Assembly (NCBI RefSeq): GCF_002868735.1
Contig: NZ_CP025611.1
Location: 3,242,501-3,306,500, forward strand
Length of the DNA: 64,000 bases
From: Niveispirillum cyanobacteriorum
Lineage (GTDB): Bacteria; Pseudomonadota; Alphaproteobacteria; Azospirillales; Azospirillaceae
Direction: 5' to 3'
The notes under the pieces: generated by a model
The model's input: the letters and a program-made list of their open reading frames with translations, nothing else
The model's database searches: none
Told to the model about the DNA's origin: nothing
In this document: in pieces, positions 1 through 64,000 of the stretch
How the letters are laid out: the number at the start of each line of letters is the position of its first letter
Position numbering within the stretch: position 1 is the stretch's first letter
Translations under genes and position numbers: made by a program

Positions 1-2777
<2,777 letters not shown>

Positions 2778-2791
2778 GGGCCGATCAGGTC

Positions 2792-2823
2792 GACGCCCGG
2801 CGGGTCACCGCCCGCCGGGCGTC
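2792..2823 (+). other. Perfect 13-bp stem-loop in the rpoB-rpoC gap
   Basis: The arms GACGCCCGGCGGG and CCCGCCGGGCGTC enclose a 6-nt loop. No T-run follows, so it is not a normal intrinsic terminator. A processing or mRNA-stability hairpin between rpoB and rpoC is a reasonable inference. Confidence 0.7.
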
Positions 2824-2835
2824 CTCATCGTTTGA

Positions 2836-7152
<4,317 letters not shown>

Positions 7153-7178
7153 GATCGGCAGATGCTGAGTTGAGTAGG

Positions 7179-7214
7179 AAAGGGCCGCCCTGGCAAAAGG
7201 GCGGCCCTTTTCCG
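7179..7214 (+). terminator. Intrinsic terminator of rpoBC
   Basis: The inverted repeat AAAGGGCCGCCC / GGGCGGCCCTTT has an 8-nt loop and runs into TTTT just after the rpoC stop codon. Confidence 0.9.
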
Positions 7215-7303
7215 TTCTGGCCTGCTAGGAACAAAGCTGCTGCTACCGGGTTGCCCCGTCGTCGCGCGGGCCCGTCGCCAGCGCTCGGTCTGGAGGGGTT
7301 CCC

Positions 7304-7732
7304 ATGCAGCGCTATGCCTACGGCTGGATCACGCTGGCCTTCTTCGCCATCTCAATGTTGGGCCATTGGATATTCGGCTGGTTCGCCTACGCCGACGCCG
7401 CGATCCAGCATGGAAACGCGCCTACCCTGGTGCCCTTCATCATGCAGATGGGGCGGGAGACGTTTGAGAACTGGCAGTCGGAATTCCTGCAACTGCTGTG
7501 GCAGGTTTGCGGTCTCGCCTACTTCCTTTATGCCGGCTCGCCCGCGTCCAAGGAGAATGACGACCGCATGGAGGCCAAGATCGACGCCTTGCTTCGCCTG
7601 CAGGCGGGCGATCGTGCCGGTAGCCTGATTACAGCACTTGATGAGCGGTACCTGCGCACCCACGGCCATGCAAAGCCGCTGCGCCATGGCGACCAGCCGG
7701 TGGGAATCACGGTGGCAGATCCTGGCGCATAG
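7304..7732 (+). CDS. DUF6766-like small membrane protein
   Basis: This is a 142-residue protein with two likely membrane segments (about residues 8-28 and 66-82). They flank a loop with the conserved-looking ENWQSEFLQ motif, and a soluble C-terminal helix follows (KENDDRMEAKIDALL). The pattern matches my memory of the DUF6766 family of bacterial membrane proteins with no known function. A clear ribosome-binding site (GGAGGGG, 5 nt from ATG) fixes the start. The gene stands alone after the rpoC terminator. Confidence 0.75.
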   Translation: MQRYAYGWITLAFFAISMLGHWIFGWFAYADAAIQHGNAPTLVPFIMQMGRETFENWQSEFLQLLWQVCGLAYFLYAGSPASKENDDRMEAKIDALLRLQAGDRAGSLITALDERYLRTHGHAKPLRHGDQPVGITVADPGA

Positions 7733-7804
7733 CCTTACCCCTTGGCAAGGCGTACCATCGCCGCCTAAATAACCGCCATTGGGACTGGTCAGGGAGTGGC
7801 GGTG

Positions 7805-8134
7805 ATGGCGGGTAGTCGTTTGTCAGGTAAGCTGGGCCTGCTGTTCGCGGCGCTGTCCGGTGTCGGGGCTGCCTCTATCGTTGGGGAGTTGCTGCGCGCC
7901 CTGCCGCAGGCGGCAGCCATCGCCGAACAAAACCCCATGCTGCTGGTGGCGGCTCCCATTCCGGTCGGTGCCGTTGTTGCCATCGCGCATATTTTCTGGC
8001 TGCGTTCTTTGGCTGTCAGGTCCGTACCGGTCGCTCCTCCAGCGGCACCTGCCCGCACCTTGGTACCACCCCCCGATGACGGGCAGGGCGGTGGCAATAA
8101 GCCCCCGCGCTGGCGGCCCGTTATCCGTAATTGA
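7805..8134 (+). CDS. Hypothetical membrane protein
   Basis: The product has about 109 residues with two hydrophobic stretches: LGLLFAALSGVGAASIVG near the N-terminus and MLLVAAPIPVGAVVAIAH in the middle. A proline-rich tail ending in basic residues follows. I do not recognise a family. The ATG at 7805 is preferred over GTG 7796 because AGGGAG at 7791-7796 is correctly spaced for it. A two-segment arrangement of this kind occurs in small structural proteins, but that is only a guess. The next ORF starts 11 nt downstream and may be translated with it. Confidence 0.55.
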   Translation: MAGSRLSGKLGLLFAALSGVGAASIVGELLRALPQAAAIAEQNPMLLVAAPIPVGAVVAIAHIFWLRSLAVRSVPVAPPAAPARTLVPPPDDGQGGGNKPPRWRPVIRN

Positions 8135-8144
8135 GGCTGGGCCT

Positions 8145-8426
8145 ATGAACCGTACCCAGCTTACACTGGCGCTGGACAGGATGGACAGGCTGTACCCCAA
8201 CGTGCTTCAGCCCGATTACCGGGACGAAGTGTTGGGCGTTGGCCGTTCCTTCGCGCCGCTGGCCCGCACGGCCAAGAAGCTTGGTAGCCTCCTGCACGCC
8301 CACCGTGGTCGCAAACTTGATCAGTTGGAAGAACGTGTCGTGGCGGAGGTCCGGCAACTGCATGATGAGCTGCGCGAAGGGGCGCAGCGGCTGCTGGCCG
8401 CCAAGGTTTGGATCGGGGACGAGTAG
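8145..8426 (+). CDS. Small helical hypothetical protein
   Basis: This is a 93-residue, all-helical-looking protein without signal peptide or membrane segment. Charged heptad-like stretches lie in its C-terminal half (KLDQLEERVVAEVRQLHDELREG), suggesting a short coiled coil. I do not recognise it. The ATG at 8145 lies 11 nt after the preceding stop, with GAGGCTGGG upstream as a likely ribosome-binding site. A longer reading of the frame from 7860 exists but overlaps the previous gene completely. The pair at 7.8-8.4 kb could be a two-gene unit. Confidence 0.5.
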   Translation: MNRTQLTLALDRMDRLYPNVLQPDYRDEVLGVGRSFAPLARTAKKLGSLLHAHRGRKLDQLEERVVAEVRQLHDELREGAQRLLAAKVWIGDE

Positions 8427-8439
8427 CCCCCGACCGGCA

Positions 8440-8841
8440 TCAGCCCCCGAAAAACACCCTGTACATCAGACGCCCGGGCAGCAGCGTGAAAGCCCCGGTG
8501 ATCAGCAAGGCCAGCACGTAAAGCCGCACCATCGCCTTCTTGTGGCGTACGATATCGCCCTTCCGGACCAAACGGATGGCCTGCCACAGCGTGATCAGCG
8601 TCAGCACCGACAGAAGATGGATCGGGCTGAACAGCCCGAACATCCGGATTTCATGGATGAAAAAGGAAGACAGCGCCACGGTCGCCATGGCGGCCACCCA
8701 GATGCGGCCCAGAAGCCGGTGGGTCGGCGTCCCCTTGGGCATGGCAAACTGTACGCCACCCAGGATGATGGCGGCACCTGCCAGCACGGCATGAAGCTGG
8801 ATCAGCGCCGGTGCGCCCAGGAAAAGATCGAAACCCTGCAA
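8440..8841 (-). CDS. DUF2306-type four-helix membrane protein, TTG start
   Basis: This is a 133-residue integral membrane protein with four predicted helices. Conserved-looking features are LHAVLAG in helix 1, GRIWVAAM in helix 2, the histidine in FFIHEIRMFG and RHKKAMVRLY before the last helix. These match DUF2306 (predicted membrane, possibly haem-related; no known function). No ATG precedes helix 1, so the TTG at 8841-8839 must be the start. It has AGGGG about 7 nt upstream. The gene converges on the hypothetical gene ending at 8426. A 13-bp palindrome lies immediately upstream of its ribosome-binding site. Confidence 0.75.
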   Translation of the reverse strand: MQGFDLFLGAPALIQLHAVLAGAAIILGGVQFAMPKGTPTHRLLGRIWVAAMATVALSSFFIHEIRMFGLFSPIHLLSVLTLITLWQAIRLVRKGDIVRHKKAMVRLYVLALLITGAFTLLPGRLMYRVFFGG

Positions 8842-8852
8842 TTTTAATCCCC

Positions 8853-8883
8853 TGTCCGATAGGTTTTCCCAACCTATCGGACA
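8853..8883. promoter_or_regulatory. 13-bp perfect palindrome between rimO and the DUF2306 gene
   Basis: The arms TGTCCGATAGGTT and AACCTATCGGACA are separated by 5 nt. On the minus strand it lies 47 nt after the rimO stop and a few nt before the Shine-Dalgarno of the DUF2306 gene. It may end rimO transcription, although no U-run follows, or control translation of the downstream gene. Confidence 0.65.
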
Positions 8884-8929
8884 AACCAGGCAGGAAAATC
8901 AATGGCCTGGTTAAAGGGACGTAAAGAAT

Positions 8930-10267
8930 TCAGCGAATGACGCTGCCCCACAGATCGTATTCGTCTGCTTCCTCGATCTTCACCCGGACCATATCGCCCG
9001 GCTTCACCTTGAACTCGTCATTCAGGTAGACGGCACCGTCGATCTCCGGGGCATCGGCCCAGGAGCGTCCAACGGCCCCTTCCTCGTCTACCTCGTCGAT
9101 CAGCACATCCATCTCGCGACCGATCTTGGTGGCGAAACGCTTGGCGCTGATCTCCTGCTGGTGCGCCATCAGGCGGTTCCAGCGTTCTTCCTGGACTTCC
9201 TTTGGAACGGCGCCAGGGATCTCGTTGGCGGGCGCGCCCTCCACCGGTTCGTACTTGAAGCAGCCCAGACGGTCGATCTGAGCCTCGGTCAGCCAGTCCA
9301 GCAGATACTGGAAATCCTGCTCCGTCTCACCGGGGAAGCCGACGATGAAGGTGGAGCGGAGCGTCAGATCGGGGCAGCCCTGGCGCCACATCTTGATCCG
9401 GTCCAGCACCTTGTCGGTGTTCGCCGGGCGCTTCATGGCCTTTAGGACGTTGGGGGCCGCATGCTGGAACGGGATGTCGAGATAGGGCAGCACCTTGCCC
9501 TCTGCCATCAGCCCAATGACCTCGTCCACATGGGGATAGGGATAGACATAATGCAGGCGAATCCAGGCGCCCAAGTCGCCCAGTTCGCGGGCCAGATCAA
9601 TGAACTTGGCGCGGACCTGGCGGCCCTTCCACTTGCTCTCGGCATAGCGTGTGTCCATGCCATAGGCCGACGTATCCTGGCTGACCACCAGGATTTCCTT
9701 CACCCCGGCCTTCACCAGCGCCTCGGCCTCGGCCAGCACCATGTTGGCGGGGCGGGAGACCAGATCGCCGCGAATGGACGGGATAATGCAGAAGGTGCAG
9801 CGGTTGTTGCAGCCCTCTGAAATCTTCAGATAGGCATAATGGCGCGGGGTGAGACGCAGGCCCTGCGGTGGCACCACATCCAGATACGGGTCATGGCGCG
9901 GCGGCACCACCTCGTGCACGGCGCTGACCACTTGCTCATACTGGTGCGGACCCGTGACGGCCAGGACATTGGGGTGGTTCTGACGGATTAGGCTCTCTTC
10001 CTTGCCCAGACAGCCCGTGACGATGACTTTGCCGTTTTCCTTGATGGCCTCACCGATGGCCTCCAGGCTTTCGGCCTTGGCGCTGTCCAGGAACCCGCAG
10101 GTATTGACCAGCACAACATCGGCCCCGTCATAGGAGCCGGAAATCTCATACCCTTCCGACCGCAGCTTGGTCAGGATGCGTTCGCTGTCCACCAGCGCCT
10201 TGGGGCAGCCGAGAGAGACGATGCCGACCTTGGGCGCGGCGGCGGGGGAATGGGTCTGCTTGGTCAT
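8930..10267 (-). CDS. rimO: Ribosomal protein S12 methylthiotransferase RimO
   Basis: RimO is a radical-SAM enzyme that adds a beta-methylthio group to a conserved aspartate of ribosomal protein S12. The N-terminal UPF0004 domain has cysteines at 21, 57 and 86 for the auxiliary [4Fe-4S] cluster. The radical-SAM motif CNNRCTFC lies at residues 153-160, and a C-terminal TRAM domain ends the protein ([19 protein letters not shown]). The form of the motifs ([23 protein letters not shown]) separates it from its tRNA-modifying relative MiaB. Its length of 445 aa is typical. Its substrate gene rpsL starts 1.2 kb away in the opposite orientation. Confidence 0.96.
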
Positions 10268-10426
10268 GGGGAAGGGTCCTTGAAAACAAGCGGCCTATAT
10301 AATCTCGTGCGCGCGTTGAGGCCAGTGGGCCGCAAGCATGGCGGGGTGGCGGAAAGCAGCGCGGATGGTGTGCCGGTACGATTCGGGGTATGATCGCTCC
10401 TCAGATACAGCATCCGGGATGCCGTC

Positions 10427-11035
10427 ATGGTCAAGGCCGTCAAAAAGATCGATGTCAGCCGCATGACCATTGATGAGTTTCTGGCGTGGGACTCGGGCGA
10501 TGACCTGACTTATGAGCTGATAGAGGGTCGGCCTGTGGCACAGTCGGCGCCCTCCACCACCCATGCCCGGATTACAGCCAACCTCAGCATAAGCCTTGGA
10601 AACCGGCTGCGGTCTGCTGGGCGGCCATGTGTGCTGGAGGCTGGGGGAGGAGCGCTGCGTATCGACAAGCGCTGGACCGTCCGTGCGCCAGACCTGCTGG
10701 TCCGCTGCGGCTCGGACCGGCGGACGGCGGAGATGCCGCTGTTGGCCGCTGAAATCCTCTCGCCCAGCAATTCCGCCAGCGAAATGGCCCGCCAGCGTGA
10801 TGATTATGCCTCGGTGGGTATCCAGCAGGTCCTGGAGCTGGACCAGGACGAGGCCCGCGCCCTGCTGTGGCGGGCCGATGGCGACCGTTGGATTGTCGAA
10901 ACGATCCGTGGCCTGAAAGCCTCTATTACGCTTGACAGTATCGGCGTTACCATCCCCATGGCCGAGATTTATGAGGATGTGGAACTGACACTCACCGCCG
11001 AGGGCCCATCGGTGGCGGCGGGATCGGCCCCCTGA
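10427..11035 (+). CDS. Uma2 family (DUF820) PD-(D/E)xK nuclease-like protein
   Basis: The 202-residue product has the Uma2/DUF820 pattern. There is an N-terminal MTIDEFLAWDSGDDLTYELIEG segment, an APDLLV strand carrying the putative catalytic aspartate, and a LAAEILSPSN strand carrying the glutamate. The family has a restriction-endonuclease-like fold, but its biological role is unknown. It is very abundant in cyanobacteria and scattered in proteobacteria. The gene stands alone between divergent rimO and the str promoter. Its C-terminal 25 residues are low-complexity. Confidence 0.85.
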   Translation: MVKAVKKIDVSRMTIDEFLAWDSGDDLTYELIEGRPVAQSAPSTTHARITANLSISLGNRLRSAGRPCVLEAGGGALRIDKRWTVRAPDLLVRCGSDRRTAEMPLLAAEILSPSNSASEMARQRDDYASVGIQQVLELDQDEARALLWRADGDRWIVETIRGLKASITLDSIGVTIPMAEIYEDVELTLTAEGPSVAAGSAP

Positions 11036-11108
11036 CCGGCCCTCAAGCCCTGCGGAGTCCAGGGGGCCACGATGCGTTGCCAACGTGGCGGAAGGCCTAG
11101 GGTCGCGC

Positions 11109-11137
11109 TTGACGGGGTGGGGCGACATCCCTATAGT
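11109..11137 (+). promoter_or_regulatory. Consensus sigma-70-type promoter of the str operon
   Basis: TTGACG and TATAGT are separated by exactly 17 nt. The element lies 74 nt after the Uma2 gene and about 300 nt before rpsL. It is one of the best -35/-10 matches in the window and is the likely driver of rpsL-rpsG-fusA-tuf. Confidence 0.8.
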
Positions 11138-11434
11138 CCGCCAACCTATTTCGGGGGGGCAGGCTGTAGCCCGCCCTCGTGGCGTCTAGACGCTGTCCCC
11201 ACTGTTGGCATCAAGCGCTTACCCATCAGGGACGTTGGCCAGCTCCAAGGAACCTCCCCGGAACAGTCGATAGCCGCACCCGAGTCCTTGTTCGGACGGC
11301 GCATGAGATTCTCCCGCACGGAGCCCAAAGCTTCGTATGCGGGTGTTTTTCGTCCGTCGTTATGAGGTTGGTGGTGCGACCGGTTTGGAATGACATCCCC
11401 GTTTCGGGGATATGAGAAAAGGCGAAGGGCGTTC
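11138..11434 (+). promoter_or_regulatory. Long leader of the str operon with a possible attenuator
   Basis: About 297 nt separate the promoter from rpsL with no convincing ORF. CCCGCA (11313-11318) can pair with TGCGGG (11338-11343), followed by TGTTTTT. This is a weak terminator-like hairpin. A second small hairpin CCCCGTTTCGGGG (11397-11409) sits just before the rpsL ribosome-binding site. Autogenous control by a ribosomal protein is inferred, not shown. Confidence 0.4.
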
Positions 11435-11806
11435 ATGCCGACGATCAGTCAGTTGATCCGCAAGCCGCGGGCTCCGTTGGTGGCCCGGGATAAGGTGCCG
11501 GCCCTGCAGGAATGCCCGCAGAAGCGTGGCGTTTGCACCCGTGTCTACACCACCACCCCGAAGAAGCCGAACTCGGCGCTTCGTAAGGTCGCCCGCGTGC
11601 GCCTGACGAACGGCTACGAGGTCATCAGCTACATCCCCGGTGAAGGTCACAATCTTCAGGAGCACTCGGTCGTCATGATCCGTGGTGGCCGCGTGAAGGA
11701 TCTTCCCGGTGTGCGTTACCACATCATCCGCGGCACGCTCGATACTCAGGGCGTGAAGAATCGGAAGCAGCGCCGGTCGAAGTACGGCGCGAAGCGTCCG
11801 AAGTAA
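11435..11806 (+). CDS. rpsL: 30S ribosomal protein S12
   Basis: S12 sits at the decoding centre and is the first gene of the str operon. The product has 123 residues with the universal [11 protein letters not shown] and GGRVKDLPG motifs. Lys43 and Lys88 are the wild-type residues, so the protein looks streptomycin-sensitive. Asp89 is the expected target of RimO, whose gene is nearby. The ATG at 11435 (MPTISQ) is the conserved start; an upstream in-frame ATG at 11390 lies in the leader. Confidence 0.99.
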
Positions 11807-12289
<483 letters not shown>

Positions 12290-12307
12290 GTTCGGACGCC
12301 CCGATCC

Positions 12308-14380
12308 ATGGCCCGGTCCCATCCCATCCACTCCTATCGGAATATCGGCATTGCCGCGCACATTGATGCCGGCAAGACGACGACGACGGAGCGGATCCTG
12401 TTTTACACGGGCAAGTCCTATCGCATTGGCGAGGTCGATAACGGCACCGCCACGATGGACTGGATGGAACAGGAACAGGAACGGGGCATCACGATCACCT
12501 CGGCGGCCACGACCTGTGTCTGGAAGGATCACCGTATCAACATCATCGACACGCCGGGTCACGTTGACTTCACCATTGAGGTTGAACGTTCTTTGCGGGT
12601 TCTTGACGGTGCGGTTGCCCTGTTCGATGCGGTGTCGGGTGTGGAGCCCCAGTCGGAAACGGTCTGGCGGCAGGCGGACAAGTACCGCGTGCCCCGGATC
12701 TGCTTCGTAAACAAGATGGACCGCGTTGGCGCGGACCTTCTGGGGACGGTGGCGATGATTGCAGAACGCTTGGGTGCCAACCCCGTTCTGCTGCAATTGC
12801 CGCTGGGTGTGGAGACGGGCTTCAAGGGTGTCATCGACCTGATCGCCATGAAGGCGGTCATCTGGGCCGATGATATGCTGGGCGCCCGGTTCGATACGGT
12901 GGATGTGCCGACCGACATGCTGGATGAGGCGAAGCGCTGGCGCGCCAAGCTGGTCGAGCAGGCGGTCGATATGGAAGAGGCGGCGACCGACGCCTTCCTG
13001 TCCGGTGTTGAACCGGATGAGAAGGAACTGCGTCGTCTGATCCGTAAGGGCACGATCGGGCTGAAGCTCGTTCCGGTGCTGTGCGGGTCGGCTTTCAAGA
13101 ATAAGGGCGTGCAGCCCATGCTGGATGCCGTCGTTGATTTTCTGCCATCCCCGGCGGACAAGGGCGATGTCCAGGGTTTGACGCCGTCGGGCGATGCGGT
13201 AACCCGCGCCGCCAATGACGAGGCGCCTTTTGCGGCGCTGGCGTTCAAGGTGATGAATGATCCGTTCGCGGGGTCCCTGACCTTCGCCCGTATCTATTCC
13301 GGTTCTCTGCGTCAGGATGCCATCATGGCCAATCCCGGCAAGAAGCAGGAAGAGAAGGCTGGCCGCATGCTGCTGATGCATGCCAACAGCCGGGAGGAGA
13401 TCGAGGAAGCACATGCGGGCGATATCGTCGCGTTTGCTTCCCTGGAAGGGACGACGACGGGGGATACGCTGTGTGATCCGGCCCATCCGATCCTGCTGGA
13501 GCGGATGGAGTTTCCCGAGCCGGTGATCGAGGTGGTGGTCGAGCCGCGTAGTCAGGCCGATCACGACCGGATGGCAGTGGCACTTGGCCGTTTGGCGGCT
13601 GAGGACCCTTCTTTCCGGATCGGCCGCGATCCCGAATCGGGCCAGGCGATCCTGCGGGGCATGGGTGAGCTTCATTTGGAGATCATCGTGGACCGCATGC
13701 GCCGGGAGTTCCGGGTGGAGGCGGCGGTGGGCAAGCCCAAGGTGGCCTACCGCGAGACCGTCACTGCCCGGGGCGAGGTGGATCACACGCATCGGCGCCA
13801 GATTGGTAATGTCGGCCAGTTCGCCCGCGTTAAGCTGGTGGTGGAGCCGGCAGAAGCGGGTCGGGGGCTGGTATTTGTGAACAAGGTGTCAGCGGAAACG
13901 CTGCCAAAGGAATTTGTCACGGGCGTGCAGAAGGGGCTTGAGGCCGCCAGGACGTCGGGTGTCGTTGCCGGTTATCCGGTGGTCGATATTCGGGTCGAAC
14001 TGGTCGATGGCGCCTTCCACGATGTGGAAAGCTCTACGCAGGCATTTGAAATGGCTGCGCGGACGGCATTGCGGGAAGGGCTGGCCAAGGCTCGCCCCGT
14101 CCTGTTGGAGCCCGTGATGAAGGTCGAGGTGATGACCCCGGAGGAATATCTGGGCGATATCATCGGCGACCTGAACAGCCGCCGGGGGCATATCCTCGGC
14201 ATGGATCAACGGGGCAATGCCCGGGTGATCGATGCCAAGGTGCCACTGGCGACGATGTTTGGTTATGTGAATACGCTGCGGTCCAGCAGTCAGGGCCGGG
14301 CACAGTACTCGATGCAATTCGAAACGTATGAACCGGCGCCGCACGCCATCGCTGACGAGCTTCGCAGCAAGGTGGCCTGA
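12308..14380 (+). CDS. fusA: Elongation factor G, str-operon copy (divergent domain IV)
   Basis: EF-G is the GTPase that translocates the ribosome and helps RRF recycle it. The 690-residue product has canonical G motifs (AHIDAGKT at 17-24, DTPGH, NKMD) and a normal switch I ([15 protein letters not shown]). Domain IV is unusual: the QxGGxGQF signature reads QIGNVGQF, the usual glycine-rich turn is missing and the following helix is altered. The tip motif FHDVES is kept. Codon use is much less biased than in rpsG and tuf; 7 of the first 13 arginine codons are CGG. The upstream Shine-Dalgarno is poor (no GGAG near 12308). A second EF-G gene with the opposite pattern is at 34870-37011. Confidence 0.95.
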
Positions 14381-14417
14381 ACTGGTCGTCAACCGATTGA
14401 AATGAGGACGGAACATC

Positions 14418-15605
<1,188 letters not shown>

Positions 15606-15638
15606 GCCTATCGCTTCGACGCATCACAGCAATGTGGT

Positions 15639-15670
15639 GGGGCCGGCCCGAAAGTACTTGGGGCCGGCCC
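15639..15670 (+). terminator. Stem-loop after tuf, probable terminator or attenuator before rpsJ
   Basis: Two copies of GGGGCCGGCCC, itself nearly palindromic, are 10 nt apart and can pair as a 10-bp stem. TCTTT and, further on, CTCTTTTT follow. It separates the str genes from the S10 cluster, so rpsJ probably depends on partial read-through or on its own promoter. Confidence 0.6.
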
Positions 15671-15711
15671 ACTCTTTGGGTATAAACCCTGCTCTTTTTG
15701 GGGTCTAGGAC

Positions 15712-16020
<309 letters not shown>

Positions 16021-16085
16021 TCTAGTTTGGTGGAGTACGGGACCTCTCCCGATCTGAGGATGTCCCGAGTTATGGAGAAAAACAG

Positions 16086-16790
16086 ATGCGATCCGGATTG
16101 ATCGCGCAGAAGGTCGGCATGACCCGCGTCTTCACAGACGAGGGTGAAAGCGTGCCGGTGACTGTGCTGAAGCTGGACCAGGTCCAGGTTGTCGCCCACA
16201 AGACGGAAGAGAAGGATGGCTACACCGCCCTCCAGCTCGGCGCCGTCAAGGCCAAGGTGAAGAACGTCGCCAAGGCCCAGCGTGAGGTGTTCGCCAAGGC
16301 CAAGGTCGAGCCGAAGAAGAAGCTCGTCGAGTTCCGCGTGGCTCCCGCCAATCTGATCGAGGTTGGTGCTGAGCTGACCGCGGATCATTTCGTTTCCGGC
16401 CAGTTCGTGGACGTGCAGGGCACGACCCTGGGTAAGGGTTTTGCTGGCGGTATGAAGCGCTGGAATTTCGGCGGTCTGCGTGCGACCCACGGCGTGTCCG
16501 TGTCGCACCGCTCCATCGGTTCGACCGGTGGCCGTCAGGATCCCGGTAAGACCTTCAAGAACAAGAAGATGCCCGGTCACATGGGTGTCGACACCGTCAC
16601 CGTCCAGAACCTGAAGGTCGTGTCGGTCGACGCCGAGCGCGGTCTGATCCTGGTCAAGGGCGCTGTCCCGGGCCATGAGGGCGCTTTCGTCCTCGTCAAG
16701 GACGCCGTCAAGAAGAAGCTGCCCGAGGGCGTGCCGTTCCCCGGCGCCTTCCGTGCTCCGGCTGCTGAAGCTGTCGCGGCGGAGGGCTGA
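16086..16790 (+). CDS. rplC: 50S ribosomal protein L3
   Basis: L3 is an early assembly protein whose loop reaches the peptidyl-transferase centre. The product has 234 residues and contains the typical [20 protein letters not shown] region near residue 145. The C-terminus has a short Ala-rich tail ([11 protein letters not shown]). GTTATGGAGAAA precedes ATG 16086. The gene is co-transcribed with rplD, 3 nt downstream. Confidence 0.99.
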
Positions 16791-16793
16791 TAA

Positions 16794-17414
16794 ATGAAGA
16801 CGTCCATCAAGAATCTGAACAACGAAACCGTCGGCGAGATTGAGCTGTCGGAAGCCGTGTTCGGCCTGCCGGCCCGTCAGGACATCCTGGCTCGCATGGT
16901 GCTGTGGCAGTTGGCCAAGCGCCGCGCTGGTACTCATAAGGCCAAGACGATCTCCGAGATCTCCGGCACCACCAAGAAGCCGTGGCGCCAGAAGGGCACC
17001 GGCCGCGCCCGTCAGGGTTCGCTGCGTTCGCCGCAGTTCCGCGGTGGCGCGCGTATTTTCGGGCCGGTCGTTCGTTCCCACGAACATGACCTGACCAAGA
17101 AGGTCCGCAAGCTGGCCCTGAAGACCGCCCTGTCGGTCAAGGCCGCCGAAGGCAAGCTGGTCGTGCTGGAGGCCGCCAAGGCCGATAGCCACAAGACCAA
17201 GGTGCTGTTCGGTCAGCTGCAGGCCCTGGGTCTGAAGTCGGCGCTGATCATCGACGGTTCCAACGTTGATGTGAATTTCGCCCGTGCCGCCGGCAACATC
17301 CCGCACATCGACGTGCTGCCGGAACAGGGCGCCAACGTGTACGACATCCTGCGCCGGGACGTTCTCGTCCTGACGCGCAACGCTGTCGAGCAGCTGGAGG
17401 CTCGCCTGAAATGA
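16794..17414 (+). CDS. rplD: 50S ribosomal protein L4
   Basis: L4 lines the exit tunnel; in enterobacteria it also represses its own operon. The product has 206 residues with the [15 protein letters not shown] loop and the [20 protein letters not shown] helix of the family. It starts 3 nt after rplC and overlaps rplW by 4 nt (ATGA), so translational coupling is likely. Confidence 0.99.
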
Positions 17415-17725
17415 GCACGAGCAAGAAGACAATCTCGGCCGAGCGCATGTACGACGTCGTCGTTGCGCCCGTGATCACCGAGAAGGCCACCATGGGTTCC
17501 GAGCACAACCAGGTCACCTTCAAGGTGCGCATGGATGCCACGAAGCCCGAGATCAAGGCCGCGGTTGAGGGCCTGTTCAAGGTGACGGTCACGGCGGTGA
17601 ATACCTCCGTGGTCAAGGGGAAGACCAAGCGCTTCCGTGGGACGATCGGTCGTCGGTCGGACTACAAGAAGGCCGTGGTTACCCTCGCCGAGGGCAGCTC
17701 CATCGACGTGACCACCGGCGTGTGA
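17411..17725 (+). CDS. rplW: 50S ribosomal protein L23
   Basis: L23 surrounds the tunnel exit and is the docking site for trigger factor and SRP. The product has 104 residues with PVITEKATM and the C-terminal [20 protein letters not shown] motif. The ATG overlaps the rplD stop (ATGA). The next gene, rplB, begins 10 nt downstream. Confidence 0.99.
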
Positions 17726-17735
17726 GGGTAGAGCT

Positions 17736-18560
17736 ATGGCTTTGAAGACTTTCCGTCCGATTACGCCGAGCCTCCGCCAGCTGGTACTGGTGGACCGTTC
17801 GGAACTGCATAAAGGCAAGCCCGTCAAGATGCTGACCGAGGGCCTCTCCGGCTCTGGTGGTCGCAACAATACGGGTCGCATCACTGCCCGCCGCATGGGT
17901 GGCGGTCACAAGCGCACGTACCGCATCATCGACTTCAAGCGTACGAAGTTCGATATGCCGGCGACCGTTGAGCGTCTGGAATATGACCCCAACCGTACTG
18001 GCTTCATCGCTCTGGTGAAGTACACGGACGGCACCCTCGCTTACATTCTGGCTCCGCAGCGCCTGAAGGCCGGTGATGTTGTCATCTCCGGTGAAAAGGT
18101 TGACGTGAAGCCCGGCAACGCGATGCCGCTGAAGAACATCCCTGTTGGCACCATCGTCCACAATGTGGAACTGAAGGCTGGCAAGGGTGGTCAGTTGGCT
18201 CGTTCAGCCGGCACGTACCTGCAGCTGGTCGGTCGCGACCAGGGCTATGCTCAGCTGAAGCTCCCCTCGGGCGAGCTGCGCATGGTCCGTGGCGAGTGCA
18301 TGGCCACCATCGGTGCCGTGTCCAATCCGGACCAGTCCAATGTGGTCATCGCCAAGGCCGGTCGTAACCGCTGGCTGGGCAAGCGTCCGTCCGTTCGCGG
18401 CGTCGCCATGAACCCGATCGATCACCCGCACGGTGGTGGTGAAGGCCGTACCTCCGGTGGCCGTCACCCGGTCACGCCGTGGGGCAAGCCGACCAAGGGT
18501 AAGAAGACGCGTCAGAACAAGGGCACGGATAAGCTCATTATCCGCCGCCGCGCTAAGTAA
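17736..18560 (+). CDS. rplB: 50S ribosomal protein L2
   Basis: L2 is a core 50S protein needed for subunit association and peptidyl transfer. The product has 274 residues with [18 protein letters not shown] and the functionally key [14 protein letters not shown] loop (histidine near residue 229). Length and start (MALKTFRP) match the family. GAGGGTAGAGCT precedes ATG 17736. Confidence 0.99.
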
Positions 18561-18572
18561 GGGAGTGCTGCC

Positions 18573-18851
18573 GTGACTCGTTCCGTTTGGAAGGGGCCGT
18601 TCGTTGACGGCTACCTGTTGAAGAAGGCAGACAAGGCGCGTGCGTCGGGCCGCAACGAGATCATCAAGATCTGGTCGCGTCGTTCCACGATCCTGCCGCA
18701 TTTCGTTGGTCTGACCTTCGGCGTCTATAATGGCCAGAAGTTCGTGCCGGTGCTGGTGACCGAGAATATGATCGGTCACAAGTTCGGTGAGTTCTCGCCG
18801 ACCCGTACGTTCTACGGCCATGCGGCCGACAAGAAGGCGAAGAGGAAGTAA
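18573..18851 (+). CDS. rpsS: 30S ribosomal protein S19 (GTG start)
   Basis: S19 is a 30S head protein that contacts S13 and the A-site tRNA. The product has 92 residues, [15 protein letters not shown] at its N-terminus and the [13 protein letters not shown] motif near the C-terminus. The start is GTG at 18573, with GGGAG 7 nt upstream; there is no in-frame ATG nearby. It lies 12 nt after rplB and 2 nt before rplV. Confidence 0.98.
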
Positions 18852-18853
18852 TC

Positions 18854-19252
18854 ATGGGAAAGCCGGCTGCAGAACGGCGCCTCAGCGAGACTGAGGCCAA
18901 GGCGTTCGGCGGAATGATCCGCACGAGCCCGCAGAAGCTGAACCTGGTTGCACAGCTGATCCGTGGAAAGTCCGCTGGTGAAGCTGTCGCCCTTCTGACA
19001 TTTTCCAAGCGTCGTATCGCTGGCGAAGTGAAGAAGGTCCTCCAGTCCGCCATCGCGAACGCCGAGAACAACCACCAGCTGGACGTTGACCGCCTGTTCG
19101 TGTCCCACGCGACGGTCGGCAAGGCTCTGGTCATGAAGCGTTTCCATGCCCGCGCTCGCGGTCGTGGCGCCCGTGTCGAGAAGCTGTTCAGCAACCTGAC
19201 CGTGATCGTGCGTGAGCGCGCTGAGGATAAGGCCGAGGGGGCCGCTGAATAA
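18854..19252 (+). CDS. rplV: 50S ribosomal protein L22
   Basis: L22 forms the exit-tunnel constriction with L4. The product has 132 residues with [16 protein letters not shown], and the beta-hairpin region near [11 protein letters not shown]. The last base of its stop is shared with the ATG of rpsC (TAATG arrangement), so the two are translationally coupled. Confidence 0.99.
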
Positions 19253-19929
19253 TGGGTCAGAAAGTCAATCCGATCGGCCTGCGCGTCGGTATCAACCGGA
19301 CGTGGGACAGCCGCTGGTACGCTGGTCGTGACTATGCCAAGCTGCTCCATCAGGATCTGAAGCTGCGCGGCTACCTGCAGACCCGTCTGCAGGCAGCTGG
19401 CGTCAGCCGCGTCATCATCGAGCGTCCGGCCAAGAAGGCCCGCGTCACCATCCACACGGCCCGTCCGGGTGTGGTGATCGGCAAGAAGGGTGCGGACATC
19501 GAGAAGCTGCGTCTTGAACTCAGCAAGATGGCCGGGTCCGAGGTCAATCTGAACATCGTCGAGATCCGCAAGCCGGAACTGGACGCCCGCCTGATCGCCG
19601 AGAACATCGCCAGCCAGCTGGAGCGCCGCGTGGCGTTCCGTCGCGCCATGAAGCGCGCGGTGCAGTCGGCGATGCGTCTGGGCGCTCAGGGCATCCGTAT
19701 TAACTGCTCCGGCCGTCTGGGCGGCGCGGAAATCGCGCGTATCGAATGGTACCGTGAAGGCCGCGTTCCGCTGCACACCCTGCGTGCTGACATCGACTAT
19801 GGTGTTGGCACCGCGAAGACCACCTACGGCACCTGCGGTGTCAAGGTGTGGGTGTTCAAGGGTGAAGTGCTGGCCCATGATCCGATGGCGCAGGACAAGC
19901 GCGCCGCGGAACAGACGGCTGCTCGCTGA
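19252..19929 (+). CDS. rpsC: 30S ribosomal protein S3
   Basis: S3 is at the mRNA entry channel and has helicase activity with S4. The product has 225 residues with [13 protein letters not shown], the KH-domain motif [12 protein letters not shown] and the C-terminal [10 protein letters not shown]. It is fused end to end with rplV through an overlapping stop/start. The gap to rplP is 42 nt. Confidence 0.99.
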
Positions 19930-19971
19930 TCATCCGGATACTGGCAAGGGATATAGAGAAGGCTACATGCC

Positions 19972-20397
19972 ATGCTGAGTCCGAAGCGTACTAAGTACCG
20001 CAAGGCGCACAAGGGTCGTATCCACGGCGCCTCCAAGGGCGGTACCACACTGAATTTCGGCGCTTTCGGCTTGAAAGCTGTCGAGCCGATGCGTATTACG
20101 GCCCGTCAGATCGAGTCGGCGCGTCGCGCTATCACCCGCCACCTGAAGCGTCAGGGCCGCGTTTGGATCCGGATTTTCCCGGATCTGCCCGTGTCCTCGA
20201 AGCCGGCGGAAGTGCGCATGGGTTCCGGTAAGGGTTCGCCCGAATTCTGGGCCGCGCGCGTTGCGCCGGGCCGTATCATGTTCGAAGTCGATGGTGTTCC
20301 GGCTGAGCTGGCCACCCGCGCGTTCGAGCTGGCTGCTGCAAAGCTGCCGATCAAGGTGCGTATGGTCACCCGTCTGGGTGAAGGGGGTGAGGCATGA
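19972..20397 (+). CDS. rplP: 50S ribosomal protein L16
   Basis: L16 positions A-site tRNA. The product has 141 residues, beginning [16 protein letters not shown], with [16 protein letters not shown] in the central part. It overlaps rpmC by 4 nt (ATGA). The arginine in MGSGKG is in the usual context for the ribosomal oxygenase YcfD, but no such gene is in the window. Confidence 0.99.
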
Positions 20398-20600
20398 CGA
20401 AGGCTACTGACCTTCGCGGCAAGAGCACGGACGAGCTGAACGATCAGCTCCTCCAGCTCAAGAAGGAGCAGTTCAACCTGCGTTTCCAGAAGGCTTCCGG
20501 CCAGCTGGAGAATACCGCGCGGGTTCGTGTGGTGCGTCGCGACATCGCCCGCATCAAGACCATCCTGGGCCAGCAGGTTTCTGCTGCGTCCGCGTCCTGA
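20394..20600 (+). CDS. rpmC: 50S ribosomal protein L29
   Basis: L29 is a small tunnel-exit protein that contacts SRP and trigger factor. The product has 68 residues and contains [19 protein letters not shown] and [17 protein letters not shown], which form the two-helix hairpin. The ATG overlaps the rplP stop, and rpsQ follows 13 nt downstream. Confidence 0.98.
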
Positions 20601-20613
20601 GGAGGGGTTAACG

Positions 20614-20871
20614 ATGCCCCGTCGCGTCCTGCAGGGTACCGTGGTGTCCGATAAGGGTGACAAGACCGTCACCGTGCTCGTCGAACGTCGCGTTATGCAT
20701 CCTGTGTATAAGAAGTTCATCAAGCAGTCCAAGAAGTACGCCGCCCACGACGAGGCGAACGCTTTCAAGATCGGTGACACCGTCCAGATCGAAGAATGCC
20801 GTCCGATCTCCAAGTCGAAGCGGTGGACCGTCGTCGTGGCCCCGGCCGCTGGCGACACTCCGAACGCCTGA
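20614..20871 (+). CDS. rpsQ: 30S ribosomal protein S17
   Basis: S17 is a primary 16S rRNA binder of OB fold. The product has 85 residues, [19 protein letters not shown] at its start, and [16 protein letters not shown] as the family signature. ATG 20614 has GGAGGGG about 6 nt upstream. An earlier in-frame ATG lies inside rpmC and is not the real start. Confidence 0.98.
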
Positions 20872-20889
20872 AGATAAGGAAGACATTCC

Positions 20890-21258
20890 ATGATTCAGAT
20901 GCAAACCAACCTGGAAGTCGCGGACAATAGCGGCGCGCGCCGGGTGCAGTGCATCAAGGTGCTGGGCGGCGCTGGTCGTCGCTTCGCCGCCATCGGCGAT
21001 GTTATCGTCGTGTCGGTGAAGGAAGCCATCCCGCGCGGCCGTGTTAAGAAGGGTGACGTGCAGCGCGCGGTCATCGTTCGCACCGCCAAGGAACTGCGCC
21101 GTGAGGACGGTTCCGTCATCCGCTTCGACCGTAACGCCGCCGTGCTGATCAACAAGCAGGGTGAGCCGATCGGTACGCGCATTTTCGGGCCCGTGACCCG
21201 TGAGCTGCGTGGCAAGAAGTTCATGAAGATCATTTCGCTGGCGCCGGAGGTGCTCTGA
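20890..21258 (+). CDS. rplN: 50S ribosomal protein L14
   Basis: L14 forms inter-subunit bridges. The product has 122 residues; [19 protein letters not shown] and [13 protein letters not shown] are diagnostic. GATAAGGAAG lies upstream of the ATG. The last base of its stop codon is the first base of the rplX ATG. Confidence 0.99.
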
Positions 21259-21572
21259 TGGCTGCGAAGATCCGCAAGGGCGACAAGGTCGCTGTCATCA
21301 CCGGTAAGGACAAGGGCAAGACCGGCGAAGTTATCGCCGTTCTGCCGTCCGAGGGCCGTGTCAAGGTGCGCGGTGTCAACCTGGTGAAGAAGCACCAGCG
21401 TCAGACCCCGATGCAGCAGGGCGGCATCGTCGAGATCGAGGCGGCGCTGGACCTGTCCAACGTTGCCATCCTCGACCCGAAGACCAACAAGCCGACCCGC
21501 GTCGGCTTCCGGACGCTGGAAGACGGCCGCAAGGTCCGTTTCGCCAAGGCTTCCGGCGAAGTGATCGAGTGA
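21258..21572 (+). CDS. rplX: 50S ribosomal protein L24
   Basis: L24 initiates 50S assembly. The product has 104 residues with the KOW motif ([19 protein letters not shown]) at the N-terminus. It overlaps rplN by 1 nt. Its stop overlaps an unused GTG in the rplE frame. Confidence 0.98.
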
Positions 21573-21580
21573 GGCGCGCC

Positions 21581-22141
21581 ATGGCTGCTCGTATGAAAGA
21601 ACGCTACGACGCGACCCTGCGTGCAAAGTTGAAGGCGGAGTTCAACTACGCCAACGACATGCAGATTCCGCGTCTCGAGAAGATCGTGATCAACATGGGC
21701 GTTGGCGAAGCCGCCAGCGACGGCAAGAAGGTGACGCAGGCTGCCGCTGAGCTGGCTGCTATCACCGGTCAGAAGCCCGTGATCACGAAGGCTCGCAAGT
21801 CCATCGCCCAGTTCAAGCTGCGCGAAGGCATGCCGATCGGTTGCAAGGTCACCCTGCGCGCCGACCGCATGTATGAGTTCCTGGATCGTCTGGTCACCAT
21901 CGCGCTGCCGCGCGTCCGCGACTTCCGCGGCATCAACGGCAATGCGTTCGATGGCCGCGGGAACTACGCGCTGGGCCTGAAGGAACAGCTGATTTTCCCG
22001 GAAATCGACTACGACAAGGTGGACGATATCCGCGGCATGGACATCATCTTCGTCACCACGGCCAAGACCGACAAGGAAGCCAAGGCTCTCCTGAAGGGTT
22101 TTGACATGCCTTTCGCCGGGGAGGCGGGGACCAATGGCTAA
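21581..22141 (+). CDS. rplE: 50S ribosomal protein L5
   Basis: L5 binds 5S rRNA and contacts P-site tRNA. The product has 186 residues from ATG 21581 ([10 protein letters not shown]), which has GAGTGAGG 8 nt upstream. A GTG at 21569 would add only four residues and is less likely. The motifs [18 protein letters not shown] and [17 protein letters not shown] are present. Its 3' end overlaps rpsN by 8 nt. Confidence 0.97.
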
Positions 22142-22439
22142 GAAGAGCTCTATCGAGAAGAACAAGCGCCGCACCGAACTGGCGGCGAAGCACCGGGAAA
22201 AGCGCGCCGCCCTCAAGGCGACCGCTAAGAACCGCGAACTCTCCGATGAGGAGCGTTTCACGGCTGTCCTGAAGCTGGCGCAGCTGCCCCGCAATGGCAG
22301 CCGTACCCGCATCCGGAACCGTTGCGAGCTGACGGGGCGTCCGCGCGCCTTCTATCGCAAGTTCCGCTTGTGCCGTGTCGCCCTGCGTGATCTCGCCAGC
22401 AATGGCCAGATCCCGGGCATGACCAAGTCCAGCTGGTAA
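22134..22439 (+). CDS. rpsN: 30S ribosomal protein S14 (zinc-free type)
   Basis: S14 is a 30S head protein. The product has 101 residues without the CxxC pairs of the short zinc form, so it is the zinc-independent type. [16 protein letters not shown] is present near the C-terminus, and it ends MTKSSW. ATG 22134 lies inside the 3' end of rplE, with GGGGAGGCGGGG upstream. The overlap implies coupled translation. Confidence 0.98.
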
Positions 22440-22452
22440 GGAGGGTCGGGTA

Positions 22453-22851
22453 ATGAGCCTGAGCGATCCCCTGGGCGATATGCTGACCCGTATCCGTAAC
22501 GGTCAGAAGGCCCGTATGTCGGTCGTGACGAGCCCCGCGTCGAAGCTCCGCACCAATGTGCTGGAAGTCCTGAAGCGTGAAGGTTACATCCGCGGTTATG
22601 CCGTGGAGGAAGACCGTCCCGGTGTGCAGTCCCTGCGCATCGAACTGAAGTACTTCGAAGGCGAGCCGGTTATCAAGGAAGTGCACCGCGTTTCCAAGCC
22701 GGGCCGCCGCATCTATTCGAAGATCGCCGATCTGCCGCGGGTCTATAATGGCCTGGGTATTTCGATCCTGTCGACGCCTCGCGGCGTCATGTCTGATGTA
22801 GAGGCCCGCGCTGCCAATGTCGGCGGCGAAGTCCTCTGCAAGGTGTTCTAA
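22453..22851 (+). CDS. rpsH: 30S ribosomal protein S8
   Basis: S8 is a central 16S rRNA binder and the usual repressor of spc operons. The product has 132 residues with [16 protein letters not shown] at the start and [15 protein letters not shown] near the C-terminus. AAGGAGGGTCGGGTA precedes the ATG. Confidence 0.99.
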
Positions 22852-22864
22852 GGAGCACGGCCAC

Positions 22865-23398
22865 ATGTCCCGTATCGGAAAGCATCCGGTGCCGGTGCCG
22901 GCCGGCGTTACCGTCCAGGTCACCGGTCAGACTGTCACCGCCAAGGGCAAGCTGGGTCAGCTCAGCTTGAACTTGATCGACGAAATCGAGGCCAAGCTGG
23001 AGGGCGGCAATGTTGTCGTCCTGCCGCGGACCGAAACGGTTCGCGCTCGCCAGAACTGGGCCACCGCCCGTACCAACGTTGCCAACCTGGTGACCGGTGT
23101 GGACAAGGGTTTCACCCGCAATCTCGAAATCACCGGCGTCGGCTACAAGGCCGCCGTCGCTGGTTCGGAGCTGGTGCTGAACCTGGGTTTCTCGCACGAC
23201 ATCCGCTACCCCATCCCTGCGGGTATCACGATGAAGTGCGACAAGCCGACGTCCATCTCGATCAGCGGCGCTGACAAGCAGCAAGTTGGTCAGATCGCTG
23301 CGGAGATCCGCTCCTATCGTCCGCCTGAGCCCTACAAGGGTAAGGGCGTCAAGTACGATAACGAGACGATCATCCGCAAAGAAGGCAAGAAGAAGTAA
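22865..23398 (+). CDS. rplF: 50S ribosomal protein L6
   Basis: L6 lies near the sarcin-ricin loop. The product has 177 residues; [15 protein letters not shown] is the conserved N-terminus and [13 protein letters not shown] the C-terminal signature. ATG 22865 follows AAGGAGCACGGCCAC. An in-frame upstream ATG lies inside rpsH and is ignored. Confidence 0.98.
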
Positions 23399-23409
23399 GG
23401 CGGACGACG

Positions 23410-23772
23410 ATGAGCAAGCAAAAAGATCTCAACGCGCGCCGCAAGGCGCGGGTGCGCGCCCGGCTCCGCAAGGTCGGAAGCGGTCGCGCTCGTCTCTCGG
23501 TCTTCCGGTCGAGCCAGCATATCTATGCCCAGATCATCGACGACGAGGCCGGCCGCACGCTGGTTTCTGCGTCGACCCTGGAAAAGGATCTGCGGGAAGC
23601 CCTGAAGACCGGCGCCGACATCGAGGCGGCCAAGGCCGTCGGCAAGTTGGTTGCCGAGCGCGCCGTGGCACAGGGTGTCAGCACCGTTTACTTCGATCGT
23701 GGTCAGTACCTGTATCACGGGCGTGTGAAGGCTTTGGCCGACGCCGCCCGCGAAGCCGGCCTGCAGTTCTAA
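23410..23772 (+). CDS. rplR: 50S ribosomal protein L18
   Basis: L18 binds 5S rRNA together with L5. The product has 120 residues with [18 protein letters not shown] and the C-terminal [17 protein letters not shown]. It starts 12 nt after rplF, with GGCGGACG upstream. Confidence 0.99.
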
Positions 23773-23782
23773 GGGGGTTAGC

Positions 23783-24403
23783 ATGGCTCGTAATGAGAAC
23801 AGCGCGGCCGGCGGCGAGGGTGAGCGGCGGAACCGTGATCGCGGCGAACGCCGTGATCGTGGTGAAAACCGCGAACGCCGTGAGGAACGCGAAGGTGACG
23901 ATCTCGTCGAGAAGCTCGTCGGGATCAACCGTGTCGCCAAGGTGGTTAAGGGTGGCCGTCGCTTTGGCTTCGCCGCCATTGTGGTTGTCGGTGACGCGAA
24001 GGGTCGTGTCGGCGTCGGTTCGGGCAAGGCCCGCGAAGTGCCGGAGGCCATTCGCAAGGCCACCGAGCAGGCCAAGCGCTCCATGATCCGCGTGCCGCTG
24101 CGCGAGGGTCGCACGCTGCATCACGACGTGTTCGGTCACTTCGGTGCCGGCAAGGTCGTGCTGCGTGCCGCCCCTCCGGGTACCGGCATCATCGCGGGTG
24201 GCCCGATGCGCGCCATCTTCGAGGCCCTGGGCGTGGCGGACGTGGTGACCAAGTCGGTCGGCACTTCCAACCCGCACAACATGATCAAGGCAACCTTCGA
24301 CGCCCTGACGCAGTGCGTCAGCCCGCGTTCGGTGGCTGCCCGTCGTGGTCGTCGCGTGTCCGATATCCTGGGCAAGCGCGAAGGCGAGAAGGAGGCCGCG
24401 TAA
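23783..24403 (+). CDS. rpsE: 30S ribosomal protein S5 with a charged N-terminal extension
   Basis: S5 contributes to translational fidelity and mRNA helicase activity. The product has 206 residues, longer than the 167 of E. coli. The extra length is mainly an N-terminal segment of about 40 residues made almost entirely of Arg, Glu, Asp and Gly ([15 protein letters not shown]). The S5 core then starts at [20 protein letters not shown]. Such extensions occur in Rhodospirillales. AAGGGGGTTAGC precedes the ATG, and rpmD starts immediately after the stop. Confidence 0.98.
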
Positions 24404-24595
24404 ATGGCTGACAAGAACACCGTCATCGTGACCCAGACGGGGAGCCCGATTGGCCGCCAGGGCGACCAGCGTGCGACCCTGATCGGTCTGGGTCTCAACA
24501 AGCTGAACCGCACCCGCGAGCTGGAAGATACGCCGGCTGTCCGTGGGATGATCAACAAGGTTCGGCACCTCGTGCGCGTCGAGGAGGCCTCGTAA
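24404..24595 (+). CDS. rpmD: 50S ribosomal protein L30
   Basis: L30 is a small 50S protein. The product has 63 residues with [23 protein letters not shown] and the terminal [14 protein letters not shown]. It begins directly after the rpsE stop with no gap. GAAGGAGG within the rpsE 3' end serves as the ribosome-binding site. Confidence 0.98.
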
Positions 24596-24630
24596 GAGGT
24601 TTCCCCGATACGGCCTGAAGGATCAAGACC

Positions 24631-25101
24631 ATGAAGCTCAACGAAATCAGTGAAAACCCGGGCGCACGCAAGCTTCGCATGCGCATCGGTCGCGGTATCG
24701 GGTCCGGTAAGGGCAAGACCGGTGGCCGTGGCGTCAAGGGTCAGAAGTCCCGTACGGGCGTCTCGATCAAGGGCTTCGAAGGCGGCCAGATGCCCCTGCA
24801 TCGCCGTCTGCCGAAGCGTGGCTTCTCTAACGTTCCGTTCGCCAAGGATTACTCCGTGGTTAACGTGGGCGCCGTGCAGAAGGCCATCGATGACGGTCGT
24901 CTGAACGCCGCTGAGACGGTGAACGCCGAGGCGCTGGTGAAGGCCGGCCTGGTGCGTGTCTCCGCCGATGGCGTGCGTCTGCTGAACAAGGGCGCCATCA
25001 AGGCCGCCGTGACCTTCGACGTAGCTGGCGCTTCCGCCGGCGCCGTCGCTGCGGTCGAGGCTGCTGGTGGCAAGGTGAACCTGCCGGCCGTCGAGGCCTG
25101 A
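24631..25101 (+). CDS. rplO: 50S ribosomal protein L15, last gene of the spc cluster
   Basis: L15 is a late-assembly 50S protein. The product has 156 residues with the glycine-rich [21 protein letters not shown] region and [18 protein letters not shown]. In most bacteria secY follows directly. Here transcription ends at an intrinsic terminator 34 nt after the stop, and secY is 1.5 kb away. Confidence 0.99.
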
Positions 25102-25135
25102 TCGGTTCCACCAACGCCGTTGGTAAAGTATGTGA

Positions 25136-25168
25136 CAAGGCCCCGGAGCAGTCCGGGGCCTTGTTGCG
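25136..25168 (+). terminator. Intrinsic terminator of the S10-spc operon
   Basis: CAAGGCCCCGGA and TCCGGGGCCTTG form a 12-bp stem with a 4-nt loop, followed by TTGCGTTT. This ends the ribosomal operon before secY. Confidence 0.85.
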
Positions 25169-25222
25169 TTTCGGCTGCGCCCCGGCAAGCAGGCATGTGA
25201 CATTCGATGCCATTATGATAAA

Positions 25223-25256
25223 CGACTTGACGTTAGTAAGTCGCTTATGTTGTTAT
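25223..25256 (+). promoter_or_regulatory. Candidate promoter overlapped by a 6-bp palindrome
   Basis: TTGACG (25227-25232) and TGTTAT (25251-25256) are 18 nt apart. The inverted repeat CGACTT / AAGTCG (25223-25228 and 25238-25243) straddles the -35 box and looks like an operator. It would drive the structured transcript downstream. Confidence 0.45.
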
Positions 25257-25261
25257 CAGGG

Positions 25262-25467
25262 CGTGGCACCGATGGTGACCGAATGGGGCGGCAAAGGCGG
25301 CGAACGCCGCTAGGCACTTCCCGGTCACCATCCGCATCGGCGCATTACAGCCGGGGCATTTGGAGTGCCCAGAATGTTTGGCGTTCCAGATTTTAAATGT
25401 GGCGCGAATTCTTGAGATACGGCTGCGAAGGGCGCCCGGCTTAACAAAGCCGGGCGTCTTTGCGTTT
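25262..25467 (+). ncRNA. Candidate structured small transcript between rplO and marR
   Basis: About 200 nt begin just after a promoter and end at a strong terminator (CGCCCGGCTT / AAGCCGGGCG at 25433-25456, then TCTTT). Inside, the perfect 11-bp arms GATGGTGACCG (25271-25281) and CGGTCACCATC (25322-25332) enclose a second hairpin GCGGCG-AA-CGCCGC. A 13-codon ORF (25272-25313, peptide MVTEWGGKGGERR) starts inside the outer stem. It does not resemble 4.5S RNA, tmRNA or RNase P RNA. It could be a small RNA, a leader with a short peptide, or a decayed element. A minus-strand ORF with a CxxC motif covers the same bases but has no supporting signals. Confidence 0.4.
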
Positions 25468-25486
25468 GATAGCCATGGATTACGCA

Positions 25487-25924
25487 TCAGCGCAGAACGC
25501 GCTCAAGGATCTCCACGCCACGCCGCAATACCTCCCGCTCTTCCACCGTCAACGGCGCCAGTCGTGCGTCGAGCGCGGCAACCCGGCGCGCCCGCCCGGC
25601 CAGAAGCAGGGCGCGCCCGGCCTCCGTTGCGGCGATGCGAACCCCCCGCCTGTCCGTTGGGTCGGGATCACGGCTGACCAGCGCCGCCGCCGCCAGCGCA
25701 TCGACGATCCGGCTCATGGTGGGCGGGCGCACCTGTTCCGCCGCTGCCAGCTCGCCCAGGGATCGGGGGCCCCCAAAGACCAGTATCGACAGTGCCGACA
25801 GGCGTGGTGCCGTCAAACCGCTATCATCATCTTCCCGTCTTAACAGTCGCAGCAGGCGTATGGATGCGGCGTGCAGCCGCTCGGCAACGCTGTCCGGTCG
25901 ATCATGGGGATGCTTTACGGACAT
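25487..25924 (-). CDS. MarR family transcriptional regulator
   Basis: The 145-residue product has the winged-helix MarR layout. An N-terminal dimerisation helix is followed by LTAPRLSALSILVFGGPRSLGELAAAEQVRPPTMSRIVDALAAAALVSR as helix-turn-helix, and DPTDRRGVRIAATEAGR forms the wing with the DxRxxR signature. It probably represses itself and the divergently transcribed VOC gene, from which it is separated by 60 nt containing a small palindrome. The ligand is unknown. Confidence 0.9.
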   Translation of the reverse strand: MSVKHPHDRPDSVAERLHAASIRLLRLLRREDDDSGLTAPRLSALSILVFGGPRSLGELAAAEQVRPPTMSRIVDALAAAALVSRDPDPTDRRGVRIAATEAGRALLLAGRARRVAALDARLAPLTVEEREVLRRGVEILERVLR

Positions 25925-25926
25925 TG

Positions 25927-25939
25927 TTAGCTTTGCTAA
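25927..25939. promoter_or_regulatory. Candidate MarR operator
   Basis: TTAGC-TTT-GCTAA is a perfect palindrome 3 nt from the marR start codon, within the AT-rich divergent promoter region. A further GCTAA half-site lies at 25952-25956. Confidence 0.45.
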
Positions 25940-25984
25940 TAATTATCTTCAGCTAAACACTATCATCCGGCAGGAAGGTGATCC

Positions 25985-26362
25985 ATGGGCTTGAATCCCT
26001 CGCATATCGTGCAGATCGCCGTTCCGGTTCAGGACCTGAACCGCGCCCGTGCCTTCTACCGCGATGTGCTGGGCCTCACGCATCTGTTCGATGCGCCGCC
26101 ATCGCTGGCCTTTTTTCAGTGCGGTCAAACCCGCCTGATGCTGGGGCCGCAGGAAGGGCAGGAGCAGATTGCCGGTCCCATCCTCTATTATAATGTAGCC
26201 GACGCAGGGGCGGCGCAGGCAGCGCTGGAAGCTGCCGGCGCATCCGTCGTACAGCCGGCCCACCTTATCGCGCGGGTTGGTGGCAATGATATCCATCTTG
26301 CTATCTGCCGCGACAGCGAGGGGAACATGGTCGGCCTGATGAGCGAGACGGCAGCGGCCTGA
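25985..26362 (+). CDS. VOC family (glyoxalase/bleomycin-resistance fold) protein
   Basis: The 125-residue product has a single VOC module. HIVQIAVPVQDLNRARAFYRDVLGL forms the first beta-alpha-beta unit and GNDIHLAICRDSEGNMVGLM the last, which carries the usual metal-ligand glutamate region (here DSEGN). Such proteins are metal-dependent lyases, dioxygenases or antibiotic-binding proteins, so the substrate cannot be inferred. AGGAAGGTGATCC precedes the ATG. It is divergent from marR, which probably controls it. Confidence 0.85.
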   Translation: MGLNPSHIVQIAVPVQDLNRARAFYRDVLGLTHLFDAPPSLAFFQCGQTRLMLGPQEGQEQIAGPILYYNVADAGAAQAALEAAGASVVQPAHLIARVGGNDIHLAICRDSEGNMVGLMSETAAA

Positions 26363-26641
26363 ACCAGGCGCCGGGCACGATCGGCACAAGATGCCGCAGC
26401 CCCTACATTGGTGGCATTGACCCTGCCGCACGATGGCCTTACCCCTATGGTTGGAAAGAACAACGGCGGTTGACGGCCCGGATGCCGGGTCCTGTGGTGT
26501 AACGGACACCTGCCAGATGCACATGGCATACTGGTGCTGGTGTTTTTCATGTTGACCACATGCCCCTATGTCCTGTTGATACGCGTGAGAGTGGCCGGCC
26601 CTCCGTTTCGGCCGGACCAGTGACTTGCCAAGAGGCCTTTT
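26363..26641 (+). promoter_or_regulatory. secY upstream region with possible promoter
   Basis: This is 279 nt without a gene. TTGACC (26552-26557) and TTGATA (26576-26581) are 18 nt apart and are the best promoter candidate; the -10 is poor. A GGCCGG / CCGGCC hairpin lies near 26594-26618. Because the spc operon terminates upstream, secY needs a promoter here. Confidence 0.35.
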
Positions 26642-27985
26642 ATGGCATCCGCCGCTGAACAGCTTGCCGCCAACATCAATTTCGGCGCCTTCTCGAAGGC
26701 CACGGAACTGAAGAAGCGCATTTGGTTTACCCTGGGGGCGTTGATCGTCTACCGCCTGGGGACCTACATTCCTCTGCCGGGTATTGATTCTGGTGCCTTC
26801 GCCAGCTTCTTCGCCAATCAGTCGGGCGGCATCCTGGGCATGTTCAACATGTTCGCCGGTGGTGCCGTTGAGCGCATGTCGATCTTCGCGCTCAACATCA
26901 TGCCCTATATTTCGGCGTCGATTATCATCCAGCTGATGACGGCTGTTGCCCCGTCGCTGGAGACGCTGAAGAAGGAAGGCGAGTCGGGCCGCAAGCGTCT
27001 GAACCAGTATACGCGCTACCTGACGGTGGCGCTGGCCCTGGTGCAGTCCTACGGCTTGTCCCTGGGCCTGGAGGGCATGAACCAGGCTGGAGGCAGCGTG
27101 GTGATCGATCCGGGCTGGTTCTTCCGCCTGTCGACCGTCATCACCATGGTCGGCGGCACCATGTTCCTGATGTGGCTGGGTGAGCAGATCACGTCGCGCG
27201 GCGTTGGCAACGGTATCTCGCTGATCATCTTCGCGGGTATCGTGGCGGCTCTGCCGGGTGCCTTCGTGAAGATACTGGAACTGGGCCGTACCGGTGCCAT
27301 GAGCACCTGGTTCATCCTGGGCCTGCTGGTTCTGGCGGTCATCGTGATCACGGGCATCGTGTTCTTCGAACGCGCACAGCGCCGCCTGATCGTGCAGTAT
27401 CCCAAGCGCCAGATGGGCAACAAGATGTATGGCGGGGAGGCTTCGCACCTGCCGCTGAAGCTGAACACCGCCGGCGTCATCCCGCCCATCTTCGCGTCAT
27501 CGCTGCTGCTGCTGCCGCTGACGGCGGTCGGGTTCTCCTCGGCTGGTGGGCCGGAATGGCTGGCCACGATCACCCGCTTCGTTGCGCATGGCACGCCGCT
27601 CTATATGGTGCTGTACACTGCGCTGATCGTTTTCTTCTGTTTCTTCTATACCGCCATCGTCTTCAACCCGACCGAAACGGCCGAGAATCTGAAGAAGTAT
27701 GGCGGGTTCATTCCGGGCATCCGGCCCGGCAAGAACACGGCCGATTATCTGGACTTCGTGCTGACCCGTTTGACGGTGGTGGGGGCCGCCTACATCACGG
27801 TGGTCTGCTTGCTGCCGGAAATCATGATGGCGGAGTATGGGGCCGCCTTCTATTTCGGTGGTACCAGCCTGCTGATCATGGTCACCGTGACCATGGATAC
27901 CGTGGCGCAGATCCATTCCCACCTGCTGGCGCATCAGTATGAAGGACTGATCAAGAAGGCCAAGCTGCGTGGGAGACGTGGATGA
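26642..27985 (+). CDS. secY: Preprotein translocase subunit SecY
   Basis: SecY is the channel of the Sec translocon in the inner membrane. The 447-residue product has ten predicted membrane helices. [32 protein letters not shown] is the helix-2 region, and [13 protein letters not shown] and the C-terminal [21 protein letters not shown] match the family. AAGAGG is 7 nt before ATG 26642. It overlaps adk by 4 nt. It has been uncoupled from rplO, its usual upstream neighbour. Confidence 0.99.
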
Positions 27986-28626
27986 ACCTCATTCTGTTGG
28001 GTCCGCCGGGCGCCGGTAAGGGGACGCAGTCCCAGCGCCTGGAGAAGAAGTACGGTACCGTGCAGCTTTCGACAGGTGACATGCTGCGCGCAGCCGTGCG
28101 CAGCGGGTCCGAGCTGGGCCAGCGTGCCGATGCCATCATGAAGGCAGGGCAGTTGGTACCGGACGAGGTCATGATCGCCATGATCTCCGAACGGATCGAT
28201 CAGCCGGACTGTGCCAAGGGCTTCATCCTGGACGGTTTCCCGCGGACCGTGCCGCAGGCCGCGGCGCTGGACAGTATGCTGGCCGACAAGGGCCTGAAGC
28301 TGGACCATGTGATCGAGATGAAGGTGGACGGGGCTGCCCTGGTTACCCGCGTCACGGGCCGCTTCACCTGCGCCAAGTGCGGTACCGGTTATCACGACAC
28401 GTTCAAGCCGACCGCTGTCGCGGGTACCTGCGACAATTGCGGCTCGACCGAGTTCACGCGCCGTGCCGATGACAATGCCGAAACCTTCGGCAAGCGTCTG
28501 GCCGCCTATGAGCGCGATACGGCCCCCATCCTGCCCTACTATGCCTCACGTGGCGTGCTGAAGCAGGTGGACGGCATGGCGGAGATCGATGAGGTCACCC
28601 GTCAGCTTGAGGCCATTATCGGCTGA
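27982..28626 (+). CDS. adk: Adenylate kinase with zinc-type LID domain
   Basis: Adk interconverts ATP, AMP and ADP. The 214-residue product has the P-loop [10 protein letters not shown] at residues 7-16, the AMP-site region and a LID carrying CAKCG and CDNCG, a four-cysteine zinc site. It is co-transcribed with secY (ATGA overlap). In most proteobacteria rpsM follows; here a terminator and unrelated minus-strand genes follow. Confidence 0.98.
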
Positions 28627-28647
28627 TCCGACGGGGCGGCCGGAAGG

Positions 28648-28686
28648 AAAAAGGGGCGGTCGCCGACATGGTGACCGCCCCTTTTT
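28648..28686 (+). terminator. Intrinsic terminator after adk
   Basis: AAAAGGGGCGGTC pairs with the later GACCGCCCCTTTT, with further pairing inside the loop, and a T-run follows. The A-rich 5' side allows it also to end the minus-strand unit. It marks the left edge of the inverted segment discussed in the findings. Confidence 0.9.
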
Positions 28687-28707
28687 CATTTCACCGCTTC
28701 GGACTCC

Positions 28708-29733
28708 TTAGCTTCTCCAGCGCAGGACCGTATCCTTCACCGGATTGACAAAGTCGCGGCCCTCGGCCTTCGCCCGCTGATACTCGTTCTTTAACTGGTG
28801 ATACCAGCGGGCCTGGGTGTCGGCGTCCTTGATCAGCATCAAGGTCGGATCATGGGCCAGGCCCTTCTGCTGCATCACCACCACATCGCGGTCTTGGCCC
28901 AGAAAGCGGCGAACGAAGCGGCGCAGGAAGGGCTTGGCCAGATTGGCCCAGCCCAGGGTCCAGTAGAAGCTGTTGGTTACCTCAGTATTGTTGGCGTCCA
29001 GCGGCGTGACGGTGGTCAGGTTGACGATGCGGTGCCGCCCGGCGGCGATATGTTCGATTCGCACACCGGGAAGCCGGAAGGTGATCTCCGTCTCCGGTGC
29101 GCCCCCCAACAGCTTATAGGCGGCAGAGTTGGAGGAGGGCCGGTGCCGCTTCATGGCAAAGCCGAAGGGGGCGGGACCGAAGGCCTTCGCCTTTTCATGG
29201 ATGGAGCGGGAGGACCGCCAGAACCAGCTTTGATGCACAAAGGGTCCATGCGCCGGGTCCATCAGGCCGATGACGGCATGATCGACGGGGCAGGGGAAAT
29301 GCATCACTTCCGTCAGGTTGGGCAGCCTCCCGTCCATGTCGGGCATCTGCGGCGGCTCACCCGCCGGTGCGCCATCGCCCATCCAGATCCACAGATTGCC
29401 CTGCGCCTCTGCCACCGGATAGCGGCGGACCTTGATGCGGCTGATATCGAAATCTTGGTCGGTGACCAGGGAGGGGATGGCTGTGCAGCCACCGCCGCCA
29501 TCAAAGCGCCAGCCATGATAGCGGCATTCCACCTCCCGCCCGTCGAATCGGCCACAGGACAGGGGAATGCCCCGGTGCGGGCAGATATCGCGAAGGGCGA
29601 AGGCAGTTCCGTCATTGTCCCGCGCAAACAGGACCGGCTGCCCCAGCAGGGACTTTGCCTGCATCTTGCCCCGTTTCAGCGCGGCAGATGGCAGAGCGAA
29701 GTACCAGATATCGGTCAGGAACGATGCGGTCAT
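28708..29733 (-). CDS. Rieske non-haem iron oxygenase, alpha-subunit type
   Basis: The 341-residue product has an N-terminal Rieske [2Fe-2S] domain (CPHRG at about residue 51 and CRYHGW at about residue 70). The C-terminal catalytic domain carries a histidine pair and acidic residue in DHAVIGLMDPAHGPFVH. The layout is that of single-component ring-hydroxylating or demethylating oxygenases such as VanA or pheophorbide a oxygenase types. The substrate is unknown. It would need a reductase, which is not adjacent. A 38-nt palindromic element lies about 190 nt upstream of its start. Confidence 0.88.
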   Translation of the reverse strand: MTASFLTDIWYFALPSAALKRGKMQAKSLLGQPVLFARDNDGTAFALRDICPHRGIPLSCGRFDGREVECRYHGWRFDGGGGCTAIPSLVTDQDFDISRIKVRRYPVAEAQGNLWIWMGDGAPAGEPPQMPDMDGRLPNLTEVMHFPCPVDHAVIGLMDPAHGPFVHQSWFWRSSRSIHEKAKAFGPAPFGFAMKRHRPSSNSAAYKLLGGAPETEITFRLPGVRIEHIAAGRHRIVNLTTVTPLDANNTEVTNSFYWTLGWANLAKPFLRRFVRRFLGQDRDVVVMQQKGLAHDPTLMLIKDADTQARWYHQLKNEYQRAKAEGRDFVNPVKDTVLRWRS

Positions 29734-29922
29734 GATGCGTCACATGGGCGGCGGGGGGAGGGCCGCACCATAACAGGACATGAGCGTCAGGTCAGGGTGC
29801 GCTAAAGGGGCGAACTGCTGACTTCCCCGGATAACCCTGGTAGAATCTCGTCCATCAACGCCATTCCTGCGTCTGAACCCCTTCGCCGCCGGTGGTTTGC
29901 GACGCGGGCAAAGCGTGGAACA

Positions 29923-29960
29923 TGAAACACCCTGTTGTTTTCTGTTTCACTTGGTTGCAC
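29923..29960 (-). repeat. 38-nt palindromic intergenic element, copy 1
   Basis: Read on the minus strand it is TGCAACCAAG, then TGAAACA, a 13-nt spacer starting GAAAA and ending GGG, then TGTTTCA. The arms TGAAACA / TGTTTCA are a perfect inverted repeat. Related copies are at 46908, 60772 and 60861. Confidence 0.7.
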
Positions 29961-30011
29961 GAAGCCGCGTTTTGGTCGGAGGGCAGGCCTCATCATCTCC
30001 GAATGTGGCCA

Positions 30012-31805
30012 TCATAACCACGCCGTGTCCACATCCAGCACTGTCCGGTCCAGGCTAGTCAGGATTGTTGCCTGGGTGACGGTCTTGGGCAGTTCATGGG
30101 CGAAGAACCAGCGGCAGGCGGCCAGCTTGCCGTTCAGATGGTTGGAGTCACCTTTGCCATCCGTCAACCAAGTGTCGGCCACCAGGGCTTGGCGCAGCCA
30201 GATCCAGGCCATGACGGTATGCCCGAACATCTCCAGATAGGTGGTGGCATTGGCCAGCGATAGCGCTACATGACCGCCGGCCCGCACCGTACCCAAATGC
30301 GCGGTCACGGTGGCAACACGGCTCAGCGCTTCGCCCAGGCCCGCCGCATGGGTGGCAAGGGCGGGACGTGAGGTGGCCGCAGTAATCGTGGTCGCCATTT
30401 CGGCGGCCAGCGCTTCAAACGCGGCTCCACCATCCATGAACACCTTGCGGCCTAGCAGGTCATTGGCCTGGATGCCGTAGGTACCCTCATGGATCGGGTT
30501 CAGGCGGTTGTCGCGGTAATACTGCTCCACCGGATAGTCGCGGGTGTAGCCATAGCCGCCCAGGATCTGGATGGCCCATTTATTGGCCTCCAGGCAATGT
30601 TCCGACGGCCAGGATTTAGCAATAGGCGTCAGCAGTTCCAACAGCAGGCTGGCGCGGCGGCGGTCCGCCTCCTCGGCTGCTGTGCGCTCTTCGTCCACCA
30701 GTCGGGCGCAGAGCAGGCACAGCGCGATGGCGCCTTCCGATGCCGCCTTCTGTTGCAACAGCATGCGCCGCACATCGGCATGCTCGATGATCGGTACCAT
30801 GGGGCTGGTCGGGTCGCGTGCCTCCAGAGGGCGGCCCTGGGGCCGTGTGCGGGCATACTCTGCGGAATAGCGGTAGCCGGCATAGCCCAGCGCGGCAGCC
30901 CCCAGGCCGACGCCGATCCGCGCCTCATTCATCATCTGGAACATGTAGGATAGGCCATGATGGGCTTGGCCCACCAGGAAGCCCTGACAACGCCCTTCCT
31001 CGCCAAAAGACAGGATGGTGCTGGTGGTGCCGCGATAGCCCATCTTGTGCAGCAGACTGACCAGCCGCACGTCATTGTCGGGACCCAGGCTGCCATCATC
31101 GTTCACGCGGATGCGGGGAACGATGAACAGGCTGATGCCCTTCACGCCAGCGGGCGCGCCCTTGATCTTGGCCAGCACCATATGGACGATATTGTCCGAC
31201 AGTTCATGTTCGCCGGCGCTGATCCATTGCTTGGTACCGGTGATGGCATAGGAACCATCGGGGTTGGGCGTGGCGCTGGTGCGGATATCGGCCAGGCTGC
31301 TGCCAGCCTGTGGTTCCGACAAGGCCATGGTGCCGAAGAACCGGCCCGTCAGCATGGGGGCCAGGAACTTGGCTTGCTGCGCTTCGCTGCCGAAACTGCG
31401 GATCAGGTTGCCGGCCCCGATGGTCAGGAACGGATAGGCGGCGGTGGCGATATTGGCGGTCTGGAAGAAGCTGAACGCTGCCTGCACCACACACCAGGGC
31501 AATTGCAGCCCGCCCAATTCCTCATCGTGATGGGCAGCCAGAAACCCAGCCTCGGCAAAGGCATCCACGGCCTCCTGCACGGCGGGCAGCATGACGACCT
31601 TACCGTTGATCCGGTCGGGTTCGTGCTTGTCGGCCTCGTGATAGTGCGGCCCGAACTTGTCATCCGCCAGGCCGGCAGCGGTGTCCAGCACCTGGGACAG
31701 GGCGTCACGGTCCAGGTGGCTGAAGCGGGGGCGGGATAGCAGACTGTCCAGGTCCAGCAAGCCATCTAGGATGAAATCGATCTCGCCACGGTCCATCCGG
31801 CTCAT
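30012..31805 (-). CDS. Acyl-CoA dehydrogenase, large form (DmdC/FadE-like)
   Basis: This flavoprotein family desaturates acyl-CoA thioesters. The 597-residue product has the FAD-binding core (FGTMALSEPQAGSSLADI, ITGTKQWISAG) and the C-terminal ACAD domain with the catalytic glutamate in HEGTYGIQANDLLGRKV. An additional C-terminal domain of about 120 residues is seen in methylthiopropionyl-CoA dehydrogenase-like enzymes. ATG 31805 with GGGAGG 8 nt upstream is chosen over an ORF extension overlapping trkH. Exact substrate chain length cannot be told. Confidence 0.9.
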   Translation of the reverse strand: MSRMDRGEIDFILDGLLDLDSLLSRPRFSHLDRDALSQVLDTAAGLADDKFGPHYHEADKHEPDRINGKVVMLPAVQEAVDAFAEAGFLAAHHDEELGGLQLPWCVVQAAFSFFQTANIATAAYPFLTIGAGNLIRSFGSEAQQAKFLAPMLTGRFFGTMALSEPQAGSSLADIRTSATPNPDGSYAITGTKQWISAGEHELSDNIVHMVLAKIKGAPAGVKGISLFIVPRIRVNDDGSLGPDNDVRLVSLLHKMGYRGTTSTILSFGEEGRCQGFLVGQAHHGLSYMFQMMNEARIGVGLGAAALGYAGYRYSAEYARTRPQGRPLEARDPTSPMVPIIEHADVRRMLLQQKAASEGAIALCLLCARLVDEERTAAEEADRRRASLLLELLTPIAKSWPSEHCLEANKWAIQILGGYGYTRDYPVEQYYRDNRLNPIHEGTYGIQANDLLGRKVFMDGGAAFEALAAEMATTITAATSRPALATHAAGLGEALSRVATVTAHLGTVRAGGHVALSLANATTYLEMFGHTVMAWIWLRQALVADTWLTDGKGDSNHLNGKLAACRWFFAHELPKTVTQATILTSLDRTVLDVDTAWL

Positions 31806-31902
31806 GCCCGCATCCTCCCGACAATTGTCTGTGGCCCCGAGTCGTGCCCGGGCCTTCAAACAGATGTTTAAATTGTCGCGGCGTGCCTGTCGAGAGGCTG
31901 TG

Positions 31903-33357
31903 TCAGCGGCGCCAGAAGGAGGGGCTGAGCAGCACGAAGACCGTGAAGAGTTCCAGCCGGCCCAGCAGCATGGCCAACGACATGATCCAGACTGCGAAAT
32001 CATGCAGCGGCTCGTAATTGCCCACCGGCCCGATCATCGTGCTGAGGCCGGGACCGACATTGCCCAGGGCCGTGGCGGCGGCCGAAATGGCGGTGACATA
32101 ATCCAGCCCTGTCAGACCCAGCAGGACCGCGAAGATCAGGATCAGGGCGACATAAAGGAAGGTGAAACTCATCACCGAGATGATGACATCATTGTCCACC
32201 GGCTTGCCATTATAGGTCAGCGGGATGATCCGGTTGGGGCTGAACAGGCGATTGATCTGCATGCGCAGGGCCAGCCACAGAACCTCAAACCGGAACATCT
32301 TGATCCCGCCGGAGGTAGAGCCGGTGCAGCCCCCCACCAGGGTCAGGATGAAGAACAGGGCCACGGGCCCAGGACCCCAGGCCAAGTAGTCCGTGGAGGC
32401 AAAGCCCGTGGTGGTGATCAGGGAGACACAGTTGAACAGCGAATGGCGGATCGCCTCCATCGGTTCCAAATGGTCCCTGGCGATCAGATAGAGGGCCAGC
32501 AAGCCCGCCACGATCAGGGTGAAGGCGGCGTAGTGGCGCACCTGACTGTCATGCCACAAGGCCTTGGTATCGCCCTTGATCATCGAGATGAAGCGAACGA
32601 ACGGCAGGCTGCCCAGAAACATGAACAGAATGATTGTCCATTCCACACCGGCATTCTGAAAATGCCCGATGGAACTGTCCTTGGTGGAAAAGCCACCCGT
32701 TCCCAGGGCTGTCATGGAATGGTTGATAGCGTCGAACATCGGCATGCCGGCCAGCCGCAGCATGATGATGCAGGCGATGGTCAGCGCCAGGTAGACCCAG
32801 CCAAAGCCCAGCGCCATGTCCGCGGCGCGCGGCACTACCTTGTCCGACTTGTCGGAGGATTCGCTGCGGAACAGCTGCATCCCACCGACCCGCAGGAAGG
32901 GCAGGATCACGATCCCCATGCCGACAATGCCGATCCCCCCCAGCCAGACCAGCAGCGACCGCCACAGCAGCAGGCCCGGGGGCAGGGTCTGCACCGTGGC
33001 ATAGGCGCTGGCGCCGGTCGTCGTCAGGCCCGACATTGCCTCGAAATAAGCGTTGGCATAGGTCAGCCGTTGTTCGGCGAAGGTGAAGGGCAGAGCGGCG
33101 AAGGCACCGACCACGATCCAGGCAAAGGTGGTCAGGATGAATGTCTGACGTAACGACAAGGCAATGCGGTCGGCCCGATTCGTCAGCATCAGCAGAACGC
33201 CAAAGAACAGCGTAAGACCCGAGGAGACGGCAAAGACCCGCCAGTCATCCTGACCCGCCGCCAGATCGGCAATCATCGGCGCCACCATCGCAACCGCGAT
33301 GACGGACAGAAGCGCACCGATCACATAGAAGATGGGACGGACGTCCAGGGAGAGCAT
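31903..33357 (-). CDS. trkH: Trk/Ktr-type potassium uptake protein TrkH
   Basis: TrkH is the membrane channel subunit for low-affinity potassium uptake and needs a TrkA gating protein (not in the window). The 484-residue product has four pore-loop repeats with selectivity-filter sequences TTTGAS, ALGTGGFS, TTTGFAS and ALGNVGPG. About ten membrane helices are present. ATG 33357 (MLSLDVRP) with GGAG 4 nt upstream is preferred; a 19-residue longer N-terminus is possible but breaks the usual hydrophobic start. Confidence 0.94.
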   Translation of the reverse strand: MLSLDVRPIFYVIGALLSVIAVAMVAPMIADLAAGQDDWRVFAVSSGLTLFFGVLLMLTNRADRIALSLRQTFILTTFAWIVVGAFAALPFTFAEQRLTYANAYFEAMSGLTTTGASAYATVQTLPPGLLLWRSLLVWLGGIGIVGMGIVILPFLRVGGMQLFRSESSDKSDKVVPRAADMALGFGWVYLALTIACIIMLRLAGMPMFDAINHSMTALGTGGFSTKDSSIGHFQNAGVEWTIILFMFLGSLPFVRFISMIKGDTKALWHDSQVRHYAAFTLIVAGLLALYLIARDHLEPMEAIRHSLFNCVSLITTTGFASTDYLAWGPGPVALFFILTLVGGCTGSTSGGIKMFRFEVLWLALRMQINRLFSPNRIIPLTYNGKPVDNDVIISVMSFTFLYVALILIFAVLLGLTGLDYVTAISAAATALGNVGPGLSTMIGPVGNYEPLHDFAVWIMSLAMLLGRLELFTVFVLLSPSFWRR

Positions 33358-33470
33358 GGCACTCCGACGGCTTGACGGGAAACCGCAGCCGGTCTGGCGC
33401 GGAACACGTGACACACCCTTGTTGAAGGCGGCATGGCAGTCAAGCCCGCTGTGCCATCCCCGAAAGGCAA

Positions 33471-33492
33471 CGGCCGGGGAAATCCCCGGCCG
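33471..33492 (-). terminator. Terminator-type hairpin downstream of the gapR-like gene
   Basis: CGGCCGGGG and CCCCGGCCG form a 9-bp stem with a 4-nt loop. On the minus strand it begins 24 nt after the DUF2312 stop and is followed by TTGCCTTTC. Confidence 0.7.
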
Positions 33493-33516
33493 TCACGGAT
33501 GATCAGGTCGCCGGGG

Positions 33517-33780
33517 TCACTCGATCCCCAGGGCGGCCTTGTACAGTTCCAGAAGCGCGTCCATTTCCTGCCGGTCTTCCTTTTCCATCCGGCGGATGCG
33601 GATGATCTGACGCATCACCTTGGTATCAAAGCCGGTGCCCTTGGCCTCGGCATAGATGTCCTTAATATCGTCCTGGATGCCCTTCTTTTCCTCTTCAAGG
33701 CGTTCGATGCGCTCGATGAAGGAACGCAGGCGGTCGGCCGCGATTCCGCCGACATCATTGGAGGTTGCGGCGTCAGACAT
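33517..33780 (-). CDS. gapR: GapR family (DUF2312) nucleoid-associated protein
   Basis: GapR binds overtwisted DNA ahead of replication and transcription in Caulobacter and relatives. The product has 87 residues and consists of a long N-terminal helix ([33 protein letters not shown]) and the conserved [35 protein letters not shown] tail. Only the core family motifs are present, without any extra domain. ATG 33780 (MSDAAT) follows AAGGTAAGAG. A longer reading frame upstream lacks support. Confidence 0.92.
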
Positions 33781-33876
33781 GGTGTCTCTTACCTTGGCAA
33801 GTATGTTGGAAAGTGCCGGGACCTTATCCAGCCAAGGCCGGGGACGCAAGCCGGATGGTAGAAAGCGTGATCTTCA

Positions 33877-34776
33877 TCACGTCCGGCGCAGCACCAGTGC
33901 CACGCCGGCTGCTGTCACGACCATGCCGCCCAGTGCCAGTGGCCCCAGCTTCTCTCCGAACAGGGCCCAGGCCATCAGCGCCGTGACGGGTGGGACCATA
34001 TAGAACAGGCTGGCGACCCTGGATGCGGCACCCCGCCGGATCAGGGCGAACAGCAGGAAGATGGCGCCGACGGACAGAACCAGACACAGCCAGACCAGCG
34101 CGAATACGAAATCAGCGGTCCAATCGACCCGCATCGTCTCCAGCAGGGGAGCCAGCACGGCCAATACCGTGCCCGTGGCGGCATACTGGATGGTGGTACC
34201 CGCTCGCAGGTCCATATCGGCGCAATAGCGTTTCTGATAGAGCGTACCGATGGAGATGCCCAGAAGGGCCGCCACGGACAGGCCGATGCCCAACGGCCCG
34301 CCAATATTCAGCGACAGCTTCTCCCAAACCACCGCCGACACGCCGGCCAAGCCCAGGGCAAAGCCCAGCCATTGCCGGCCCGTGATGCGTTCCCCCAGCA
34401 GCGGCCCCGCGACCAATGCTGTCAGCAGGGGTTGCAGGCCCACGATCAGGGCGACGCTGCCGGCCGGCATGCCCTGCTTCAGGGCGCCGAACACGCCCCC
34501 TAGATAGACGCCATGCACCAGCACGCCCGCTACGGCGATATGCCCGACAGTGCCCCAAGAACTGGGCCAAGGGGCCTTCTGCCACACAGACAAAGCCAGT
34601 AGTACGACCGCCACCAGCGCCATGCGCCAGAGCAGGAAAGTCAGTGGCTCCGCATGGGGAAGGCCCAGCTTGCCGCCGATGAAGCCCGTGCTCCACAGCA
34701 GCACGAAAAGGGCGGGTGCCAGCTTTCCCCAATCGGGGGCGGTCAGGCTACCGGAGGGGGAGAAGGGGGTGTTCAT
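33877..34776 (-). CDS. DMT superfamily (EamA) transporter
   Basis: This is an inner-membrane exporter or permease of the drug/metabolite transporter superfamily. The product has about 299 residues, ten predicted helices, and two EamA repeats (about residues 15-145 and 160-298). The motif LLWSTGFIGGKLGLPHAEP and the PLLTALVAGPLLGERITGRQWLGFALGLAGV segment are typical. The substrate is unknown. Start ATG 34776 has AGGA about 9 nt upstream; ATG 34785 is an alternative. Confidence 0.88.
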   Translation of the reverse strand: MNTPFSPSGSLTAPDWGKLAPALFVLLWSTGFIGGKLGLPHAEPLTFLLWRMALVAVVLLALSVWQKAPWPSSWGTVGHIAVAGVLVHGVYLGGVFGALKQGMPAGSVALIVGLQPLLTALVAGPLLGERITGRQWLGFALGLAGVSAVVWEKLSLNIGGPLGIGLSVAALLGISIGTLYQKRYCADMDLRAGTTIQYAATGTVLAVLAPLLETMRVDWTADFVFALVWLCLVLSVGAIFLLFALIRRGAASRVASLFYMVPPVTALMAWALFGEKLGPLALGGMVVTAAGVALVLRRT

Positions 34777-34798
34777 CCAAAACATCCTGAAACGGCAA

Positions 34799-34829
34799 AC
34801 GGCCGCCCCCCGATTGGGAGAGCGGCCGT
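34799..34829 (-). terminator. Terminator-type hairpin after the second EF-G gene
   Basis: On the minus strand ACGGCCGC and GCGGCCGT form an 8-bp stem with further CTCCC / GGGGG pairing inside, then TTTGCCGTTT. It lies 41 nt after the EF-G stop codon. Confidence 0.65.
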
Positions 34830-34869
34830 CGACCTTACGAACTCATCAGATAACGCGAGGTTATCGGGA

Positions 34870-37011
34870 TCAGCCGTTGTTCTTGCCCTGCTTGGCAACG
34901 ATTTCGTCAGCGACGTTCCTCGGCACCGGATCGTAGTGCGAGAATTCCATCGTGAACGAACCGCGACCCGAGGTCATGCCGCGCAGCTGACCGATATAGC
35001 CGAACATGTCGGACAGCGGCACATGGGCTTCAACGGCGATGTTGTTGCCACGCTCCAGCTGACCCAGGATCGTGCCACGACGACGGTTCACGTCGCCGAT
35101 CACGTCACCCAGATAATCTTCCGGAACCACAACTTCGACCTTCATGATCGGTTCCAGCAGAACCGGGCCGGCCAGCTTCATGGCTTCGCGGAAGCAGGCC
35201 TTGGCGGCGATTTCGAACGTCAGGGCGTTCGAGTCGACGTCGTGGTACTTGCCGTCGATCAGCGTGGCCTTGAAGTCCACAGTCGGATAGCCGGCGATGA
35301 CGCCGTCTTCCTTCTGCATCTGCAGGCCCTTGTCCACCGACGGGATATATTCGCGGGGAACGGTACCGCCGACAACCTGATCGACGAACTCGTAACCCTC
35401 ACCGCGCTCCTTCGGCTCAAACACGATCTTCACTTCTGCGAACTGGCCCGAACCGCCGGTCTGCTTCTTGTGAGTGTAGATGTGCGTGACGTTGCGGGTG
35501 ATCGTCTCACGATAGGCCACCTGCGGACGGCCCATGACGCCTTCCACACCATATTCGGTGCGAACGCGGTCCAGGGTCACTTCCAGGTGCAGTTCGCCCA
35601 TGCCGCGCAGCAGGGTCTGACCGGTCTCACGATCGGTTTCCAGACGCAGGGACGGGTCGGCACGGACCATCTTGCCGATGGCGGCACCGAACTTGTCCTG
35701 ATCCGCGCGGTTCTTCGGCTCGATCGAGACGGAGATCACGGGCTCGGGGAAGCGCATGCGCTCCAGCACCACGGGGGCGGTGGCATCGCACAGCGTATCA
35801 CCAGTGTCGGTTTCGGCCAGCGACACGAAGGCGACGATGTCGCCGGCGCGGCATTCTTCCAGATCGTTGGTGTCCTTGGCGAACATTTCCACGATACGGC
35901 CGATACGCTCGCGCTTGCCACGGGTGGCGTTCAGCAGGGTCGTGCCCTTGGTGACGACGCCGGAATAGACGCGCACGAAGGTCAGCGAACCGTACTTGTC
36001 GTTCAGCACCTTGAATGCCAGACCAGAGAACGGCTCATCGTCGGAGCACAGACGCTCGCCATTCGGGTTACCATCGGGGTCCACCGTCTTGATGGCTTCC
36101 ACGTCGGTCGGGGCCGGCAGGTACCAGACAACGGCGTCGAGCAGCTGCTGCACGCCCTTGTTCTTGTACGAGGAACCGCACAGAACCGGCACGAAAGCAC
36201 CGTTCAGCGTGGCCTTGCGGATGCACTCGCGCAGCTTCTCAGCCGACGGCTCGGTGCCTTCCAGATAGGCTTCCATCGCCTCGTCGTCCTGCTCCACGCA
36301 GGCTTCGACCAGGTCCTGACGGTACGTGGCGTACTGGCTCAGCAGTTCGCGGTCATAGGCGTTGGTGATCTTCAGCTTGTCGGCCAGATCGTCCGTAACG
36401 TCCCAGATTTCCCACTTGCTGTCCTTCTCCTCGGAGAACCAGACATAAGCCTTCATCTCGACAAGGTCGATCATGCCGTGGAAATCGTCTTCCGAACCGA
36501 TCGGCATCTGCAGGCAGATGGGGCGGGAGCCCAGACGGTCAACGACCATCTTCACGGTACGGCGGAAGTTCGCGCCCGAGCGGTCCATCTTGTTGATGTA
36601 GCACATGCGCGGAACCTTGTAGTTGTCCGCGAGGCGCCAGTTCGTCTCGGTCTGCGGCTCCACACCGGCCACACCGTCGAACACCACCACAGCGCCGTCG
36701 AGCACGCGGAGCGAGCGGTTCACCTCGATGGTGAAGTCCACGTGGCCCGGGGTGTCGATGACGTTGATCTTCTTGCCCTTCCAATGGCAGGACACGGCGG
36801 CCGACTGAATCGTGATGCCGCGCTTCTGCTCCTGCTCCATGTAGTCGGTCGTCGTCGACGTCTTCAGATCCTTGGTATCATGAACGTCGATGATCGTGTG
36901 CTTGCGACCCGTGTAATACAGGATGCGCTCAGTCGTGGTCGTCTTGCCGGCATCGACGTGGGCGATGATGCCGATATTCCGGATATCAGAAAGCGGGGTA
37001 GTGCGGGGCAT
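34870..37011 (-). CDS. fusA: Elongation factor G, second copy (strong codon bias, modified switch I)
   Basis: This is a full-length EF-G of 713 residues. GTP motifs are AHVDAGKT (18-25), DTPGH and NKMD. Switch I has five extra residues relative to the str-operon copy ([22 protein letters not shown] instead of the usual [17 protein letters not shown] type). Domain IV is canonical, with [11 protein letters not shown] and YHDVDS. Arginine codons are nearly all CGC or CGT and the Shine-Dalgarno is good (CGGAG, 8 nt from ATG), so it is probably the highly expressed EF-G. It lies downstream of the inverted alpha operon but after that operon's terminator, and so has its own promoter. Confidence 0.96.
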
Positions 37012-37126
37012 AAGAAGGGCTCCGTCGTCCAGCGTCGTGTCAAAAGATCAACCGACCCGGCGTGGTGAGGTCGAGTGCGTGGATGAGGCGGGAGGAACCA
37101 CGATACCGTAGCGCCCATCCCGCACG

Positions 37127-37172
37127 AAAAAAACCGGGGTGCCGTCAGCGCCAAGCGCCTCGGTTCCCCGGT
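37127..37172 (-). terminator. Terminator-like hairpin in the leader of the second fusA
   Basis: On the minus strand ACCGGGG (37172-37166) pairs with CCCCGGT (37139-37133), enclosing a smaller GCGC-type hairpin, and runs into seven Ts (37133-37127). It begins where the predicted promoter would start transcription and ends 116 nt before the fusA ATG. It is either an attenuator or the end of a very short transcript. Confidence 0.6.
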
Positions 37173-37179
37173 GGCGGCC

Positions 37180-37208
37180 TATGTAGCGCGGATGCGGCCT
37201 TATGCCAA
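37180..37208 (-). promoter_or_regulatory. Promoter of the second fusA
   Basis: On the minus strand TTGGCA (37208-37203) and TACATA (37185-37180) are exactly 17 nt apart. It is the best promoter in the 413-nt gap between rplQ and fusA. The remaining upstream part of the gap (37209-37362) holds nothing else I can identify. Confidence 0.6.
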
Positions 37209-37362
37209 GGGGGGATATGGCATGACGGGTAAGCGCGTGGGCGATAGTGCTGTCGCGGCCATCGCTGGTGCGGAGCGATGTTGCCGGATGCTCACCCGCA
37301 TAGCCACGCCGTGGCCTTTCACGGCGCTCCTGCCTGCGCTGGCGACCCGTCAGACCAAAACG

Positions 37363-37398
37363 AAAAACCCCGTCGGGATTGCTCCCGACGGGGTTTTT
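37363..37398. terminator. Bidirectional terminator after rplQ
   Basis: AAAAACCCCGTCGGG and CCCGACGGGGTTTTT form a 15-bp perfect stem with a 6-nt loop, with A and T runs on either side. It ends the inverted alpha operon 27 nt after the rplQ stop. Confidence 0.92.
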
Positions 37399-37424
37399 CT
37401 CAACCGCGAACGGTCTGGCCTGGA

Positions 37425-37853
37425 TCAGGCGGCGGCTTCTTCGCCGTCCTCGTCCTTCACCAGCACCGGGCCGCTGTCCTGGCCCTTGGCGGCCACGTCA
37501 CGGTCAACGAACTCGATGATGGCCATCGGAGCGTTGTCGCCGTAACGGAAGCCGGCCTTCAGGACGCGGGTGTAGCCACCGTTGCGGTCCTTGTAACGCT
37601 CCGCGATGACGGTGAACAGCTTGTCCACAACGGCATTGTCGCGCAGTTCGGCATAGGCCAGACGCTTGTTGGCGAGGCCGCCCTTCTTGCCCAGCGTGAT
37701 CAGCTTTTCGACGATCGGACGCAGGTCCTTGGCCTTCGGCAGGGTCGTCTTGATCTGCTCATGCTTGATCAGGGCGTTCGCCATGTTGGAGAACATGGCC
37801 AGACGGTGGGAGGTGGTGCGGCTGAACTTACGCCCGGACATTCCATGACGCAT
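37425..37853 (-). CDS. rplQ: 50S ribosomal protein L17
   Basis: L17 lies at the tunnel exit and is normally the last gene of the alpha operon, as here. The 142-residue product starts [21 protein letters not shown] and contains [17 protein letters not shown]-terminal acidic/Ala tail is typical of alphaproteobacteria. GAAGGAGAGTACCC precedes the ATG. Confidence 0.98.
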
Positions 37854-37967
37854 GGGTACTCTCCTTCATAGCATGGCCCCGCTGGGCGGAACCGATGGCG
37901 ATCCTTGCAAGCGCCGGTACCCTTTCGGGCCAGTACGGCAAGGTTTGGGCGGAATGCCCAGAAGTTA

Positions 37968-37995
37968 AGGCGGCGGACCATAGGGACCGCCGCCT
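37968..37995 (-). other. Stem-loop between rpoA and rplQ
   Basis: AGGCGGCGG and CCGCCGCCT form a 9-bp stem with two further C-G pairs inside, 12 nt after the rpoA stop. No U-run follows, so processing or partial termination is more likely than full termination. The rest of the 154-nt gap holds a second small hairpin (TGGGC / GCCCA, 37946-37960) and the rplQ ribosome-binding site. Confidence 0.6.
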
Positions 37996-38007
37996 GAAAG
38001 GTCAAGC

Positions 38008-39024
38008 TCAGTACGGCTCTTCCAGACGCTTGGCCAGGTCCTCGATATTCTCGGGCGGCCAGTTCGGGATTTCCATGCCGAGATGCAGACCCATCTGGGC
38101 CAGCACTTCCTTGATTTCGTTCAGCGACTTGCGGCCGAAGTTCGGGGTACGGAGCATCTCCGCCTCGGTCTTCTGCACCAGATCGCCGATATAGACGATG
38201 TTGTCGTTCTTGAGGCAGTTGGCCGAACGGACCGACAGTTCCAGCTCGTCCACCTTGCGCAGCAGGTTCTTGTTGAAGGGGATCTCGTCCGCCTTCGACT
38301 CGGCCACGGCTGCCTGCGGCTCCTCGAAATTGATGAACATCTGCAGCTGGTCCTGCAGGATGCGGGCGGCGATGGCCACCGCGTCTTCCGGCGTGACGGC
38401 GCCGTTGGTCTCAACGGTCAGCAGCAGCTTGTCATAGTCCGTGGTCTGGCCGACGCGGGTGTTTTCCACCTTGTAGGCGACCTTGCGGACGGGGGAGAAA
38501 ATGCTATCGACCGGGATCAGGCCGATCGGGGCATCTTCCGGACGATTCATGGAAGCGGGGATATAGCCCTTGCCCGAATGAACGGTCAGTTCCATGTTCA
38601 GCCGCGCGCCGGCATCCAGCGTGCAGATGACGTGGTCAGGGTCCAGCACCTCAATGTCGGCGCCGGTGTCGATCATGCCGGCAACGACGTTGCACGGACC
38701 TTCGGCGCGCAGACGCATGCGGCGGGGGCCTTCGGCACCCATCTTCAGCGCCATGGCCTTGATGTTCAGGACGATGTCCGTGACATCTTCGCGCACGCCG
38801 GGGATCGACGAGAATTCATGCAGCACGCCGTCGATATGGATCGACGTGACAGCGGCACCCTGCAGGGACGACAGCAGGACGCGACGCAGCGAATTGCCCA
38901 ACGTCAGAGCGAAACCACGCTCAAGCGGGCCGGCAACGATCAGGGCTTCACGCTTCGGGTCGTTACCCGGCGTGATTTCCAACTTGTTCGGCTTTTCGAG
39001 AGTCTGCCAGTTCTTCTGGATCAC
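38008..39024 (-). CDS. rpoA: RNA polymerase subunit alpha
   Basis: The alpha subunit scaffolds RNA polymerase assembly and contacts UP elements and activators. The 338-residue product has an N-terminal domain with [17 protein letters not shown] and a C-terminal domain with [26 protein letters not shown]...[10 protein letters not shown]. Length is normal. It belongs to the rpsM-rpsK-rpoA-rplQ unit on the minus strand. Confidence 0.99.
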
Positions 39025-39057
39025 GGCTGTGCCTCATGCCATCGGGGACAAAACAAG

Positions 39058-39141
39058 GTCCCGGAACAGGGATATCCGTTCTATTCTGGGCTGCCACGAT
39101 GGCGTGTGGCGGCCTTTCCCGAACGGATGCTGTTCCGGGAC
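39058..39141 (-). promoter_or_regulatory. 84-nt long-range stem-loop between rpsK and rpoA
   Basis: The outer arms GTCCCGGAACAG and CTGTTCCGGGAC (12 bp, perfect) are followed inward by CCGTTC / GAACGG (6 bp) and a GCCAC / GTGGC hairpin. It fills most of the 132-nt gap. A role in differential expression or processing of rpoA is inferred. Confidence 0.65.
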
Positions 39142-39156
39142 GATGACTAACAGAAA

Positions 39157-39555
39157 TCAGACGCGACGCTTCTTCGGCGGGCGAACGCCGTTGTGCGGGA
39201 TCGGCGTCACGTCGCGGATGGACGTGATCTGGAAGCCGATCGACTGCAGAGCGCGCAGAGCCGATTCACGGCCCGAACCCGGACCCTTCACTTCGACTTC
39301 CAGCGTCTTCATGCCATGCTCCTGGGCCTTGCGGCCCGCGTCCTCTGCTGCCATCTGGGCGGCGTAGGGCGTGGACTTACGCGAACCCTTGAAGCCCATC
39401 GTGCCCGACGAGGACCAGGCAATGGTGTTGCCCTGGGCGTCGGTGATGGTGATCATGGTGTTGTTGAAGCTGGCGTTCACATGAGCGACGCCAGAGGTGA
39501 TGTTCTTGCGCTCGCGACGGCGAAGACGTGCGGCGTTGGCATTGGGCTTGGCCAT
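39157..39555 (-). CDS. rpsK: 30S ribosomal protein S11
   Basis: S11 is part of the 30S platform. The 132-residue product has [21 protein letters not shown] and the C-terminal [18 protein letters not shown], both highly conserved. It starts 18 nt after rpsM, with GAGACGGAGTAAG upstream. Codon bias is high. Confidence 0.99.
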
Positions 39556-39573
39556 TTGGTCTTACTCCGTCTC

Positions 39574-39942
39574 TTACTTCTTCTTGCCGGCGATCGGCTT
39601 GGCCGGGCCCTTGCGGGTACGCGCATTGGTATGCGTGCGCTGACCACGAACGGGCAGGCCCTTGCGGTGACGCAGGCCACGATAAGCCACCATGTCCATC
39701 AGACGCTTGATGTTCATGGCGGTTTCACGACGCAGGTCGCCTTCGACCTTGTAGTCGGCGTCGATGGTCTCGCGGATGCGCAGAACTTCGTCGTCGGTCA
39801 GCTGATTGACACGACGCTCAGCCGGGATGCCGACCTTGGCGCAGATGTCAGAAGCGAACTTCGGGCCGATGCCGTGAATGTACTGAAGGGCGATCACCAC
39901 ACGCTTTGCGGTGGGGATATTGACGCCAGCGATACGCGCCAC
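39574..39942 (-). CDS. rpsM: 30S ribosomal protein S13 (GTG start)
   Basis: S13 lies at the top of the 30S head and contacts tRNA. The 122-residue product reads [25 protein letters not shown], ending with a [12 protein letters not shown] tail. The start codon is GTG at 39942, with GAGGAGAA about 6 nt upstream; an in-frame ATG further upstream is in the leader. It is the first gene of the inverted alpha operon. Confidence 0.98.
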
Positions 39943-39960
39943 GTGTCTTCTCCTCGTTAT

Positions 39961-39981
39961 GTCCGGCCACGATGACCGGAC
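39961..39981 (-). promoter_or_regulatory. Hairpin just before the rpsM ribosome-binding site
   Basis: GTCCGG and CCGGAC form a 6-bp stem with a 9-nt loop, 18 nt before the GTG start. It could be part of an S4-type translational operator, as known for alpha operons, but the pseudoknot was not modelled. Confidence 0.4.
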
Positions 39982-40187
39982 GATCTTCGTCCACATCCCG
40001 CCTGCCGGCTCCGGTACCCGTGGCGGGGCGTCCGGTCGGCTTCGGGACATCTCATCCGAAGAAACCCGGCGGATGCCAGGGCCTCCAAATGCATACGCAC
40101 GACATGATCCTCCCCCAGCCTTTCCAGGCTGACGGGTGGGCATGATCGCGCGCGTCCAATCCCTTTGGGTCAGGATCAGAGGCGCGG

Positions 40188-40215
40188 AGTATAGGCAGGG
40201 GCAAATCGGAGTCAA
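40188..40215 (-). promoter_or_regulatory. Promoter of the inverted alpha operon
   Basis: On the minus strand TTGACT (40215-40210) and TATACT (40193-40188) are 16 nt apart, an excellent sigma-70 match. It gives a leader of about 240 nt before rpsM; within that leader CAGCC / GGCTG forms another hairpin near 40113-40128. Confidence 0.8.
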
Positions 40216-40291
40216 GCCGCAACAATGTGCGAGAAGCATGGGCGGGCAAGGGTTTGCCGCATGGCTGAACTCCTCCGGCTGCTCGTCCGTA

Positions 40292-40768
40292 TCACGTCCC
40301 CGCGCACCAGGGCTGGCGCTTGCCGCCCTTGTAGGGGCGGGCATGGCCGGCCTTGATCATGGCCTGGGCGAGATCGGTGCCATCGGCGAGTGTGACGCGC
40401 GCGCGTACCCGTCCGCCATACTTATCATACTCGACATCGTAAAGGCGGATGGTTCCATCGCCTTTACCTTCCGTCGCGGGCGCGACCAGCGTCGCCAGCT
40501 TTTGCCGCGCCTCCTGCGCCATGCGTTTTTCATCGGCGCAGTCAGACCGGCTTTCCGGCGTGTCGATCCCGTCGAGCCGGACCCTGGCCGTTACTTCCTG
40601 ATCCAACCAGATGGTGACGCGCACACCCAGCGTGTCGCCATCCACCACTTCCGTTACCCGTGCCGCCAGTGGGCCGCTAACCCGGCTGACCGCCAGCGAC
40701 GGCACCGTGCCCAGCATCAGCAGGGCGGCAGCCAGGGCCGACAGCAGCAGGGGGCGCGGGCGCAACAT
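40292..40768 (-). CDS. Secreted thermonuclease-like protein (SNase fold)
   Basis: The 158-residue product has a signal peptide ([26 protein letters not shown]) and a staphylococcal-nuclease domain. Catalytic positions appear as [13 protein letters not shown] (Arg and Glu) and YGGRVRARV (Arg). Family members cut DNA or RNA in the periplasm or outside the cell with calcium. The C-terminal [10 protein letters not shown] is the usual end. It is shorter than multidomain forms. A palindrome lies 83 nt upstream. Confidence 0.9.
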
Positions 40769-40850
40769 GGGTATAGGAGATCCGTTGATGGGGCTTTCAC
40801 ATAATCTAAGCTGAAGCCGTCCAGAACGGAACAGGAATCTAAGACCTTCG

Positions 40851-40873
40851 TCCTAAGTTGAATACACTTAGGA
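40851..40873. promoter_or_regulatory. 8-bp perfect palindrome upstream of the nuclease gene
   Basis: TCCTAAGT and ACTTAGGA with a 7-nt spacer lie in an AT-rich stretch. The direct repeat AATCTAAG occurs at 40803 and 40837, and a second imperfect palindrome (CATTAGCGC / GGCGTTAATG) is at 40875-40911. An operator for the nuclease gene is plausible. Confidence 0.45.
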
Positions 40874-40923
40874 TCATTAGCGCAAAATGAACTTACTAGT
40901 AGGCGTTAATGCAACCGGAAAGA

Positions 40924-41085
40924 TCAGAAGTCGCTGCAACGCCCCTTGAATTCCCAGTCGCCAAAGCGGGTCGGCTCCGGGCCGGCGGGGCCGCCAATCT
41001 CTCCGGGCGGCTGCTTGACGGGCGGCTTGCGGACCGGGGTCTGGTCCGTGGCGGCCTGTTCAAGGGTCTTCTTCTCGTCGGTCAT
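40924..41085 (-). CDS. SdhAF4-like succinate dehydrogenase assembly factor (DUF1674)
   Basis: The short product of 53 residues ends in the diagnostic GGPAGPEPTRFGDWEFKGRCSDF. In mitochondria and bacteria this family helps flavinylated SdhA assemble. ATG 41085 (MTDEKK) has GGAG 6 nt upstream. ATGs at 41097 and 41100 are alternatives, and the longer frame to 41211 is unlikely. The DUF1674-htpX-rsmB neighbourhood is common in alphaproteobacteria. Confidence 0.88.
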   Translation of the reverse strand: MTDEKKTLEQAATDQTPVRKPPVKQPPGEIGGPAGPEPTRFGDWEFKGRCSDF

Positions 41086-41233
41086 GGTCTTCTCCATCAT
41101 CTTGCGGCGCAGATATGGCGCGTGACCGTTGCCCTGCCAAGCCTTGATGCGGGCAGGGCTGGGGCCATATCTGGGTGGGTGGCCAGCTGGGCTGCCTAAC
41201 TGATCAGGCACGAAGGAGCCTTAGGGTAGAAAC

Positions 41234-42193
41234 ATGAACGGCTATTTCCGCACCGCCATGCTGCTGGCTGGGTTGACGGGCCTTTTCCTGGCCGTCGGCT
41301 TTATGCTGGGCGGGCAGTCGGGCATGGTCATCGCGCTGGGCGTGGCCGTGGCCATGAACGCCTTTGCCTATTGGAATTCCGACAAGATGGTGCTGCGCAT
41401 GTATGGCGCGCGCCAGGTGGATGCTACGACTGCCCCGCAATTCTACACGATGGTACAGCGCCTTGCGCAGCGGGCGGAACTGCCCATGCCCAAGGTCTAT
41501 ATCATCGATAATGACCAACCCAACGCCTTTGCCACGGGTCGGAACCCGGAGAATGCCGCGGTCGCCGCCACCACCGGTCTGCTGAACCGCCTGTCGGCGG
41601 AGGAGGTGGCGGGCGTGATGGCGCATGAACTGGCGCATATCAAGAACCGCGACACGCTGATCATGACCATCACGGCGACGCTGGCCGGTGCCCTGTCCAT
41701 GCTGGCCAATTTCGCCATGTTCTTCGGTGGCTCCAACTCCAATGATGGCGAGAATCGCAGCAACCCGCTGGGCTTTGTCGGTGTGATCCTGGTCTCCATC
41801 CTTGCCCCGCTAGCCGCCATGCTGGTGCAGATGGCCATCAGCCGCTCACGCGAGTATGAGGCCGAGCGGATGGGTGCGGAGATCAGTGGCCGGCCCGACT
41901 GGCTGGCCGATGCGTTGGAAGGTATCCAGGGCACGGCGGCCCGCGTGACCAATCAGGCGGCGGAGAACAATCCGGCGACGGCGCATATGTTCATCATCAA
42001 CCCGCTGCATGGGCGGGGCGTGGACAGCCTGTTCTCTACCCACCCCAGCACGGCGGAGCGTGTGCGTCGCCTGCGCAGTATGGTGATGGGCGGCTCCGTC
42101 CCGCCGCAACGCCCGGCCAGCGGGCCCAGCCGTCGGGGCGGCACCGTTCCGGATGCGGGTGGTACGCGTAAGCGCGGTCTGCCCTGGGGTTGA
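41234..42193 (+). CDS. htpX: Membrane zinc metalloprotease HtpX
   Basis: HtpX is an M48 protease that degrades damaged membrane proteins with FtsH. The 319-residue product has two N-terminal helices, the zinc motif [10 protein letters not shown] near residue 135, two further helices and the third ligand region [12 protein letters not shown]. The final 40 residues are proline-, glycine- and arginine-rich and probably disordered. GGTAGAAAC precedes the ATG. Confidence 0.95.
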
Positions 42194-43345
42194 TTACCGG
42201 GCGGCGGACGGTGTCGTGCCCAACGCCGCCCCGACCGCCGCCATGAAGGTGCTGGCCACGTCGAAACTGTCGGGATTGGCCGTATTGGCGCTGAAACCGA
42301 TGGTCAGGTCGATGGAAGGGCAATGCACCACCAGCGCCCCGTAATAACCGCCAAGACCCAGACAGGAATGTGGCCCCACCTTCTCCGGCGCGAACAGGGC
42401 CGGACGCGCCTGCATCATATAGCCCTCGCCCGATTGTGCGGTGACCAGGGTCAGGGCGGAGGCCAGGGTGGCGGGGTCCCGAAAGACCTGACCCCGCAGG
42501 ATGCCCCGGAACAGCTGTCCCACATCATCAAGCGTGGAGACCAGCCCGCCACCGCCATAGAGATCATAGGATGGGTCCGCCGCTGTCATGTCGACACCGG
42601 ATGCATACTGGTGGACGCGTGGCTTCACCCCCGCTGGTGCAGGCTCCAGGCTTTCCAGCCAGGTGTGGCTCAACCCCAGTCTTTCATAAGGCAGCAGTTG
42701 GCGCAGGGCCGGCCCCATACCCTTACCCGTGGTCCGCTCCAGGATCTCGCCCAGCAGGGAGTAGCCGGTATCCACATAATGGAAACGCTCCCCCGGCGCG
42801 CCATGGGCGGGGCCGACCTTCATGGCGATGGCGATCTGCTCGGCCCGGCTCCAGCGCCGCTGCGGCTGTGACAGCATTGCCTTTTCGTAGGCAGGGTCAT
42901 CATAGAAGTCGCGCAGGCCGCTGGTATGGTCCAGCAATTGCCGAACCGTGATGCGGTCGGGATCGTAGCCGCCGCTGCGCAGCAGTGCCGCCGTTTCCGG
43001 CGCGATCAGCAGGGCGATGGGCTGCGCCAGTGACAGCTTGCCCTCTTCCTCCAGCCGCAGAATGGCGGCCCCGACAAAGGCCTTGGTGATGCTGGCCACG
43101 CGGAACGGATGGTCGGGCGTCAGGGCAGTGCCCGCCGGATCGGCCTTGCCGACAGCACTGCGCCAGTCGATACCGCGGCGGGGGGCCTGTACAATCACGG
43201 CGATGCCGGGACTGTCGAGCAGGGCGGTCGCCGCCTTTTCCAGCGCCTGCTGGAAAACAGGCGTCAGGTCCGTCTGCGCCCGCGCACCGGCGGCCACGAA
43301 TGTCAGCGCAATAACCGCCAGAAGCCACCGCAGCCGCCGCACCAT
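42194..43345 (-). CDS. Serine hydrolase, class C beta-lactamase/S12 family
   Basis: The 383-residue product has a signal peptide (cleavage near AARAQ). The S12 motif SITK carries the nucleophilic serine at about residue 89. The second motif reads YVDTGY where YxN is usual, so the Asn is Asp. The third region is HSCLGLGGYYG. The family includes esterases, D,D-peptidases and beta-lactamases, and this sequence cannot be assigned further. It converges with htpX, the two stops being adjacent, and lies 12 nt after the PRPP-synthetase-like gene, with which it may form an operon. Confidence 0.88.
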   Translation of the reverse strand: MVRRLRWLLAVIALTFVAAGARAQTDLTPVFQQALEKAATALLDSPGIAVIVQAPRRGIDWRSAVGKADPAGTALTPDHPFRVASITKAFVGAAILRLEEEGKLSLAQPIALLIAPETAALLRSGGYDPDRITVRQLLDHTSGLRDFYDDPAYEKAMLSQPQRRWSRAEQIAIAMKVGPAHGAPGERFHYVDTGYSLLGEILERTTGKGMGPALRQLLPYERLGLSHTWLESLEPAPAGVKPRVHQYASGVDMTAADPSYDLYGGGGLVSTLDDVGQLFRGILRGQVFRDPATLASALTLVTAQSGEGYMMQARPALFAPEKVGPHSCLGLGGYYGALVVHCPSIDLTIGFSANTANPDSFDVASTFMAAVGAALGTTPSAAR

Positions 43346-43357
43346 GCTGTCACCCCT

Positions 43358-44242
43358 TCAGAGAACCGCCAGACAATCGGCAATCAGGTCCGACAGGCCG
43401 ATGGCGTTGGTCGGATGCGGGATGCCGTCGGCAGATACGACACTGTCGATGCCCGCCGCCTTGAAAGCTTCCAGCCGCTCCATTGGGAAGACGGCATGCA
43501 CCGTGGCCGCCAGGACCCGGGCCGCCCCATGAGCATAGGCCACCTTGGCGGCATCGATCAGCGTGCCGCCGGAACTGATAATGTCATCCACGAACAGGAT
43601 TGTACGGCCCGTCAGGTTGGTGCCTGCCGGCAGGCCGACCGACACGTCATGGTCGCCGCGCCGCACCTTCAGGCCGACAATGCCCTGCACACCGGCGGCG
43701 CTGGCGGCCCCTTCCACCAGATGGTCCGATTCTTCATCGGGACCCAGGACGATCCAGCCCTGGTCCGCCGCACCCTGTGCCCTGGCCCAGGCACCCAGCA
43801 GGGGGCCGGCGGTCAGGGCGGCGGAACGGCCACCGGGAAATACCTCGCCCAGATCATGAGTGCGGTGCAGATGCGGATCGACAGTGACGATCCGGTCGAA
43901 CAGCCCGCCCAGCCAGCGGCCCATGATGCGCTGGCTCACCACCTCGCCGGGCCGGAACTCCATATCCTGGCGCATATAGGCCAGATAGGGGGCCACCAGG
44001 GTCAGTTCCTTGGCGCCGCGTTCGCGCAGGGCGCCGGCCAGAAATTGTAACTCCACCAGCTTGGCGTTGGGCTGATCCAGCGACCGCACGATGACGGCGC
44101 GTTCGGGGGCTGCTTCCAGCCGGACCAGACTTTCACCATCGGGGAATCGGTGCAGCGAAACCTGGTGCAGGGGAAGGCCCGTGCGCGCCGCAAGGTTGCC
44201 GGCCAATGCCGCGCCTTCTGGAAAGCCGATCAGAATATCCAT
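43358..44242 (-). CDS. Ribose-phosphate pyrophosphokinase-like protein (short form)
   Basis: PRPP synthetase makes 5-phosphoribosyl diphosphate from ribose 5-phosphate and ATP. The 294-residue product is shorter than the bacterial housekeeping enzyme (about 310-315 aa). It has the N-terminal HRFPDGES, the metal-site motif DPHLHR in place of DLHxxQ, and the PRPP-binding loop VDDIISSGGTLIDAA. The motif variants resemble class III or archaeal-type enzymes. It may be a paralogue used in a specialised pathway rather than the housekeeping copy. Confidence 0.85.
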   Translation of the reverse strand: MDILIGFPEGAALAGNLAARTGLPLHQVSLHRFPDGESLVRLEAAPERAVIVRSLDQPNAKLVELQFLAGALRERGAKELTLVAPYLAYMRQDMEFRPGEVVSQRIMGRWLGGLFDRIVTVDPHLHRTHDLGEVFPGGRSAALTAGPLLGAWARAQGAADQGWIVLGPDEESDHLVEGAASAAGVQGIVGLKVRRGDHDVSVGLPAGTNLTGRTILFVDDIISSGGTLIDAAKVAYAHGAARVLAATVHAVFPMERLEAFKAAGIDSVVSADGIPHPTNAIGLSDLIADCLAVL

Positions 44243-44365
44243 GCTTGTTCCATCCCCACACGGCCGCTGGGTCGGCCGCTCTTGTGACCTACGGGGTCAA
44301 AATACACCGGAGCGGCCCCGCGACGCACGCCCGAAGCGGGGGATGGCAAATGAGTATGGCGAAAT

Positions 44366-44394
44366 TTGGCGTTTTTAATTATCGACTGTAATAT
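44366..44394 (+). promoter_or_regulatory. Promoter of the cheZ-pentapeptide unit
   Basis: TTGGCG and TAATAT are exactly 17 nt apart. The element lies 115 nt before ATG 44510, in an AT-rich stretch of the 267-nt gap; nothing else was seen in that gap. Confidence 0.65.
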
Positions 44395-44509
44395 CCAGGG
44401 GCGTGGTTCATACTTCGGCAATTGTTCCGGGGACCGCTGACAGGCGGCTTGCTTCGGTCGTTGCGTTAGCGGCATCTTTGCTCTGGCGTCGTTTGAAAGG
44501 GGTGGCCCG

Positions 44510-45511
44510 ATGTGGGGGCTTGGCGGTAGCAGCGGCATGGATCCGTTGGAACTCTCCGACAAGGAGTACGCTGCCCTGGAGGAGGCGCTGATGGCGTCCG
44601 CCCGTGGTCGCGCCTTCCTGCGTCAGCGCGACCGGCAGACACGCATCGTGGCCCAGGATGACTGGCGCGCGCTCTTGTCCAGCATGACGGAACAGGTGGG
44701 CCGCCTGCAGGGGATCGGTGGTACCGGCGGCGCTGCTGCTGCTGCGGTGGCCGACCAGAGCCCGCATATCCACATCATGCGGGAGGAGCTGAAACAGCTT
44801 TCCAACTATATCGAGCAGACCCGGCAGGAAATCGCCCAACTGCGCCCCATGGATGCCGGTGCCAACCGCATCATGGCGGCCACGAACGAGTTGGACGCCA
44901 TTGTCACCGCCACAGAGCGCGCCACCTCCGACATTCTGAACGCGACGGAACGGATTCAGGCCCTGGTTTCCCGCCTGCCGTCCAGCGACATCACCAACGA
45001 TATCGATGCCCAGACCATCGAGATCATGACCGCCTGTTCGTTCCAGGACATTACCGGTCAGCGCACGACCAAGGTCGTCAACACACTGCGCTATATCGAG
45101 CAGCGCGTGAACACCATGATCGAGATCTGGGGCGTGGAGGATACGGAGGTCGGCAGCAAGAAGGTCGGTTCCGACGGCCTTATCGCCCTGCGCCCCGACG
45201 ATGACCGCCCGGACAAGCACCTGCTGCACGGCCCGGCGCTGGAGGCCGTCAGCCAGGCCAATATCGACGCCCTGTTCGACAGTCTGGATGGTCCGGCGAC
45301 ACAAGCCAAGGCCGATGCCAATGATGATCTGAATAATATGGATGATTGGGGATTGTCGGAGGAGGAGATGGCACCACCGCCCCCTCCGCCCCCTCCGCCC
45401 CCACCACCTCCGCCACCTCCTCCCCCGCCGCCGCCTCCCCCACCACCCCCGCCGCCGCCGGCAGCGGGTGCGACGGTGTCGCAGGCCGATATCGACGCCT
45501 TGTTCGGGTAA
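44510..45511 (+). CDS. cheZ: CheZ-type protein phosphatase with a 29-proline tract
   Basis: CheZ dephosphorylates CheY-P. The 333-residue product has the helical CheZ core. The catalytic signature FQDITGQ puts the acidic residue at Asp180 and the attacking-water glutamine at Gln184. A peptide VSQANIDALFDSL (247-259) resembles the C-terminal CheY-binding helix of E. coli CheZ and the FliM N-terminal peptide. After it comes an acidic stretch, then 29 consecutive prolines (289-317) using all four codons, and a second copy VSQADIDALFG at the very C-terminus (323-333). The N-terminus (KEYAALEEALMASARGRAFL) is typical of alphaproteobacterial CheZ. The proline tract should need EF-P. No other chemotaxis gene is near. 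Confidence 0.88.
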   Translation: MWGLGGSSGMDPLELSDKEYAALEEALMASARGRAFLRQRDRQTRIVAQDDWRALLSSMTEQVGRLQGIGGTGGAAAAAVADQSPHIHIMREELKQLSNYIEQTRQEIAQLRPMDAGANRIMAATNELDAIVTATERATSDILNATERIQALVSRLPSSDITNDIDAQTIEIMTACSFQDITGQRTTKVVNTLRYIEQRVNTMIEIWGVEDTEVGSKKVGSDGLIALRPDDDRPDKHLLHGPALEAVSQANIDALFDSLDGPATQAKADANDDLNNMDDWGLSEEEMAPPPPPPPPPPPPPPPPPPPPPPPPPPPPPAAGATVSQADIDALFG

Positions 45512-45517
45512 GCCGCC

Positions 45518-46792
45518 ATGTCCGCAGACGGCAACAATGTCGCTCCCCGCGTGCGTCTGTCCCAGGCGCAGCTGGACCGCGCGTGCGAACGGCATCTGGC
45601 CTACCTGTCGGGTATGCAGGGCGGGGCAAAGCTGAGTCTGCCTTTCTTCGACCTGTCGGGCATGTCCTTCAATGCCCGCAACCTGACCAATGCCAACCTG
45701 TCGGGCGCCATCCTGCGTGGCACCAGCTTTGTCGGGGCCAAGCTGGACTATGCTGACCTGTTCGGTTGCGACCTGTCCAATGCCGATCTGTCGGGCGCGC
45801 AGTTGATGCGTACCGACCTGCGTGCCGCCAGCCTGCGCGGGGCCATCCTGCGCGGCGCCAAGATGGTGGAATGTGATCTGCGCGATGGCAACATGGCCGT
45901 CAGCACGCGTACCGATTTCAGGGTGCTGGGCCTGGAGATCGGGCCCGCCGACATCTCATCCGCCGTGATGATCAATGCCGACCTGACGCGGGCCCGCCTG
46001 ACCGGTTCCTGTGCGCGGGAGGCGGATTTCTCCGGTGCCACTATGGCCGGTGCGCAGCTGGCTCGCGTCGATCTGCGCGATGCCCAGTTCAAATCCGCCA
46101 ATATGGATGGTGTTGACCTGGCCGATGCTGACCTGCGCGGGGCCGACCTGTCGGGGGCCAAGGTTTCGGCCCAGGCACTGCAATCCGCCATCCGCACCGA
46201 TGAGGAAGCGGCCAAGCGCGGCGTCGGGCCATCGCCCGACATGCCCCCGGCCCCACCGTCGCCGGAGGAGGTGCCCAACAGCCCGCCGCCGCCCGAACGG
46301 CTGGACGCCATGCTGCGTGCTCATGCGCAATGGGTGGCTACTGGCGGGCAAGCCGGCCATCAGCTGGATATCAGCGGCCTGGACCTGTCGGGCACTGACA
46401 TGGCGGGCCGTGTCCTCACCCTGATGAAGGCCACAGGGGCCAACCTGCGCGGCGCCGACCTGCGCGGTGCCCAGATGCAGGCGGCACAGCTGTCAGGCGC
46501 CGACCTGCGCTCCACCAATCTCAGCTTCGCCGATCTGCGTGGTGCCTGCATGGACCGCGCGAACCTGATCGACGCCAACATGGAAAAGGCCAACCTTTCC
46601 AAGCTGAAGACGGCACGCGGGCACGAGCTGCGCACGTCCCTGGTCCGCGCCCGCCTGGCCGCCGCCATCCTGCGCGGCGCCGACCTGACCCTGGTCGACT
46701 TCACCGGCGCCGACCTGTCAGCGACCGTCCTGGACGGGGCGGATATGACGGGGGCCACGCTTGAGGCGGCCCGAGGGATCAATCTGGGCTGA
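45518..46792 (+). CDS. Pentapeptide-repeat protein with internal duplication
   Basis: The 424-residue product consists of two right-handed beta-helix blocks made of A(D/N)LxG pentapeptides (about residues 45-215 and 285-420). A proline-rich linker joins them (PPAPPSPEEVPNSPPPP). Each block is preceded by a similar head segment containing a histidine and ending DLSG (near residues 19-48 and 263-294), so the halves are duplicates. There is no signal peptide. It starts 7 nt after cheZ and is surely co-transcribed. Known pentapeptide proteins include DNA mimics acting on gyrase, but most have no assigned role. Confidence 0.9.
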   Translation: MSADGNNVAPRVRLSQAQLDRACERHLAYLSGMQGGAKLSLPFFDLSGMSFNARNLTNANLSGAILRGTSFVGAKLDYADLFGCDLSNADLSGAQLMRTDLRAASLRGAILRGAKMVECDLRDGNMAVSTRTDFRVLGLEIGPADISSAVMINADLTRARLTGSCAREADFSGATMAGAQLARVDLRDAQFKSANMDGVDLADADLRGADLSGAKVSAQALQSAIRTDEEAAKRGVGPSPDMPPAPPSPEEVPNSPPPPERLDAMLRAHAQWVATGGQAGHQLDISGLDLSGTDMAGRVLTLMKATGANLRGADLRGAQMQAAQLSGADLRSTNLSFADLRGACMDRANLIDANMEKANLSKLKTARGHELRTSLVRARLAAAILRGADLTLVDFTGADLSATVLDGADMTGATLEAARGINLG

Positions 46793-46820
46793 GGTAAGTC
46801 AACGGTCGTTTTGTTTGCAG

Positions 46821-46844
46821 CACCCCCTCATCATGGGCGGGGTG
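46821..46844 (+). terminator. Weak terminator-like hairpin after the pentapeptide gene
   Basis: CACCCC and GGGGTG form a 6-bp stem, followed by GCCTTTGTT, 29 nt after the stop codon. Confidence 0.4.
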
Positions 46845-46907
46845 GCCTTTGTTATCTTCTCTTCGATCTGCTGAATTCGGAGCTGCGTGTCAGGCGACTC
46901 CGTTCAG

Positions 46908-46945
46908 ATGCAACGAAATGAAACAGAAAATAAAGGGGTGTTTCA
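46908..46945 (+). repeat. 38-nt palindromic intergenic element, copy 2
   Basis: GATGCAACGAAA is followed by TGAAACA, a 13-nt spacer beginning GAAAA and ending GGGG, then TGTTTCA. The arrangement and length are the same as in copy 1 at 29923. Confidence 0.7.
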
Positions 46946-46963
46946 CCATTCACGGCCCGCTGA

Positions 46964-46986
46964 CATCGATGCCAGAGGCATCGATG
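46964..46986. other. 10-bp perfect hairpin with a 3-nt loop
   Basis: CATCGATGCC and GGCATCGATG are separated by AGA. It lies 18 nt after the palindromic element, in the convergent gap between the pentapeptide gene and acs. There is no T-run. Its function is unknown. Confidence 0.55.
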
Positions 46987-47053
46987 GGGGCTGAGCGCAG
47001 GAATGGTGTTGAGGGGAAGAGTGTAACAAAGACGGTGACCAAAGTCAGCAATG

Positions 47054-47075
47054 GCGGCGGGGTTGCCCCCGCCGC
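47054..47075. terminator. Terminator hairpin between the pentapeptide gene and acs
   Basis: GCGGCGGGG and CCCCGCCGC form a 9-bp stem with a 4-nt loop, followed on the plus strand by TGCCTTTCTC. It can serve either converging gene. Confidence 0.65.
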
Positions 47076-47101
47076 TGCCTTTCTCAAACCGCCATCAACC
47101 G

Positions 47102-49042
47102 TTAGCCCCGGTTCATGCGGCTGCTGACCAGATCATGGACGACATTGGGATCGGCCAGCGTGCTGGTGTCGCCCAGGGCTTCATGTTCGTTGGCGGCGAT
47201 CTTGCGCAGGATGCGGCGCATGATCTTGCCCGACCTTGTCTTGGGCAGACCCGGTGCCCACTGGATCAGGTCCGGTGTGGCGATGGGGCCGATCTCCTTG
47301 CGAACCCAGGTCACCAGCTCCTTGCGCAACTCCTCCGTCGGGTCCTCCCCGGCATTCAGCGTCACATAGGCATAGATACCCTGGCCTTTCAGGTCATGCG
47401 GATAACCGACCACGGCGGCCTCTGCCACCTTGGGATGGGCGACCAGGGCGCTTTCGATCTCCGCCGTGCCCAGGCGGTGGCCGGACACGTTGATCACGTC
47501 ATCGACGCGGCCCGTGATCCAGTAATAGCCATCTTCGTCCCGGCGGCAGCCGTCACCGGTGAAATACTTGCCCTTGAAGGTGCTGAAATAGGTCTGGATG
47601 AAGCGTTCATGGTCGCCAAAGACCGTCCGCATCTGACCAGGCCAGCTATCCACGATGCAGAGATTGCCCTCCGTGGCACCCTCCAGGATCGTGCCTTCAT
47701 TATCCACGACCTGCGGCTGGACACCGAAGAAGGGCAGGGTGGCCGAACCCGGCTTCTGCCCGATGGCGCCGGGCAGCGGGGTGATCAGGATACCGCCGGT
47801 TTCCGTCTGCCACCAGGTATCGACAATCGGGCAGCGGCCATCGCCGACCACGCCGTGATACCACAGCCAGGCCTCCGGATTGATTGGCTCACCCACCGAA
47901 CCCAGCAGGCGCAGGGAGGCGCGGCTGGTCTTCTTCACCGGACCCTCACCTTCGCGCATCAGGGCGCGGATGGCGGTGGGGGCGGTGTAGAAGATGTTGA
48001 CCTTGTGCTTGTCGATCACTTCCCAGAAACGGCTGACCGACGGGTAGTTGGGGATGCCTTCGAACATCAGGGTCGTGGCACCATTGGCCAGCGGGCCATA
48101 GACGATGTAGCTGTGGCCCGTGACCCAGCCCACGTCGGCGGTACACCAGTAGATATCGCCGTCGTGATAATCGAACACATATTGATGCGTCATGGCGGCA
48201 TAGACGAGGTAGCCGCCGGTGGTGTGCAGCACGCCCTTGGGCTTGCCGGTGGAACCGGAGGTATAGAGGATGAACAGCGGGTCTTCGGCCCCCATCACCT
48301 CTGGCGCGTTGTCAGCGGCAACCTTGGCCGTTTCCTCATGATACCAGTGATCGCGGCCTTCCTTCCAGGCGATGTCGCCGCCTGTGCGCTTGACCACGAT
48401 GACCGACGTGACGCCCGGCGCCTTCTCCAGCGCCTTATCGACATTGGCCTTCAGCGGCACCTTGCGGCCACCGCGCAGACCTTCATCGGCGGTGATGACC
48501 AGCTTGCTTTCGCAATCGACGATACGGTCATAGAGGCTGTCAGGGGAGAAACCGCCAAAGACGATGGAATGGATGGCACCGACACGGGCGCAGGCCAGCA
48601 TGGCATAGGCCGCTTCCGGGATCATGGGCAGATAGATGGTGACGCGGTCACCCTTCTTCACACCTTGCGCCTTCAGCACATTGGCCAGACGGCAGACCTT
48701 CTCATGCAGTTCGCGATAGGTGATGTGGGCCGATTCCGCCGGGTTGTCGCCTTCCCAGATGATGGCTGTCTGATCGCCGCGCGTGGCCAGATGCCGGTCG
48801 ACGCAATTGTGGGAGACGTTGGTGGTGCCATCCTCGAACCAGCGGATGGAAACATCGCCTTCGAAGCTGGTGTTCTTCACCTTGGTATAAGGGCTGAACC
48901 AGTCGATGCGCTTGCCATGCTCACCCCAGAAACCTTCCGGGTCCTTGACCGACTGTTCGTACATCGCCTTGTATTTGGCTTCGTCGACCCAGGCGCTTGC
49001 GGCCACATCTTCCGTGACAGGAAAGAAGGTTGGGCTGCTCAT
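47102..49042 (-). CDS. acs: Acetyl-CoA synthetase
   Basis: Acs activates acetate with ATP and CoA via acetyl-AMP. The 646-residue product has the AMP-binding P-loop [11 protein letters not shown] near residue 260, WWQTETGG, the hinge region [23 protein letters not shown] and the acetylatable lysine in [10 protein letters not shown] near the C-terminus. ATG 49042 (MSSPTF) with GGGAGAA about 10 nt upstream is chosen over an ORF extension of 13 residues. It is transcribed alone. Confidence 0.97.
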
Positions 49043-49175
49043 GGCGTTGTTTCTCCCAAGGTTGGCGGGTGGTGACATCACCGGCCGGACGGTTGCCGGC
49101 CCCGCTTATCTCTTGAACCGAACCCCCTGGCTTTTGCGTATTCCGCGCCTGTGGGTTCTGTCCGTTCACGCAATT

Positions 49176-49204
49176 TATGTAAGCATCGGCGGTCGAGTTT
49201 GGAA
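49176..49204 (-). promoter_or_regulatory. Possible acs promoter
   Basis: On the minus strand TTCCAA (49204-49199) and TACATA (49181-49176) are 17 nt apart, about 135 nt before acs. The -35 is weak. The surrounding 300-nt gap holds no other signal that I recognise. Confidence 0.35.
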
Positions 49205-49344
49205 CATGTACATTCGTCGCGTGCGCATTTCGACGCATTCAACGGTTTTTCCGGGGAAATGATGAGGTCGCCATACTGCGTGCGGGGCGTTGCACAGCAT
49301 GGTATGATTTACTTAACACTGCATGGAAACAGGGCGGACAGGGG

Positions 49345-49566
49345 ATGAGTGGGGTGATTCCCGAAGAGGGCGGCAGTCACGGCAGTGGCGATGACCCGGC
49401 GCGGCTGGGCCTGCGCACCAGTCTGATGACCCTGAACCTGCTGTTATCGTCTCTGCCGGCAGGTGCGTCGGGCTTTGCCGATGCGGCGGCGGACGCGCGC
49501 TGCCTGTCGCGGCGTATTGCCACGGCAACCGGTGATTTCAGTGAGGTGATGCGAAAGGCGGGGTGA
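49345..49566 (+). CDS. Small hypothetical protein
   Basis: The 73-residue product has no recognised family. A mildly hydrophobic stretch (LMTLNLLLSSLPAGASGFA) lies in the middle, and the rest is charged. GGACAGGGG directly precedes ATG 49345, so it may be a real gene. It converges with the Rieske ferredoxin gene, whose stop is 8 nt away. Confidence 0.4.
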   Translation: MSGVIPEEGGSHGSGDDPARLGLRTSLMTLNLLLSSLPAGASGFADAAADARCLSRRIATATGDFSEVMRKAG

Positions 49567-49573
49567 CGGTGGA

Positions 49574-49912
49574 TTATTCCCTGACTGCCACCACACCATC
49601 TATCACCGTCAGCGGTACCGACCGTAACGGGCGGCCAGCACAAGGGCCAATGATGCACATGCCGTCTTCCACCCGGAACTGGGCACCGTGCGTGCTGCAT
49701 TGAAGCCAGCGACCATCAATGCTCATGAAATCGTCGGGGTCCATTTCCAGGGGCACGCCGACATGCGGGCAGGCATTGCGGTAGCCGAAGACCCTGTCCC
49801 CCTTGCGGGCCACCAGGATCTTCACCTTCACCTCCCCCTTCGGCCAGTCAAAGCCGCGTGCCGTGCCGTCGGGGATGTCCTCCACCCGGCACAGGACGTG
49901 GCCGCCGCTCAT
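49574..49912 (-). CDS. Rieske [2Fe-2S] ferredoxin-like protein
   Basis: The 112-residue product is a stand-alone Rieske domain. The cluster ligands are in CPHVG (about residue 49) and CSTHGAQF (about residue 73). The C-terminal GPCAGRPLRSVPLTV is usual for assimilatory nitrite-reductase small-subunit-like and biphenyl-ferredoxin-like proteins. ATG 49912 overlaps the stop of the EVE gene by 4 nt, so the pair is coupled. The electron partner is unknown. Confidence 0.88.
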   Translation of the reverse strand: MSGGHVLCRVEDIPDGTARGFDWPKGEVKVKILVARKGDRVFGYRNACPHVGVPLEMDPDDFMSIDGRWLQCSTHGAQFRVEDGMCIIGPCAGRPLRSVPLTVIDGVVAVRE

Positions 49913-50322
49913 GCCGGCACCCCGGCCAGAGCGCAGATATGAGCCCATTGATCATCGGTGACGGGGCATACGGACAGCCGCGACTGCTTGATCAACTGCA
50001 TCTCGGCCAGGGCCGGATCACCCTTCATCTGCTTCAAGGTGACGGGGGTCTTCACCGGCATCACCGGTTTCAGGTCCACCATGACGAAACGACCAGCGGG
50101 GTCGGACGGGTCGGGATAGGCCTCGCGCACGATTTCCGCGATGCCGACAATCTCCAACCCCTCGTTTGAATGGTAGAAGAAGGCGCGTTCGCCGACCTTC
50201 ATGGTCTTCAGGTTCAGGGCCGCCTGATGATTGCGCACGCCATCCCAATGGGTACGGCCGTCGGCCACGAACTTATCCCAGGCATATTTGAACGGTTCGG
50301 ACTTCACCAGCCAATAGGCCAT
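49909..50322 (-). CDS. EVE domain protein
   Basis: The 137-residue product is a single EVE (PUA-like) domain, beginning MAYWLVKSEP. Conserved features are WDGVRNHQAALNLKTMKVGE and ERAFFYHS. EVE domains bind modified bases in DNA or RNA and are often found in restriction systems, but stand-alone alphaproteobacterial copies lie with YciI-type genes as here. The reading frame is coupled to the downstream Rieske gene. Confidence 0.9.
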   Translation of the reverse strand: MAYWLVKSEPFKYAWDKFVADGRTHWDGVRNHQAALNLKTMKVGERAFFYHSNEGLEIVGIAEIVREAYPDPSDPAGRFVMVDLKPVMPVKTPVTLKQMKGDPALAEMQLIKQSRLSVCPVTDDQWAHICALAGVPA

Positions 50323-50354
50323 GGTATTTTCCTTTGTTCCCTCAGTCGCCGGGC

Positions 50355-50429
50355 GCCGCCATCCGGCGGCTTGGCTTACGCCGCACGAGCGGCGGGCCGG
50401 CGGTCGCCGGCCTGCACCCTGCCGGGTGC
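50355..50429. other. Four consecutive perfect hairpins
   Basis: In 75 nt there are GCCGCC-4-GGCGGC (50355-50370), GCCGC-4-GCGGC (50380-50393), GGCCGGCG-2-CGCCGGCC (50395-50412) and GCACCC-4-GGGTGC (50414-50429). The cluster lies between the yciI-like gene and the EVE gene. It may be a transcript-stabilising or terminating structure. Confidence 0.65.
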
Positions 50430-50436
50430 CACGGCC

Positions 50437-50715
50437 TTATGGCAGAACCTTGCGGTAGGGGCGGATGCTGACCGACTGGAACAGGCCAGCCTTGGCATAG
50501 GGATCGCCCGCGGCGAAGGCCTCGGCACTGGCCTTGTCGGCGAAATCCATGACCAGCAGGCTGCCCACCGGCTTTTCCCCGGCATCGTCCAGCAGCGGAC
50601 CGGCAATGACGATCTGGGCCAGATAGGAATTCAGATAGTCCAGATGCGTCGGGCGGTTGGTCAGCCGCAGCTCCAGAGAATTCGGATGATCAAGGCAGGA
50701 AATGGCGAACAGCAT
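50437..50715 (-). CDS. YciI-like protein
   Basis: The 92-residue product has the ferredoxin-like YCII fold pattern. It has RPTHLDYLNSYLAQIVIAGPLLDD with the conserved histidine and aspartate, then GSLLVMDFADKASAEAFAAGDPYAKAGLF. Family members include muconolactone-isomerase-related enzymes, but the function of YciI itself is not settled. It lies next to the EVE gene, as in many alphaproteobacteria. Confidence 0.88.
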   Translation of the reverse strand: MLFAISCLDHPNSLELRLTNRPTHLDYLNSYLAQIVIAGPLLDDAGEKPVGSLLVMDFADKASAEAFAAGDPYAKAGLFQSVSIRPYRKVLP

Positions 50716-50788
50716 GGGGTGACCCTGTCGGTTACGATGTCCACCCCATGCTTTAGCCGCAGCGGCGCCCCCCGTCCAGGGGCAGCCA

Positions 50789-51298
50789 TTACCGGCCCGT
50801 CAGAACCCAGTCAGGGCGCACCCAATGGCAGGTGTAGCCGTTGGGCGTGCGTTCCAGATAATCCTGGTGGAAATCCTCCGCCTCCCAGAAGGGGCCGGCA
50901 TCGGTGATTTCCGTCACCACCTTGCCGGGCCAATGGCCGCTGGCATCCACTTCCGCCTTCACATGGCGGGCGGTTTCGGCCTGGGCGGCGTTCTCCACGA
51001 AGATGGCGGAGCGGTACTGGCTGCCGATATCATTGCCCTGACGGTTGGTCGTCGTCGGGTCATGGATCTGGAAGAAGAATTCCAGCAGGCGGCGATAGGT
51101 CAGCTTCTCATTGTCGAAACTGATCTCGATGGCCTCTGCATGGCCGGTGCGGCCCGTCTTCACATCCTTGTAGGTGGGGTTGGTCAGGGCACCGCCGGTG
51201 TAGCCGACACGGGTGGCAACAACGCCCGGCACCTTGCGGATCAAATCCTGCATGCCCCAGAAGCAGCCGCCGGCCAGAATGGCGCGTTCGATGGCCAT
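50789..51298 (-). CDS. msrA: Peptide methionine sulfoxide reductase MsrA
   Basis: MsrA reduces the S-form of methionine sulfoxide in proteins. The 169-residue product has the catalytic GGCFWG motif at the N-terminus (Cys12) and the family signature GYTGG. FQDYLE...GYTCHW near the C-terminus matches. A downstream resolving cysteine is not obvious beyond TCHWV, so the recycling mechanism is uncertain. Confidence 0.96.
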
Positions 51299-51434
51299 GA
51301 TCTCATTCCTTTCAGCTTAACGCTCGGCCCGTAGATGTGGTGGCTTGGGGTGATGAAGTCCAGTATCGGGCGGCGGGCACCTTTGCGTCATCGGCGTTCG
51401 ACAAGCGGCGGCGGGCAGGGTACACCCCCACGCC

Positions 51435-52757
51435 ATGAATGATGCGACCACCAGCCCAGCCGATAGCGCGCTTGCGACGCGCGGGGCGGCCCTTGACCTT
51501 TTATTCAACGTGCTGGCCAAGCGCGTGCCGTTTGATGACGCCTGGGATGCCAGCCGGCCTTTGCGCGCACTGGAGCCGCGCGACCGCGCCTTTGTGCGGA
51601 TGCTGGTGGCCACGACGCTGCGCCGCCTGGGCCAGATCGATGCCGCTATCCAGGGCAGCCTGAACAAGCAGGGCCAGCAGTTGAAGGCCGTGGTGCAGGA
51701 TATCCTGCGTCTGGGTGCAGCACAGTTGCTGTTCCTGGGGACACCGGCCCATGCCGCCGTGGATACGGCGGTGGAACTGGCCGTGGCGCGCAAGCAGCAT
51801 CCCTATAAGGGTCTGATCAATGCCGTGCTGCGCCGGCTGGACCGGGAGCGGGCCAGCATCCTGGCCGAACAGGATGCCGGGCGTCTGAACACGCCCGACT
51901 GGCTGTGGCTGTCCTGGCGCAAGACCTATGGCACGGCCCTGACCCGCGCCATTGTGGAGACGCATCTGGGCGAGGCGCCGCTGGACATCACAGTGAAGGC
52001 TAATGCCGCCGCCTGGGCCGAACGGCTGGAGGCGACCGTGTTGCCCACGGGCAGCCTGCGCCGCGCCGCCGGTGGGCAGGTGACGGAACTGTCCGGATTT
52101 GATGAGGGCGGATGGTGGGTGCAGGACGCCGCCGCCGCCATCCCAGCCCGCCTGTTCGGCGATCTGGCGGGGCGCGACGCCATTGATTTGTGCGCGGCAC
52201 CGGGCGGCAAGACGGCGCAACTGGCCGCGGCCGGCGCCCAGGTCATCGCCGTTGACCGGTCGGAAAAGCGGTTGGTCCGCCTGTCGGAGAATATGGCCCG
52301 CTTGGGCCTTGGCGCACGGGTGACGACGGTGGCGGCCGACGCCACCGAATGGCGGCCCGATGCCGTGGTGGATGCCGTCCTTCTGGACGCCCCCTGTTCG
52401 GCCACAGGTACCATCCGTCGCCACCCCGACGTGGCACGGTTGAAGTCGGAAGAAGATGTGGAGAAGCTTGGCCGTATCCAGTCCCGTCTGCTCTATCGTG
52501 CTGTCGACATGCTGAAGCCCGGTGGGACGCTGGTCTATTGCACCTGCTCGCTTCAGGCGGAAGAGGGCGAGAGCCAGATTACCAACCTACTCTACCGCCG
52601 GCCGGAAATGCAGGTGGTGCCGGTGACGGCGGACGAGGTCGGGGGGCTCTCGGAGCTGCTGACCCCGGACGGCTATGTCCGCTGCACGCCCGGTCATCTG
52701 GCCGAGATCGGCGGCATGGACGGGTTCTTCGCGGCCCGGCTGCGGCGGGTGGGTTAA
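51435..52757 (+). CDS. rsmB: 16S rRNA m5C967 methyltransferase RsmB
   Basis: RsmB methylates C967 of 16S rRNA. The 440-residue product has an N-terminal NusB-like RNA-binding domain (about residues 12-145) and a C-terminal Rossmann-fold methyltransferase. The latter has the SAM loop IDLCAAPGGKTAQL and motif IV DAPCSATGTIRRHPD. The catalytic cysteine is in VYCTCSLQ. ATG 51435 is used; no strong Shine-Dalgarno is seen. It converges with yraN, with adjacent stops. Confidence 0.95.
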   Translation: MNDATTSPADSALATRGAALDLLFNVLAKRVPFDDAWDASRPLRALEPRDRAFVRMLVATTLRRLGQIDAAIQGSLNKQGQQLKAVVQDILRLGAAQLLFLGTPAHAAVDTAVELAVARKQHPYKGLINAVLRRLDRERASILAEQDAGRLNTPDWLWLSWRKTYGTALTRAIVETHLGEAPLDITVKANAAAWAERLEATVLPTGSLRRAAGGQVTELSGFDEGGWWVQDAAAAIPARLFGDLAGRDAIDLCAAPGGKTAQLAAAGAQVIAVDRSEKRLVRLSENMARLGLGARVTTVAADATEWRPDAVVDAVLLDAPCSATGTIRRHPDVARLKSEEDVEKLGRIQSRLLYRAVDMLKPGGTLVYCTCSLQAEEGESQITNLLYRRPEMQVVPVTADEVGGLSELLTPDGYVRCTPGHLAEIGGMDGFFAARLRRVG

Positions 52758-52758
52758 G

Positions 52759-53142
52759 CTAAGGCCCCTCCGCCCGCCAGACATCCTTGACATGCCGCGG
52801 CAGGCGCCGGGGCAGGACGGCCATTAGGTCGAAGCGAATGGCATAATGAGCCAGATGCGGGCGGTGGGCCACGTACTGGCTGATGGCTGCATAGCGCCGG
52901 CGCCAGCTGGTGCGGGGCAGCGATGACAAGGCCAGGACCATGTTCCGCCGCGCCTTCACCTCCACCACGGCCAGGACATTGCGCTTGGCGGCGATGATGT
53001 CAATCTCCCCCATCGGCAGGCGCAGGCGGGTGGCCAGGATACGGTAGCCTTTCAGCCACAACACCAGACAGCATAGCCATTCGGCGATGCGGCCCAGCCG
53101 TTCGGCGCGCCGGCGATCAAGCTGGTCACGGGACCGCGCCAT
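52759..53142 (-). CDS. YraN/UPF0102 endonuclease-like protein
   Basis: The 127-residue product has the PD-(D/E)xK-like YraN core, GEIDIIAAKRNVLAVVEVKAR. The Arg-rich N-terminus (MARSRDQLDRRRAERLGR) is typical. Function is not established; DNA repair or uptake roles have been suggested for relatives. ATG 53142 overlaps the 3' end of rsmI by 17 nt, giving the common rsmI-yraN coupling. Confidence 0.9.
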   Translation of the reverse strand: MARSRDQLDRRRAERLGRIAEWLCCLVLWLKGYRILATRLRLPMGEIDIIAAKRNVLAVVEVKARRNMVLALSSLPRTSWRRRYAAISQYVAHRPHLAHYAIRFDLMAVLPRRLPRHVKDVWRAEGP

Positions 53143-54085
53143 CGCCCCCCGTCCCCAGCTGCAGGGCCCGCGCATAGACCTGTTTCTTGGGCTGGCCCGT
53201 GATGGTGGCGACATGGGCAGCAGCATCGCGCACGCTCATCCCGCCGGACAGCGCCTGTTTTAGCAGGCTGTCCATGTCGGCGGCGTCGCTGGCGGCGGCG
53301 CCTTCGGCTGGTGGGCCGATGACCACCACCACCTCGCCCTTCGGCGGCCCCTTCTCGGTATAGTAGGTGGACAGGTCCGATGCCGGGCCCCGCCGCACCT
53401 CCTCAAACAGCTTGGTCAGTTCGCGGGCCACCGCCACCTCGCGGTTGCCTAGGCTGGCGGTCACATCGGCCAGCATCTCGGCCAGACGCTGGGCTGATTC
53501 ATAGAAGATCAGGGTGGCGGGCAGGGTGCGGAACAGTTCCAGTTCCGTCCGCCGTGCCGCCGATTTGGCGGGTAGGAAGCCGCCGAATAGGAACCGGTCG
53601 CTAGGCAGGCCCGACAGGACCAGGGCCGTGATGGCGGCGTTGGCACCGGGCAGGTGGGTCAGGGAAAGGCCCCTGTCCTTCGCCTCGCGCACCAGTTTGA
53701 AGCCTGGATCGCTGACCAACGGGGTACCTGCATCCGACACCAGCGCAATGGCCTGTCCGTTGGCCACCTTGTCCAGCAGGACCGGACGCATCTTTGCCGC
53801 GTTATGGTCATGATAGGGCAGCATACGGGTGCGGATGCCGTATCGGCGCAGCAATTTACCGGTGACGCGCGTATCCTCACATGCGATGGCATCGACACCG
53901 CGCAGGATGTCGAGCGCGCGCAGAGTGATGTCGCCGGCATTGCCGATGGGGGTGGCAACGATGTAAAGCCCCGCCCCAGGTTTACGGATGGCGCCGCTGC
54001 CGGTAGGCTGCGCCACCACATCATCATTGCCTTCCTCGGGGAATTCCCCGTCCAGGTCGGCGTCAAGGTCGGGTTGGTCGTCCAT
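53126..54085 (-). CDS. rsmI: 16S rRNA 2'-O-methyltransferase RsmI
   Basis: RsmI methylates the ribose of C1402. The 319-residue product begins with a 30-residue acidic extension, then GLYIVATPIGNAGDITLRAL. Other motifs are CEDTRVTGKLL, LVSDAGTPLVSDPG and LPGANAAITALVLSGLPSDRF. ATG 54085 is chosen because a longer ORF upstream covers the divergent lipoprotein gene. It is divergent from that gene, with 31 nt between starts. Confidence 0.95.
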   Translation of the reverse strand: MDDQPDLDADLDGEFPEEGNDDVVAQPTGSGAIRKPGAGLYIVATPIGNAGDITLRALDILRGVDAIACEDTRVTGKLLRRYGIRTRMLPYHDHNAAKMRPVLLDKVANGQAIALVSDAGTPLVSDPGFKLVREAKDRGLSLTHLPGANAAITALVLSGLPSDRFLFGGFLPAKSAARRTELELFRTLPATLIFYESAQRLAEMLADVTASLGNREVAVARELTKLFEEVRRGPASDLSTYYTEKGPPKGEVVVVIGPPAEGAAASDAADMDSLLKQALSGGMSVRDAAAHVATITGQPKKQVYARALQLGTGGDGAVP

Positions 54086-54116
54086 GCTGGGTGACGTCAA
54101 AGGGAAGGGGTTCCGA

Positions 54117-55445
54117 ATGCGTGGGATGGAAAGTCGGCGCGGGGCGTCGTGGCTGGTGACGCTGGCGGCCTGCGTCGGGCTGCTGGCGGGATGCGCCAGC
54201 CCTGGCAGCGTACCGGCCCCGGCACCCACCCCGCAACCCCCGCCGCAGGTGGCCCCGCCCCCTGCTGCCCTACCGCCGCCCGTGGCCGCACAGCCGGCGG
54301 CCCCCAAGGATGACAAGATCCGCGTCGGCCTGCTGCTGCCCCTTACGGGTGCCAATGCCGCCCTGGGCCAGTCCATGCTGGATGCCGCACAGATGGCCCT
54401 GTTCGACTTGGGCGACGAAAAATTCACCCTGCTTCCCCGCGATACGCAGGGCAGCCCTGGCATCGCCGCCACTGCCGCGAAGGGTTTGATCGAGGAAGGG
54501 GCGGGCGTAATCCTGGGTCCCCTGTTCGGCGCGGAAGCCGCTGCTGTGAAGCCGGTGGCGGCGCAGGCCGGCAAGCCCGTCCTGTCTTTCTCCAGCGACT
54601 GGAACGTCGCGGGCGGCGGGGTTTGGACGCTGGGGTTCCAGCCGCAGGAACAGGTGCGGCGTGTGGTCGGCCTGTCGATGGCGCGCGGCCTGATGCGGTT
54701 CGGTGTCGTCGCCCCATCCACCCCCTATGGCGATGCGGCGGTGCAGTCGCTGCGTGAGGCGGTCGAACAGGCGGGTGGGACCGTGACCAAGGTCGAACGC
54801 TATACGGCGGGTGCCACCAACCTGACCGAACTGGTCAAGAACCTGTCGGATTTCGATCAGCGGCAGGCCGCATTGGCTGCCGAACGGGCGCGCCTGACCG
54901 CGCTGGGCGATCCCGAGTCGCTGGCAGCTCTGCGCCGCCTGTCCAATGCCGACACGTTCGGGCCGCTGCCGTTCGATGCCGTTTTGATTGCCGAAGGCGG
55001 GCAGACGCTGCGCGAACTGGCGGCCCTATTCCCCTTCTTCGACATTGATCCGGGTCCCGTCCGCATGCTGGGCACCGGCCTGTGGGACGAGGCGGGGCTG
55101 GGTCGGGAGGCGGCGCTGGTGGGTGGCTGGTTCGCGGCCCCCGCCCCGGAAGGGCGCGACGCGTTCGAGGCGCGGTTCCAGCAGACCTTTGGTTATCGTC
55201 CGCACCGTCTGGCCACGCTGGCCTATGATGCCACGGCGCTGGCTGCTGTGCTGGCCAAGGGGGGGACGGGTTTCACGGTGCCAGCCCTGACCAATGCCAA
55301 TGGCTTTGCCGGGGCGGAGGGGATTTTCCGCCTGCTGCCCACCGGTACGGCGGAACGCGGGCTGGCCGTGATGGAGGTGACGCGCACCGGCACCACCCCG
55401 GTCGACCCCGCCCCGCAAAGCTTCGTCCCCGTCCCGACCTCGTGA
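54117..55445 (+). CDS. Penicillin-binding-protein activator-like lipoprotein (LpoA/LppC type)
   Basis: The 442-residue product has a lipoprotein signal with lipobox LLAGC (Cys26). A proline-rich spacer of about 35 residues follows, then a periplasmic-binding-protein fold (IRVGLLLPLTGANAALGQSMLDAAQMAL, then VILGPLFGAEAAAVKPVA). This domain order matches the PBP activator family, which stimulates peptidoglycan synthesis from the outer membrane. ATG 54117 has AGGGAAGGGG 6 nt upstream. The rsmI/yraN neighbourhood is standard for the family. Confidence 0.88.
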   Translation: MRGMESRRGASWLVTLAACVGLLAGCASPGSVPAPAPTPQPPPQVAPPPAALPPPVAAQPAAPKDDKIRVGLLLPLTGANAALGQSMLDAAQMALFDLGDEKFTLLPRDTQGSPGIAATAAKGLIEEGAGVILGPLFGAEAAAVKPVAAQAGKPVLSFSSDWNVAGGGVWTLGFQPQEQVRRVVGLSMARGLMRFGVVAPSTPYGDAAVQSLREAVEQAGGTVTKVERYTAGATNLTELVKNLSDFDQRQAALAAERARLTALGDPESLAALRRLSNADTFGPLPFDAVLIAEGGQTLRELAALFPFFDIDPGPVRMLGTGLWDEAGLGREAALVGGWFAAPAPEGRDAFEARFQQTFGYRPHRLATLAYDATALAAVLAKGGTGFTVPALTNANGFAGAEGIFRLLPTGTAERGLAVMEVTRTGTTPVDPAPQSFVPVPTS

Positions 55446-55453
55446 GGGTGCCG

Positions 55454-56023
55454 ATGGATATCCATGTCGCCAGGGCCGCCGATGGCCAGCATGTTTTGAC
55501 CTGGAACGCTACCCCTGTGCGCTGTGCCGTGGGGCGGACGGGTATCCGTCTGGACAAGCGGGAAGGGGATGGGGGCACGCCCGTCGGGGCCTTCACCCTG
55601 CGCCGTGTGCTGTACCGCGCCGACCGGCTGGCCCCGCCAGTGACGGGCTTGCCCACATCGGTGATCAACCGGGATGATGGCTGGTGCGATGACCCAGCCC
55701 ATCCGGCGTATAACCGCCCGGTCAAGCTGCCCTTTGCGGCCAGCCGGGAGGAACTGTGGCTGGACAGCCTTGTCTACGACATCATCGTCATCCTGGGTCA
55801 CAATGACGACCCGCCGGTGCCGGGTATGGGCAGTGCGGTGTTCTTCCACCTGACCGACGCCGGCTACGGCCCCACGGCGGGCTGTGTGGCGGTGCAGCTT
55901 TCCGACATGCTGCCCATCCTGGCGGCAGCCCGGCCTGGCGACCGCATGGTCATCGCGCCATCGCCGCAGGCCATGGCGGCGTGTGACCCGGCAGGTGGGC
56001 GGGGGCCGGACTGCTTCTTGTGA
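55454..56023 (+). CDS. L,D-transpeptidase family (YkuD) protein, no signal peptide seen
   Basis: The 189-residue product has a YkuD-like catalytic region. GHNDDPPVPGMGSAVFFHLTD leads to the catalytic cysteine in GPTAGCVAV, where SHGCVR is usual. The catalytic His is likely HL in FFHLT. No export signal is visible, so its route to the periplasm is unclear. ATG 55454 has GAGGG 6 nt upstream; a GTG at 55442 overlapping the lipoprotein stop is an alternative. Coupling to the PBP activator suggests envelope work. Confidence 0.85.
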   Translation: MDIHVARAADGQHVLTWNATPVRCAVGRTGIRLDKREGDGGTPVGAFTLRRVLYRADRLAPPVTGLPTSVINRDDGWCDDPAHPAYNRPVKLPFAASREELWLDSLVYDIIVILGHNDDPPVPGMGSAVFFHLTDAGYGPTAGCVAVQLSDMLPILAAARPGDRMVIAPSPQAMAACDPAGGRGPDCFL

Positions 56024-56030
56024 GGTGGGG

Positions 56031-57191
56031 TCAACCCCAGCTTTCCCGATAGAGGGCTACCATGTCGGCCACGCTGGGTACGCGTGGGTTGTTGTTGGGG
56101 CTACCGGACGCCAGGGCCTGTTCGGCCATGGTGGTCAGCAATTCCTCCCAGCGTGCGGGGTCGATGCCGTACTGTTTGGGTGTGGGAACCTGCAGGTCGG
56201 CGTTCAGGCGGCGCAGGGCCGCGACCAATTCGCCCGCTGCCGTCTCGTCATCCTGTCCCGGCTCCGCCGCCCCGATGGCGCGGGCGCAGTCGGCATAGCG
56301 GGTGATGGACCCCGGCAGTGACCAGGCCGCGACGGCGGGCAGCAGCATGGCGTTGGATAGGCCGTGCGGGACATGGAAGAAGGCGCCGATGGGCCGGCTC
56401 ATCCCATGCACCAGGGCCACCGAAGCGTTGGAAAAGGCCATGCCGGCCAGAGTGGCGCCCAGCATCATATTCTCCCGCGCGGTCCGGTCGGCGGGGTCGG
56501 CACAGGCGGTACGAATCCAGGGCGCGATGCGGCCCATGGCGGCGATGGCCATGGCATCAGTGAAGGGGCTGGCCTTCACGCTGACATAGGCCTCGATGGC
56601 GTGGGTCAGAGCGTCGATGCCGGTATCGGCGGTCAGGCGCGGGGGACAGGACAGGGTCAGTTCATAATCAATGATGGCGGCGGCGGGCACCAGACCCGGC
56701 CCCGCGATCAGCATCTTCTCATCCGTTTCGGTGTCGGTGATGACGGTGAAGCGCGTTACCTCCGACCCGGTGCCGGCGGTGGTGGGGATGGCGATGACGG
56801 GCATGCAAGGCTTCGGGATCGGGTTCGGCACCTTGTAGTCGCGCATGCGACCGCCATTGGCGGCCAGCAGGGCCATGGCTTTGGCCGTGTCGATGGGCGA
56901 CCCACCGCCCAACGCGATCATCCCGTCATAGCCACCATCGCGCAGCAAGGCGGCACCGGCGGCGATCACATCGGTGGTGGGGTCGGGCACGGTATCGGCG
57001 AACAGGCCGGGGTCGAGGCCCGCGTCCCGGAGCGGGGCCAGCAGCCGGTCGGCATGGCCATGGTCGCGCATGAAGGGATCGGTGACCAGCAGGGGGCGAT
57101 GCACACCGAGCCGGGCCAGAACTCCCGGCAGCCGCTGCACGGCCCCGCCGCCGATTTCCATGATGGGTGGCACCAGGATGGTGGCGATCAT
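56031..57191 (-). CDS. Iron-containing alcohol dehydrogenase
   Basis: The 386-residue product is a type III, metal-dependent dehydrogenase. NAD-binding motifs are GGGSPIDTAKAMA and PTTAGTGSEVT. Iron ligands are expected in DTGIDALTHAIEAY (Asp and His) and HGMSRPIGAFFHVPHG (His pair). The substrate is unknown; 1,3-propanediol or lactaldehyde reductases are relatives. ATG 57191 follows GGGGGGCAAGTA; the in-frame ORF to 57347 lacks support. It is convergent with the YkuD gene. Confidence 0.92.
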   Translation of the reverse strand: MIATILVPPIMEIGGGAVQRLPGVLARLGVHRPLLVTDPFMRDHGHADRLLAPLRDAGLDPGLFADTVPDPTTDVIAAGAALLRDGGYDGMIALGGGSPIDTAKAMALLAANGGRMRDYKVPNPIPKPCMPVIAIPTTAGTGSEVTRFTVITDTETDEKMLIAGPGLVPAAAIIDYELTLSCPPRLTADTGIDALTHAIEAYVSVKASPFTDAMAIAAMGRIAPWIRTACADPADRTARENMMLGATLAGMAFSNASVALVHGMSRPIGAFFHVPHGLSNAMLLPAVAAWSLPGSITRYADCARAIGAAEPGQDDETAAGELVAALRRLNADLQVPTPKQYGIDPARWEELLTTMAEQALASGSPNNNPRVPSVADMVALYRESWG

Positions 57192-57367
57192 TACTTGCCC
57201 CCCTACCTTGTCTGATTTCCGCCCGGCATGTTCGACCCTGGCGGCAGTCTTGCCAAGTCCCCGGTGGCGGCAATGGCACATCGGGTGATGAGGTTTGTTC
57301 ATGTATGGAACCGGAACGGGGGAGCGCCTATGCTGCCCCCAGTTCATTCCGATCGTTCAAGGTTCCC

Positions 57368-57781
57368 ATGACCAGCCCCGCCCCCGACCTGTTCGCCGCC
57401 GCCCTTGCCACCCGCGCCCATTCCCATTCCCCCTATTCAGGGTTCAAGGTGGGGGCGGCCATCCGATCGGAAAGCGGGCGCATCCATGCCGGCTGCAATG
57501 TCGAGAATGCCGCCTATCCACAGGGTCAATGCGCCGAGGCCACGGCCATTGGCCTGATGGTGGCTGCCGGCGACCGCCGCATTGTCGAGATCGTAGTGGT
57601 GGGCGGGGAGGCCGGGTCCGGCCTGATGTGCACACCTTGCGGCGGCTGCCGTCAGCGCATCCGGGAATTTGCCGGCCCCGACACGCCCATCCATGTCTAT
57701 GACGCGGGTAGCCACCGCCGCAGCTTCACCCTGGGCGAGTTACTGCCCTTCAGCTTTGGTCCCGACAATCTGGGGTTCTGA
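57368..57781 (+). CDS. cdd: Cytidine deaminase
   Basis: Cdd converts cytidine and deoxycytidine to uridines. The 137-residue product is the small homotetrameric type. The zinc site is formed by CAEATAI and PCGGCRQ, and the substrate site by CNVENA. ATG 57368 is the conserved start. It lies 1 nt upstream of deoC, so nucleoside salvage genes are in one operon. Confidence 0.94.
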   Translation: MTSPAPDLFAAALATRAHSHSPYSGFKVGAAIRSESGRIHAGCNVENAAYPQGQCAEATAIGLMVAAGDRRIVEIVVVGGEAGSGLMCTPCGGCRQRIREFAGPDTPIHVYDAGSHRRSFTLGELLPFSFGPDNLGF

Positions 57782-57782
57782 T

Positions 57783-58562
57783 ATGTCCGGTACCGAAATA
57801 ACCCTTGTAGATATCGCCAGCCGCGTCCTGCCATTGCTGGACCTGACCAGCCTGAATGACGCGGATGATGCCGACAGCACCGCCGTCCTGTGCGCAAAGG
57901 CCGTGACGCCAGTGGGCAATGTGGCGGCGGTCTGCCTCTGGCCGTCATTCATTCCGCAAGCGAAACAAGCCTTGTCTGGCAGTGGTGTGAAGGTGGCGAC
58001 GGTGGTCAATTTCCCCGGCGGGTCGCTGCCGGCGGACAAGGTGGTGGACCAGATCGCCCGCGCCCTGGCCGATGGGGCGGACGAGATCGACGTGGTCATG
58101 CCCTATGCCGCTGTGATGGCCGGCATGGGCGGTGATCAACGGGCCCAGGACCATCTGGCCGCCTGCCGGGAGGCCTGTGGGCCGGTGACCATGAAGGTCA
58201 TCCTGGAAAGCGGGGCGCTGGCCAAGCCGGCCCTGATCGAGCGCGCCGCGCAGGTGGCGGTGGCCGCCGGGGCGGATTTTCTGAAAACATCCACCGGCAA
58301 GGTGCCGGCGGGCGCCACGCCGGGGGCAGCCCGCATCATGCTGACCGCCTGTCGCGAGGCCGGGCGGCCCGTGGGCTTCAAGGCGTCGGGCGGTATCCGC
58401 GATGTGGAGACGGCGGCCCAGTATCTGGCCCTGGCGGACGAGATCTGCGGGCCGGGTTGGGCATCGCCGGCGACGTTCCGCTTTGGCGCGTCGGGCCTGC
58501 TGGATGCGCTGCTGGGCGTGCTGGGCCAGGGGCCGGCGGTCACGGTGACAGCGGGCTACTGA
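57783..58562 (+). CDS. deoC: Deoxyribose-phosphate aldolase
   Basis: DeoC splits deoxyribose 5-phosphate into acetaldehyde and glyceraldehyde 3-phosphate. The 259-residue product has the Schiff-base lysine in FLKTSTGK and the second lysine in VGFKASGGIR. EIDVVMPYAAVM replaces the usual EIDMVIN. It starts 1 nt after cdd. Its 3' end overlaps modC by 7 nt in convergent orientation. Confidence 0.94.
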   Translation: MSGTEITLVDIASRVLPLLDLTSLNDADDADSTAVLCAKAVTPVGNVAAVCLWPSFIPQAKQALSGSGVKVATVVNFPGGSLPADKVVDQIARALADGADEIDVVMPYAAVMAGMGGDQRAQDHLAACREACGPVTMKVILESGALAKPALIERAAQVAVAAGADFLKTSTGKVPAGATPGAARIMLTACREAGRPVGFKASGGIRDVETAAQYLALADEICGPGWASPATFRFGASGLLDALLGVLGQGPAVTVTAGY

Positions 58563-59200
58563 TCCACCGTTACCACCCCCTGGTCGACCCGTAGCCAAGC
58601 CGTGGCCAGGGCCGCCACCTCTTCGCTCTGGTGGGTGACATAAAGCATGGGCAGGCCCGTACCATCGCGTAGGCGCTGCAGGTAGGGTAGCAGTTCCGCC
58701 TTGCGGGCGGGGTCCAGCGCTGATAGCGGCTCGTCCAGCAACAGCAGGGATGGGTTGGACAGGAGCGCCCGCCCGATGGCCACCCGCTGCCGTTCCCCGC
58801 CCGACAGGTCACGGGGGTGGCGGTACAGCAGGTGGGCGATATCCAGCAGGTCGACGATGGCACCCAGCGTCGGTCCGTCCTGCCTGCGTCCACCAAACAG
58901 CCTTCCATAGAGAAGGTTGTGGCGGACATTCAGATGGGGGAATAGGCGCGCCTCCTGAAATACCTGCCCGACATGGCGGCGGTGGGGGGGGAGCCAAATC
59001 CGGCTGTCGGTGTCGACCAGAACCTTGCCATCTAGCGCGATCCGCCCCGCAGAAGGCCGGGATAGGCCAGCGATCAGAGACAGCAGGGTCGTCTTGCCGG
59101 CACCCGACGGGCCGGTGATAGCCGTGACGCCGGGGCCGATGGACAGCTCGGCGGTCAGGGTGAAGGTGCCGATACGGTGGGTTAGCGACAGATCAAGCAT
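58556..59200 (-). CDS. modC: Molybdate ABC transporter ATPase, lacking the Mop/TOBE domain
   Basis: The 214-residue product is the ATPase of a molybdate importer. It has the Walker A motif GPSGAGKTTLL, signature LSGGERQRVAIGRAL and Walker B LLLLDEPLSALD. Full-length ModC has about 350 aa because of a C-terminal molybdate-sensing TOBE domain; that domain is absent here, the stop following the ABC core directly. It overlaps modB by 8 nt. Confidence 0.9.
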   Translation of the reverse strand: MLDLSLTHRIGTFTLTAELSIGPGVTAITGPSGAGKTTLLSLIAGLSRPSAGRIALDGKVLVDTDSRIWLPPHRRHVGQVFQEARLFPHLNVRHNLLYGRLFGGRRQDGPTLGAIVDLLDIAHLLYRHPRDLSGGERQRVAIGRALLSNPSLLLLDEPLSALDPARKAELLPYLQRLRDGTGLPMLYVTHQSEEVAALATAWLRVDQGVVTVDQ

Positions 59201-59891
59201 CCCGCCCCTCCACCCGCCGGCGTACGCGGCGCGCCAGCAACTCGCTGGCTGTCACCGCGAGGATGGCGATCAGGGCGGCGACCAGAGTCAGGCGCAGGGC
59301 CGCTGCATCTCCGCCCGGCATCTGGGTCAGGCCATAGATGGCGGCGGGCAGCGTCTGGGTCACGCCGGGAATGGCGGCGACGAAGGTGATGGTGGCCCCG
59401 AACTCCCCCAGCGCCTTGGCAAAGCACAGGATGGCGCCGGACAGGATGCCGGGCAGCGACAAAGGCAGGGTGACGGTCAGGAACACGGCCCAGGGCGGGG
59501 CGCCCAGGCCAGCTGCCGTATCTTCCAGCCGCGTATCCACCGCCTCCATCGACAGGCGTATGGCGCGGACCAGCAGGGGGAAGGCCATGACCGAACAGGC
59601 CAGAACCGCCCCGGTCCAGTTGAAGGCGAACACGATCCCGAATTCGGCGAGGACCTGCCCCACCGGTCCCTTGCGCCCGAACAGCAGCAATAGCAGGTAG
59701 CCCGTCACCACCGGCGGCAGGACCAGGGGCAGATGCACCAGCGCATCCAGCAGGATACGTCCCGGAAAGGACCGGCGGGCCAGCAGCCAGGCCACCAGGA
59801 TCCCCGGCCCCAGGCTGACGGCAGTGGCCCAGCAGGCCACCTTTACCGACAGCCAGATTGCCGTCATTTCCTCCGCCGTGAAGCTCCCCAT
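59193..59891 (-). CDS. modB: Molybdate ABC transporter permease
   Basis: The 232-residue product is an inner-membrane permease with about five helices. The EAA-like cytoplasmic loop AAGLGAPPWAVFLTVTLPLSLPGILSG contacts the ATPase. AKALGEFGATITFVAAIPG is characteristic of ModB. It overlaps modA by 1 nt and modC by 8 nt. Confidence 0.94.
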   Translation of the reverse strand: MGSFTAEEMTAIWLSVKVACWATAVSLGPGILVAWLLARRSFPGRILLDALVHLPLVLPPVVTGYLLLLLFGRKGPVGQVLAEFGIVFAFNWTGAVLACSVMAFPLLVRAIRLSMEAVDTRLEDTAAGLGAPPWAVFLTVTLPLSLPGILSGAILCFAKALGEFGATITFVAAIPGVTQTLPAAIYGLTQMPGGDAAALRLTLVAALIAILAVTASELLARRVRRRVEGRDA

Positions 59892-60658
59892 TATTTGGTC
59901 AGCACCGTGAAGCCCTGATTGATGAAGTGACGCCGCCCCTCGTCTGTCTTCAGGAAATCGAGCAGCGGTTGGCTGGCAGCCTTGTCCGCCCCCTTCAGCA
60001 GGGCCACAGGATACTCGATCGGCGCGTGGCTGTCGGCGGGGAAGACGCCAACAATGGCCACGCCGGGTTCAACCCGCGCATCGGTAGCATAGACGATGCC
60101 GGCCCCGGCCTCTCCCCGTGCCACCAGCGCCAGGGCGGCGCGGACATTTTCAGCAGGTGCCAGCTTGTCCGATACCTGGGACCACAGGCCCAGCTTGGTC
60201 AGTGCCGCCTTGGCATAGCGTCCCGCCGGCACCGCGTTGACATCGCCCACGGCCAGCCGCCGTCCATTCAGCAGGGCGGCAATGTCCAGATTGCCATCAA
60301 TGGTCAGGCGCCTTGCCTGCGACCGCTCCATGACCAGGACCAGTTGATTGCCCAGGAAGGTGAAGCGGCTGTCGGCCTGCACGAGCCCGGCCTTGACCAG
60401 ATAATCCATCCATTCCTGATCGGCTGACATGAAGATATCTGCCGGTGCCCCCGCCTCGATCTGCCTGGCCAGAGCAGAACTGGCGGCATAGGCGGCGGTG
60501 GCGGTACCGCCCGTCTGGTCCCGGTAGGCCACCAATGCCTCGTCCAGCGCCGTCTTCAGGCTGGCGGCGGCATAGACGGTCGTATCCTTTGCCCAGGCCG
60601 CCGGTGCGAAGGCCAATGACACGGCGATGAGGAACGAGGGAAGGCGGGAACGGGCCAT
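59891..60658 (-). CDS. modA: Molybdate-binding periplasmic protein
   Basis: The 255-residue product has a signal peptide (cleavage near AWA-KD) and a type-II binding-protein fold, with YAAASLKTALDEAL at the N-terminus and SSALARQIEAGAPADIFMSADQEWMDYL in the middle, both usual for ModA. ATG 60658 has AGGA about 7 nt upstream. It is the first gene of modABC. A Mo-box lies 38 nt upstream of the start codon. Confidence 0.94.
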   Translation of the reverse strand: MARSRLPSFLIAVSLAFAPAAWAKDTTVYAAASLKTALDEALVAYRDQTGGTATAAYAASSALARQIEAGAPADIFMSADQEWMDYLVKAGLVQADSRFTFLGNQLVLVMERSQARRLTIDGNLDIAALLNGRRLAVGDVNAVPAGRYAKAALTKLGLWSQVSDKLAPAENVRAALALVARGEAGAGIVYATDARVEPGVAIVGVFPADSHAPIEYPVALLKGADKAASQPLLDFLKTDEGRRHFINQGFTVLTK

Positions 60659-60695
60659 AGTGCATCCTGACCTGAAGTTCAGCAGCAATAGATTA

Positions 60696-60721
60696 TCGTT
60701 ATGTCCATGGAAATACAACGA
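60696..60721. promoter_or_regulatory. Candidate ModE-type Mo-box upstream of modA
   Basis: TCGTTATGT and AATACAACGA are arranged with the outer 26-nt spacing of the E. coli ModE site. Seven of the nine outermost base pairs are symmetric, including the perfect TCGTT / AACGA ends. Molybdate-dependent repression of modABC is inferred; no modE gene is in the window. Confidence 0.6.
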
Positions 60722-60771
60722 GCCTCTTGGCGCGATGATTTCCCGTGCGGCCCAGCGGATGCGCCACTGTT

Positions 60772-60809
60772 GCGCAACCGAATGAAACAGAAAATGCGGG
60801 TGTTTTTCA
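60772..60809 (+). repeat. 38-nt palindromic intergenic element, copy 3
   Basis: GCGCAACC, GAA, TGAAACA, GAAAATGCGGG and TGTTTTTCA in order. It aligns base for base in length with copies 1, 2 and 4. It lies upstream of the Mo-box. Confidence 0.7.
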
Positions 60810-60860
60810 GAGGTTGGGCCTTTCCCCTCTGAATTAACGTCGCCCCGAATGAGTGGCCCC

Positions 60861-60898
60861 GCGCAACCAGGTGCAACCGAAAATGCGATCTTGTTTCA
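60861..60898 (+). repeat. 38-nt palindromic intergenic element, copy 4 (left arm altered)
   Basis: GCGCAACC, AGG, TGCAACC, GAAAATGCGATCT and TGTTTCA. The left arm TGAAACA has become TGCAACC, so the palindrome is broken while the rest is kept. It is 51 nt downstream of copy 3. Confidence 0.65.
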
Positions 60899-60910
60899 CG
60901 AGCCACGAGA

Positions 60911-60945
60911 CTGCCAATCCGAGCGCCGATGGCGTCGGATTGCAG
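60911..60945. other. Strong stem-loop in the modA-DUF938 gap
   Basis: CTGC / GCAG, AATCCGA / TCGGATT and CGCC / GGCG pair in sequence with two single-base bulges and a 3-nt loop. It lies downstream of the minus-strand DUF938 gene and could end its transcript, though no U-run follows. Confidence 0.55.
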
Positions 60946-61029
60946 CGGACAGGGAAAGGGCGTTGAGAAACCCAGAATAGCAGAGACCGGTCGGAAAGTC
61001 AGCCATTCCGCCACATCCGACGCCCCCGG

Positions 61030-61638
61030 TCAGGTGCGGCGGAAGATGACGGTCAGGTTGTTGGCGGGCATCTGGATGATGTCCGGTCCGGTAAGGCCGT
61101 TGGCGGCAGCGAGGTCCATCACCGCTTCCAGGTCGCGTACGCCCCAGGCTGGGTTCCGGGCCTTCAGGTCGGCATCGAAGGCGGCGTTGCTGTCGGATGT
61201 ATGCTGTCCGCCGCGTTTATAAGGGCCGTAGAGGCAGAGCGGCGCACCCGGTTGCAGCAGACGGCCCGCGCCCGTGAACAGGCCGATGGCGGCATCCCAG
61301 GGCGCGATATGGATCATGTTCACGCACAAGATGGCGTCAGGCCGGACATTGGGCCATGCATCGGGGCGAGCGGCGTCCAGCGGCAGTGGCGGGCGCAGGT
61401 TGGGCAGCCCGGATTCCGCCGCCCAGGCGCGGATGCTGGCGCGGGCATCCTCGTCGGGGTCGCTGGGCTGGAATGTCAGGGCTGGCAGGTTTTCGGCCAG
61501 GAAAACTGCATGTTCCCCGCTCCCGCTGGCGATTTCCAGCAGCAGACCGGTTTGCGGCAGATGCGGGTGCAGGGCATCCAGCAGCGGTTGCCGGTTGCGC
61601 AGGGTGGCGGGCGCGTGGCGCTTTTCATCGGTCATCAT
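61030..61638 (-). CDS. DUF938 family SAM-dependent methyltransferase-like protein
   Basis: The product has about 202 residues with a class I methyltransferase core. [18 protein letters not shown] is the SAM loop and [15 protein letters not shown] the DUF938 signature, followed by [16 protein letters not shown]. The substrate is unknown. The start is uncertain: the pair of ATGs at 61638 and 61635 ([12 protein letters not shown]) fits the family, while a longer N-terminus to 61692 is possible. No clear Shine-Dalgarno was found. Confidence 0.85.
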
Positions 61639-61794
61639 GGGGCCAAAGGTAGGAGGCGCGAGCCGCAGCGCCAAGCCCATTTCGTCCTGCATGCCGGGTC
61701 AGACCAAGCAAGCAGTTGCGCGCGTCTGCCGGATTGTCTACCTCTGGCGCTGATTGGATTGATTGCGTGCGCCACGCTTTTTGGAGTTCCGGGG

Positions 61795-62127
61795 ATGCCC
61801 TACGTCGTTACCGAGGCCTGCATCAAGTGCAAGTACACTGACTGCGTCGAAGTCTGTCCCGTGGACTGCTTCTATGAGGGTGAGAACACGCTGGTCATCC
61901 ATCCCGATGAATGCATCGATTGTGGCGTGTGCGAGCCGGAATGCCCCGCCGAGGCCATCCTGCCCGACACCGACCCGCGCGCCGAACAGTGGCTGGCCAT
62001 GAACCGCGAATATGCTGGGCAGTGGCCGGTCATCAACCGCCGCAAGGACCCGCTGCCCGACGCTGACGCCTGGAAGGGTGTGCCCGACAAGTTCGAGAAG
62101 CATTTCAGCCCCAAGCCGGGCAAGTAA
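61795..62127 (+). CDS. fdxA: Seven-iron ferredoxin FdxA
   Basis: The 110-residue product carries a [3Fe-4S] and a [4Fe-4S] cluster. The N-terminal cysteines are in [18 protein letters not shown] and the second set in [12 protein letters not shown]. The C-terminal extension ([20 protein letters not shown]) is typical of alphaproteobacterial FdxA. ATG 61795 follows GGAGTTCCGGGG. It lies upstream of carD, a common alphaproteobacterial arrangement. Confidence 0.96.
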
Positions 62128-62135
62128 GGATGTGG

Positions 62136-62164
62136 GCGGACCACCGGTTTCCCCGGTGGTCCGC
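62136..62164 (+). terminator. 12-bp hairpin after fdxA
   Basis: GCGGACCACCGG and CCGGTGGTCCGC have a 5-nt loop and begin 8 nt after the fdxA stop. There is no T-run. It is probably a transcript end or a processing site. The remaining 316 nt before carD hold a CATGCG / CGCATG palindrome (62212-62228) and a possible -10 box TATATT (62307-62312). Confidence 0.6.
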
Positions 62165-62480
62165 GCGCGCCGGCAAAAATCATTGACCGGCGGTTAAGAA
62201 GTCCGCTAATGCCCATGCGATGGGCGCATGACCGACATAACGCGCTCTGCGCGGAACTTATGGCGAACAACGCGTTCCGCCTCTGTCATGTGGACGTAAC
62301 ATCGACTATATTCCATCAAGCGAGGATCGGCACGACGCCCGTGATCGTGGCTTGATGTGCCGACCGCTTTCGCCATCGCAGTGTTTCGTCTGGAGTGGTC
62401 CCGCCGCCCGTGCGGTCGGGGCCTCTATCATTTTTGTTCCCGTGGCGCGCAGCCCCGCGCGGAAGAAGAGAGCAACCGAT

Positions 62481-62981
62481 ATGTCCGAAAGCCTAGATTT
62501 CACCACCGGGGATCACGTTGTGTATCCGGCCCACGGCGTGGGCCAGATCATCGGGATCGAAACCCACAGCATCGCCGACATGAGCGTGACGCTGTACGCC
62601 ATCCAGTTCGAAAAGGAACGGATGACGTTGAAGGTTCCCGTGGCGAAGGCCAAGGCCTCGGGCCTGCGCCGCCTGTCGACCAAGGACCGGATCAAGGCCG
62701 CCATGGAGACGCTGCAGGGCCCCAGCAAGATCAAGCGCATCATGTGGAGCCGCCGCGCCCAGGAATATGAAGCGAAAATCAATTCCGGCGACCCGGTTTC
62801 CATCGCGGAGGTCGTGCGCGACCTGTATCGTGGTGAGGACCAGTCCGATCAGTCCTACAGCGAACGTCAGATTTATCACGCAGCATTGGAGCGTCTGGCC
62901 CGCGAGCTGGCCGTTGTCGAGAAGATCGACGAGCGCAAGGCCACCGAAAAGCTGGAAGCCGTGCTGAGCAAGGCAGCTTGA
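62481..62981 (+). CDS. carD: CarD family RNA-polymerase-binding regulator
   Basis: CarD binds the beta subunit and stabilises open promoter complexes. The 166-residue product has the N-terminal Tudor-like RNAP-interaction domain (TTGDHVVYPAHGVGQIIGIE) and a C-terminal helical DNA-binding domain (MWSRRAQEYEAKINSGDPVSIAEVVRDLYR). The ATG at 62481 follows GGAAGAAGAG; a longer ORF upstream is not supported. A strong terminator follows. Confidence 0.96.
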   Translation: MSESLDFTTGDHVVYPAHGVGQIIGIETHSIADMSVTLYAIQFEKERMTLKVPVAKAKASGLRRLSTKDRIKAAMETLQGPSKIKRIMWSRRAQEYEAKINSGDPVSIAEVVRDLYRGEDQSDQSYSERQIYHAALERLARELAVVEKIDERKATEKLEAVLSKAA

Positions 62982-63043
62982 TCGGGGTACACCCACAAGA
63001 TCAAGCATCCCGCTGTTAAAAAATCGGGATATTTAGTATGAAA

Positions 63044-63075
63044 GGGGCGTTCACTTGTTGAACGCCCCTTTTTTT
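63044..63075 (+). terminator. Intrinsic terminator of carD
   Basis: GGGGCGTTC and GAACGCCCC form a 9-bp stem with a 7-nt loop, followed by seven Ts. Confidence 0.93.
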
Positions 63076-63128
63076 GCACCGCCGCACGCCCTACACTGGC
63101 GACGCGAAGAAGAACCTGCCGGGTCCCC

Positions 63129-63947
63129 ATGTCGGATGATCGCAAATATGCCTTGCTGGGTCGGCCACGCCGCGTGTGGGCGGTGGGGGCCATCCATGGC
63201 GAGGCGGCGCGTCTGGCGGCCCTGCATGATGATGTCGGCAAGCGCTTCCTGCCCGGTGACCGTCTGGTCTATCTGGGCAACATGATCGGCCGGGGTGCCG
63301 CCGTTCGCGAGACGATTGAGGAATTGCTGTCCTTCCGGCGCGAGATCCTGGCGCGGCGTGGCGTGGTGGCGACCGACATCGTTTATTTGCGCGGCGGGCA
63401 GGAGGAGATGTGGCAGAAGCTGTTGCAGCTTCAGTTCGCGCCTGATCCCGCCGCCGTGTTGCAGTGGATGATCGGGCAGGGGCTGGACACCACCCTGGCG
63501 GCCTATGGCGGCAATGCCCAATATGGTCTGGTGTCGGCCAAGGAAGGGGCCGTGACGCTGGCCCGCTGGACCGGGGAGCTGCGTGCCGCGATGCGCGCTG
63601 CACCGGGCCATGACAATCTGCTGAGTGCGGTGCGCCGCTGCGCCTATACCAGTGCCCCGGACGGGGCGCCGACGGAACTGCTGTTCGTCAATGCCGGCCT
63701 GGACCCGGCCAAGCCGCTGCATATGCAGGCTGACATCTTCTGGTGGGGCGGCACTTCGTTCGCCCGCATCGTGGAACCGTATAACGGCTTCCGCCGTGTC
63801 GTGCGCGGCTATGACCCGATCCATGGGCCGGGGCCGACCGTCACCGATTTCACGGCCAGCCTGGATGGCGGGGCCGGCTTCGGTGGTCGCCTCATCTGCG
63901 CCTGCTTTGCCCCTGATGGGCAGATGCTGGAACTGGCCGAAGCCTGA
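63129..63947 (+). CDS. Degenerate PPP-family metallophosphoesterase homologue (pseudophosphatase)
   Basis: The 272-residue product aligns over its length with bacterial PPP-type phosphatases, but the signature residues are changed. GDxHG reads GAIHG (20-24), GDxxDRG reads GNMIGRG (50-56), RGNHE reads RGGQE (88-92), VHAG reads VNAG (187-190) and GHTP reads RGYDP (226-230). The C-terminal DGGAGFGGRL still matches the family (DTGAxYGGRL). The frame is open without stops, so it is probably a functional protein without phosphatase activity, perhaps a binding protein. It starts 54 nt after the carD terminator. The annotation as a phosphatase homologue is sure; its role is not. Confidence 0.85.
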   Translation: MSDDRKYALLGRPRRVWAVGAIHGEAARLAALHDDVGKRFLPGDRLVYLGNMIGRGAAVRETIEELLSFRREILARRGVVATDIVYLRGGQEEMWQKLLQLQFAPDPAAVLQWMIGQGLDTTLAAYGGNAQYGLVSAKEGAVTLARWTGELRAAMRAAPGHDNLLSAVRRCAYTSAPDGAPTELLFVNAGLDPAKPLHMQADIFWWGGTSFARIVEPYNGFRRVVRGYDPIHGPGPTVTDFTASLDGGAGFGGRLICACFAPDGQMLELAEA

Positions 63948-64000
63948 AATATTTTCGGGCCGGTTGATCCAACCGCCAATCGCCTCCGTAACAAGGATCA

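Follow-up and report, generated by a model that had tools for sequence, protein, structure and literature searches.

Near the end of the window, the whole stretch of 64,000 nucleotides analysed from Niveispirillum cyanobacteriorum, a real open reading frame at 63129-63947 (+) encodes a protein of 272 amino acids that was assigned as a PPP-fold pseudophosphatase from the reading frame, a motif alignment and a predicted model. Upstream on the same strand is the open reading frame 62481-62981 (+), which we take from the sequence-only reading and from its own sequence to be carD, coding for a CdnL-type RNA polymerase-binding regulator, and further upstream is 61795-62127 (+), presumably an fdxA-type gene judging from its ferredoxin sequence, which forms the upstream end of a conserved fdxA-carD-pseudophosphatase block. 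The next gene after the pseudophosphatase is rpoH, located just past the window end (L031:5917-6804). An intrinsic-terminator-like hairpin with a 12-bp stem, a 5-nt loop and a T run was found by script between carD and the pseudophosphatase gene (63042-63075, +) and is at odds with simple co-transcription of the two; a terminator scan under its own rule listed none in this gap of the window. Further upstream on the opposite strand, three consecutive open reading frames for an ATPase, a permease and a binding protein (58556-60718, -) look like what we assume to be a molybdate-type ABC transporter.

In PPP enzymes two metals are bound by the residues D, H, D, N, H and H, and the GNHE His acts as the catalytic acid. 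The former motif 1, GDxHG, reads GAIHG in the window protein (63186-63200, +) with Asp replaced by Ala21 and His23 kept, motif 2, GDxxDRG, reads GNMIGRG (63276-63296, +) with Asn51 and Gly54 in place of its two Asp residues, and motif 3, RGNHE, reads RGGQEE (63390-63407, +), where Asn is replaced by Gly90 and the catalytic His by Gln91, Arg88 and Glu92 are kept and Glu93 is new. Motif 4, VHAG, reads VNAG (63687-63698, +), and motif 5, HGHT/GHTP, reads RGYDP (63804-63818, +) with His replaced by Tyr228 and with a new Arg226. The sequence-only reading had described a PPP-family protein deprived of nearly every metal ligand, and this was borne out, five of the six ligands and the catalytic acid being replaced. 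Its order of five degraded motifs and its motif letters also held, but its account of a loss of all ligands did not, as the His of GDxHG is retained together with the Arg preceding GNHE and the Glu of GNHE. His23 is the sole ligand kept, and the full set of six ligands and catalytic His that marks an active PPP enzyme is missing from the protein.

Catalytic losses across the family

The residue counts that follow are from 108 of the 145 members found in an even sample of the class Alphaproteobacteria, with 107 members readable for motif 1 and 104 for the motif 2 Arg. Position 21 is Ala in 70 members, Ser in 30, Pro in four, Cys in two and Thr in one, position 51 is Asn in 104 and Gly in four, and position 54 is Gly in 107 and Ser in one, with Asp found in 0/107 at the first of these and in 0/108 at each of the others. 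The Asn of motif 3 persists at residue 90 in two of 108 members, and residue 91 is Gln in 100/108 and His in a single one. The core loss of three Asp residues, the Asn and the catalytic His is thus fixed or nearly so. Outside this core the picture is more varied: His23 is present in 88/107 members, the His of VHAG survives in about half (49/108, with Asn in 26 and Ser in 21) and position 228 is His in four of 108. On the phosphate side Arg88 (106/108) and Glu92 (108/108) are retained, Arg55 of motif 2 is kept in 32 of the 104 readable members and the Arg of W-x-R is missing. The new Arg226 is found in 101/108 members.

These motif figures, and the distribution given below, were obtained by a class-wide profile search with no pattern filter. 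The scan of relatives relied on patterns that include the stretch around Gln91; it retained 80 of 440 relatives, and its motif counts are therefore biased.

Eighteen intact paralogues (L027-L030, L262-L274 and L283), bacterial PPP metallophosphoesterases from the same class, were collected as 17 second-tier matches of the relatives search and one match from the phylum search. The motif loops of the window protein align in order with those of all eighteen, as expected of the PPP fold with its five motifs, and the two groups have in common Gly118, Tyr126, His161 and Asp246 (18/18 paralogues each) and Gln200 (17/18). The catalytic set, by contrast, is complete in every paralogue (D, H, D, D, R, N, H, H, H in 18/18) and gone from the pseudophosphatase family. 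The family in turn has near-fixed residues that are rare or absent in the paralogues: Trp17, which is Tyr in 18/18 of them, Lys97, where 18/18 are gapped, Asp83, Glu93 and Trp147, each found in one of 18, Asn51, Gln91 and Arg226, found in 0/18, and Gly54 and Arg70, which also lack a paralogue match. The column of Arg226 is His in 17/18 paralogues.

In a maximum-likelihood tree built from 53 members and the 18 paralogues, the two groups were separated with a support of 100/100; the tree was midpoint-rooted, its bootstrap ran without full convergence according to a program warning, and other PPP groups lie outside it. The simplest account is that inactivation happened once, at the base of the family.

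Fold, profile matches and selection

The structure of the window protein was predicted at very high confidence (pLDDT 96.6, pTM 0.94), in agreement with the retained fold that had been proposed for it. Its matches in the PDB are mostly titled as PPP-type phosphatases or ApaH, which we take to be one clan, with the trypanosomal ApaH-like 2qjc among the top profile matches; the remaining rows are a few other phosphatase-titled entries or ciliary and signalling complexes that have such a chain. Pfam gave no metallophosphatase match for the protein at E values up to 1 and none over the gathering score of PF00149 or its relatives, and the pseudophosphatase is not among the eight places where PF00149 matches its own genome. 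Metallophos_3 was touched by three of 98 family members (best E value 0.001). ApaH was the NCBIfam model touched by the most members (31/98 with E values of 0.01 or below, the best being 9.6e-7), and orthology of the window protein to ApaH was rejected at a score of 16.4 against the curated cut-off of 176 bits of NF001204 (E 0.0043). True ApaH was found by the same model in 0/387 alphaproteobacterial genomes at E values up to 1e-40, in a search where E. coli alone matched among 14 control genomes. The likely ancestor would therefore be a general PPP phosphatase rather than ApaH.

The dN/dS ratio (Nei-Gojobori) had a median of 0.142 and a maximum of 0.364 over 86 close pairs from 42 taxa with at least 85% amino-acid identity, where 86/86 were below 0.5 and taxa are shared between pairs, which are thus not independent. 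These values supersede a wider set of 2837 pairs that included saturated ones (median 0.416, maximum 0.873). On the same pairs the neighbouring genes had lower ratios, at 0.008 for carD (79 pairs), 0.046 for rpoH (59) and 0.060 for fdxA (81), indicating that the pseudophosphatase gene is constrained and evolves faster than its neighbours. Intact orthologues in close relatives and a dN/dS near 1, which the sequence-only reading had named as counter-evidence to a repurposed non-catalytic protein, were seen neither among the 108 members read nor in the 86 pairs, and its preference for repurposing over decay is supported by losses that are class-wide, a low dN/dS and a high-confidence fold. A fold under selection combined with lost catalytic residues is what defines a pseudophosphatase, and the window gene encodes one such protein, from an ancient family of the Alphaproteobacteria.

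The five former catalytic loops, comprising 37 positions, had a mean column entropy of 0.97 bits compared to 2.00 elsewhere, and a block permutation reached this degree of conservation in 0/5000 random draws of equal-sized blocks. Near-fixation among the lost positions is confined to 51 (0.23 bits), 54 (0.08 bits) and 91 (0.58 bits), and positions 21, 90, 188, 207 and 228 vary (1.26-2.40 bits). The near-fixed set of the old pocket consists of the changed N51, G54, Q91, E93 and R226 together with R88 and E92, which are retained. Glycines that the fold needs regardless may account for some of this conservation of the loops; all in all, the former pocket face seems to be in use.

Distribution and gene neighbourhood

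The family was found in 145 of the 387 genomes of the class sample, with one match each, and was absent from 242. Its E values ranged from 3.8e-144 to 3.7e-53 and none fell between the latter and the limit of 1e-25, a gap which indicates a sharply bounded family. The carriers span 55 family labels, as counted from the class-sample result, and include genomes of only 1.2-1.6 Mb. Named carriers include Niveispirillum, Azospirillum, Nitrospirillum, Skermanella, Inquilinus and Telmatospirillum. Of the records with names, a Niveispirillum MAG and one titled 'Alpha proteobacterium AAP38' come nearest, each being 99% identical to the window protein. Matches were obtained in 31 of 40 relatives, the window genome included, of which 26 were orthologues and five were weak paralogue matches only; a fragmented genome of the same genus (G003, 92% complete in 540 contigs) had no match, and genome G006 had two partial matches on two contigs. 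In a phylum sample of 397 genomes, for which the number from other classes is not given, 14 matched and all belonged to the same class.

Orthologues on plasmids were also sought and rejected, as the 23 matching records were all below 60% identity and the 20 listed had 25-31%, which is paralogue-like; where annotated, these records are named metallophosphoesterase. The search match of one relative (L148, genome G310) contains an in-frame TAG. Two alphaproteobacterial-looking copies with carD and rpoH around them occur under the titles of an Anaerolineae MAG (L102) and of Mycobacterium sp. KBS0706 (L128), and it looks as if these titles are wrong or the bin is mixed.

The position next to carD, remarked on earlier for the window alone, holds family-wide: in the class sample carD is upstream on the same strand at 92 of the 105 loci with room (within 600 nt at 88), fdxA is upstream on the same strand at 79/101 and rpoH is downstream at 39/103. 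For 80 named loci the corresponding counts were 76/78, 74/77 and 48/75. The gap between carD and the pseudophosphatase gene shrinks to about 3-4 nt in L229 and L230, from two of the smallest, AT-rich genomes, and is 62 nt in L233. Under a crude rule a terminator-like hairpin is present in this gap at 24/90 loci, the window included, and the gap is shorter than 50 nt at 12/90, which together argue against tight co-expression with carD. Downstream of the gene on the opposite strand, 35/108 class-sample loci (L200 and 34 others) have an open reading frame for what its sequence led us to presume is an M48-type peptidase.

Among 20 tested genomes that lack the pseudophosphatase gene, carD was present in 17, which indicates that CarD works without it. 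At 17 carD loci of genomes without the gene fdxA was near in 12 and rpoH in four (L242, L244, L246 and L249, downstream in at least the last three), and part of the neighbourhood therefore predates or outlives the pseudophosphatase. A mirror-tree coupling to carD was weak and non-specific, with a distance correlation of rho 0.40, a partial value of 0.36 on fdxA and a similar carD-fdxA value of 0.39 partial on the pseudophosphatase. Presence of the gene was also compared with an Ala-Ala C terminus of CarD, the ClpXP degron type, which was found in 78/94 CarD proteins with the gene and 11/17 without it, giving no clear difference.

Proposed role of the former active site

Since five of the six ligands and the catalytic acid are replaced, the protein has lost its di-metal site and would not be expected to hydrolyse phosphoesters; its non-catalytic nature is very likely, and it is probably a non-catalytic binding protein. 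Binding at the old active-site face is proposed from the conservation of the former catalytic loops, and this face would hold a protein partner or a phosphorylated or nucleotide ligand that is not hydrolysed. The gene neighbours suggest a partner from the transcription initiation machinery (CarD, RpoH), and the protein would most likely tune a neighbouring transcription module made up of CarD on the sigma-70 RNA polymerase and the stress sigma factor RpoH. This specific role is put forward tentatively, as rather less than an even bet.

A serious contender, if one that falls short of evens, is that the protein is a real pseudophosphatase with a function unrelated to CarD and RpoH, and that fdxA, carD, the gene and rpoH form an old block that is slowly shuffled. 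The linkage of fdxA, a gene without an obvious tie, at nearly the frequency of carD is consistent with this, as are the hairpins between carD and the gene and the occurrence of rpoH near carD in genomes without it, but the link to carD persists at many loci where rpoH is not linked and the gap to carD has closed to a few nucleotides in two of the smallest genomes. A rather unlikely but real possibility is that the pocket acts as a ligand sensor, binding a nucleotide or phosphorylated molecule such as a dinucleoside polyphosphate, (p)ppGpp or an Np4-type RNA 5' end unhydrolysed, with the bound state controlling a partner. The unusually conserved pocket loops, the retained Arg88 and Glu92 and the ApaH and 2qjc profile matches point this way, and in E. 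coli ApaH takes off dinucleoside-polyphosphate RNA caps (PMC7044304). Two other phosphate-side Arg residues are, however, lost or variable, and the absence of true ApaH from the class sample makes a general PPP phosphatase the likelier ancestor. It is very unlikely that the pocket was rebuilt (Asn51, Gln91, Glu92, Glu93, His161, Asp202 and Arg226) for metal-free or single-metal chemistry: near-fixed polar residues that are absent or nearly so in the paralogues do occupy the old loops, but the bridging Asp and both other Asp residues of motifs 1 and 2 are gone from every readable member, the catalytic His is gone from 107/108 and His23 is variable. The chance that the gene is a decaying pseudogene left open by accident is negligible despite the loss of nearly all catalytic residues, given the same losses class-wide, a dN/dS of 0.14, conserved loops and a high-confidence fold, and the class-wide orthologues together with dN/dS likewise rule out a sequencing artefact.

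The preferred reading of a non-catalytic binding protein can be set beside known systems. Older eukaryotic surveys (PMC2175518 and PMC3827238, for instance) reportedly mention pseudophosphatases and the PPP family. VPS29 is a subunit of retromer with a metallophosphoesterase fold, where the fold serves as a binding scaffold; it is eukaryotic and outside the PPP subfamily, and the likeness is a precedent of fold only. The ApaH and ApaH-like phosphatases (2qjc, 2dfj and 9ojd) and RLPH2 (5vjv) are titled as enzymes, unlike the pseudophosphatase family. In the apicomplexan PPP pseudophosphatase PfPPP8 (PMC10317984), motif 2 has changed from GDxxDRG to GNLINRG, similar to the GNxxGRG of the bacterial family, whereas PfPPP8 is eukaryotic and part of a much larger basal-complex protein and the bacterial members are stand-alone proteins. 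The bacterial family differs further in having losses in all five motifs, and no orthology is implied. In searches of the open-licence PMC literature neither a PPP pseudophosphatase from bacteria nor any mention of the window gene came up. PPP pseudophosphatases are thus already known, and a bacterial, class-wide version with five altered motifs beside carD looks new.

The family, which is covered by none of the Pfam and NCBIfam models tested, resembles an ancient bacterial pseudophosphatase in which catalysis was lost early and the protein was then retained down to genomes of 1.2 Mb. In Caulobacter ClpXP clears CdnL during starvation, and a (p)ppGpp-sensitive adaptor for this proteolysis has been suggested and not identified (PMC11034885). 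It is distinctly unlikely, though worth stating, that the protein is a dedicated non-catalytic transcription regulator whose dead PPP pocket reads an alarmone, nucleotide or phospho state and signals to CarD, through its activity or turnover, and to RpoH. If this were true, the protein could be, in the lineages that carry the gene, a (p)ppGpp-sensitive adaptor of the sort suggested for CdnL proteolysis. The gene is a candidate regulator adjoining CarD and RpoH that is testable in laboratory strains such as Azospirillum, and the 108 members read as dead, set against 18 paralogues that are intact, provide a clean system for the re-use of an enzyme pocket.
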